A DNA stretch of 38,652 nucleotides, from contig JAQRMR010000026.1 of assembly GCA_028599115.1 (NCBI GenBank), forward strand, positions 1 through 38,652, read 5' to 3'. Positions 1 to 38,652 of the stretch are shown here, in pieces; the first letter of the stretch is position 1, and every line of letters starts with the position of its first letter. The notes beneath the pieces are model-generated. The model made no database searches and was not told where the DNA came from. It was given only the letters and a program-made list of their open reading frames with translations. Position numbers and translations under genes: made by a program. The stretch is from Methyloprofundus sp. Its GTDB lineage: Bacteria > Pseudomonadota > Gammaproteobacteria > Methylococcales > Methylomonadaceae.

Positions 1-76
1 ATTTAGTTTCTCGCTCTTCAGCAGCAAATAAGCTTGTTTTTATCATTTAGATCACTCAAGTATAGAAAATTAGTAG

Positions 77-703
77 GATCTTATTTTATCATTTTTACGC
101 AGAGGTTTTTCGAGATTCCCAATAGATGCCGGCCCGTTACCCGCCTTATTTTTACGAGAAGTGTCTTTGAATTTAGAGAAAAGTCCTGTTCCCTTAGGGC
201 TTTTTTTGGGGTCTGACTTTCCGATTGTATCAACTAATAAATTTTCAGGGCTTCAAGTGGAAAAATTTATTCAGCTCAAGCAACAATCAGCTCCCGTGTT
301 TTTTTATTCAGCAGATATTGAAAGATATGTAGCGATGTTTCCTGACCATGCTATTTCTGAAGTGTGTGTGACATGTCATAACGAACATCCGAACACCCCT
401 AAACAAGATTGGAAGTTACACGATATTATGGGTGCTACAACATGGCTGTACCCAGACGAAACAGTCTCATTAGAAGAAATAATGGATGTGGTTTTTGAAA
501 TACGCCAAAGCATTGCTGCTGCATATATGAAATATTTAGATAAATGTAAAACATTTCAAAGCTCACCAGATATTGGTGATAAATGGCCAGATCAGGGTTA
601 TTACCTTCCTGATAGTAAAACTTTTATGGACTTTTATGAAAGGCAAGCTTCGTTAAAAACGATGAGCATCCTTTTGTCTAAAAATAATTTGAGAAATGAT
701 TGA
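77..703 (+). pseudogene. 3' part of a DUF3365 (Tll0287-like) heme-sensor gene, 5' end broken
   Basis: The frame is open from 77 to the stop at 701-703, with an in-frame TAG at 74-76. A GTG at 161 could start a 180-residue product, but residues resembling the DUF3365 fold begin upstream of it (GPLPALFLREVSLNLEK, about 128-178), so the true gene began further 5'. The decisive motif is CVTCHNEHP, a c-type heme CxxCH, followed by the family-like stretch PKQDWKLHDIMGATTW. DUF3365 domains are periplasmic or extracytoplasmic heme sensors. No signal peptide or membrane anchor is left in this frame. Bases 3-50 in another frame read LVSRSSAANKLVFII, like the segment that normally precedes the domain, which suggests frameshift decay. 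The alternative is that the gene is intact except for a shorter start. Family recognition is fairly sure; pseudogene status is inferred. Confidence 0.6.
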
Positions 704-745
704 GATAATCCGAGGGGCAAACCTTTAACTTATCCCCTTTATTTT

Positions 746-840
746 AAGCCAGCATTGTAGAGCTTATTATACCGCCTCCATTCATGCTCTATTTTTATAC
801 AAAAAACACAATCTTTTGGCATGTACACAGTTTTAACTAT
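746..840 (+). repeat. Diverged direct repeat, copy A (decayed sigma-54/NtrC control region)
   Basis: This stretch aligns with 1689-1847. Shared blocks are AAGCCAGC, CCATTCATGC, ATTTTTRTACAAAAAA and TCTTTTGGCAYGTAYAC followed by TTTAAC. Copy A lacks about 65 bases found in copy B between the last two blocks. The sites that look functional in copy B are degraded here: TGCTCTATTTTTATACA (784-800) replaces the NtrC-like palindrome, and TGGCATGTACACAGTT (817-832) has lost the GC of the -12 box. It is read as a dead duplicate of the molybdoenzyme operon's control region. Confidence 0.6.
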
Positions 841-896
841 TAGATGACAATGAGCTTGGCCGATCCTTTGACTTTTTTAAACAATCTGTAACGCAT

Positions 897-929
897 AAAA
901 AAACTTCCAGGCTATACAGCTCAGGAAGT
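897..929 (-). terminator. Intrinsic terminator after the 55-residue membrane protein gene
   Basis: Read on the minus strand, an ACTTCC...GGAAGT stem (924-929 with 903-908) holds an inner GCT/AGC pair and runs straight into seven T residues (903-897). It lies about 45 bases beyond the stop of the small gene at 973-1140 and would end its transcript. Confidence 0.65.
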
Positions 930-972
930 CTTTATTTTTCTTGATAAAACCGTACAAAGACGGACTGTACTA

Positions 973-1140
973 TCATGCAATGCTTCCCGCTTTACTTCGT
1001 TTGCGGTTCACACTTACATTACTAGCAATAGCAGCTATGGCGAATAAAGTAGATGAGATGATGAACTCACCAGAAACAAAGCCAAACAAGCCAATTATAA
1101 ATACTAATCCAATTAAAATATCTTTGTATAAATCATTCAT
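973..1140 (-). CDS. Small membrane protein of unknown function (55 aa)
   Basis: I do not recognise a family. The ATG at 1140-1138 is preceded by AGAGGA with a spacer of about 7 bases, a strong ribosome-binding site, and the frame ends at TGA (975-973). The product has two hydrophobic helices, about residues 8-22 (ILIGLVFIIGLFGFV) and 26-40 (FIISSTLFAIAAIAS), joined by a short SGE turn, then a basic tail (VNRKRSKAG). By the positive-inside rule the C-terminus would be cytoplasmic. A terminator follows at 897-929, so this looks like a complete one-gene unit. It sits alone among decayed sequence on the opposite strand to the molybdoenzyme operon. Coding status rests on the ribosome-binding site, membrane-protein composition and terminator, not on homology. 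Confidence 0.6.
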   Translation of the reverse strand: MNDLYKDILIGLVFIIGLFGFVSGEFIISSTLFAIAAIASNVSVNRKRSKAGSIA

Positions 1141-1283
1141 GAGTATGTCCTCTTATAATTAAAAAATGGGTTTATTTAAACCACACATTAATTATATGGA
1201 ATTATTTTATGTTTACAATGACGGTAAAATTCAATAGATTGTTTCCTAATTGGATGTAATTAATTCATGGGGTTGTCATATAG

Positions 1284-1490
1284 ACCGAGTATAAGTTTAG
1301 GTCTTGTGCAATTTTATCTGAGATCATGGGTCAAGGGGTCGGCGAACTTGATTTATTATAATTTGATGGAATTAATGTACCTCCTCCCCATGGAACTGTA
1401 AATAGAGTTGATGAAACTTCTGCAGCAACAGAGCATATTAAACAACTCTCTGACAATATTTCAAGCTTAGTCCAACAATTTAAAACTTAA
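1284..1490 (+). pseudogene. Remnant coding tail, possibly the C-terminus of a methyl-accepting chemotaxis protein
   Basis: One frame reads through 1284-1490 with a single internal TAA at 1359-1361 and ends at TAA 1488-1490. The last 20 or so residues, VDETSAATEHIKQLSDNISS then LVQQFKT, have the helix register and ending typical of chemoreceptor C-termini (helical tail ending in xxFKx). The upstream part (TEYKFRSCAILSEIMGQGVG) is not recognised. There is no start codon with a ribosome-binding site and no room for a signalling domain, so this is read as a fragment left by deletion. It may be related to the broken sensor gene at 77-703, but that is speculation. Confidence 0.35.
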
Positions 1491-1647
1491 GCTGCCTGTG
1501 CTTGTACTGAATCAAGGTTAACGACAAATATTCTAAATTAATAGCACAACACAATGTGTGTCAATAAACGCTGTAATCGCTCACTTTCTCAGTAAGCGAC
1601 CTGCAAGCAAAATTTTGCGAATGATAGGCTACTTTAGTTTTTGTAAT

Positions 1648-1701
1648 GGGCGCTGGCTTTAGCTTACATTGACTCCACCATAAGATTAAAGCCAGCGTCC
1701 C
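1648..1701. repeat. Long inverted repeat (hairpin) 5' of control-region copy B
   Basis: GGGCGCTGGCTTTAGCTTA (1648-1666) pairs with TAAGATTAAAGCCAGCGTCCC (1681-1701) over about 17 positions around a 14-base loop. The right arm includes the AAGCCAGC that begins the diverged direct repeat. There is no T-tract on either strand, so it is not an obvious terminator. It could be an end of a lost mobile element or a folded RNA. Confidence 0.45.
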
Positions 1702-1726
1702 AAAATCATTACACTGCCCCCATTCA

Positions 1727-1743
1727 TGCACCATTTTTGTACA
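1727..1743 (+). promoter_or_regulatory. NtrC-like enhancer site
   Basis: TGCACCATTTTTGTACA resembles the NtrC palindrome (TGCACC, five bases, GGTGCA). The left half is exact and the right half imperfect. It lies about 105-125 bases upstream of the start predicted from the sigma-54 promoter at 1824-1839, a normal distance for an NtrC enhancer. Only one such site was seen. Confidence 0.45.
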
Positions 1744-1823
1744 AAAAACTGTTATCTCTGCTAAAAATCATTTCAAAATAAAAAATATACTTATAAATCA
1801 AACAGATAAAAAACCTAGTCTTT

Positions 1824-1839
1824 TGGCACGTATACTGCT
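1824..1839 (+). promoter_or_regulatory. Sigma-54 promoter of the NasA-like/DmsBC operon
   Basis: TGGCACGTATACTGCT fits the -24/-12 consensus TGGCACG-N4-TTGCW except for one base, with GG (1825-1826) and GC (1837-1838) at the correct spacing. Transcription would start near 1850, giving a leader of about 160 bases before the ATG at 2012. Sigma-54 promoters need an enhancer-binding activator; the NtrC-like site upstream suggests nitrogen limitation as the signal. Confidence 0.7.
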
Positions 1840-1850
1840 TTAACCATAAC

Positions 1851-1943
1851 AACGCCTAGCGTTAATCCCAATTAGTTTTTATGCAGAACTAACGACAAGT
1901 ACTCATTAATCACTGCAAGCTGCACTTTGCAGTGATTATTTTT
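1851..1943 (+). terminator. Structured leader with intrinsic terminator (candidate attenuator)
   Basis: Three hairpins fall in the predicted leader. The first is AACGC/GCGTT (1851-1863). The second is TTAGTT/AACTAA (about 1873-1893). The third is a perfect 12-bp stem TAATCACTGCAA (1907-1918) with TTGCAGTGATTA (1927-1938) followed by TTTTT (1939-1943), a classical terminator. It sits 68 bases before the molybdoenzyme ATG and downstream of that operon's own promoter, so it could act as an attenuator. TGCAG (1882-1886) can pair with CTGCA (1912-1916) and would compete with the terminator stem. The alternative is a plain terminator for an upstream short RNA. Confidence 0.6.
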
Positions 1944-2011
1944 GTTAGCTCTTTAAATATTTCTGACATAAAAACGACTTAACACCATTCACTTCTATTT
2001 ATAAAAATATC

Positions 2012-4213
2012 ATGCTATTTGGCCGAAATAAAAAGAACCCGATTACCATTGCCGATAAAAAAATTGAAAAATGGAGTTACTCTACCTGCGGTTATTGCTC
2101 GACAGGTTGCTCAATTGAAATTGGTACCAATAAAGAGGGCACACCCGTCTCCTCCCGTGGCGTTGGTGGCGCAGATGTAAACCAAGGAAAGCTCTGTTTA
2201 AAAGGTATTTATGAACATGAGTTATTTGAATCTGCAGGACGCGGCAGCACCCCTCTAATTCGCAGTGATTTCCACGAGCCATGGAATGAAGCTAGCTGGG
2301 ATGATGCAACGGGAAAAATGGCCTCTGAAATTAAGCGTATTCAATCTAAATATGGACGCGATGCCTTTGCTATTGTTTCTACAGGACAAATATTAACCGA
2401 AGGCTTTTACACCTTAGGAAAATTAGCTCGCGGTGTGATTGGTACTAATAATTACGATGGTAATACCACTTTATGCATGGCATCCGCTGTTTCAGGCTAC
2501 AAGCGCTCTTTTGGCTCTGATGGCCCTCCGGGGTGTTATGAGGATTTTGAACATACCGATTGTTTAATTGCTTGGGGCTCAAACCTGCCTGAACAGCACC
2601 CTATTATCTATTGGCGTATGAAAGAAGCGCAGGAAAAACGCAACTTTCCGCTGATTGTTGTTGACCCTCGTGTGACTATGCTGGCGCAAAATGCAGATAT
2701 GCATCTCACCATTACCCCTGGAACGGATGTTGTTCTACAAAATAGCTTAATGCACGTTATTTTGGCAGAAGGTTTGGAAGATCAAGATTACATTAAAGCC
2801 AATACCAATGGCTTTGAAGATTTAAAAAAGGAAGTTGAAAAATACGACCCAACTAGCGCAGCAAAAATTTGTGGTATTGATGAAGATACCATTCGCACCG
2901 TCGCACGGCTTTATGCCAATGCCGGTGCCGCCATGAATATTTGGACCATGGGTATTAACCAAAGCACACATGGTTCTGATGGTGTTGTCGGCTTAAATAA
3001 TTTAAGTTTATTAACTGGTAATATCGGTAAAAAAGGCGGTACTAGCTTATCTATTACCGGCCAATGTAATGCTATGGGCACACGCGAATGGTCTTCTTGC
3101 TCAGGCCTGCCCGGTTATCGAGCCTTAGAAAACCCAGAGCACCGTGAAGAAATAGGCAAATTCTGGAATGTTGATCCAGAATTCTTCCCTAAAAAACGTG
3201 GTATGGCACAAACTGATATTTTTCCTGCGATAGAAACAGGCGCCATCAAAGGAGTTTGGTTAGTCGGTACTAATCCGATGACCTCTATGCCAAATACCGC
3301 GCGTATTCGTAAAAGCTTAGAAAAATTAGAATGCCTCATCGTGCAAGATTCTTATCAGGATGTTGAAACCACTGACTATGCACATATTTTTCTGCCTGCC
3401 GCACTTTGGGCTGAAAAAGAAGGCTGTTTTACCAACACAGAACGCCGCGTCAATATTGTTCGTAAGATTAAAGAACCGTATGCCGATACCAAAACAGACC
3501 TGCACATTTTCAATGAAGTCGCCAAACACTTTGATCAATCAAAGAAAATGACCTTTCCTTATAAGCCTGCCGATGTCTTTGATGAAATGCGCCATTTATC
3601 CAAAGGGCAACTGGTTGATATTTCTGGCATGACTTACGACTTGATCGAAAAAAACCGCGGTATTCAATGGCCTTATACAGAAGAACAAGCCAAACAAGGT
3701 ATTGCACCTGTTAAGGGTGGTAAACGTTTATACACCGAAGACGGTGTTTTTTGCTACCCCGATGGCAAAGCCAAATTAATTCCTCTGCCTTTTGTTGATA
3801 ACAATGAAGTGCCTGATGAAAAGTACCCGTTTTGGTTAAATTCAGGGCGTTTAGTCGAGCACTTTCATACTCGCACTCGCACAGGAAAAATCGGCAATAA
3901 CAATAAATTTAGCCCAACAGCCTTTATGGAAATGAACCCTGATGCTGCAATGGAGTTAGGTATTACTCACCAGTCCTATGTGCGCCTTGTTTCACGCCGC
4001 AGTGATGCTGTGGTTATGGTGATGCTCACCCAGCGTGTGCCTAGAAATATGGTGTTTGTTCCTTTTCACTTTTTTGATTGCGTTAACCGCTTAACTCTTG
4101 GCTTGTTAGATCCACATTCACGCCAACCAGCATTTAAACAAGCCGCTGTACGCATTGAAAAAATCAATCAAGAAGAAGCGGCAAAAATCAACAAAGAAGC
4201 TCGAAAATTTTAG
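2012..4213 (+). CDS. NasA-like molybdopterin oxidoreductase, probable nitrate reductase catalytic subunit
   Basis: This 733-residue enzyme of the DMSO-reductase superfamily would carry a bis-MGD molybdenum centre. C26, C29, C33 and C62 (CGYCSTGC, LCLKG) form the N-terminal [4Fe-4S] site. The segment NTTLCMASAV places C155 where NapA/NasA enzymes have the Mo-ligating cysteine. WTMGINQSTHG, LTGNIGKKGG and SGRLVEHFHTRTRTG also match the assimilatory NasA and periplasmic NapA group. There is no Tat signal, so it should be cytoplasmic. The C-terminal dinucleotide-binding domain covers about residues 600-715. The fusion subunit at 4268 is the evident electron donor partner. The ATG has no clear Shine-Dalgarno sequence. 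Sigma-54 control fits nitrate assimilation, but no nitrite reductase or nitrate transporter is nearby, so the substrate is inferred. Confidence 0.75.
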   Translation: MLFGRNKKNPITIADKKIEKWSYSTCGYCSTGCSIEIGTNKEGTPVSSRGVGGADVNQGKLCLKGIYEHELFESAGRGSTPLIRSDFHEPWNEASWDDATGKMASEIKRIQSKYGRDAFAIVSTGQILTEGFYTLGKLARGVIGTNNYDGNTTLCMASAVSGYKRSFGSDGPPGCYEDFEHTDCLIAWGSNLPEQHPIIYWRMKEAQEKRNFPLIVVDPRVTMLAQNADMHLTITPGTDVVLQNSLMHVILAEGLEDQDYIKANTNGFEDLKKEVEKYDPTSAAKICGIDEDTIRTVARLYANAGAAMNIWTMGINQSTHGSDGVVGLNNLSLLTGNIGKKGGTSLSITGQCNAMGTREWSSCSGLPGYRALENPEHREEIGKFWNVDPEFFPKKRGMAQTDIFPAIETGAIKGVWLVGTNPMTSMPNTARIRKSLEKLECLIVQDSYQDVETTDYAHIFLPAALWAEKEGCFTNTERRVNIVRKIKEPYADTKTDLHIFNEVAKHFDQSKKMTFPYKPADVFDEMRHLSKGQLVDISGMTYDLIEKNRGIQWPYTEEQAKQGIAPVKGGKRLYTEDGVFCYPDGKAKLIPLPFVDNNEVPDEKYPFWLNSGRLVEHFHTRTRTGKIGNNNKFSPTAFMEMNPDAAMELGITHQSYVRLVSRRSDAVVMVMLTQRVPRNMVFVPFHFFDCVNRLTLGLLDPHSRQPAFKQAAVRIEKINQEEAAKINKEARKF

Positions 4214-4267
4214 TAATTGGACGACAGAATACACCCTATCTTCCTCATTAAATAGTTCAAAAATATC

Positions 4268-6175
4268 ATGATTAAAGTACGTAGTGACGAACCAAAATAT
4301 GCTTACCTTTGGGATAAAGAAACCAAAGATAAGAACCGTTATGGACAAAATATTGAATTAACCGAAGAAGGCGATGAGCGCCGCAATAAAAGCCTAAACA
4401 TTAATGGCGACGACGGCATAGGCGACAACCCAAACCGTAACAAGCAGCATGGGTTTTTTCTGAATGCCGATAACTGTATTGGTTGCCATGCTTGTGAATC
4501 AGCTTGTAGTGAAAAAAATGATAACCCTGCACATATCGCCTTTCGTTCTGTGGGTTTTGTCGAAGGAGGGAGCTACCCGGATTATCAACGCCTTAATATA
4601 TCCATGGCTTGTAATCATTGTGATGATCCGGTCTGTCTAAAAGGCTGCCCTACCCGAGCTTATACAAAGTTCACTGAATACGGTGCCGTTTTACAAGATC
4701 CTGATATTTGTTTTGGTTGTGGTTACTGTACTTGGGTATGCCCTTATAACGCACCACAATTAGACCCTGTAAAAGGTGAGGTCAGTAAATGTAATATGTG
4801 TGTTGATCGCTTAGAAGTGGGCTTAAAGCCCTCTTGTGTCAGCGCCTGTTTAGGTAATGCTTTAGATTTTGGCGTGGTTGAAAATATTCCTGAAAATCGT
4901 GACCAAGCAATAACTGAAATTCCAGGATTTCCTACAACGGATATTACCCACCCTAACATTCGCTTCCAACAAAAAAAGCAAAATCATCACGAAATGACGC
5001 GTACTGATTCTATGCCTTTAAAATATGTTAAAGATGAAGCGGAAGGAAAATATAAAGCTACGGTTGATAAAAAATCAGGCTTAGAAAAACATTGGAATTT
5101 TCGCAGTTTATTAACCAGCCATGAAAGTGCGCATGTTATTTTCACCCTGTTTACGCAAGCAACCGTCGGTGCTTTTCTCATGCTTATTTTAGGTGAAAGC
5201 CTAGATTTATTGGGTTTTAAGGTGCTAAACGACTATACAATCCACATGAGTTTAGTAGCTACTATTTTTATACTCAGCACCATTGGCCTGTTTAAACTCA
5301 ACATGCACTTAGGAAAACCGCACCGCTTTTATCGTGGTTTTAATAATTTACGCCTCTCTCCAGTAAGCCGTGAGATAGCCGGAGTATCCATGTTTTACAC
5401 TGGCTTATTAGGCTATGCATTTTTTGCCCTTTTTGATAATGCTTTTATGGGCTTCTTCGCCACTATTTTTGCTTATTTAGCGGTTATTAGTGGACCAATT
5501 GGCCTTTACTTTATGTATAAGCTATACCGTATTCCTGCTCGCCCTTTTTGGGATCATTGTCAGACAGGTACAGCCTTTTTAGGATCAATGTTAAGTCTAG
5601 GTAGCTTTATTATTGCGGCCGTCAGCTTAGTTGTCTTACCTGCTTCAGCCTTAATTGAGTTAATTCCTACTCTCGCAAGTATTATGGCGATTGGCTTAAC
5701 TATTGAGATTGTTGGTCATCTGGTTCATGCACGCGATATGCAACGTATTAATAATGAAGGTACCGCATCTCATTACCGCCAAACAACGCAGTATGGAAAA
5801 TCTTACTTATTACGTAATGCTCTATTATGCTTAAGCCTTGTACTGGCTGTAACCATAAGTTCTACAGGGCTATCAGGAATGCTAGGTATGATCACAGCAA
5901 TAATATTAGCACTTTCCTTAATGATAGCGTCTGCTTTCAGTCGTTCACTGTTCTTTGTTTTAGTTATTCCAACCACAATGCCAGGTGCATTCTTTTGGAA
6001 AAATGATGGCTTTGTTGATCATGCCCGTGAAACAGGATTAGCGGATGCACCACAACATGGCGTTGTTTATGAAAGACACCATGCCTTTAAGCTAGATGAG
6101 TTAATACAAACGATTAAAGAAAACTCATTACAAGATATGCTTGAACATGTGCAATGGATCTTTGGTAAGAAATAA
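4268..6175 (+). CDS. Fused DmsB-type iron-sulfur and DmsC-type membrane anchor subunit
   Basis: This 635-residue protein would carry electrons from the quinol pool to the molybdoenzyme encoded 54 bases upstream. The N-terminal half has four ferredoxin-type cysteine motifs: CIGCHACESAC (about 69-79), CNHCDDPVCLKGC (about 113-125), CFGCGYCTWVC (about 148-158) and CNMC...CVSAC (about 175-194), enough for four [4Fe-4S] clusters as in DmsB. From about residue 285 to 570 there are roughly eight hydrophobic helices of the DmsC/YnfH anchor type, and the tail is hydrophilic. No signal peptide precedes the DmsB part, so the clusters should face the cytoplasm with NasA. DmsB and DmsC are usually separate, so the fusion is distinctive. 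A hydrophilic leader of about 60 residues has no counterpart in typical DmsB. The start shares AAAAATATCATG with the gene before. Confidence 0.8.
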   Translation: MIKVRSDEPKYAYLWDKETKDKNRYGQNIELTEEGDERRNKSLNINGDDGIGDNPNRNKQHGFFLNADNCIGCHACESACSEKNDNPAHIAFRSVGFVEGGSYPDYQRLNISMACNHCDDPVCLKGCPTRAYTKFTEYGAVLQDPDICFGCGYCTWVCPYNAPQLDPVKGEVSKCNMCVDRLEVGLKPSCVSACLGNALDFGVVENIPENRDQAITEIPGFPTTDITHPNIRFQQKKQNHHEMTRTDSMPLKYVKDEAEGKYKATVDKKSGLEKHWNFRSLLTSHESAHVIFTLFTQATVGAFLMLILGESLDLLGFKVLNDYTIHMSLVATIFILSTIGLFKLNMHLGKPHRFYRGFNNLRLSPVSREIAGVSMFYTGLLGYAFFALFDNAFMGFFATIFAYLAVISGPIGLYFMYKLYRIPARPFWDHCQTGTAFLGSMLSLGSFIIAAVSLVVLPASALIELIPTLASIMAIGLTIEIVGHLVHARDMQRINNEGTASHYRQTTQYGKSYLLRNALLCLSLVLAVTISSTGLSGMLGMITAIILALSLMIASAFSRSLFFVLVIPTTMPGAFFWKNDGFVDHARETGLADAPQHGVVYERHHAFKLDELIQTIKENSLQDMLEHVQWIFGKK

Positions 6176-6222
6176 GGATTATATGCCTAGAAAGATATCA
6201 TTCCCAAGCTAATAAGCTGAGC

Positions 6223-6262
6223 GATAAATCAATCCCCCTCACTTAAGGGGGATTGATTTATC
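6223..6262. terminator. 17-bp perfect hairpin between convergent operon and nhaD
   Basis: GATAAATCAATCCCCCT (6223-6239) pairs perfectly with AGGGGGATTGATTTATC (6246-6262) around CACTTA. It lies between the stops of the plus-strand DmsBC fusion and the minus-strand nhaD, so it probably terminates both. Each outer arm is AT-rich, but neither side has a long pure T-tract. Confidence 0.65.
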
Positions 6263-6292
6263 AATATTGATGCACCAACACCATCTCTACCG

Positions 6293-7690
6293 TTAAGAGT
6301 TAATCAGCAAGTGACTATAAACACTAGCAGCATATCCTAGCGCAATCGCAGGCAGCCATTTTAAGTGGCTAGAAAAAGTATAATAACCTTTTGCTTGCCC
6401 CATGAGAGCAACACCTGCAGCAGAGCCAATTGATAGTAAACTCCCCCCTGTTCCTGCTGTTAAGGTAACTAACAACCATTGGGCTTCTGACATATCAGGG
6501 TACATTGATAGCACAGCAAACATCACGGGAATATTATCGATTACCGCCGAGACTATGCCCACTAATATATTAGCGCTGGTCGCTCCTAACTCACCATACA
6601 TAAATTCGGAAGCCACACTTAAGTAGCCCATAAAGCCTATCCCTCCTACTGATAGAATAATACCGTAAAAGAAGAACAGGGTATCCCACTCTGATTTGGC
6701 AATATGGCTGAATACATCAAACGCACTACCAGAACTTTCCGACCCTGGAATGGTATCAAAAGAAGCCATTTTACGTCTAAACTTGATACGTAGATAATGG
6801 CCGAACATTTTTAGATAACCTAAACCCATTAACATACCGATGGCAGGAGGCAAGTGTAAGAATTGATGAAAAAATATTGATGTCGCAATGGTAGCTAAAA
6901 ATAACACCACAATCATTAAACCGCCAGGTTTAATATACGCATTTACCTCATCAGGCAAACTAGGCTCTCCCACGGGTAGATAAAAATGCATAATGGCAGC
7001 GGGTATGGTGCAATTAAGTACGGCAGGAATAAATAATTTAAAGAATGTAGAAAACTCTAAAACATCTTTTTGCCAAACCATTAAAGTTGTAATATCACCA
7101 AAAGGACTAAATGCCCCTCCAGCATTAGCAGCAACAACAATATTCACGCAGGCAATGGTAATAAACTGTGGTTTCGCGGCACCAATGGTTAAAACAACCG
7201 TACACATAATCAATGCGGTGGTTAAGTTATCCGCAATGGGTGATATACAAAAAGCTAATATTCCTGTGATCCAAAAAATTTGTCGATAACTAAAATTTCG
7301 GGAAACCAGCTGGTAATGCAGCGCACTAAAAACCCCTCGCTCGATCATTGCACTGATATAAGTCATCGCAACTAATAGGAAAAAAAACAGTTCCGTGTAC
7401 TCAAGAAAGTTTTGTTCCAATGCATGCTTGGCCATATCACTCAGGCCATGCTCTTTATAAACTAAAGCAATAATCGCCCAGATAAGACCAGCGGCAACCA
7501 AGACGGGTTTAGATTTTTGTAATTTCAGTTTCTCTTCAAGAATAACCAGAATATAGGCCAGAAGAAAAACAAATAGCACGATGTAGCCAGATAAATGCGT
7601 CGTTAAATCCAAGGGAGTCGAGCCAATTTCGGTACTCCATGCAGGTAGTGGCAATAATAGCAACAAGCTCAGTAATCGTATTGAAAGCAT
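6293..7690 (-). CDS. nhaD: Na+/H+ antiporter NhaD
   Basis: The product exports Na+ in exchange for H+ across the inner membrane. It is a 465-residue polytopic protein of the NhaD/ArsB ion-transporter superfamily. A cleavable-looking hydrophobic N-terminus (residues 1-19, ending PAWS) is common in NhaD. The paired half-helix motifs are present: FCISPIADNLTTALIM with D154-N155 in the first half, SPFGDITTLMVW, and AVIDNIPVMFAVLSMYP in the second half. Length and motif spacing match the family. The gene stands alone, converging with the molybdoenzyme operon. Its 5' region (7691-8112) is unusually long and contains a riboswitch-sized fold at 7864-7948. NhaD antiporters are typical of marine or alkaline-tolerant bacteria. 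Confidence 0.9.
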   Translation of the reverse strand: MLSIRLLSLLLLLPLPAWSTEIGSTPLDLTTHLSGYIVLFVFLLAYILVILEEKLKLQKSKPVLVAAGLIWAIIALVYKEHGLSDMAKHALEQNFLEYTELFFFLLVAMTYISAMIERGVFSALHYQLVSRNFSYRQIFWITGILAFCISPIADNLTTALIMCTVVLTIGAAKPQFITIACVNIVVAANAGGAFSPFGDITTLMVWQKDVLEFSTFFKLFIPAVLNCTIPAAIMHFYLPVGEPSLPDEVNAYIKPGGLMIVVLFLATIATSIFFHQFLHLPPAIGMLMGLGYLKMFGHYLRIKFRRKMASFDTIPGSESSGSAFDVFSHIAKSEWDTLFFFYGIILSVGGIGFMGYLSVASEFMYGELGATSANILVGIVSAVIDNIPVMFAVLSMYPDMSEAQWLLVTLTAGTGGSLLSIGSAAGVALMGQAKGYYTFSSHLKWLPAIALGYAASVYSHLLINS

Positions 7691-7863
7691 TATATAAGTG
7701 TTAGTAGTGTAAGGTTTAGACGCTAAAGGAACAAGTATAACTTACATAACTATCATTTTTAAGTATTGTGCTTTAGATACAAACAACATGCTCTATATTA
7801 CTGAACCGAAGTTACCTGCCGGCAGCTGAATCAATGCTTTGGATTACCACTTAAAAATTAAGC

Positions 7864-7948
7864 CATAAACTGTCAGGGAAATGATAGATGTAGCGGCCTA
7901 GGCAGGGATAATAATTGTCTTGATTCTTTCGCCTACTCTCAGTTTATG
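7864..7948 (-). ncRNA. Candidate structured RNA or riboswitch upstream of nhaD
   Basis: Read on the minus strand, CATAAACTG (7948-7940) and CAGTTTATG (7872-7864) form a perfect 9-bp closing stem around 67 bases. Inside, GTAG/CTAC and the alternative TAGGC/GCCTA pairings compete around GGCGAAAGAATC and GCCTAGGCCG, giving a compact, locally GC-richer core in AT-rich surroundings. The span of 85 bases, a long closing stem, and a position about 175 bases before the nhaD ATG are what a cis-regulatory aptamer would show. The class is not identified. Na+-sensing RNAs that control antiporter genes are the obvious comparison. The remaining 5' region to nhaD holds only a CTGCCGGCAG palindrome that I noticed. 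Confidence 0.4.
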
Positions 7949-7954
7949 TCACCT

Positions 7955-8003
7955 CTTTCTTGAAATGCACTTTCCGCAATAATCATAAAAACACTCAAGA
8001 AAG
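7955..8003. repeat. Inverted repeat in the nhaD-amtB intergenic region
   Basis: CTTTCTTGA (7955-7963) and TCAAGAAAG (7995-8003) are perfect inverted copies separated by 31 bases. It could be a weak hairpin or an operator for a dimeric regulator just upstream of the structured RNA candidate. No T-tract follows on either strand. The rest of 8004-8112 shows nothing I can name. Confidence 0.4.
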
Positions 8004-8112
8004 TATCATGGAAGAATGGCACACATAGCTAAATACTTTTATAAAATATCTAACGTTGTCAGCCTGCTGGTTAGCAGTGACACAAAATTAAATACATTCT
8101 CAAAGCACACGC

Positions 8113-8144
8113 AAAAAAAAGCACGACTAATAAATTAGCCGTGC
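8113..8144 (-). terminator. Intrinsic terminator of glnK-amtB
   Basis: On the minus strand an 11-bp stem (8144-8134 with 8131-8121, GCACG core, one G-T wobble) with a two-base loop runs into eight T residues (8120-8113). It lies about 40 bases after the amtB stop. Confidence 0.85.
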
Positions 8145-8182
8145 CTTAAGAAAGCTCTCATTAAGAAGTGAATTAGACGATA

Positions 8183-9433
8183 CTATTTACCAGCATTGGT
8201 AAACTCTGGGTACGCTTCCATTCCACATTCAGAATAATCAACACCTTGATACTCTTCTTCTTCAGTGACTCGAATACCCATCACTAATTTTATAAGGTAC
8301 CACGCTATAAAACTTGCAACAAAGACAAAAGCAAAGATTGTGACAATACCGATTAATTGAGCAGTAATAGTTGATTCATCATTAGACAGACAAACAGCTA
8401 ATAAACCCCAAATCCCCACGACACCATGCACTGATAACGCACCGACTGGATCATCAATTTTTAATTTATCAAAACCAATAATAGAGAAAACCACAATAAC
8501 ACCTGCGATTGCACCAATAATTGCTGATAATAAAGGTGTTGGTGTCAATGGTTCTGCCGTAATAGCAACTAAACCTGCTAACGCACCGTTTAATGACATT
8601 GATAAATCTGCTTTACCAAATAAAAGGTGTGCGGTTAATAAAGCCGAAATAACTCCAGCTGCCGCTGCTGCATTGGTATTAACAAAGATTAATGCGACTG
8701 CATTGGCATTTTCAATACCGTGAATCGCAAGTTGTGATCCACCATTAAAACCAAACCAGCCCATCCATAAAATAAACATTCCTAGTGTTGCTAAAGGCAT
8801 ATTACACCCAGGGATTGGGTAGACTTCACCATTTGCTCCATATTTACCTTTACGAGCGCCTAATAAAACAACACCCGCTAATGCTGCCGTTGCACCACAA
8901 AGATGCACTACACCAGAGCCAGCAAAATCAAGAAAACCGAGTTGGTCTAAAAATCCCGCGCCCCACTTCCAGTAACCTTGTACAGGGTAAATAAAACCTG
9001 TCATAACCACTGAAAAGACTAAAAATGCCCATAACTTCATACGTTCAGCAACTGCACCCGACACGATAGACATCGCCGTTGCTACAAAAACCACTTGGAA
9101 GAAAAAATCAGCCATTGAAGAATAGTAAGTATCTCCTTTGCTTGCTAATACATCAGCAACGCTATGATCCCCTTCAATTAAAAAACTAATGCCAGGCCAA
9201 ATGCTATTAACCGCTTCTGCAGGGTACATTAAGTTGTAACCACATAGCATATACATAGTGCAGGCTATAGCAAATAATGCGACGTTCTTCGTTAAAATTT
9301 CGGTGGTATTTTTTGCTCTAACTAAGCCCGCCTCTAACATAGAGAAACCAGCCGCCATCCACATAACAAATGCACCACAGATTAAAAAATAAAATGTATC
9401 TAGTGCATAACTTAATTCTGTTAATTGTTCCAC
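8183..9433 (-). CDS. amtB: Ammonium transporter AmtB
   Basis: This inner-membrane ammonium channel has 416 residues and the usual eleven-helix Amt/MEP/Rh pattern. The two pore histidines appear in SGVVHLCGATAALAG and LSVHGVVGIWGLL. The periplasmic recruitment region and the family stretch PGCNMPLATLGMFILWMGWF are also present. Translation starts at GTG (9433-9431), supported by AGAGGA nine bases upstream; there is no obvious signal peptide beyond the first helix. The gene follows glnK by 17 bases, the standard arrangement in which GlnK binds AmtB and blocks it when nitrogen is plentiful. The pair is transcribed from the sigma-54 promoter at 9827-9842 and ended at 8113-8144. Confidence 0.95.
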   Translation of the reverse strand: MEQLTELSYALDTFYFLICGAFVMWMAAGFSMLEAGLVRAKNTTEILTKNVALFAIACTMYMLCGYNLMYPAEAVNSIWPGISFLIEGDHSVADVLASKGDTYYSSMADFFFQVVFVATAMSIVSGAVAERMKLWAFLVFSVVMTGFIYPVQGYWKWGAGFLDQLGFLDFAGSGVVHLCGATAALAGVVLLGARKGKYGANGEVYPIPGCNMPLATLGMFILWMGWFGFNGGSQLAIHGIENANAVALIFVNTNAAAAAGVISALLTAHLLFGKADLSMSLNGALAGLVAITAEPLTPTPLLSAIIGAIAGVIVVFSIIGFDKLKIDDPVGALSVHGVVGIWGLLAVCLSNDESTITAQLIGIVTIFAFVFVASFIAWYLIKLVMGIRVTEEEEYQGVDYSECGMEAYPEFTNAGK

Positions 9434-9450
9434 AATTATATCCTCTTTAA

Positions 9451-9822
<372 letters not shown>

Positions 9823-9826
9823 CTAA

Positions 9827-9842
9827 AGCACAGGCCATGCCA
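9827..9842 (-). promoter_or_regulatory. Sigma-54 promoter of glnK-amtB
   Basis: On the minus strand, TGGCATGGCCTGTGCT (9842-9827) matches TGGCACG-N4-TTGCW at all but two scored bases, with GG and GC correctly spaced. Transcription would begin near 9816, leaving a leader of about 27 bases before the glnK ATG, which suits a nitrogen-regulated operon. Confidence 0.7.
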
Positions 9843-9894
9843 AAAAATTAAAGCATTGTTTTATAAGGAATGACAACACTAGAACCCCTTATAA

Positions 9895-9930
9895 TGCACC
9901 AAAATAATACTAATTATTTTTTTTTGCACC
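9895..9930. promoter_or_regulatory. NtrC-type half sites between glnK and the porin gene
   Basis: TGCACC occurs at 9895-9900 and again at 9925-9930, each an exact NtrC half site, separated by an AT-rich stretch. They lie about 80-115 bases upstream of the predicted glnK start and about 160-195 upstream of the predicted porin start. The partner half (GGTGCA) is not recognisable at either site, so binding is uncertain. The rest of 9931-10065 is AT-rich with no gene. Confidence 0.35.
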
Positions 9931-10065
9931 ACCAACAGGCGGAAATCCTCAGAAATTCATTTCACCCTCTCCTCTCTCTTTATAAAAAACTAAACAACCA
10001 TAAAATTTTATTTTAAATCAATAACTTAATAAAAAAAGACATACTTCAACTTAAGCATTTCATGA

Positions 10066-10080
10066 TGGCATAAATAATGC
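10066..10080 (+). promoter_or_regulatory. Sigma-54-like promoter of the BBP2 porin gene
   Basis: TGGCATAAATAATGC followed by TTT has GG (10067-10068) and GC (10079-10080) at sigma-54 spacing and a good -24 box. Three other consensus bases differ. The predicted start is near 10092, about 80 bases before the porin ATG. It is divergent from the glnK-amtB promoter. Confidence 0.5.
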
Positions 10081-10108
10081 TTTAACTATACTATTAAGAC
10101 ACCTTACG

Positions 10109-10116
10109 GTGCACCA
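10109..10116. promoter_or_regulatory. GGTGCACC palindrome in the porin leader
   Basis: This 8-bp perfect palindrome made of NtrC-like half-site sequence lies about 17-24 bases downstream of the predicted porin transcription start. That position would favour repression or a translation effect rather than activation. It may be coincidental. Confidence 0.25.
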
Positions 10117-10173
10117 ATATACTTAATATATTACTAAGCTAATTTTTAATAACTCTATCTCAGGAGCACTTAA

Positions 10174-11328
10174 ATGAATAAAAAATTAACACTAAGCCGT
10201 AGTTTGCTAAGCAGTGCAATACTCTCTATCAGCATGCAAGCTAATGCAGATGATCAGGGTATGGTTGAAGCACTAAGTGGCTTTAACATCAACGACGCCT
10301 CTTTTATGCAAAAATCTGGTTTTACAACTGGGCTTTGGGCATCAGCAGGTGTCACAGGGACCTCAAACGGAAAAACTAATGCCCCTGTTCTTTTTAATGA
10401 CAAAGTTAATAGCTTCGACCTAGATCAATTAAATTTTTACATTGAACGCGCTGTTAATACTGAAGGGGATAAATGGGATATTGGGGGCCGTATGGATTTT
10501 ATGTACGGTAGAGATGCAAATAATACTCAAGCTGCAGGCTGGGATGGCGACTGGAGCGACGCTGGAGAATACGATATTGCTATGCCACAGTTATATGTTG
10601 AAGTTTTTGCTCCTATTGGTAACGGTATCACTGCAAAATTAGGGCATTTCTACACAACTATTGGTAATGAAGTTGTTACCTCTCCAGATAACTTCTTTTA
10701 TTCTCATGCCTATACCATGCTATATGCAGAACCCTTCACACATACGGGCGGGTTATTTAGCTACGACATTAATGATAACTTTTCTATCAATGGTGGAGCG
10801 GTTATGGGCTGGGATAATATGACTGAAAATGCAGGCTCATGGAGCTTTTTAGGGGGTGGTAGCTGGACAAGTGATAGCGAAGCATCATCTGTAACCGTGC
10901 AATTAATTAGTGGTGAGACTCCAACCGACAACACCGTAATGGATAATACAACGATGTATAGTATCGTTGCAACGCATGACTTTACCGATAATTTCCATTA
11001 TTTAATACAGCATGATTTTGGTACACATAAAAACATAGCTGGCAACCAAGACCGTTGGTATGGTATCAATCAATATATCACCTATGATATGACCGACAAA
11101 CTATCGATTGGTTTACGCGCAGAATGGTTTAATGATGTCGATAATGCTCGCGTTAGCAATACAGGTGCTAATTACTTAGCTGCATCAGTCGGGCTAAATT
11201 ATTCAGTAACAAGTTGGTTTAAAGTCCGCCCTGAAATACGTTATGACTGGGCTGATGAAGATGTATTCAATAGCGGTAATGATCATGACCAAATTGCCAT
11301 TGCTATGGATATGATTGTCACTTTCTAG
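10174..11328 (+). CDS. Outer-membrane beta-barrel porin, BBP2/OmpL-like family
   Basis: The 384-residue product has a signal peptide with cleavage expected after MQANA (about residue 25) and a C-terminal strand ending in phenylalanine (MDMIVTF), which the BAM machinery recognises. The family block GNEVVTSPDNFFYSHAYTML and AEPFTHTGGLFSYDINDN, preceded by GGRMDFMYGRDA, is characteristic of putative beta-barrel porin-2. Alternating hydrophobic strands continue to the end. A GGAG sequence eight bases before the ATG supports the start. The substrate is unknown. Its location back to back with glnK-amtB and its sigma-54-like promoter suggest a nitrogenous solute such as ammonium, urea or nitrate, but that is inference from context. 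A terminator follows at 11363-11403. Confidence 0.85.
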   Translation: MNKKLTLSRSLLSSAILSISMQANADDQGMVEALSGFNINDASFMQKSGFTTGLWASAGVTGTSNGKTNAPVLFNDKVNSFDLDQLNFYIERAVNTEGDKWDIGGRMDFMYGRDANNTQAAGWDGDWSDAGEYDIAMPQLYVEVFAPIGNGITAKLGHFYTTIGNEVVTSPDNFFYSHAYTMLYAEPFTHTGGLFSYDINDNFSINGGAVMGWDNMTENAGSWSFLGGGSWTSDSEASSVTVQLISGETPTDNTVMDNTTMYSIVATHDFTDNFHYLIQHDFGTHKNIAGNQDRWYGINQYITYDMTDKLSIGLRAEWFNDVDNARVSNTGANYLAASVGLNYSVTSWFKVRPEIRYDWADEDVFNSGNDHDQIAIAMDMIVTF

Positions 11329-11362
11329 TTGATACTCTTCATTCAGTAACAGCTTTTAGCAT

Positions 11363-11403
11363 AAAAAAGCCACTACCTCCGCAAAAAAGGTAGTGGCTTT
11401 TTT
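11363..11403. terminator. Bidirectional terminator between the porin and pilZ genes
   Basis: AAAAAAGCCACTACCT (11363-11378) pairs perfectly with AGGTAGTGGCTTTTTT (11388-11403) around a nine-base loop. The T-tract on each strand makes it a terminator both for the porin and for the minus-strand fab-holB-pilZ operon. Confidence 0.9.
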
Positions 11404-11427
11404 CATATCTGATGAGACATAAAATCT

Positions 11428-11769
11428 TTACATTGTATGTGTCGATCGATCATTTTCTAAAGAACCCGCCAAATAGTTCTCTATTTTATTTTTTGCCTGC
11501 CCACCATCTTGATCACTAAATTGAACACCAACACCTGATGTTCTATAACCTTCAGCGCCTTCTGGTGTAATCCAGATGACTTTAGCAGCAATAGGTAACT
11601 TCTCAGTCTCATCCATTAACTGCAATAAAACAAAAACTTCTTCACCCATTTTATAAGGCCGTGGTGTAGGAATAAATAACCCTCCATGCTCCACATAAGG
11701 CATGTAGGCAGCATATAAACCATTTTTTTCTTTAATTGCTAAGGATAAAATCCCTTGTCGTGCGGTCAT
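11428..11769 (-). CDS. PilZ-domain protein
   Basis: The 113-residue protein consists of little more than one PilZ-type beta-barrel: GILSLAIKEKNGLYAAYMPY, then GGLFIPT, MGEEVFVLLQLMDE, KVIWITPEG and SGVGVQF. Canonical c-di-GMP binders have an RxxxR arm and a DxSxxG motif. Neither is visible here (the second is replaced by EHGGLFIPT), which matches the type IV pilus PilZ subgroup that interacts with PilB and FimX rather than binding c-di-GMP. It starts two bases after the holB stop, the usual position of pilZ in gammaproteobacteria. It is the last gene of the fab operon before the terminator at 11363-11403. No pilus genes are in the window. Confidence 0.85.
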   Translation of the reverse strand: MTARQGILSLAIKEKNGLYAAYMPYVEHGGLFIPTPRPYKMGEEVFVLLQLMDETEKLPIAAKVIWITPEGAEGYRTSGVGVQFSDQDGGQAKNKIENYLAGSLENDRSTHTM

Positions 11770-11771
11770 CT

Positions 11772-12755
11772 TTATTTACCTTTGGCCACTTGAGACCAAG
11801 TAATTAAAAGCTCTTCAAAAAGTAATTGCTTGTTTAATTGTCCGTTAATCCGGTAACTATCTTTTAACAATAAATCGTAAAACTTAAACAATTGCTGACT
11901 GTTTAGTCGTTTAGCTAATTGCTGTAAAGGCTGTGCTAAATCCTGATTATAAAGTAATTCAGGCTGGACTTGAAAGCTGCATTTAAGGATATCTTCCGTC
12001 CATAAAGTCAGCCATTGCAGTATTTGCCCTAGAGGCTGCTTATGCCATTTTTCTGCCAAGCTAATCGGACAGGCGTTTAATAAGGCTACCTTATTCCACT
12101 CATCAAAACAACTACTGCGCAATTGAATCACATTCTCTTGGGCATATTCAAGCGCCAATAAAGGAGACCCTTGTGCTAAACTTAGCAGTAATTCCGTTTG
12201 CTCCATCACGCCTTGCTTATGCAACCACTGCACGACTTCTTTTGTATCAGGCACTGATAATACCATTTTCTGGCAACGGCTTAATATAGTAGCTGGTAAG
12301 CTCTGCATTGCTTCAGTGAGCAACAAAAAAACCGTTCTTTCCGGAGGTTCTTCCAAACACTTCAAGAAAGCATTCGCTGAACTCATATTCATTTTTTCCG
12401 CTGGTCGAATCAAAACCACACGGTACCCAGAGTATTGCGGCTTTAATGCTAACTTAGTAATAATATCCCGCACATCGTCAATACGAATAGCCTTACCCTC
12501 TTCTTCTGGCTGTAAGGTCAAAAAATCAGGGTGCGTATCTGCTAACAATAACCGGCAACTTTCACATTGCCCGCAAGCTTCAATACTCAATTTATCAGTA
12601 CAGAGTAAAGCTTGCGTATAACGTAAGGCTAAAGCATGTTTTGCTAAACCCTCAGAACCTATCAATAACAGCCCCTGCGGAATTCTGTCTTGCTCCACAT
12701 AAGAGCATAAATGCTGCCAATCTTGCTTATGCCAAGGATAGATTAACTCAGCCAT
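11772..12755 (-). CDS. holB: DNA polymerase III delta' subunit
   Basis: The delta' subunit is the stator of the clamp loader that places the beta clamp on DNA. The 327-residue product has the AAA+ fold of the family. A degenerate nucleotide-binding segment (QGLLLIGSEGLAKHALALRY) replaces a true P-loop. Four cysteines lie in the zinc module (ALLCTDKLSIEACGQCESC). The SRC motif occurs in LPATILSRCQ, and SANAFLKCLEEPPERTVFLL is the conserved central block. Its ATG overlaps the end of tmk by eight bases, so the two are translationally coupled. tmk-holB-pilZ is the normal order downstream of fabF-pabC-mltG. Confidence 0.95.
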   Translation of the reverse strand: MAELIYPWHKQDWQHLCSYVEQDRIPQGLLLIGSEGLAKHALALRYTQALLCTDKLSIEACGQCESCRLLLADTHPDFLTLQPEEEGKAIRIDDVRDIITKLALKPQYSGYRVVLIRPAEKMNMSSANAFLKCLEEPPERTVFLLLTEAMQSLPATILSRCQKMVLSVPDTKEVVQWLHKQGVMEQTELLLSLAQGSPLLALEYAQENVIQLRSSCFDEWNKVALLNACPISLAEKWHKQPLGQILQWLTLWTEDILKCSFQVQPELLYNQDLAQPLQQLAKRLNSQQLFKFYDLLLKDSYRINGQLNKQLLFEELLITWSQVAKGK

Positions 12756-13371
12756 GAATAAAGTCTTGCATTAATTGACTGATTTGCGCTTGTACTTGTG
12801 CTAATTCTTGGGTGCCATCAACTACTTTTATACGTTTGGGCTGCTTTTCTGCTAATTCTAAAAAACAACAGCGCACTTTATTAAAAAATTCCATTTTTTC
12901 AGATTCAAAACGATCCAATTGTCCGCGTGCTTTTGCTCTACCCATGCCGATTTCAACCGGGACATCGAGTAATAAGGTGAGATCAGGGCGCAATTGACTT
13001 TGCGCAAAATTTTCTAGCCATGCAATTGCAGAGTGATCCATACCTCGCCCACCGCCTTGATATGCATAACTGGAATCGGTGAAGCGATCACATAATACCC
13101 AGGAGCCTTGCGCCAGCGCAGGCTGAATGACATGCTTAATGTGTTGCGCTCTTGCTGCAAACATCATTAATAATTCCGCTTGCTGGGAAATTTCTTCTTG
13201 CGCCTTATCTAATAACAGTTGACGAATATTTTCTGCTAATTTCGTGCCTCCCGGCTCTCGCGTCATAACAACAGAAAAACCCTCTTTCAATAACAGCTGT
13301 TCAATATACTTTAAGTTCGTGCTTTTACCACCGCCCTCACCGCCCTCTAGCGTAATGAATTTACCTTGCAT
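12748..13371 (-). CDS. tmk: Thymidylate kinase
   Basis: The enzyme phosphorylates dTMP to dTDP. At 207 residues it is of typical length. The P-loop GGEGGGKST is at residues 10-18, TREPGGT provides the DR/EPGG dTMP-binding motif, and VLCDRFTDSSYAYQGGGRG is the conserved DRY-like region. The lid GRAKARGQLDRFE carries basic residues, as in the E. coli-type enzyme. The ATG overlaps the mltG stop by one base (TAATG), and the 3' end overlaps holB by eight bases. It belongs to the long fab operon. Confidence 0.95.
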   Translation of the reverse strand: MQGKFITLEGGEGGGKSTNLKYIEQLLLKEGFSVVMTREPGGTKLAENIRQLLLDKAQEEISQQAELLMMFAARAQHIKHVIQPALAQGSWVLCDRFTDSSYAYQGGGRGMDHSAIAWLENFAQSQLRPDLTLLLDVPVEIGMGRAKARGQLDRFESEKMEFFNKVRCCFLELAEKQPKRIKVVDGTQELAQVQAQISQLMQDFIHG

Positions 13372-14375
13372 TATCGACGCTTCCTTTGGTATTGATTAAC
13401 CGCATTATTATGCTGGCGTAATGTGGCTGAAAAAATATGACTCCCATCTCCATTGGCAACAAAATAAAGACTATTGCCCTGCGCAGGATGTAAAGCAGCA
13501 TAAATCGCTTCTTTTCCAGGCATGGCAATCGGCGTAGGCGGTAAGCCATTAATTCTATAGGTATTATAAGCAGTTAAAGCGCTTAAATCTTTACGCTGTA
13601 TATTCCCTTTATAGCGCTCCCCCATGCCATAAATAACCGTTGGATCTGTTTGTAAACGCATGCCTATTTTTAATCGACGAGTAAAAACACCTGCAATCGC
13701 AGGACGTTCTGAAGCAACGCCGGTTTCTTTTTCTACGATAGAAGCCAAAATCAAAGCTTCATACGGTGTTTTTAGTGGTAAACCTTGCTCTTTCTGCTGC
13801 CACTGCGTTTGCAAAACAGTCTGCATTTTTTGGTACGCCCGTTTAAGTATCGCTATATCGTTGGTATTTTTTGTAAATTGATAAGTATCTGGAAAAAATA
13901 ACCCTTCAGGGTGAGTTCTTTGACTGCCTATTTTTTTTAGAACGTCAAGATCAGTCAAACCTTTAATGCTATGCACTAAATATTCATTCTCAGCTAAAAC
14001 CTGGCGTATTTGTTTAAAGGTCCAGCCTTCAGGAAAAGTCAAGCTGCGCTTAATGACTTTACCTTCACTAAGTTGCTGTAAAAAAGCTAATGGCGTTAAA
14101 CCTACTGCAAGCTTATACTCCCCGACTTGCAAATGTGTCCCTAAACCTTCGCTACGCGCCAAAATTCTAAACCAAATATAATCCAGTGCAATTTTAGGTA
14201 CTTGATAGTTTAGGCGCTTAATAATGCTATTCAGTGAACTACCTTTAACAACTTCTAAAATCACAGGTTTCTCAGTAATCATCGGCCGCTCTAAAAAACG
14301 ACTATACTCAAGCCATACGCCAGCAAACAGCAAAGTTACAGCAAGCGTTAACACAGCAAACAACCGCACAATCAC
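13371..14375 (-). CDS. mltG: Endolytic murein transglycosylase MltG
   Basis: This inner-membrane enzyme cleaves nascent glycan strands and is thought to set their length. The 334-residue protein has one N-terminal membrane helix (about residues 5-21, AVLTLAVTLLFAGVWL), a LysM-like region near residues 40-110, and the YceG catalytic domain. The catalytic glutamate lies in LASIVEKETGVASERP, followed by GVFTRRLKIGMRLQTDPTVI and NTYRINGLPPTPIAMPG, the most conserved blocks of the family. Its start overlaps the pabC stop by four bases, consistent with coupled translation. Confidence 0.95.
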   Translation of the reverse strand: MIVRLFAVLTLAVTLLFAGVWLEYSRFLERPMITEKPVILEVVKGSSLNSIIKRLNYQVPKIALDYIWFRILARSEGLGTHLQVGEYKLAVGLTPLAFLQQLSEGKVIKRSLTFPEGWTFKQIRQVLAENEYLVHSIKGLTDLDVLKKIGSQRTHPEGLFFPDTYQFTKNTNDIAILKRAYQKMQTVLQTQWQQKEQGLPLKTPYEALILASIVEKETGVASERPAIAGVFTRRLKIGMRLQTDPTVIYGMGERYKGNIQRKDLSALTAYNTYRINGLPPTPIAMPGKEAIYAALHPAQGNSLYFVANGDGSHIFSATLRQHNNAVNQYQRKRR

Positions 14376-15196
14376 CCCTCTATTCCTTGCTGTTTAAACT
14401 GATTAAAATATTTTATTAAAGATGTCGTCTGCTCCCCAATGGGATAGCTCTTATCTTGTAATTTTGTAATGGGCCACAGACCAATCACCGAATTTGTGAC
14501 AAATAACTCATCCGCTGTGCGAACAAAATCAACGTTCATATCGATAACTTGCACAGAAATTTTATGCGTATGACACAAGCCTATAATAATATCCCTGATG
14601 ATACCTTTAATGCCGGATTGATCTAACTTGGGGGTATAAACAATATTATTTTTAATAATAAATAAATTGCTCATAGTTCCTTCAATGACATCGCCGTTAA
14701 TATTTAGCATCAAGCCTTCTTGAACTTCATCTTGCCATTCAGAACGCGCCAATACTTGCTCTAGGCGGTTATTATGTTTTAAGCCAGATAATAAAGGATT
14801 CAAGCCCAAGCGGGTATCGCAAAATCGCGCCTTAATGCCTTGTTGTTGATAGTTTTCTGGATAATGAGGATAAGGATGTAAGGCAATATAGCGAGTGCTA
14901 TTAATCACTTCAGGTTGACGATAACCTCGCCCACCAGTACCCCGTGTGAGCATTATTTTAATAACGCCATGCGCTATATCTTTACACAGCTGCTGCACTT
15001 CACTTACCAGCAGTATTTTTTTAGGAAAGGGAATTTTTAAAACAAAACAGCCTGCTTCTAATCTCATTAAATGCTGAGTTAGAAAAACAGGCTGTTCATT
15101 AATAACTTCTATCGTTTCAAACAGACCATCGCCATAATGTAGGCCACGATCTGTTGCTTCGATTGTCGTAGTTTGCTTACCGTTAATCAGTATCAC
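14372..15196 (-). CDS. pabC: Aminodeoxychorismate lyase
   Basis: This PLP enzyme removes pyruvate from 4-amino-4-deoxychorismate to give p-aminobenzoate for folate. The 274-residue product is a class IV aminotransferase fold. DRGLHYGDGLFETI is the N-terminal family block. The PLP lysine is expected in SGLKHNNRLEQVLAR, and VIEGTMSNLFII provides the conserved glutamate and phosphate-binding segment. D-amino-acid and branched-chain aminotransferases share these motifs, but the position between fabF and mltG is diagnostic of pabC. It is separated from fabF by 17 bases. Confidence 0.93.
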   Translation of the reverse strand: MILINGKQTTTIEATDRGLHYGDGLFETIEVINEQPVFLTQHLMRLEAGCFVLKIPFPKKILLVSEVQQLCKDIAHGVIKIMLTRGTGGRGYRQPEVINSTRYIALHPYPHYPENYQQQGIKARFCDTRLGLNPLLSGLKHNNRLEQVLARSEWQDEVQEGLMLNINGDVIEGTMSNLFIIKNNIVYTPKLDQSGIKGIIRDIIIGLCHTHKISVQVIDMNVDFVRTADELFVTNSVIGLWPITKLQDKSYPIGEQTTSLIKYFNQFKQQGIEG

Positions 15197-15213
15197 TCAC
15201 TACCACCTTTTTA

Positions 15214-16461
15214 TTATTCTGAGTACTTTTTAAAGACTAATGAACCATTTGTGCCACCAAAACCAAATGAATTAGAAATAGCCGTATCAATTTTCATGTT
15301 ACGCGCAGTATTCGCAACGTAATCTAAATCACACTCTGGATCTTGGTTATCTAAGTTGATTGTTGCAGGTGCAATTTGCTCTTTAATAGTCAAAGCACTT
15401 AGCACTGCCTCAATACCACCCGCTGCACCTAACAAGTGACCAATCATTGATTTAGTAGAGCTGACTGCTATGTTATAAGCATGATCACCTAAGGCCGCTT
15501 TCATTGCTTGTGTCTCACCCACATCGCCTGCAGGTGTTGATGTTCCATGTGCATTGATATAATCAATATCAGTGGCATTAACACCGGCATCTTTCATTGC
15601 ATTTTTCATACAACGTGCTGCACCTTCACCGCCAATTGATGGTGTTGTCATGTGATAAGCATCGCCACTCATTCCATAACCAACCACTTCAGCATAAATT
15701 TTTGCGCCACGTGCTTTGGCATGCTCTAACTCTTCAAGTACCACAACACCGGCACCATCACTGAGTACAAAGCCATCACGATCTTTATCCCAAGGGCGAC
15801 TTGCTGCTTGAGGGTCATCATTTCTACGTGATAAGGCTTTTGCTGAAGAAAAACCACCCATCGCGGTAATCGATGAAGTACATTTTTCTGCACCACCTGC
15901 AACCATGACATCGGCATCGCCGTATTGAATTTTGCGCATCGCATCACCGATACAGTGTGTTCCTGTTGAACATGCTGTTACGATAGCGAAATTAGGCCCT
16001 TTTAAACCATATTTAATGGCAAGGTTCCCAGAAATCATATTAATAATGTTGCCAGGTACAAAGAAAGGTGAAATGCGACGTGCACCACCTTTTTCAAAGG
16101 TCATACGGCAATCTTCAATGCCTGTAATGCCTCCAATTCCTGAGCCTATTGCAACGCCAATTCTTTCTGCATTTTCATCGGTTACTTCCAAGCCAGAATC
16201 ATCAATCGCTTGGCAACCTGCTGCAATTCCATAATGAATAAAACCATCCATACGCTTGGCATCTTTTGCTGGAATGTATTCACTAATATCAAAATTTCTA
16301 ATCACACCACCAAACTGGGTTGCATGGCCTGAAATATCAAAGGAATCAATTTGGCTAATACCACTTTTGCCATTAATAATACCGTCCCAAGTTTCTGAAA
16401 CAGTGTTAGCAATAGGCGTAATAGCACCTAAACCCGTAATAACAACGCGACGTTTACTCAA
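15214..16461 (-). CDS. fabF: 3-oxoacyl-[ACP] synthase II
   Basis: This condensing enzyme elongates acyl-ACP with malonyl-ACP and adjusts unsaturated chain length with temperature in relatives. The 415-residue product has the catalytic cysteine in [12 protein letters not shown] (C164) and the two histidines in [12 protein letters not shown] and [27 protein letters not shown] closes the thiolase fold. All active-site residues are present, and the N-terminus [16 protein letters not shown] is standard. It follows acpP by 90 bases that contain a near-perfect palindrome (16501-16532), so fabF mRNA may be set apart from the very abundant acpP transcript. Confidence 0.97.
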
Positions 16462-16500
16462 TGGAATGGTCCTAAATGAATTTTAAAAGAAAGAAATGGT

Positions 16501-16532
16501 ATTAATGGGCAATAGATCTATTACCCATTAAT
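16501..16532. terminator. 32-bp palindrome between acpP and fabF (partial terminator or processing hairpin)
   Basis: ATTAATGGG (16501-16509) and CCCATTAAT (16524-16532) flank AATAGATCTATT, itself a palindrome, with a single mismatched pair between. On the minus strand it is followed by a pyrimidine-rich stretch rather than a clean T-tract, so it may stabilise or partially terminate the acpP message. Confidence 0.5.
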
Positions 16533-16551
16533 TCAGTAACGGTCTAAGAAA

Positions 16552-16782
16552 TTAACCGTTAGCGTTTACGTAATCTACTGCTTGTTGAACTGTTGTAATT
16601 TTTTCAGCATCATCATCAGGAATTTCACATTCGAATTCTTCTTCTAAAGCCATTACTAGCTCAACTGTATCTAGTGAATCAGCACCTAAATCATCAATAA
16701 ATGATGCATCGTTAGCGATATCTTCTTTAACACCTAGTTGCTCAGCAACAATTTTCTTTACGCGCTCTTCAATGTTACTCAT
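16552..16782 (-). CDS. acpP: Acyl carrier protein
   Basis: This carrier of growing acyl chains in type II fatty-acid synthesis has 76 residues and is strongly acidic. The phosphopantetheine attachment serine S36 lies in [18 protein letters not shown]. Sequence and length are those of a housekeeping gammaproteobacterial AcpP. AAAGGAAAT lies just before the ATG as a good ribosome-binding site. The gene has unusually long spacers on both sides (135 bases from fabG, 90 from fabF), with hairpins in each and a TATAAT box upstream, as expected for a gene expressed far above its neighbours. Confidence 0.97.
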
Positions 16783-16854
16783 ATTATATTTCCTTTAGAT
16801 AGATGCCGTGATTAATCAATACAACATCACTTTTTATTATTAAATTATTTGAAT

Positions 16855-16890
16855 GCTTGCAGGTAAAAACCTACAAGCGCTGCAATTATA
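16855..16890 (-). promoter_or_regulatory. Probable acpP promoter -10 box and leader hairpin
   Basis: On the minus strand TATAAT occupies 16890-16885, about 100 bases before the acpP ATG; no good -35 box is seen at normal spacing. Just downstream, GCTTGTAGGT (16878-16869) and ACCTGCAAGC (16864-16855) form a 10-bp stem with one G-T wobble and a TTTT loop, near the 5' end of the predicted transcript, where it could protect the mRNA. Confidence 0.45.
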
Positions 16891-16893
16891 CTT

Positions 16894-16920
16894 TAAATTT
16901 ATGTAAATAACATAAATTTA
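16894..16920. terminator. AT-rich hairpin at the fabG stop
   Basis: TAAATTTATGT (16894-16904) and ACATAAATTTA (16910-16920) are a perfect 11-bp inverted repeat with a five-base loop, beginning in the fabG stop codon. It has no G-C-rich core or T-tract, so it is more likely an mRNA 3' stabiliser or partial terminator than a strong terminator. Confidence 0.4.
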
Positions 16921-17646
16921 AGCCATATACATACCGCCATTAACATGTAATGTTTCGCCAGTAATGTATGACGCTCCCTCTGAGGCTAAAAATGCCACCG
17001 CATTAGCAATCTCTTTCGCATCACCTAATCGTGCTAAAGGAATACCTGCTAATAAAGTTGCTTTAATATCCTCTGATAACTCATTGGTCATATCAGTATC
17101 AATAAAACCTGGAGCAACTGAGTTAACCGTAATACCACGTGAACCGACTTCTTTTGCCATCGACTTAGTAAAGCCTAGCATCCCAGCTTTAGCCGCTGCA
17201 TAGTTTGCTTGCCCTGCATTACCAGTAGAACCAACAACAGAAGCAATATTAATAATACGCCCCGTTCTTGCTTTCATCATACCGCGTAAAACTGCTTTGC
17301 TCATTCTAAAGATAGACGTTAAGTTGGTATTGATAATATCATCCCACTCATCATCCTTCATACGCATTAATAAGTTATCGCGCGTAATCCCTGCATTATT
17401 CACTAGTACAGCTGGCACACCATATTCATCAGCAATTGCTTTTAATACTTCAGCAATAGAATCAGGATCAGCGACATTTAATTTCATGCCTTTCCCGCCC
17501 TCTGCTAAATAAGTAGAAATCGCTTCACCACCTTTATCCGACGTAGCTGTACCGACAACAAAAAAACCATCTTCTACTAATTTTTCAGCAATCGCGCGAC
17601 CAATACCGCGACTTGCTCCTGTTACTAAAGCTACTTTTTTAGTCAT
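16918..17646 (-). CDS. fabG: 3-oxoacyl-[ACP] reductase
   Basis: The enzyme reduces 3-oxoacyl-ACP with NADPH. It is a 242-residue short-chain dehydrogenase. The cofactor loop is VTGASRGIGRAIA (residues 8-20) and NNAG is at about 83-86. The catalytic triad is S136, Y149 and K153 (YAAAK). PGFIDTDMT and the C-terminal ITGETLHVNGGMYMA match FabG. Its ATG overlaps the fabD stop region by eight bases, so translation is coupled. It stands between fabD and acpP in the canonical cluster, which removes doubt about which SDR it is. Confidence 0.97.
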   Translation of the reverse strand: MTKKVALVTGASRGIGRAIAEKLVEDGFFVVGTATSDKGGEAISTYLAEGGKGMKLNVADPDSIAEVLKAIADEYGVPAVLVNNAGITRDNLLMRMKDDEWDDIINTNLTSIFRMSKAVLRGMMKARTGRIINIASVVGSTGNAGQANYAAAKAGMLGFTKSMAKEVGSRGITVNSVAPGFIDTDMTNELSEDIKATLLAGIPLARLGDAKEIANAVAFLASEGASYITGETLHVNGGMYMA

Positions 17647-18592
17647 TTGAATATTGCTCCAATAGTGTATTTAAAGTATCTGGATTATTAACGGTGAAAT
17701 GTGTTGCTGATTTAACAATACGCTTATTTAAGCCCAGTAAAACTTTTCCAGGCCCCATTTCAACAACCGTTGTCGCACCCTGCTCAACCAATGCATTAAT
17801 AGTATCAACCCAACGAACTGGTTTAAATAACTGCTCTTTAACAACTTGACGAATTTCATCCGCTTGCACATGCGCGGCAACATCGACATTATGCAATAAC
17901 ACAACATTGGGTTCAGAAAATGTAATTTTCTGCATTTTTTCAGCTAACTTGTCTGCTGCACCTTCCATTAATGCACAATGTGACGGCACACTAACAGGCA
18001 ATTTAACAGCACGTTTAGCGCCCGCTTCCTTAGCCCCAATCATCGCTCTTTCAACCGCATCATTATGCCCAGCGATAACCACTTGCCCCGTTGAATTAAA
18101 ATTCACCGCAGAACAAACTTCACCTTGTGCAGCATCTGCACAGACTTGAATAACCTGATCATCAGCCAAACCTAGAATAGCCGCCATTGCGCCAACGCCT
18201 GCAGGAACTGCTTCTTGCATTAATTTACCACGCTCTGCTACTAATGCGATGGCATCTTCAAATGCTAATACACCAGAACAAACTAATGCCGTGTATTCAC
18301 CTAAGCTATGCCCTGCCATAAACGCAGGCTTAACATCTGATTTTGCATTCCAAATTCGCCACAATGCAACACCGGCAGCCAGCATTGCTGGTTGTGTGTT
18401 ATGCGTTTGATTCAATTCTTCAGCAGGCCCTTCACTGACCATTTGCCATAAATCAAATCCTAAAACTTTTGAAGCTTCTGCAAACGTCTGTGTAACTTCA
18501 GGGTAGCTATCAGACAATTCTGCCAACATACCTACCGACTGCGACCCTTGCCCTGGAAAGACAAAAGCTAATTGTTTATTTTGTTCAGTCAT
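17639..18592 (-). CDS. fabD: Malonyl-CoA:ACP transacylase
   Basis: The enzyme loads malonyl groups onto ACP. The 317-residue protein begins FVFPGQGSQSVGM, the oxyanion-hole block, and has the nucleophile elbow AGHSLGEYTAL with S96. The catalytic histidine is expected in PVSVPSHCALM, and ARG-type substrate selection is represented by AERGKLMQEAVPAGVGAMAA. It is 10 bases downstream of fabH and overlaps fabG by eight bases. Confidence 0.97.
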   Translation of the reverse strand: MTEQNKQLAFVFPGQGSQSVGMLAELSDSYPEVTQTFAEASKVLGFDLWQMVSEGPAEELNQTHNTQPAMLAAGVALWRIWNAKSDVKPAFMAGHSLGEYTALVCSGVLAFEDAIALVAERGKLMQEAVPAGVGAMAAILGLADDQVIQVCADAAQGEVCSAVNFNSTGQVVIAGHNDAVERAMIGAKEAGAKRAVKLPVSVPSHCALMEGAADKLAEKMQKITFSEPNVVLLHNVDVAAHVQADEIRQVVKEQLFKPVRWVDTINALVEQGATTVVEMGPGKVLLGLNKRIVKSATHFTVNNPDTLNTLLEQYSND

Positions 18593-18601
18593 AAAAACCT
18601 T

Positions 18602-19564
18602 CTAATATCTAATTAGGGCAGCACCCCATGTAAAACCAGCACCAAATGCTTCTAACAAGACAGTTTGACCACGCTGAATACGCCCATCTCTTACCGCCTC
18701 ATTAAAGGCTAATAATACTGATGCTGAGGATGTATTTCCTTGCTCTTCAACTGTGACGACGACATGATCCATGGACATTTTTAATTTTTTAGCAGTTGCT
18801 GCAATAATCCGAATATTCGCTTGGTGCGGCACTAGCCAGTCGATATCCGATTTTTGCATATTATTGGCAGCTAAAGTTTCATCAACAATGCGCCCTAAAG
18901 TATTCACCGCTACTTTGAAAACTTCGTTGCCTTTCATAGAAATATAACCCGAAGTATCATCACTTGTTGATGCTTGTGGGTTTGGGCAATTTAATAAATC
19001 TTCATACTGGCCGTCTGAATGAATATGCGTTGATAGCACACCCGATTCATCCGATGCTTGCAATAAAACAGCCCCTGCACCATCACCAAATAAAATACAG
19101 GTACCACGATCTGTCCAGTCAGTAATACGTGAATTAATTTCAGTACCAACGACTAAAACCGTTTTTGCGGCGCCAGATTTAATATAATTATTGGCCATAT
19201 CTAAACCAAAAATAGAACCTGAACACGCCGCCTGTATATCAAAGGCCACGCCTTTTTTAATGCCCAAGCGATGCTGTAAAACACAACCCGTTCCAGGATA
19301 AACATTTTCTGGGGTCCCTGTTGCAACAATGATTAAATCAATTTCGTCTGCTTCAATACCAGCCATTTCAATCGCTTGCCTAGCAGCAATTTCTGCCATG
19401 CTTGAGGTTGTTTCATGCTCAGCTGCAATACGACGATTTCTAATTCCTGTACGCTCAAAAATCCAGCTATCTGAAGTATCTACCGTTTCCGAAATATGTT
19501 CATTAGTTCTTATTTCTTCAGGCAAATACCCGCCTGTTCCTATTACTTTTGCGTTTTGTGTCAT
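18602..19564 (-). CDS. fabH: 3-oxoacyl-[ACP] synthase III
   Basis: The enzyme starts fatty-acid synthesis by condensing acetyl-CoA with malonyl-ACP. The 320-residue product has the active cysteine C114 in QAACSGSIFGLDMA, the histidine in LVPHQANIRI and the asparagine in EEQGNTSSASVLLA. The N-terminal GTGGYLPEEIRTNEH and ERTGIRNRRIA are family hallmarks. Its start overlaps the plsX stop by four bases (ATGA). The cluster order is as in E. coli. Confidence 0.97.
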   Translation of the reverse strand: MTQNAKVIGTGGYLPEEIRTNEHISETVDTSDSWIFERTGIRNRRIAAEHETTSSMAEIAARQAIEMAGIEADEIDLIIVATGTPENVYPGTGCVLQHRLGIKKGVAFDIQAACSGSIFGLDMANNYIKSGAAKTVLVVGTEINSRITDWTDRGTCILFGDGAGAVLLQASDESGVLSTHIHSDGQYEDLLNCPNPQASTSDDTSGYISMKGNEVFKVAVNTLGRIVDETLAANNMQKSDIDWLVPHQANIRIIAATAKKLKMSMDHVVVTVEEQGNTSSASVLLAFNEAVRDGRIQRGQTVLLEAFGAGFTWGAALIRY

Positions 19565-20589
19565 GCGTTTTCTCTCTGACTAAGCGTTAACTCGACATGC
19601 TCGCTAATTTTTTGAATAACTTTTTTATCAACTTCCACTTCAGCTACATGAATAGCTGTTTTAAATGCAATAGCATCCGCTCCGCCATGACTTTTAATCA
19701 CCAAGCCTTTTACACCTAAAAAGCTTGCACCATTGTGTAAGCGTGGATCAATTCTATTTTTAATCGCTTTTAAGATAGGGTAAGAAATAATTGCTGCGCA
19801 TTTAGTAAATATATTTTTGCCAAATGCGTCCTTCATTACCGAGGTAATCATTTTCGCCGCACCTTCAATCGATTTCAGTGCAATATTTCCCACAAAACCA
19901 TCACAAACAATTAAATCTACTTTTTTATCACCGGCATTGAGTGAATTTCCTTCAACATAACCGATGTAATTTAAATCTGATGTTTCTAATAATTTAGCCG
20001 CTGCTTTGACTTGCTCATTACCTTTACTGTCTTCTTCACCAATATTGAGTAAGCCCACTTTCGGCTCAGCAATATCCTCCAAAGCTTTAACCACCTCAGT
20101 TCCCATAATCGCAAATTGCAATAAGATTTCAGCCGAACTATCGACATTTGCACCTAAATCTAGCACATGCGTATGGCCAAAAATAGAGGGCATAGAGGAC
20201 ATAATTGCCGGGCGATCAATACCAGGAATCATTTTCAAAACAAATTTAGCCGTGGCCATTAGCGCACCAGTATTCCCTGCACTAACACAAGCATCAGCCT
20301 TGCCATCTTTGACTAAATTAATAGCCACCCGCATTGAAGAATCTTTTTTAAGCCTTAACGCTTTGGCAGGCGACTCATGCATTTCAACTTGCTCTGAGGC
20401 ATGTTGAATGGATAAGCGGCCTTTGAATTCAAGCATCGCTGTCTCAAGCAACGGCTGCAAGACTTGCTCATCACCGACTAAAATTAACTGTAATGCAGGG
20501 TTATTACGCAAACAGTCTAAAGAAGCAGGGACCGTTGTATCAACGCCATGATCCCCACCCATAGCATCAATTGAAATCATTAAACTCAC
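19561..20589 (-). CDS. plsX: Phosphate acyltransferase PlsX
   Basis: The enzyme converts acyl-ACP to acyl-phosphate, the donor for the first acylation of glycerol-3-phosphate, linking fatty-acid and phospholipid synthesis. The 342-residue product begins ISIDAMGGDHG and contains SAGNTGALMATAKFVL, DLGANVDSS and VCDGFVGNIALKSIEG, the main PlsX signatures. It lies 98 bases downstream of rpmF. A strong terminator-like hairpin (20618-20646) lies in that gap, so plsX expression may depend on readthrough or on its own promoter. Confidence 0.97.
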   Translation of the reverse strand: MSLMISIDAMGGDHGVDTTVPASLDCLRNNPALQLILVGDEQVLQPLLETAMLEFKGRLSIQHASEQVEMHESPAKALRLKKDSSMRVAINLVKDGKADACVSAGNTGALMATAKFVLKMIPGIDRPAIMSSMPSIFGHTHVLDLGANVDSSAEILLQFAIMGTEVVKALEDIAEPKVGLLNIGEEDSKGNEQVKAAAKLLETSDLNYIGYVEGNSLNAGDKKVDLIVCDGFVGNIALKSIEGAAKMITSVMKDAFGKNIFTKCAAIISYPILKAIKNRIDPRLHNGASFLGVKGLVIKSHGGADAIAFKTAIHVAEVEVDKKVIQKISEHVELTLSQRENA

Positions 20590-20617
20590 GCGACCTAAAA
20601 CTCCAAAAAATTCTTAT

Positions 20618-20646
20618 AAAAAAGCCGGACATATAGCCCGGCTTTT
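20618..20646. terminator. Terminator-like hairpin between rpmF and plsX
   Basis: AAAAGCCGG and CCGGCTTTT pair around an eight- to nine-base loop, with six T residues after the stem on the minus strand. It would end or attenuate the yceD-rpmF transcript ahead of plsX; the A-rich outer arm lets it work in both directions. Confidence 0.75.
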
Positions 20647-20687
20647 CAAACAACTCGTTACACAATCAAGACTGTGCAAATCATTAT

Positions 20688-20867
20688 TTAGTCTTCGTCA
20701 GAAGCAACGATTTGACGACCTTTAAAGTAACCGTCTGGCGTTACATGATGACGCAAGTGAGTCTCGCCTGTTGTAGGATCTTGAGACAAAGTCTTAGATG
20801 TTAATGAGTCGTGTGAACGACGTTGACCACGTCTTGAACGTGTTACTTTACTTTTTTGAACTGCCAT
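20688..20867 (-). CDS. rpmF: 50S ribosomal protein L32
   Basis: The 59-residue basic protein reads [20 protein letters not shown] at the N-terminus and contains [18 protein letters not shown], the standard bL32 pattern. The zinc-binding cysteines of some bL32 proteins are absent, as in E. coli. The ATG overlaps the yceD stop by one base (TAATG), so the two are coupled, and TGGAGCCCAATA supplies a GGAG ribosome-binding site inside yceD. This links ribosome production to the fatty-acid genes downstream. Confidence 0.97.
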
Positions 20868-21385
20868 TATTGGGCTCCAGTATTTTTAAGTTTAGCTAAA
20901 ACAGAAAAGGGATTGTCAGGTTCATCCTCACTTTTTTCAGGTTCTACAAATTCTACATTTGTATATTGCATACAAGCTTCTGCATGCCTAGGATAGTCAG
21001 GGAGAGCAATAATTACTTCATCCTCAACGATACCTGGAAACGACACCTTACCTTCGGTAATCAACATAGGCTCCAAACCATCTTCAAGACGATCTGCTTG
21101 CTCCATTGTTTGTACCATGCCTATTTTGACTTCTTTACGCACATCCCAAGGAAGTGACTGCAAACAAGTTTGGCAAATAAGATTTAAATGTCCTTCAATA
21201 TGTCCTTCAATAGTAGGAACTTTACCTTCTTTATAAAAGTGCAAATCAACTTTCATCTCCCCCTCTTTATCAAAAAGGAATTCAGATAAGCGATTCATCC
21301 GTTGAAACTTAACACTACCTACAAGATGACTTGTACGCTCGGCAAAAACAACAGGGTCTATAAGTTCGGGTAATTGATCTAACAT
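20867..21385 (-). CDS. yceD: YceD family protein (DUF177)
   Basis: DUF177 proteins are encoded immediately before rpmF in most bacteria; in plants a relative assists 23S rRNA accumulation. The conserved core is visible: [20 protein letters not shown], then [20 protein letters not shown] and [11 protein letters not shown]. The start is placed at the ATG 21385, giving 172 residues that begin [18 protein letters not shown] as in homologues. An in-frame TTG at 21424 would add 13 residues but is part of the -35 element of a strong promoter, so it cannot be in the main transcript. The predicted message then has almost no leader. Confidence 0.9.
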
Positions 21386-21394
21386 AACTGTGCA

Positions 21395-21424
21395 ATAATA
21401 GCCGTTTTCATACCTTTTTGTCAA
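21395..21424 (-). promoter_or_regulatory. Sigma-70 promoter of yceD-rpmF
   Basis: On the minus strand TTGACA (21424-21419), an 18-base spacer and TATTAT (21400-21395) give a near-consensus promoter. Starts at 21391-21388 would leave only about 3-6 bases before the yceD ATG at 21385, a leaderless or near-leaderless mRNA. It also overlaps the region that must serve the divergent maf gene at 21435. Confidence 0.7.
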
Positions 21425-21434
21425 TAAGTCTCTT

Positions 21435-22019
21435 ATGCAAAATCAGAAGATCCTTTTAGCCTCAAGCTCTCCCTACCGAAAACAGCTTTTAGAAAAATTA
21501 AACTTAGATTTTACTTGCGCATCCCCCAACATAAACGAGCAAACGCAAGAAAATGAAACAGCACCTCAATTAGCCTTACGTTTAGCTAAAGAAAAAGCAC
21601 TCGCTCTCGCCAAGCAATACCCGCAACATATTATTATTGCTTCCGATCAAGTTGCTATATTAAAGGGTCAACAACTGGGTAAACCGGGCAATAAACAAAA
21701 CACCATTCAGCAACTACAAGACTCTTCAGGGCAATCCATTGAATTTCATACCAGCTTATGTGTTTTAAATAGCGCAACCCAGGTATTAAAAACCGATATC
21801 GACTGTAGTACAGTGCATTTTAAATCACTAAGCAAGCAAGAAATAAACAATTATGTTGAGCAGGAAAAACCCTATAACTGCGCTGGAGGCTTTAAATCTG
21901 AAGGCTTAGGTATTGCGCTTTTTAAACGCATTGAAAGCAACGACCCCAATTCACTTATTGGCCTACCTCTAATCAAACTGATCACTTTATTGAAAGAATT
22001 CGGTATTGATATTTTATAA
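21435..22019 (+). CDS. yceF: Maf-family nucleotide pyrophosphatase, YceF type
   Basis: YceF-type Maf proteins hydrolyse modified nucleotides such as m7GTP. The 194-residue product starts with the Maf signature LLASSSPYRKQLLEKL, and contains ALRLAKEKALALA, IIASDQVAILKGQQLGKPG, and YNCAGGFKSEGLGIALF in place of the DKAGAYAIQGLG of the YhdE branch. It is divergent from yceD with only ten bases between that gene's -35 box and this ATG; no clear ribosome-binding site is visible. Its last codons form one arm of the long hairpin at 21994-22059. A second, YhdE-type Maf lies at 32628-33203. Confidence 0.9.
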   Translation: MQNQKILLASSSPYRKQLLEKLNLDFTCASPNINEQTQENETAPQLALRLAKEKALALAKQYPQHIIIASDQVAILKGQQLGKPGNKQNTIQQLQDSSGQSIEFHTSLCVLNSATQVLKTDIDCSTVHFKSLSKQEINNYVEQEKPYNCAGGFKSEGLGIALFKRIESNDPNSLIGLPLIKLITLLKEFGIDIL

Positions 22020-22059
22020 GCTGTTATTTTCAGTTAGAAAAAATCAATACCGAATTCTT
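21994..22059. terminator. 17-bp perfect inverted repeat spanning the convergent maf and nlpD-like gene ends
   Basis: AAGAATTCGGTATTGAT (21994-22010), in the last maf codons, pairs exactly with ATCAATACCGAATTCTT (22043-22059), which enters the stop codon of the minus-strand gene. After one mismatch, TTTT/AAAA extends it. It probably terminates both genes. Confidence 0.7.
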
Positions 22060-22753
22060 AGCGCGGCAAATACTTCATTGGGTTAACCGGATTCCCATTA
22101 CGCCGAATCTCAAAATGCAATAAAGGCTTAGCACTCACCCCAACACCCATCTCTGCAATCACCTGGCCCCGCTTAACTTTTTGCCCTTCTTTAACCAACA
22201 ATCGTCGGTTTTGCGCATAAGCACTCAAATACAGATAATTATGCTTAATAATTAATAACCGTCCATAGCCCACCAAACTACTGCCGCTATACACAACCAC
22301 CCCTGATTCAGCAGCCCTAATCTTTCTACCTACCTTTCCGGCAATATTAATACCTTTTTTATCTGTCCCACTAAAACCATCAATAACCCGCCCTTTTACA
22401 GGCCAGCGCCAATAGAGTTTTTTTAGTTTCGTACTATACGTCACCGCCGGTTTTTTCTTAGTCGATTTTTTCTTAGTCCCTTTTTTCTTAACTGGCTTTT
22501 TCCACTTACTTTTCTTTTTACTTGGACTATAGAGTTTTAATTTTTTACCAACACTCAACTTATAAGGAGAGCGAATGCCATTCCACCTGGCTATTTTTTT
22601 ATAACCAAACCCAGTTCTAAAGCCGACTGAGTACAAGGTATCCCCTGCCTCAACAATATAATACCTAGCACCCTTTAAATCACGCGTTCTTGTTGGAGAA
22701 CCAGAACAGGCCAGTAAACAAAAACTCACCACTAACAAAAGAAGCAGCCTCAT
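22058..22753 (-). CDS. NlpD-like lipoprotein with LysM and degenerate M23 domains
   Basis: The product probably activates cell-division amidases in the periplasm, as NlpD and EnvC do. The ATG at 22753 is preferred because TAGG lies eight bases before it; one two codons upstream is too close. The 231-residue product has a lipobox ending LLAC (C16), a LysM domain (about 30-78, YYIVEAGDTLYSVGFRTG), a very lysine-rich linker (about 80-108) and an M23 fold ending LLHFEIRRNGNPVNPMKYLP. The metalloprotease ligands are largely missing: GINIAG and SAYAQN replace HxxxD and HxH. That is normal for an activator lacking peptidase activity. NlpD usually sits next to rpoS or pcm, which are not here, so a paralogue is possible. 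Confidence 0.8.
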   Translation of the reverse strand: MRLLLLLVVSFCLLACSGSPTRTRDLKGARYYIVEAGDTLYSVGFRTGFGYKKIARWNGIRSPYKLSVGKKLKLYSPSKKKSKWKKPVKKKGTKKKSTKKKPAVTYSTKLKKLYWRWPVKGRVIDGFSGTDKKGINIAGKVGRKIRAAESGVVVYSGSSLVGYGRLLIIKHNYLYLSAYAQNRRLLVKEGQKVKRGQVIAEMGVGVSAKPLLHFEIRRNGNPVNPMKYLPR

Positions 22754-22883
22754 AAGCATTACCTAGCCACAACTAAATAATCACCAAAACCAGATTAAGC
22801 TTTGAATTGACTAAGACTTGGTGAAGTGACTTTCTGAAAAGTCCACAACAAATATGCTTAATAAGACTCATTATTGGGCCATT

Positions 22884-23375
22884 TTATTTTTGTAGCAGAC
22901 TGTCTTTTGCTTGATTAATTTGGGCTGCCAAATGAGCAGACCCACCACGATCCGGGTGATTTTTAAGCATAAGCTTTCGATGCGCATCAATAATATCTTG
23001 TTTCGTTGCCGTTACCGCAACCCCTAAAATATCACAAGCTTCTTGTTTGCTTAAATTAGCTGATGGTTTTGCTGCCTGATTAGGCTTATTTGTTGAAAAT
23101 TTAGACTGGTAAAAGAGCTGAATTATTTTCTGTATCTGCGGCATATAACGCAAAGCAACAGGCAAAAAACGCAACACAACAGCCACTAAGCCACCTAATG
23201 CAGCAATTAACCAGTGCAATCGCCCCATTAATGCTAACGCAAGAAAAATAAACACCAGCAGCATATAAAAACTGCGCTTTGTATACTGCTTTCGCTCGCT
23301 AGCTGTTTTTTTCGAGAAACAAATAACCCAATAACAAATAGCAATAATGGCTAATAATAAATAAATTCGTATCAT
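22884..23375 (-). CDS. Membrane-anchored J-domain protein
   Basis: The 163-residue protein has a hydrophobic N-terminal helix (about 3-19), a second hydrophobic stretch (about 35-72, two short helices) and a C-terminal J domain (about 108-163). The HPD motif that stimulates Hsp70 ATPase is intact in KLMLKNHPDRGGSAHLAAQI, and the domain begins SKQEACDILGV as in DjlC/TIM14-like proteins. It would recruit DnaK or a relative at the inner membrane; the client is unknown. It is a single gene between the nlpD-like and ytoQ genes, with 75-124 bases on each side holding no recognised motif. Confidence 0.8.
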   Translation of the reverse strand: MIRIYLLLAIIAICYWVICFSKKTASERKQYTKRSFYMLLVFIFLALALMGRLHWLIAALGGLVAVVLRFLPVALRYMPQIQKIIQLFYQSKFSTNKPNQAAKPSANLSKQEACDILGVAVTATKQDIIDAHRKLMLKNHPDRGGSAHLAAQINQAKDSLLQK

Positions 23376-23450
23376 TTAAATATATGTAATTAAGTCGTTA
23401 TTCAGAATACATAACACCCAGCACTTTATACTGTCATCAGTCACATTTAG

Positions 23451-23894
23451 CTATTCTTGCGCAATATACTTTAAAATATCGACAACTTGCTGTGGTGTTT
23501 CGGTCACTGCATAAGCTGCTGCATCCACTTCTTTTAATGGATGCGTCAATTCTTCTGAGTGCATCACAATCACAGGAATACCTAATCCATTTGCCATACC
23601 TGCATCAAAAGCCGCGTTCCATTGGCGGTATTTATCACCAAATCGAACAACAACGACATCGGAGCGAGAAATATAACTTTGAGTACGAATAGCATTAATT
23701 TTGGCCGCCTTATGATCTTTCCAAAACGGTTTGTCTTCTTCGCCTAAAATTTTATCGCCCACATTATCACTTTCATCATGATCCGTAATAGGGCTTAAGA
23801 CTTCGATGTCTAAATTAGATTCTGCAATGCCTTGTTTGATTTGCTCGCGCCAATCACTGTGAATTTCACCTGATAAATAAATCGTGTACGCCAT
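23451..23894 (-). CDS. ytoQ: YtoQ family protein
   Basis: The 147-residue protein matches the YtoQ family from its first residues (MAYTIYLSGEIHSDWREQI) through EEDKPFWKDHKAAKINAIRT, SDVVVVRFGDKYRQWNAAFD and AGMANGLGIPVIVMH. The fold resembles nucleoside 2-deoxyribosyltransferases, but a substrate has not been established to my knowledge. Its length is normal and it is complete. It lies 35 bases downstream of pmbA on the same strand and may be co-transcribed. This is a family recognition, not a functional one. Confidence 0.85.
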   Translation of the reverse strand: MAYTIYLSGEIHSDWREQIKQGIAESNLDIEVLSPITDHDESDNVGDKILGEEDKPFWKDHKAAKINAIRTQSYISRSDVVVVRFGDKYRQWNAAFDAGMANGLGIPVIVMHSEELTHPLKEVDAAAYAVTETPQQVVDILKYIAQE

Positions 23895-23929
23895 GATGTT
23901 TTCCTAAATTAATATATGGTTATGATTTT

Positions 23930-25276
23930 CTATTCGCCTGCAATCGCCATTTCTTCGATTAAAACAGAGCCTATACGCACATTGCCACGGTAATCAATAT
24001 CATTACCCACAGCAACAATATGCTGGAACATATCTTTTAAATTACCTGCAATAGTAATTTCTTCAACTGGGTACTGAATAATGCCATTTTCTACCCAAAA
24101 ACCCGATGCACCACGCGAATAATCACCGGTAACGGGGTTAACGCCCTGCCCCATGAGTTCTGTAACCAACAAGCCCGTATCCATGGTTTTTAATAGCTGC
24201 TTAAAGTCTTGATCACCGCTTTGCACGCTAAGATTGCGTACACCACCGGCATGCCCCGTACTTTCCATACCAAGTTTACGAGCCGCATAACTACTTAATA
24301 AATAGGTTTGTAATACGCCATCTTTAATAATATCGTGCGCTTGTGTGGCGATACCTTCGGCATCGTACATAGCACTACCTAAAGCCCCTAAAAGGTGTGG
24401 TTGCTCGTAAATATGCATAAACTCAGGAAATAACTGTGAGTTTAAGCTATCCAATAAAAAAGAAGATTTACGATATAAGCTACTGCCACTGATTGCAGCT
24501 AGTAATGAGCCAATCAAACCACCAGCTACTTCGGCTGCATATAACACAGGCGCTTTTCGTGTGCTTAAATGCTGAGCACCTAAGCGTTTTATGGTTCTTT
24601 CGGCTGCTTTCTTACCTATTTGCTCTGCTGACTCTAAATCTTGCTGATTTCTAACCACCGAATACCAATAATCACGCTCCATATTGCCATCTTTCTCACC
24701 CAATACCGAACAGCTAATTGAGTGACGAGTTGTCGCGTAACCTTGTAAAAAACCCAGGCTATTACCAAACACATGCAAGCCCGAAAAACTATCAACCGAA
24801 GCACCTTCTGAATTACTAATTTCAGTAAACTGTCGCGCACTATCTTCGCAACTAATGGCGATATCCACTGCGGCATCTGCTTCTAATTGCCAAGGGTGAT
24901 ATAAATCTAGGTCCTTAAACTCTGTTGCTAACCTATCTGCACTCGGTAAACCAGCATATTGGTCCTTATTGGTATAACGCGCAATGCTACATGCAGCAGA
25001 AACGGTTTCTTTGATAGATTTAGGCGATAAGTCCGTACTACTTGCCGAACCTTTTTTCTGACCAAAATACACCGTAATACCTAAGCCTTGAGAGGTATGA
25101 TGCTCTATCGTATCCACTTCGCCTAAACGAACATTAACCGATAGCCCGGTATCCACACTTAAGCCCGAGCTAGCATCCGTTGCGCCTTGCTTTTTAGCTT
25201 CTGCTAAAGATTCCTGAATAATGGCTTCGAGTTTTTTAATTTCTTCTTGAGTTTGCATAGTATTTTTATAAGACAT
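23930..25276 (-). CDS. pmbA: PmbA/TldE metalloprotease subunit
   Basis: PmbA (TldE) pairs with TldD to form a heterodimeric zinc protease that degrades unfolded peptides and matures some RiPPs. The 448-residue product has the PmbA pattern: GLGITVYFGQKKGSASSTD, LGEKDGNMERDYWYS, and C-terminal GASGFWVENGIIQYPVEEIT. It lacks the HExxxH metal site, as expected for this subunit. Its start lies 19 bases after the tldD stop. No Shine-Dalgarno precedes the first ATG (the upstream bases are pyrimidine-rich), so the second ATG at 25258 is an alternative start. No RiPP precursor was noticed nearby. Confidence 0.95.
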   Translation of the reverse strand: MSYKNTMQTQEEIKKLEAIIQESLAEAKKQGATDASSGLSVDTGLSVNVRLGEVDTIEHHTSQGLGITVYFGQKKGSASSTDLSPKSIKETVSAACSIARYTNKDQYAGLPSADRLATEFKDLDLYHPWQLEADAAVDIAISCEDSARQFTEISNSEGASVDSFSGLHVFGNSLGFLQGYATTRHSISCSVLGEKDGNMERDYWYSVVRNQQDLESAEQIGKKAAERTIKRLGAQHLSTRKAPVLYAAEVAGGLIGSLLAAISGSSLYRKSSFLLDSLNSQLFPEFMHIYEQPHLLGALGSAMYDAEGIATQAHDIIKDGVLQTYLLSSYAARKLGMESTGHAGGVRNLSVQSGDQDFKQLLKTMDTGLLVTELMGQGVNPVTGDYSRGASGFWVENGIIQYPVEEITIAGNLKDMFQHIVAVGNDIDYRGNVRIGSVLIEEMAIAGE

Positions 25277-25295
25277 TGAGGAGGTTTTAAGACAC

Positions 25296-26747
25296 TTAGA
25301 CCTGTGTTCCGCCTACGGTGAGGCTATCAATTTTTAAGCTGGGTTGCCCAACACCAACAGGAACACTTTGCCCTTCTTTGCCACAGGTTCCTACACCACT
25401 GTCCAGTTCCAAATCATTCCCAACCATGCTGACACGTGTTAATACTTCTGGGCCATTACCAATTAAAGTTGCCCCTTTGACTGCTTGGGTAATTTTGCCA
25501 TCTTCAATCAAATAAGCTTCACTCGCAGAAAAAACAAATTTTCCTGAAGTAATATCCACTTGACCACCAGAGAAGTTTTTCGCGTATAAACCATTTTTAA
25601 CTGAAGCAATAATCTCCTCTGGCTCACTTTCACCAGCCAACATATAAGTATTGGTCATACGTGGCATGGGTGTATGCGCATAAGATTCACGTCGCCCATT
25701 GCCTGTTGATTGCGTTCCCATAAGGCGTGCATTCAACTTATCTTGCATATAGGCCTTTAAAACTCCATTTTCTATCAAGGTTGTACACTGCGTTGTCGTC
25801 CCTTCATCATCAACCGACAAAGAACCTCGTCGACCTTCTAAAGTACCGTCATCTACAATCGTACAAAGCGACGAAGCAACTCGTTCGCCTATTCTACCGC
25901 TAAAGGCAGATGTCTCTTTACGGTTAAAATCACCTTCTAAGCCGTGACCTATTGCTTCATGCAATAAAATACCCGGCCAACCTGCGCCCAATACAACCGG
26001 CATTGTCCCTGCTGGTGCAGGGATAGCTTCTAAATTCACTAAGGCCAACCTAACCGCTTCTTTTGCGTAAGACATCGCTTTGTCTTCATCTAAAAAGTAA
26101 CTGTAATCTGAACGTGCGCCGCCGCCCATACTTCCTTGCTCTCGCTCACCATTTTCTTCAACAATCACACTAACATTCATGCGCACTAAAGGACGTACAT
26201 CACCAACTAATGAGTCGCCCGCATTGGCAATTAAAATATGCTCTTGCACGCCAACCATACTGACAATAACCTGCTCAATACGCGTATCCAATTGCCGTGT
26301 TGCGATATCAATACGATGCAGAAAGTCGACTTTTTCTTGGTCTTGTAAAGACCGCAATGGGTTAAGAGGGGCATAAAGCTGTGCTGCTGGCTTTCCACCA
26401 CTCGCTACCGCTAGCTTTCTATTTTGCCCTTGCCTTGCAATTGCGCGCACATTTTTTGCCGCATTTAATAAAACATCTAATTCGATTTTATCGCTATAAG
26501 CAAAACCCGTTTTCTCTCCTGACAAAGCTCGCACACCTGCGCCTTGCTCTATGCTATGACTACCCTCTTTAATAATGCCATCTTCTAGCACCCAAGACTC
26601 AAAGTGACTGGCTTGAAAGTAAATATCACCCCCATCAACAGCCCCCGTCATTAATTGATCCATCACTCGATGAATATCGCTTTCTTGTAAGCCTGTTGGT
26701 AACAGTAGTGCTTGTTTAGCTAATTGTAAATTTGTATTTTCTTGCAT
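25296..26747 (-). CDS. tldD: TldD metalloprotease catalytic subunit
   Basis: The 483-residue zinc protease has the catalytic HExxxH in [17 protein letters not shown], and conserved [19 protein letters not shown] and [20 protein letters not shown]. It ends with the [20 protein letters not shown] region common to TldD. Together with PmbA immediately downstream it forms the active heterodimer. It begins directly after the nitrilase-family gene stop, with no intergenic space, in the usual yhdP-nit-tldD order. The length matches the family. Confidence 0.96.
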
Positions 26748-27569
26748 TTATTTGCAGACCACTTGGCGGTGTTGAAGTACAGGGAATGATTCCCGTGTTT
26801 TATGTAAGCGCGGCAGATCAATATCAGCAATGGCAAAGCCTGAGTTATGAATATGACAATCTAAAATAGTGCCCCAAGGATCAATCACCATACTATGCCC
26901 ATAAGTTTGGCGACCATTAATATGAAAGCCCCCTTGATTGGGCGCAATCACATAACAAAGGTTTTCTACCGCTCGGGCGCGGAGTAATAATTCCCAATGC
27001 GCTGCCCCTGTTTTTTCTGTGAACGCTGAAGGGACTATAAAAATCTCCACCCCTTTATCTAATGAAGTGCGAAAGAATTCAGGAAAACGTAAGTCGTAAC
27101 AAACTGCGATGCCTATTTTCCCAAAAGGCGTATCAACCACTAGAGGCTTATCGCCAAAACTAATACTCGCTGATTCTTTATATTCTTCGTTACTTCCAGG
27201 CACTTTGACATCAAATAAATGAACCTTGTCATAACGTGCAACTTGCTCGCCAACTGAGTTATAAACCAAGCAGCTTGCAAATACTTTTTGTGCATTTTCT
27301 GGGTCGGCTATCGGCAGAGTTCCTGCAAAAATCCAGACTGCATATTTTTTCGCCGTGCTGGCTAAAAAATCTTGTATAAGCCCTGACCCTTGCTGCTCTT
27401 TATGCTTAATTTTGTCAAATTCATCATTGCCCATCAAAGCAAAATTCTCTGGTAACGCCACTAATTTTGCACCCGCTTTGACAGCTTCCGCAATAAGGCG
27501 CTCTGCTTCTATTAAGTTGGAATTCACATTAGGACAGGATGCCATTTGAATGGCTGCACATAAACTCAT
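26748..27569 (-). CDS. Carbon-nitrogen hydrolase (nitrilase superfamily, Nit type)
   Basis: Nit-type hydrolases repair deaminated glutathione or act as omega-amidases. The 273-residue product has the catalytic triad E41 (LPENFALMG), K115 (YDKVHLFDV) and C157 (AVCYDLRFPEFFR). It ends with THKTRE-like DLPRLHKTRESFPVLQHR, typical of bacterial Nit proteins encoded between yhdP and tldD. Cytoplasmic location is expected, since there is no signal peptide. The exact substrate cannot be read from sequence. Confidence 0.92.
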   Translation of the reverse strand: MSLCAAIQMASCPNVNSNLIEAERLIAEAVKAGAKLVALPENFALMGNDEFDKIKHKEQQGSGLIQDFLASTAKKYAVWIFAGTLPIADPENAQKVFASCLVYNSVGEQVARYDKVHLFDVKVPGSNEEYKESASISFGDKPLVVDTPFGKIGIAVCYDLRFPEFFRTSLDKGVEIFIVPSAFTEKTGAAHWELLLRARAVENLCYVIAPNQGGFHINGRQTYGHSMVIDPWGTILDCHIHNSGFAIADIDLPRLHKTRESFPVLQHRQVVCK

Positions 27570-27593
27570 ATCATGGATCTCTTAAATATAAAA

Positions 27594-30500
27594 CTACTCT
27601 TTTGTTTGGCTTTCTTGCGCCGGTATTACGCCATTTACTGGCTTAATGTTCTTTTTGCTTTGGTTTTGCTGGAATGGCATAAAAAGGCGTTCCACTTCGA
27701 CCTCGTCCCATGTCCCAGCAATGTCGTATTGTAAGCTCAGCAATAAACCCGCGGCATGTTCATCACCGACAATCGCTTCAGTCACCGAGTTAGCAATTTT
27801 GCCAATGATTGTACCAGCTATAGGAAACTTGGGCAGTACTGTCGCCTTCAGGCTTAGCTCTTTGGTCGCCAAGTGCGTCTCACCTGAAATATTAATTTGT
27901 GCAGGCATCGCATTAATATATAACTTATCTGTCGCTACTTTGCCTTTATTTAAAGTAAGGTCCCCAGATAATTCTGTATAGCTCAAGCCTTCTAGAGCAA
28001 TATCTGAAAAATCAAACTTCAATCGATCCATTAACTTCCAGGTATCTAGTCCTCCTAAAATACGACCTAGCCCTGGCTCAACAGCTAATAAACGTCCATC
28101 TGCTAAATTTGCATTAAGCATGCCTGAAATATTTTCATTAGATACCTTATGCGGTGCATCACCCCAGTTAAAATCAAACTTAAACTCCGCGTAACTTTTG
28201 TATAAGTTTTCTGATAGATCTAAATCTTTAAGAAGTCTACCTAAATTTTTATGCTCAAACGTCCCTGTAATGCGCGTTTTATCCTGCTCTTTTTGCAACC
28301 ATTCACCCGAAAATTTCAACTGACTTTCAGTACTACTTAAACTGACATTTTTAATGACTAAACCTTCTTCCATTGGCGCAGTTTGTAAATTTAATACACC
28401 GTAATCTTGGTCTTGATAAAAGGTTTCCTTACTCTCTAGGTTGATTTCTGGTAATTTATTCACCAAAAACCGGGCATTACTTTTTTCACTGGGTTTTGAG
28501 TTTAACTCTGCCAATGCCGATAAGTCTAAACGTTCTAATTTAAAGCCTAGCTGTACAGGCTCCCCTTTTTCAACAGGTGAAAAAAAGCTTCCTTGGGCAA
28601 AGGGACTATAAAATAAACCCTGCCAATTTGAGTCAATTTGTTTAATATTAATATCTAAACTGTTTTTGACTGATATTTGATTGTCGTAAATAAAATGCGC
28701 GCCATAAACGCCCGCTTCATTCATATAAATCTCAGTAGAAAGTTGATTTTCTTGCTCAGCTGTTTTTGCAAACGGCGCAAACTCCAAATCAATGCCTTTT
28801 AAATCTGAGCTAATTTTTAATCGGCTAACATCCTCTGTGTTTTTAGGCACCTGTAGGCTTACCTGGTATTTTGTCTCCCCTTTTGCATATTGCCAAAAAT
28901 CATTTTGCTGATAATTCGCTAATTGCTCGATATTAACTGCACCTGTTAAATCAGCATAAATATTATTAGTATCACTATTAATTCGACCCTCTATAGGGAA
29001 CGAGAAAACCTCAGCATTAAAGCTATCACTGACTATCGAATCTTCTGTTATATGTAAAACAGCATTCAATTGCTTAAACTGGATATGTGAAGGCAACACT
29101 TCCGCGGCTGCATTCTTTATGACAACATCAACAGAAGCTTTAGTTGTAGCTCCTCTTAAAGGAATACTTAAATCTAATTTTAATGCGGCATCTCCTTGCA
29201 TTGCAAAGTACCTATCTAGTTGAGTCGCCTCTTTATTGAACGGGCTATTCTTTAAAAAATTAATCGCGCCTGATAACTCCGCGTCGACCTCTCCTTCAAT
29301 GGTTAAATAATCACTGGTGGTCAATGAATCAATTGCAATATGAGCTGTTTTAATTGTTGCTTTATTAGCTGTCCCTTTACTGATGTCAGCCGTGAAGCTG
29401 TTGGCAAAAAAGCGAATTTTGGCATCTATATCTTGTATGTTTTCCCAGCCATCGCCATAGTGCAAATCAACTCTTTGTGCATCAAATAAAACCTCAAACA
29501 CGCCTTGCTGGTCAGTATAAGGAAAGCCCTTGAATGGGCCTCGTAAAACAACAGCCCCTTGATCAATATCGCCCCCTAAAAATGCATGATCAAGCCAAGT
29601 GACCACTTTATTATGCATAATACCGACAGGTAAATATTTAAGCACCGTTCTAGCATTACGGCTTTCATAAAAATAACTTTGTAAGTTGATTTCTGCCGGA
29701 GTCTTATCTGCCGGTAGTAATAAATCAAACCGACTTTTCGTTTTTATGTCTTGCGTATTTAACTGTACTGCCGCACTGCTAAGCTGCCATGAATTCTCTT
29801 GCTTGCGCCAAAAAACATCACCTTTAGCTTGCTTAAAGTATAAGGGCGCACGAAATAAATGATGAAAATGCAGACCTACTTGTTCTGCCGCAAGGTTTAT
29901 TTTTCCCGCTGATTCCGTGCCTTGCAAACTTAAGGCTAAGTTTTGTACACCAGGCACTCCTTTATAACCTTTAAAACTCAGCTTGCGTAATACACCATCA
30001 ATAGAAAACGTTGCTTCTTCTAAGTCCGTCACTATTTTTAATGAGCTAACGACACCTTCTAAACCCATTTCTTTTGCCGGCCCTTTTATAGCCTTAGGTA
30101 GCAATGAATTCCGGTTAATTACTTTGCTAATATGCCCTAAATTTAAATACGGCACATTGGCCGCAAATTTAGTTAGTTCCCCTTCATCATTTTGCTGTAA
30201 CGATAAGGCGAGCTTAGGAATCCTTAAACTAATACCATGAGAACTTAGTTGGCTATTTTCGATCGCCAGTTTCCAGCCATCTTGTTTTTGTAATTTTAAA
30301 TTTAAATTAATCTTGTCTAAGTGTAATTCTTTTTGCTTCGTGCTTTTACTTTGTAATAAGCCATTCCTTAGCTGTATTGATCCACTTAAATCAACCATTT
30401 GTGTTTCTTGCCAATGGCTCCATAAAGAAAAATCACCTCGCCCACGCACAAAAGAAAAATTAAAAGGTAAATCTCCTGATGCTATTTCGCTAAAATTGAT

Positions 30501-31160
30501 ATTCAAGCCATGAGCAAAAAATCTTGCATTCACGCTTTTCGCCGTAAAAATGTCCCCAGTAAAGTCCATTTTCAAACTCAGTGCTGCTCCTAGGTTTTCT
30601 GGCAATACGGCGTTAATCGCAATTTTATGCCGAAGACCTTCATTCTTAACCGTCATATTAACGTGCTTAAGCAGTATTTTTTTTGCGTGACGCTTTTTGT
30701 CTTCCCACTCAATTTCACTATCAATTATTTTATATTGGTTCGCTTGCAACAACCACCGGGGGGCTTCGTCATTTTCTGGACGGCTAGGTAAACCAGCAAT
30801 CGCAATTTCCCCTGATTCCAAGCGCTTAACGGATAGCTTAGCCCCTACTAAATTGATTTTTAAAGACTCTATCCATGGCTTATAAATTAACTTAAAAATA
30901 TCAATGCCAATTTGAATTTCTTTAAGCTGTACAGCTGTTTTTTTATTTGCCGCCGCGATTTGTAATTGATACAAACCCAGTTCAGGCATAAATCCGTTCA
31001 GTGTGGCGCGCATGTTAGCAATATTGACAGGCGCACCGACCTCTTCAGAAAGCACAGTTTCAAGCTCTGCTTTATACATCCCTACTTTCGTTAAAACAAA
31101 ACGCGCTGTACTTATGCTGACAGCAAACAAAACTAGGCCAATTACCCCTAGTCGTTGCAA
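27594..31160 (-). CDS. yhdP: YhdP family AsmA-like lipid-transport protein
   Basis: YhdP is a long inner-membrane-anchored periplasmic protein that helps carry phospholipids to the outer membrane, in the AsmA/TamB/bridge-like group. The 1188-residue product (E. coli about 1266) has one N-terminal helix (about 4-22) and then repeated beta-rich segments. The C-terminal YhdP/AsmA2 block is present: LLAVEPGLGRILGGLDTWKL, then LEGLSYTELSGDLTLNKGKV and LPKFPIAGTIIGKIANSVTE. The start is weak: the only usable codon after the upstream in-frame stop is TTG at 31160, with no Shine-Dalgarno, and basic residues that look family-like (IKKQLQHK) lie just before it. It follows rng by about 20 bases and is probably coupled to it. 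Confidence 0.9.
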   Translation of the reverse strand: MQRLGVIGLVLFAVSISTARFVLTKVGMYKAELETVLSEEVGAPVNIANMRATLNGFMPELGLYQLQIAAANKKTAVQLKEIQIGIDIFKLIYKPWIESLKINLVGAKLSVKRLESGEIAIAGLPSRPENDEAPRWLLQANQYKIIDSEIEWEDKKRHAKKILLKHVNMTVKNEGLRHKIAINAVLPENLGAALSLKMDFTGDIFTAKSVNARFFAHGLNINFSEIASGDLPFNFSFVRGRGDFSLWSHWQETQMVDLSGSIQLRNGLLQSKSTKQKELHLDKINLNLKLQKQDGWKLAIENSQLSSHGISLRIPKLALSLQQNDEGELTKFAANVPYLNLGHISKVINRNSLLPKAIKGPAKEMGLEGVVSSLKIVTDLEEATFSIDGVLRKLSFKGYKGVPGVQNLALSLQGTESAGKINLAAEQVGLHFHHLFRAPLYFKQAKGDVFWRKQENSWQLSSAAVQLNTQDIKTKSRFDLLLPADKTPAEINLQSYFYESRNARTVLKYLPVGIMHNKVVTWLDHAFLGGDIDQGAVVLRGPFKGFPYTDQQGVFEVLFDAQRVDLHYGDGWENIQDIDAKIRFFANSFTADISKGTANKATIKTAHIAIDSLTTSDYLTIEGEVDAELSGAINFLKNSPFNKEATQLDRYFAMQGDAALKLDLSIPLRGATTKASVDVVIKNAAAEVLPSHIQFKQLNAVLHITEDSIVSDSFNAEVFSFPIEGRINSDTNNIYADLTGAVNIEQLANYQQNDFWQYAKGETKYQVSLQVPKNTEDVSRLKISSDLKGIDLEFAPFAKTAEQENQLSTEIYMNEAGVYGAHFIYDNQISVKNSLDINIKQIDSNWQGLFYSPFAQGSFFSPVEKGEPVQLGFKLERLDLSALAELNSKPSEKSNARFLVNKLPEINLESKETFYQDQDYGVLNLQTAPMEEGLVIKNVSLSSTESQLKFSGEWLQKEQDKTRITGTFEHKNLGRLLKDLDLSENLYKSYAEFKFDFNWGDAPHKVSNENISGMLNANLADGRLLAVEPGLGRILGGLDTWKLMDRLKFDFSDIALEGLSYTELSGDLTLNKGKVATDKLYINAMPAQINISGETHLATKELSLKATVLPKFPIAGTIIGKIANSVTEAIVGDEHAAGLLLSLQYDIAGTWDEVEVERLFMPFQQNQSKKNIKPVNGVIPAQESQTKE

Positions 31161-31180
31161 TTTATGTTGAAGTTGTTTTT

Positions 31181-32635
31181 TTATAGCGGCACCACATCAT
31201 ATTGCTCTTGAGTATATTCAATCTCCGCTCTAAATTTAATGCGAATTTTTAAAAATGCTTCCAGCTCAGCAAGCACATCCGCTTCTTCATCTAATAACTT
31301 TTCCACCACCGCATTAGAAGCTAATACTAAAATTTGCTCAACATCATATTGTCTAACTTCCCGTATCACCTCACGAAAGATTTCTAAACAAATTGTTTCT
31401 GCGGATTTAATCTCTCCCTTTCCACCACACGCCTCACAAGGCTCACATAAAATATGCGCCAAACTTTCACGCGTGCGTTTTCGTGTCATTTCCACTAAAC
31501 CTAAAACAGACACTTCCGTGATCTTAGTTTTGGAATGACACTTTTCTAAAGTTCGTTCCAATGCAGCTAACACAGATTGCTTATGCTCTTCACTTTGCAT
31601 ATCAATAAAATCAATGATGATAATGCCGCCTAAATTACGCAGTCTTAATTGGCGTGAAATTGCTTGTGCCGCTTCTAAATTAGTTTTGAAAATAGTCTCT
31701 GCTAAGTTTTTTCCACCCACATAACCGCCAGTATTCACATCAACCGTGGTCATCGCTTCTGTTTGATCAAAAACTAAGTGACCACCCGATTTTAATTTAA
31801 CTTTATGGTCTAGTGCTTTTTCAATTTCATCTTCAATATTATAAATATCAAATAAAGGCCTTTCATTTTTGTAATGCTCGATAATGGGCAGCATATCGGG
31901 CACAAATTCTGTCGCAAATTCAATTAATAATTGATGCGTTTTGCGCGAATCCACTCTTATCTTTTCGATATTTTCAGTATACAAATCACGTAGAGTTCGC
32001 ACGCTTAAAGGCAGGTCACTATGAATTAAGCTACGATGCTCTGCAGTAGCCATTTTCTCCTGAATAGAGCCCCACAGCTTTATTAAAAACAGCATATCTG
32101 ATTCTAAAACACTTTCCGAAACACTCTCTGCAGCCGTTCTAGCAATAAAAGCACCTGATTGATGCTCTTCTTGAAAAGCTTCTTGAAAATTTCTTAAGCG
32201 AATACGTTCTGCTTCACACTCTATCCGCTTCGATACACCGCCTTTTTCGGCATCCGGCATATAAACCTGGTACCGAGAAGGTATAGAGACTTCTGTTGTT
32301 AAGCGCGCGCCTTTTGTACCCAAGGGGTCTTTAGTAATTTGGACAATAATAGTTTGATTTTCGCTTAAATAATCTTCAATATTCTCAGAGTTCTTTTTCT
32401 CTAACTCTACATTGGATAAATCAGATAAATGTAGAAATGCCGCACGTTCCAAACCAACTTCTACAAAAGCAGCCTGCATTCCGGGAAGGACACGACAAAC
32501 AACGCCTTTATAAATATTACCTACCAAGCCTAATTGGCGCGTACGCTCAATAATAATCTCTTGAATAATGCCATTTTCAGCGATTGCAACACGCGTTTCA
32601 GGGGGAGTTACATTGATTAAGATTTCTTCACTCAT
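31181..32635 (-). CDS. rng: Ribonuclease G
   Basis: This endoribonuclease processes the 5' end of 16S rRNA and decays some mRNAs. The ATG at 32635 is chosen because homologues start MSEEILINVTPPETRVA; an in-frame ATG seven codons upstream lies further inside maf. The 484-residue product has an S1 domain (about 30-125, GNIYKGVVCRVLPGMQAAFV), the catalytic Mg2+ aspartates (VDVNTG and IIDFIDMQ), and CEPCEACGGKG, with the CxxC zinc-link cysteines. It lacks the long C-terminal degradosome scaffold of RNase E. The start overlaps the maf stop by eight bases. Confidence 0.95.
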   Translation of the reverse strand: MSEEILINVTPPETRVAIAENGIIQEIIIERTRQLGLVGNIYKGVVCRVLPGMQAAFVEVGLERAAFLHLSDLSNVELEKKNSENIEDYLSENQTIIVQITKDPLGTKGARLTTEVSIPSRYQVYMPDAEKGGVSKRIECEAERIRLRNFQEAFQEEHQSGAFIARTAAESVSESVLESDMLFLIKLWGSIQEKMATAEHRSLIHSDLPLSVRTLRDLYTENIEKIRVDSRKTHQLLIEFATEFVPDMLPIIEHYKNERPLFDIYNIEDEIEKALDHKVKLKSGGHLVFDQTEAMTTVDVNTGGYVGGKNLAETIFKTNLEAAQAISRQLRLRNLGGIIIIDFIDMQSEEHKQSVLAALERTLEKCHSKTKITEVSVLGLVEMTRKRTRESLAHILCEPCEACGGKGEIKSAETICLEIFREVIREVRQYDVEQILVLASNAVVEKLLDEEADVLAELEAFLKIRIKFRAEIEYTQEQYDVVPL

Positions 32636-33203
32636 TGAATATGCTGATCCCTTCATTAGCTAGTAATTGTGCTGTCTCAAATAAAGGTAAGCCCATTATT
32701 CCAGAAAAGCTACCTTGTATTGATTGAACAAATACACTGCCCAATCCTTGTATCGCATACGCACCCGCTTTATCCGCTGGTTCGCCTGTGTGCCAATAGT
32801 TTATAATCTCTTGCTCTGAAAGTCCCCGAAATGTTACCTCAGAAACACAAACAACTTCTTGAGTCAGCGCCCCGCGCACCGACACGGCACTATAAACCTT
32901 ATGTGTATTAGCCGATAAAGCACTAAGCATAATAAGCGCATGCTCTAAATTTTCAGGCTTACCCATAATTTCCCCACCTAAAACAACCGACGTATCAGCA
33001 GCTAAAACTACGGCATTATGATGACCTTGCTGATAAATAGCCTGTGATTTTTCATGAGCAACACGTAAGACATAATCCGCTGGTTTTTCATGCGCCAAGG
33101 GTGTTTCATCAATATCAGCCACTTGAATGCTATGCGCCACATTGATTTGCTTTAAAAGCTCACTTCTACGGGGTGATGCCGAGGCCAAAATAAGTTTTTT
33201 CAT
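32628..33203 (-). CDS. maf: Maf-family nucleotide pyrophosphatase, YhdE type
   Basis: YhdE-type Maf hydrolyses dTTP, UTP and related modified nucleotides to monophosphates. The 191-residue product has the signature LILASASPRRSELLKQI, VLAADTSVVLGGEIMGKP and DKAGAYAIQGLGSVFVQSI, with GSFSGIMGLPLFET near the end. These distinguish it from the YceF-type paralogue at 21435-22019. It is three bases downstream of rlmH and overlaps rng by eight bases, matching the conserved rlmH-maf-rng order. Confidence 0.93.
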   Translation of the reverse strand: MKKLILASASPRRSELLKQINVAHSIQVADIDETPLAHEKPADYVLRVAHEKSQAIYQQGHHNAVVLAADTSVVLGGEIMGKPENLEHALIMLSALSANTHKVYSAVSVRGALTQEVVCVSEVTFRGLSEQEIINYWHTGEPADKAGAYAIQGLGSVFVQSIQGSFSGIMGLPLFETAQLLANEGISIFNE

Positions 33204-33206
33204 AAT

Positions 33207-33674
33207 TTAACGATGATAAGGGTGATTATTAATAATGCTCCAGGCACGATAAATTTGTTCTGCAACAACAATACGCACTAGCGGATGAGGAAAGGTTAAT
33301 TTTGATAAGCTCCAAGACTGTCGCGCTAATTGCTTAACAGAATCAGCCAGGCCTTCTGGGCCACCCACTAACAATGCCACATCCTGTCCATTATCTAACC
33401 AGCCTTTCATTGCCACAGCTAAGTCAGGAGTGGTCCAGTTTTTTCCTGGAATATCTAAGGTAACAACATGGCAATTTTTAGGTAATGCCGCCAACATGCG
33501 CTCGCCTTCATCACGCGTAATTCTTTTAAGATCACTATTCTTACCGCGCTTTCCTGCCGGAATTTCTTTCAAAACTAATTCACATTCCCGTGGCATTCTT
33601 TTAGCGTATTCTTCATAGCCCTGCTTTACCCAGCCAGGCATTTTCTGACCCACAGAAATCAAATGTATTTGCAT
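33207..33674 (-). CDS. rlmH: 23S rRNA pseudouridine-1915 N3-methyltransferase
   Basis: This SPOUT-class methyltransferase modifies pseudouridine 1915 in helix 69 of 23S rRNA. The 155-residue product is the usual length. [14 protein letters not shown] forms the SAM-binding knot, and the C-terminal [20 protein letters not shown] and HPYHR are diagnostic. It is the first gene of the rlmH-maf-rng-yhdP run. In the 142 bases before it, shared with divergent fliW, I see no clear promoter. Confidence 0.96.
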
Positions 33675-33816
33675 AAATAAAATAAACCTTATAATTTATA
33701 AAAGAAAGACAGCCTTTATTCGTTTTCTGATATATTAAGCCCTAAAGCTACTCACCCTAATAACCCTATTCTATATTGATAGGCTTCAGTTTCATACACT
33801 ATAAAGGCGTTTAATA

Positions 33817-34272
33817 ATGGAAATAAAATCTACATTCCTGGGCACGCAGTCTGTTGATGCAGACACAATAATCACTTTCCCTTATGGAATCCCTGGTTTT
33901 GAGAACGATACTCGTTTTAAATTATTCCACCAGGAAGGTAGTGAAGTCGTCTACTGGATGCAGTCTATTGATAATGATCAACTATTATTTTCAGTTGCGC
34001 AGCCATCGCACTTTAAAATCAACTATAGTTTTATTCTTACTGATGAAGAAGAGGCTTTATTAAAATTAGAAAGTACTACTGACCTGTTTATCTTAATCAT
34101 TTTACAAAAAACAGATGAAAACGCTGATAAGCCCGTTATTAAAGGCTCAATTACTTCGCCGCTTATTATTAATGAAAAAACCATGCTGGGCCTGCAAAAA
34201 CACCTTCCCCGGGTAGAGCAAAGCATCACTTTAACGGATACCAGCCATGAAGTGAGTATTTTTGGCGACTAA
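33817..34272 (+). CDS. fliW: FliW-like flagellar assembly factor
   Basis: FliW binds flagellin and the regulator CsrA, coupling flagellin synthesis to secretion. The 151-residue protein has the family pattern FPYGIPGFENDTRFKLF, QSIDNDQLLFSVAQP and a C-terminal PLIINEKTMLGLQ. AAGG lies about ten bases before the ATG. It is a lone gene here: no csrA, fliC or other flagellar gene is within the window, and it is divergent from rlmH. It could serve a flagellar cluster elsewhere or a pared-down CsrA control circuit. A terminator follows at 34284-34308. Confidence 0.88.
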   Translation: MEIKSTFLGTQSVDADTIITFPYGIPGFENDTRFKLFHQEGSEVVYWMQSIDNDQLLFSVAQPSHFKINYSFILTDEEEALLKLESTTDLFILIILQKTDENADKPVIKGSITSPLIINEKTMLGLQKHLPRVEQSITLTDTSHEVSIFGD

Positions 34273-34283
34273 AGCTTTATGAT

Positions 34284-34308
34284 TGAGGTGTGCAAGCACC
34301 TCATTTTT
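34284..34308 (+). terminator. Intrinsic terminator of fliW
   Basis: TGAGGTG (34284-34290) pairs with CACCTCA (34297-34303) around a six-base loop, followed by five T residues. It ends exactly at the stop of the convergent hupE-like gene. Confidence 0.8.
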
Positions 34309-34988
34309 CAACTAACAGAAAACCCAATCATCTGATAAGCAAATAAAAGTAAGCCGCCTGTCATTAAAAAGCTATTGCTCACGACAGCAAATGACAAGTA
34401 ACTATCAAATCGTCGCCAAACACTTAACAGCAATAAAATAATAGATAAAGCACATATTTGTCCCAGCTCGACCCCCACATTAAAAGCCAATAAATTCTGC
34501 CATAAACCTTCTTGCGGCATTTTAAAGTCTTGTAATTTAGTGGCTAAACCAAAGCCGTGAAATAAGCCAAAAATTAAGACCGCTATTTTAGTATTCGGTT
34601 GAAAACCAAATACCCTCTGAAAACCCCCTAAATTATCAAAGCCTTTATACACGACTGATAAACCAATAATCGCATCAATTAAATAAGCGTTTACCTGAAT
34701 ATTCGCCAATACGCCGGTTAGTAAAGTTAGGCTATGGCCTAAAGTAAATAAACTAACATACAGAAAAACGTCTTTAGATCTAAACAGAAAGAAAATAACA
34801 CCCAATAAAAATAAAAGATGGTCGTAACCTGTCAGCATGTGTTTTGCACCAATATACATAAATGGCGCGACCGCTGTTCCTTGTGTATTTGCTAAAAATT
34901 GCTGAGTATTTACATCAACACCATGAGCAAAAATGGTTAAAGGAAAAAGAGCAAGCAAGCTAAATAATGCTAAGTAAATTTTCATCAT
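34308..34988 (-). CDS. HupE/UreJ-2 family membrane protein
   Basis: This 226-residue inner-membrane protein has a cleavable signal (about 1-22, ending IFAHG) and about six further helices. The family histidine motifs are present: YIGAKHMLTGYDHLLFLLG, LFTLGHSLTLLTG and FGLFHGFGLA. These histidine-rich helices are thought to handle nickel or cobalt in the HupE/UreJ families, but for the HupE_UreJ_2 branch the substrate is not established. No hydrogenase or urease gene is in the window. The gene stands alone, between the fliW terminator and the strong terminator of the kinase gene at 35016-35056. Confidence 0.85.
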   Translation of the reverse strand: MMKIYLALFSLLALFPLTIFAHGVDVNTQQFLANTQGTAVAPFMYIGAKHMLTGYDHLLFLLGVIFFLFRSKDVFLYVSLFTLGHSLTLLTGVLANIQVNAYLIDAIIGLSVVYKGFDNLGGFQRVFGFQPNTKIAVLIFGLFHGFGLATKLQDFKMPQEGLWQNLLAFNVGVELGQICALSIILLLLSVWRRFDSYLSFAVVSNSFLMTGGLLLFAYQMIGFSVS

Positions 34989-35015
34989 GGGTTATCAGAA
35001 GATTATTAAAGTCAT

Positions 35016-35056
35016 AAAAAAAGCGTTTTACTTATGCTGCAAAAAGTAAAACGCTT
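35016..35056 (-). terminator. Intrinsic terminator of the PfkB kinase gene
   Basis: AAGCGTTTTACTT (35021-35033) and AAGTAAAACGCTT (35044-35056) form a perfect 13-bp stem with a ten-base loop, running on the minus strand into seven T residues. A separate GTTCCATATGGAAC palindrome (35070-35083) lies between it and the kinase stop. Confidence 0.9.
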
Positions 35057-35084
35057 CCTTTAAAATCAAGTTCCATATGGAACG

Positions 35085-36017
35085 TTAGAAAACTCGATCA
35101 AAGCTTTCTTTATAACGTGCTTTAAACTGCTCTACCGTAAAGGTATGATTTTGCGTACCGTGATGTTCAATTTTTATGCTTCCTAATAAGGATGCAATAC
35201 GCCCTATGTCTTCCCATTCGTATTCATTCATAATGCCATACAATAACCCCGCTCGGTAAGCATCACCACAGCCTGTTGGATCATTAAGTTCTTTTGCTTT
35301 AGCAGAAGGAATATCAATGCATTTACCTTCCGTATAAATTTTAGAACCATCGCCGCCTAGCGTAATAATCAATGCTTCAACACGTTCAGCAATTTGCTCT
35401 AGCTTTAAACCCGTCGTTTCTTGCATTAATGCTGCTTCATAATCATTAAAAGTTGCCCAAGTAGCTAAATCTAATAACGCTAATAACTCATCCCCACTGA
35501 ACATAGGCATGCCCTGGCCTGGATCAAAAATAAACGGGATATTGGCATCCACAAATTCTTGTGCATGTTGTTGCATGCCTTGTTTACCATCAGGAGAAAC
35601 AATGCCAATGCTGATTTCTTCATTCTCAGGCACAGAATTCAAATGTGATTCATTCATTGCACCCGGATGAAAGGCGGTAATCTGGTTATCATCTTCATCC
35701 GTTGTAATATAAGCTTGCCCAGTAAACTCACTGTCTAATTTATTAATAAATTTATCTGAGATATGGCATTGGCTTAGCCATTGTGCATACGGTTCAAAAT
35801 CATGCCCGACTGTTGCCATAATATTAGGCTGTTCACCCAATAATTTAAGGTTATAAGCAATATTTCCTGCACAACCGCCAAATTCACGACGTATGGTCGG
35901 CACCAAAAAGCTAACATTTAACATGTGAACTTTTTCAGGAAGAATATGGTTTTTAAATTTATCATGGAAAACCATAATTGTGTCGTAAGCCATCGATCCA
36001 CAAATTAATGCGCTCAT
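35085..36017 (-). CDS. PfkB-family carbohydrate/nucleoside kinase
   Basis: The 310-residue enzyme is a ribokinase-like kinase, closest in pattern to the adenosine kinase-like group annotated 'carbohydrate kinase family protein' in many gammaproteobacteria. It begins LICGSMAYDTIM, has the glycine-rich substrate block RREFGGCAGNIAYNLKLLG, and the catalytic DPTGCGDAYRAG, with the aspartate base and the anion hole, near residues 247-258. The ATP-binding ALIITLGGDGSKIY precedes it. The physiological sugar or nucleoside cannot be read from sequence. It is 13 bases downstream of dgkA and probably in the same transcript. Confidence 0.85.
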   Translation of the reverse strand: MSALICGSMAYDTIMVFHDKFKNHILPEKVHMLNVSFLVPTIRREFGGCAGNIAYNLKLLGEQPNIMATVGHDFEPYAQWLSQCHISDKFINKLDSEFTGQAYITTDEDDNQITAFHPGAMNESHLNSVPENEEISIGIVSPDGKQGMQQHAQEFVDANIPFIFDPGQGMPMFSGDELLALLDLATWATFNDYEAALMQETTGLKLEQIAERVEALIITLGGDGSKIYTEGKCIDIPSAKAKELNDPTGCGDAYRAGLLYGIMNEYEWEDIGRIASLLGSIKIEHHGTQNHTFTVEQFKARYKESFDRVF

Positions 36018-36030
36018 TATTATTACCTTT

Positions 36031-36390
36031 TTAAATTAAAATTATTAACCATGTTATGCCAGCCATTATCATTGTTAGCATCACTGCGGCAGAACCTATA
36101 TCTTTTGCTCTACCTGATAATTCATGATGTTCTGTGCCGACTCTATCAACAACTGCTTCTATCGCTGAATTAAGTAACTCTACGATAAGAATCATAACTA
36201 AACTACTTATCAATAAAACTCTTTCAACAGAGTCAACCGTTAAATAAAAAGCGGCTGGTACACCAACACAAGCAAGAAAGATTTCCTGCCTAAACGCTTC
36301 TTCATGTTGCCACGTTGCTTTCAATCCCGCGATAGAAAAAAAACAAGCATTCACTAATCGTTTGATGCCTTTTGCATTTTGATTTGCCAT
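36031..36390 (-). CDS. dgkA: Diacylglycerol kinase
   Basis: This small trimeric inner-membrane kinase recycles diacylglycerol to phosphatidate. The ATG at 36390 gives 119 residues; an upstream in-frame TTG would add three. The product has an N-terminal amphipathic segment (KGIKRLVNACFFSIAGLKAT), three membrane helices (about 38-56, 59-77, 95-115) and the family signature VELLNSAIEAVVDRVG, with the catalytic glutamates, followed by HELSGRAKDIGSAAVML. It is upstream of the PfkB kinase gene. A DnaA-box-like cluster lies about 150 bases before its start. Confidence 0.95.
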   Translation of the reverse strand: MANQNAKGIKRLVNACFFSIAGLKATWQHEEAFRQEIFLACVGVPAAFYLTVDSVERVLLISSLVMILIVELLNSAIEAVVDRVGTEHHELSGRAKDIGSAAVMLTMIMAGITWLIILI

Positions 36391-36545
36391 TGTCCACAAA
36401 AACCTGTCAAGTATTTTTCATTAATTTCTATTTCATTAGCATTCAATTAAAAACACCTAAACCATTGATATTAAAGGATGCTCATTAATAAGCCAATTTA
36501 ACAAAATAGTTGTAATCTCAGCAGTTTAGCTTATCAACTAGCAAA

Positions 36546-36580
36546 CTACCCACAGAGTTATCCACAGATTTTGTGGGTAA
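36546..36580. promoter_or_regulatory. Cluster of three DnaA-box-like 9-mers
   Basis: CTACCCACA (36546-36554, +), TTATCCACA (36558-36566, +, a perfect DnaA box) and TTACCCACA (36580-36572, -) are packed into 35 bases between dgkA and gcvH. The last two also form an inverted repeat. No AT-rich unwinding array or replication gene adjoins, so a DnaA-titrating or regulatory site is more likely than an origin. Otherwise 36400-36611 holds nothing else I recognise. Confidence 0.5.
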
Positions 36581-36611
36581 CTTTTAATCGTTTTTTTATT
36601 ACCTTATAAAG

Positions 36612-36995
36612 TTATTCTTCTATCAATTCTGCATAAGCCTGTGCATTTAATAAAGACTTTAAACCTGAATCATTCGTCACTTTTATACGGAATAACCAAG
36701 TATTATAGGCATCCTCATTCACAAGCTCAGGCTCGTCTTCTAAAATCTCATTCACAGCAATAACTTCACCCGCTACTGGGCTAAATAAATCGGATGCTGT
36801 TTTAACCGATTCGACCACCGCACACTGCTCTTTAGCTACTAAAACACGCCCCACTTCTGGCATATCAAAAAAAACTAAATCACCGAGTTCGCTTTGAGCA
36901 AAATCCGTAATGCCAACACTGATAATATTTTCAGCCTCTTGCCTAACCCATTCATGTGTTTCTGCGTACTTTAACTCTTCTGGAAAATCGCTCAT
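36612..36995 (-). CDS. gcvH: Glycine cleavage system H protein
   Basis: The lipoylated carrier protein shuttles the aminomethyl group in glycine cleavage, and in methylotrophs also links one-carbon and glycine metabolism. The 127-residue product has the lipoyl lysine K65 in AVVESVKTASDLFSPVAGEV and the typical N-terminal YAETHEWVRQE. The C-terminal EDAYNTWLFRIKV is also conserved. gcvT and gcvP are not adjacent, so the gene is separated from the rest of the system. A role as an octanoyl or lipoyl carrier in lipoate synthesis is also possible. Confidence 0.93.
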   Translation of the reverse strand: MSDFPEELKYAETHEWVRQEAENIISVGITDFAQSELGDLVFFDMPEVGRVLVAKEQCAVVESVKTASDLFSPVAGEVIAVNEILEDEPELVNEDAYNTWLFRIKVTNDSGLKSLLNAQAYAELIEE

Positions 36996-37090
36996 CTTAT
37001 TACTCGATTGCTAATTAAATAATTTGTTCATTCTACTATTAAGCAATCAAGAGAAGAATGCTTATTACGAATAACTTAAATTCTTTTGTA

Positions 37091-38371
37091 TTATGAAGTC
37101 GCTGTTTTGGATAAGCATTGAGCTTTCACTTGATAATTACTTTTGCCATTTTTCTTAACTTGATACATGACCTTATCCGCATCCTTAATTAATTTATCAA
37201 AATTTTTCGTATTGCTTAGCTGTAAATCCGTTATCCCAATACTAACACCGACAGAAACAAGCTCATCACCCTCTAAAGAAATAGGCTGACTAATACGGTT
37301 AAGGAGCTTACTTGCAATATCTTGTTTTAAATTAACATCATTATCATTCATAATAATAATTAGAAACTCATCCCCCCCTAAGCGGCAAACAATATCACTT
37401 GTGCGCACACACTTAAATAAGCGTTCGGCGACGATAGATAACACTTGGTCACCAGCAAGATGACCATAGCTATCATTAATTTGCTTAAAGCCATCAAGAT
37501 CCATCATGACAAAACCAACATTCAGTGAAGGGTTACTAGCAATATAAGATTCAAATTGCGTTTTTGCCGGTTGCCGGCGCAGCATACCTGTCAGCTCATC
37601 ATAATGCGCCACACGCTTAATCAGTTGTTCCTTATGAACGCGCTCGGTCACATCAAAAATAACACCTTCAAGCACTACGTTACCACTTGCATCAATTAGC
37701 TTCGATAATAAACAGTGAATCCAGCGTGGAGTAGAACGATTATCTTCCCCAACGATAGCAAAATCTTGTGTTTCTAAATTAGCAGAGCTTAGTGCTTGCT
37801 TCACTAATAAGGTAAAACCACTTTGTTGGTTTAATAAACTTTCAAATAAGCCTTCTGTTGTAGCATCTTTAGTAAGCTCCTCAGGTCCGTTTAAAATAGC
37901 TGTAAACGTAGAATTGTAATTTAACAAATAACCTTGCTCATTAAGTACAAATAACCCAGCACTGGATGAATTATAAATATGACGTAATTGCTGCTCTGTC
38001 ACTTCAATTTGTTCTCTTAATGAGCGTTCAGCATCGAACTGAGTCTGCAAAGTTTCTAATAGGCTATTAATATCATTACACAAGCACCCTAACTCATCAT
38101 TTTCATGCTGTTTCAAAAGTGAAATTCGCTTAACTTTTGCAGTACCAATCGCATGTAAAGTGTTAGAAACATACGCAAGAGGGCTAGAAACCCCTCGTTT
38201 AACTTGTAATAAAATAATTAAAGCAGTGAGTCCAATTAAACTAATAGAAATGATAATGCTAAAAATAGCACTTTGCTGCGCTTTTTCTAAATTATAGTTG
38301 GTCGATGCATGCAATGATATTTTACCAATCACCTCCCCGTCATTAAATGGTGAAATAAGCTCTCTATGCAC
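37091..38371 (-). CDS. Diguanylate cyclase with HAMP-like, PAS and GGDEF domains; 5' end disrupted
   Basis: The 426-residue product starts at GTG 38371, with AGGA six bases upstream. It has one membrane helix (about 33-55), a HAMP-like linker (about 56-110), a PAS domain (about 130-245, ending EGVIFDVTERVHKE) and a GGDEF domain (about 255-415). The active site is an intact GGDEF in CRLGGDEFLII, and the inhibitory RxxD (RTSD) is five residues before it, so c-di-GMP synthesis with product feedback is expected. The frame is open upstream of GTG for about 78 codons, and the nearest 50 or so read like a periplasmic sensor (ASIAAYSKNEQIAKDVLKGL). It contains no ATG and runs into the palindromic element at 38531-38585, then a TAA at 38608-38606. 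The first membrane helix therefore appears lost. Confidence 0.85.
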   Translation of the reverse strand: MHRELISPFNDGEVIGKISLHASTNYNLEKAQQSAIFSIIISISLIGLTALIILLQVKRGVSSPLAYVSNTLHAIGTAKVKRISLLKQHENDELGCLCNDINSLLETLQTQFDAERSLREQIEVTEQQLRHIYNSSSAGLFVLNEQGYLLNYNSTFTAILNGPEELTKDATTEGLFESLLNQQSGFTLLVKQALSSANLETQDFAIVGEDNRSTPRWIHCLLSKLIDASGNVVLEGVIFDVTERVHKEQLIKRVAHYDELTGMLRRQPAKTQFESYIASNPSLNVGFVMMDLDGFKQINDSYGHLAGDQVLSIVAERLFKCVRTSDIVCRLGGDEFLIIIMNDNDVNLKQDIASKLLNRISQPISLEGDELVSVGVSIGITDLQLSNTKNFDKLIKDADKVMYQVKKNGKSNYQVKAQCLSKTATS

Positions 38372-38530
38372 ACTCGTTCCTATTGGAAGTGGTAATTTTT
38401 CTTGGCTTAAGAAAAAACCATGATCACTACTGATATAAGCTCTTTGTACAACTGAGTTTTTTAATAGCCCCTTTAAAACATCCTTAGCAATTTGTTCATT
38501 CTTTGAATAAGCGGCAATTGAAGCAGTCAG

Positions 38531-38585
38531 GCTAACGCTTACATAAGGGGCGCGCGGCTTTTTGCGCGTCCCAGTGAGCGTTAGC
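38531..38585. mobile_element. 55-bp GC-rich palindromic (REP/MITE-like) element inside the cyclase gene
   Basis: GCTAACGCTTAC (38531-38542) and GTGAGCGTTAGC (38574-38585) are inverted repeats matching at 11 of 12 bases. Inside, GGGGCGCGC (38547-38555) and GCGCGTCCC (38564-38572) pair with one G-T, around GGCTTTTT. The base composition is far richer in G+C than the surroundings. It replaces the place where the cyclase's first membrane helix should be encoded. It is too small to carry a transposase and would need one acting in trans. No second copy was noticed in the window. Confidence 0.6.
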
Positions 38586-38652
38586 GAACGAACTTGATGT
38601 TTTTGTTAGCATTTTCATTAGTTATAACTATATGACTTACCTTCAAGTAAAC

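Follow-up and report, generated by a model that had tools for sequence, protein, structure and literature searches.

To our knowledge, ANTAR-type proteins are the only known class of nas antiterminators. Small RNAs under NtrC/sigma-54 control, such as NrsZ, have a sigma-54 promoter that drives a short RNA with a terminator. ANTAR-type leaders are defined by two hexaloop hairpins with A at loop position 1 and G at loop position 4 (A1/G4), the second of which overlaps the terminator (PMC3369931, PMC8934654, PMC7496416). In the NasS-NasT systems of Azotobacter, Paracoccus and Bradyrhizobium, a nitrogen-controlled nas operon has a leader between its promoter and the nitrate reductase gene, and NasT of Paracoccus binds the nasA leader RNA (PMC3795266). 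The NasR/nasF system of Klebsiella oxytoca has small hairpins followed by a terminator ahead of its nitrate assimilation operon (PMC7496416).

The nasA locus analyzed here resembles both systems in layout (Table 1). Unlike the NasS-NasT systems, it has no dual hexaloops, and neither nasT nor an NrtA-like gene was found in its genome. NasR carries an ANTAR domain, whereas none is encoded here, and the small hairpins have a triloop and a UAUGC pentaloop in place of hexaloops. The locus lies in a window (the whole stretch of DNA analyzed, 38,652 nt) from a deep-sea, Methyloprofundus-like gammaproteobacterial methanotroph with a genome (G000) of 2.29 Mb that is 99.99% complete. The closest named nasA loci are those of Methyloprofundus isolates and of methanotrophic endosymbionts of Bathymodiolus, with ~90% protein identity. 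The NasA/NarB-like molybdoenzyme scores under the NCBIfam cut-offs for NasC and Fdh. The fusion protein encoded downstream of it matches no NCBIfam model at cut-off, and a conserved counterpart is present in some two dozen of 101 family genomes; its DmsB-like and DmsC-type parts suggest a quinol-linked "assimilatory" nitrate reductase. In cultured Methyloprofundus INp10, narB and nirBD have been named as the assimilatory enzymes, and in INp10 biofilms they were hardly involved at the transcript level (PMC8788690).

Table 1. Features of the nasA promoter, leader and operon (positions within the window)
Feature	Position	Strand	Remark
NtrC-like site TGCACCATTTTTGTACA	1727..1743	+	One half-site good, the other poor
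Sigma-54 -24/-12 promoter TGGCACGTATACTGCT	1824..1839	+	Conserved at nine nasA loci
Leader RNA through terminator	1850..1945	+	Putative start ~12 nt past the -12 GC
Hairpin H1, AACGC-CTA-GCGTT (triloop)	1851..1863	+	From fold
36-nt invariant block AGCGTTAATCCCAATTAGTTTTTATGCAGAACTAAC	1858..1893	+	Identical in G000, G110 and G020
Hairpin H2, UUAGUUUU-UAUGC-AGAACUAA (pentaloop, not ANTAR hexaloop)	1872..1892	+	From fold
Intrinsic terminator and T-tract	1907..1943	+	13 pairs (12 Watson-Crick and one GU)
nasA/narB-like molybdopterin nitrate reductase, 733 aa	2012..4213	+	
Fused 4Fe-4S (DmsB-like) and DmsC-type membrane anchor, 635 aa	4268..6175	+	Shares the nasA operon

An earlier note on this DNA had proposed two-level control, by an NtrC/sigma-54 promoter and by antitermination in the leader. 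The near-consensus -24/-12 promoter that it described was recovered at 1824-1839 as the top sigma-54 match of the window, with one mismatch to TGGCACGNNNNTTGCW, and its -24 GG and -12 GC are kept in orthologues. A related sigma-54 pattern matched the genome 13 times, against 3 times for the pattern reversed as a control. Of these matches, only the one at nasA was seen on inspection to occupy an intergenic promoter position, and the remaining ones appear by eye to sit in coding sequence. Both rpoN and ntrC are encoded in the genome (ntrC at 714 bits against a cut-off of 559), which supports a promoter of the NtrC/sigma-54 type.

The NtrC-like palindrome is the weakest item of that note. TGCACCATTTTTGTACA is present, with two mismatches to TGCACC-N5-GGTGCA; such palindromes, allowing up to three mismatches, are at chance level (12 matches against 11.6 in shuffles), and the site gains support only from its GCACCA half-site, which is conserved in close relatives. 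Across 18 genomes of the genus, the tandem GCACCA-N14-GCACCA occurs 14 times, against once for a control pattern. Eight of these tandems lie upstream of sigma-54 elements, five at nasA and three at nirB (that of this genome included), and the remaining six lack a promoter of this sort ahead of a nitrogen gene. The nirB-nirD-phzF genes are on another contig (G000:C119; L169, L172), with a sigma-54 element and a tandem GCACCA and without a leader terminator; a phzF-like gene is directly upstream of nasA in several other genomes. Since a leader terminator is missing at nirB in this genome, the one at nasA is specific to that gene.

The terminator with its T-tract was confirmed ahead of the NasA-like ATG (2012). 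The hairpin at 1907-1938 has 12 Watson-Crick pairs and one G.U pair, a loop of 6 and the tail TTTTTG, and a terminator scan returned 3 sites against 0.5 expected. The leader of ~95 nt (1850-1945) folds at -23.9 kcal/mol (z -3.4, with 0 of 200 shuffles as good), and exactly two small hairpins precede the terminator in this fold, which bears out the two that had been described.

The order of sigma-54 element, leader, strong hairpin and nasA was found at nine loci (the window, G110, G020, G107, G101, G103, G068, the Gigantopelta endosymbiont locus L140, and L010). The seven Methyloprofundus genomes among these, window included, and the Gigantopelta endosymbiont are placed together in one NasA-tree clade, and L010 in a different one. 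Inside the former clade, L117 and L119 have no leader and their nasA is preceded by a phzF-like gene. Most other lineages have a phzF-like or Rieske-like gene ahead of nasA and lack a leader of this kind, and Cocleimonas and Leucothrix relatives have a sigma-54 element near the nasA ATG and no terminator. The terminator stems of the eight clade loci are nearly unrelated in sequence and their pairing is kept: all 12 stem positions show several pair types, and the terminator z-scores run from -3.1 to -5.7. Conservation among orthologues, on which the earlier note had made its proposal depend, was thus found. The sole locus with a hairpin that lacks a T-tract is L113 (G020), which keeps the 36-nt block.

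The block is the longest three-way identical run over 330 nt upstream and the whole of nasA in G000, G110 and G020. At fourfold-degenerate sites, the same three species are identical three-way in 95 of 281 cases (0.338). Because the block is identical in three species against 34% at fourfold sites, the leader probably has a function and is more than a relic. The 3' 22 nt of the block occur once per genome in these species, and one match with 3 mismatches, in G100, was the only further copy found in the genus. The whole block is limited to the three species, and the UAUGC element alone is kept in some others. L112 has a 13-nt insertion in the H1 loop that is predicted to extend H1 into a longer hairpin. 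A hairpin similar to H2 occurs in L116, where the UAUGC loop is retained and one stem pair differs. In the three close sequences H1 and H2 hardly vary. The identical block and the changes in L112 and L116 favour a working RNA element.

The leader was also compared with other kinds of regulatory RNA. Rfam covariance models, at gathering and relaxed thresholds, gave no credible match to it, the best score being that of 23S-methyl (19.6 bits against a cut-off of 50, E 0.68). Read by eye, the H2 loop contains an AUG that starts a three-codon ORF (M-Q-N-stop; 1881-1892, plus strand) in the window clade, and the H2-loop AUGs of L114, L116 and L118 open ORFs of 7-9 codons that reach into the terminator. 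A leader peptide was set aside: no Shine-Dalgarno sequence precedes the AUG, and the AUG is absent from three leaders. CsrA was dismissed because no GGA was seen by eye in the window leader.

The ANTAR domain (Pfam) has matches in 87 of 151 family genomes. It has no match in this genome or in the leader-bearing genus genomes G020, G068 (2 contigs), G107 and G110, and none was found in G159 or G163 either. The genome search for nasT or nasR that the earlier note had suggested therefore returned no ANTAR protein, and control by such a protein in the manner of Klebsiella and Azotobacter did not hold up. The earlier note had itself been unable to find paired ANTAR hexaloops, which we confirm, and its reservation that the antiterminator may differ from those described was right. 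The window leader has the intrinsic terminator of ANTAR-type leaders. A scan of it for A1/G4 hexaloops on a 3-bp stem was negative, so that it has no dual hexaloops, and H2 (1872-1892) does not overlap the terminator (from 1907); the same kind of scan was positive in G106, G101, G018 and L010.

The known system is nonetheless present in the family. NasT-type and NrtA-like genes occur together in only 2 of the 18 genus genomes, G101 and G106, and no NrtA-like gene was detected in the remaining genomes of the genus, this one included; G046 has a different ANTAR protein. The nrtA leaders of G106 (L180, 821-1170; GGTTC[ATTGTC]GAACC and CAGAC[AAAGGC]GTCTG) and G101 (L189) have textbook dual hexaloops. 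A third hexaloop hairpin (AACGTT or AACGGC) is seen further upstream in both. These leaders are like the nasA leaders in genus and in the order of sigma-54 element, leader and terminator, and differ in having dual hexaloops that overlap the terminator, in genomes with a NasT-type gene, whereas the nasA leaders lack hexaloops. L010 has a nasT-type gene immediately before nasA and a dual hexaloop with a weak first stem; a pair of this kind arises in 2.4% of shuffles. Since the NasT system is present in the family and neither ANTAR domain nor hexaloops are found here, this nasA locus lies outside that system.

The reading that we favour, at about an even chance, is an NtrC/sigma-54 operon with a NasT-independent attenuator in its leader. 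NtrC and sigma-54 would switch the operon on at initiation, as is strongly suggested by the promoter sequence. RNA polymerase would start near 1850 and make H1 and H2, many transcripts would end at ~1939-1945 at the attenuator, and nasA would be made by read-through only. Read-through would be the only route to nasA because a promoter search between terminator and ATG found nothing plausible (one weak site has its -10 abutting the ATG) and because merely 33-36 nt separate the terminator stem from the nasA ATG in two orthologues, L112 and L140. The conserved leader RNA (H1-H2 and the 36-nt block) would set the level of read-through via a non-ANTAR factor or ligand. More tentatively, we propose that this 36-nt leader with its two hairpins may be a new antitermination element, responsive to nitrogen or nitrate and read by some protein or small molecule, which replaces NasT in a part of the Methyloprofundus lineage. 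Refolded leader prefixes of the three close species gave no common antiterminator arrangement and no clear mutually exclusive antiterminator, and folding of the window leader allows H2 to coexist with the terminator. The operon would have a promoter-plus-attenuator design without the known class of nas antiterminator, in a genus where NasT-type leaders persist at nrtA. This makes it a natural case for comparing how, once its regulator is gone, an attenuator persists or passes to another control, set in symbionts whose nitrogen supply is unlike that of their free-living relatives.

A less probable explanation, which still deserves serious weight, is a fixed or vestigial attenuator that derives from a NasT-controlled ANTAR leader: after the loss of nasT the hexaloops would have decayed, and the retained terminator would now damp the sigma-54 promoter by letting a constant share of transcripts through. 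The rare co-occurrence of NasT-type and NrtA-like genes in the genus fits such a loss, and true ANTAR leaders are nearby (nrtA of G106 and G101, and nasA of L010 with its adjoining nasT). In addition, loops at the P2 position, aligned by eye, carry a U at position 1 although the G of position 4 is kept (L116 GAGC[UAAGGC]GCUU, L114 [UUAGGC], L118 [UUAGGU], L140 CAGAC[UAGGGC]), and in the EutV system induction is lowered when U replaces A1 of the second loop (PMC3369931). These remnants in four loci suggest that the nasA leader may have originated from an ANTAR leader. However, AGGCG may simply be the start of a GC-rich stem, and the placement of L010 in a different NasA clade weakens the case for descent. 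The G101 nasA leader lacks hexaloops despite the NasT-type gene of that genome, and the very strong selection on the 36-nt block in the clade of the window is unexpected for a relic.

It is unlikely that the region upstream of nasA is by chance a separate NtrC/sigma-54-driven sRNA gene, with an NrsZ-like product of ~90 nt that ends at the terminator. A sigma-54 promoter, a conserved 5' part and a strong terminator are the expected look of such a gene, but nasA has no apparent promoter of its own past the terminator, the gap in L112 and L140 is short, and the conserved element is found at nasA alone in every genome. The likeness to NrsZ-type sRNAs is one of layout, and here a promoterless gene follows. 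A short terminated RNA acting in trans could still arise as a by-product of the favoured attenuator.

The conserved block could also act at the DNA level, as it contains a perfect 6-bp inverted repeat (TTAGTT-N9-AACTAA). That it is an operator for a regulator bound past the sigma-54 start, with the terminator incidental, is in our judgment improbable. The repeat is perfect and the block is identical in three species, but L116 has a spacer of 7 nt instead of 9 together with a paired stem change, the 13-nt insertion of L112 falls between promoter and block and is predicted to lengthen H1 as RNA, and a terminator-type hairpin is conserved at the eight clade loci. Classical ANTAR (NasT/NasR) antitermination, although the promoter-and-terminator layout agrees with it and recurs in relatives that have nasT, is very hard to sustain when neither G000 nor the 100% complete G068 encodes an ANTAR domain and the leader is without an A1/G4 hexaloop on a 3-bp stem.

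Two other observations concern the window. A long inverted repeat (GGGCGCTGGCTTTA...TAAAGCCAGCGTCCC) without a T-tract is present at 1649-1701, between the upstream gene and the promoter, and the interval considered in the earlier note (from 1689) begins inside it. A glnK-amtB (P-II/ammonium transporter) operon, whose Amt is of the marine subtype (TIGR03644), has two elements on the minus strand, a sigma-54-like one (9827-9842) and, at 10098-10113, the NtrC-like site TGCACCGTAAGGTGTC.
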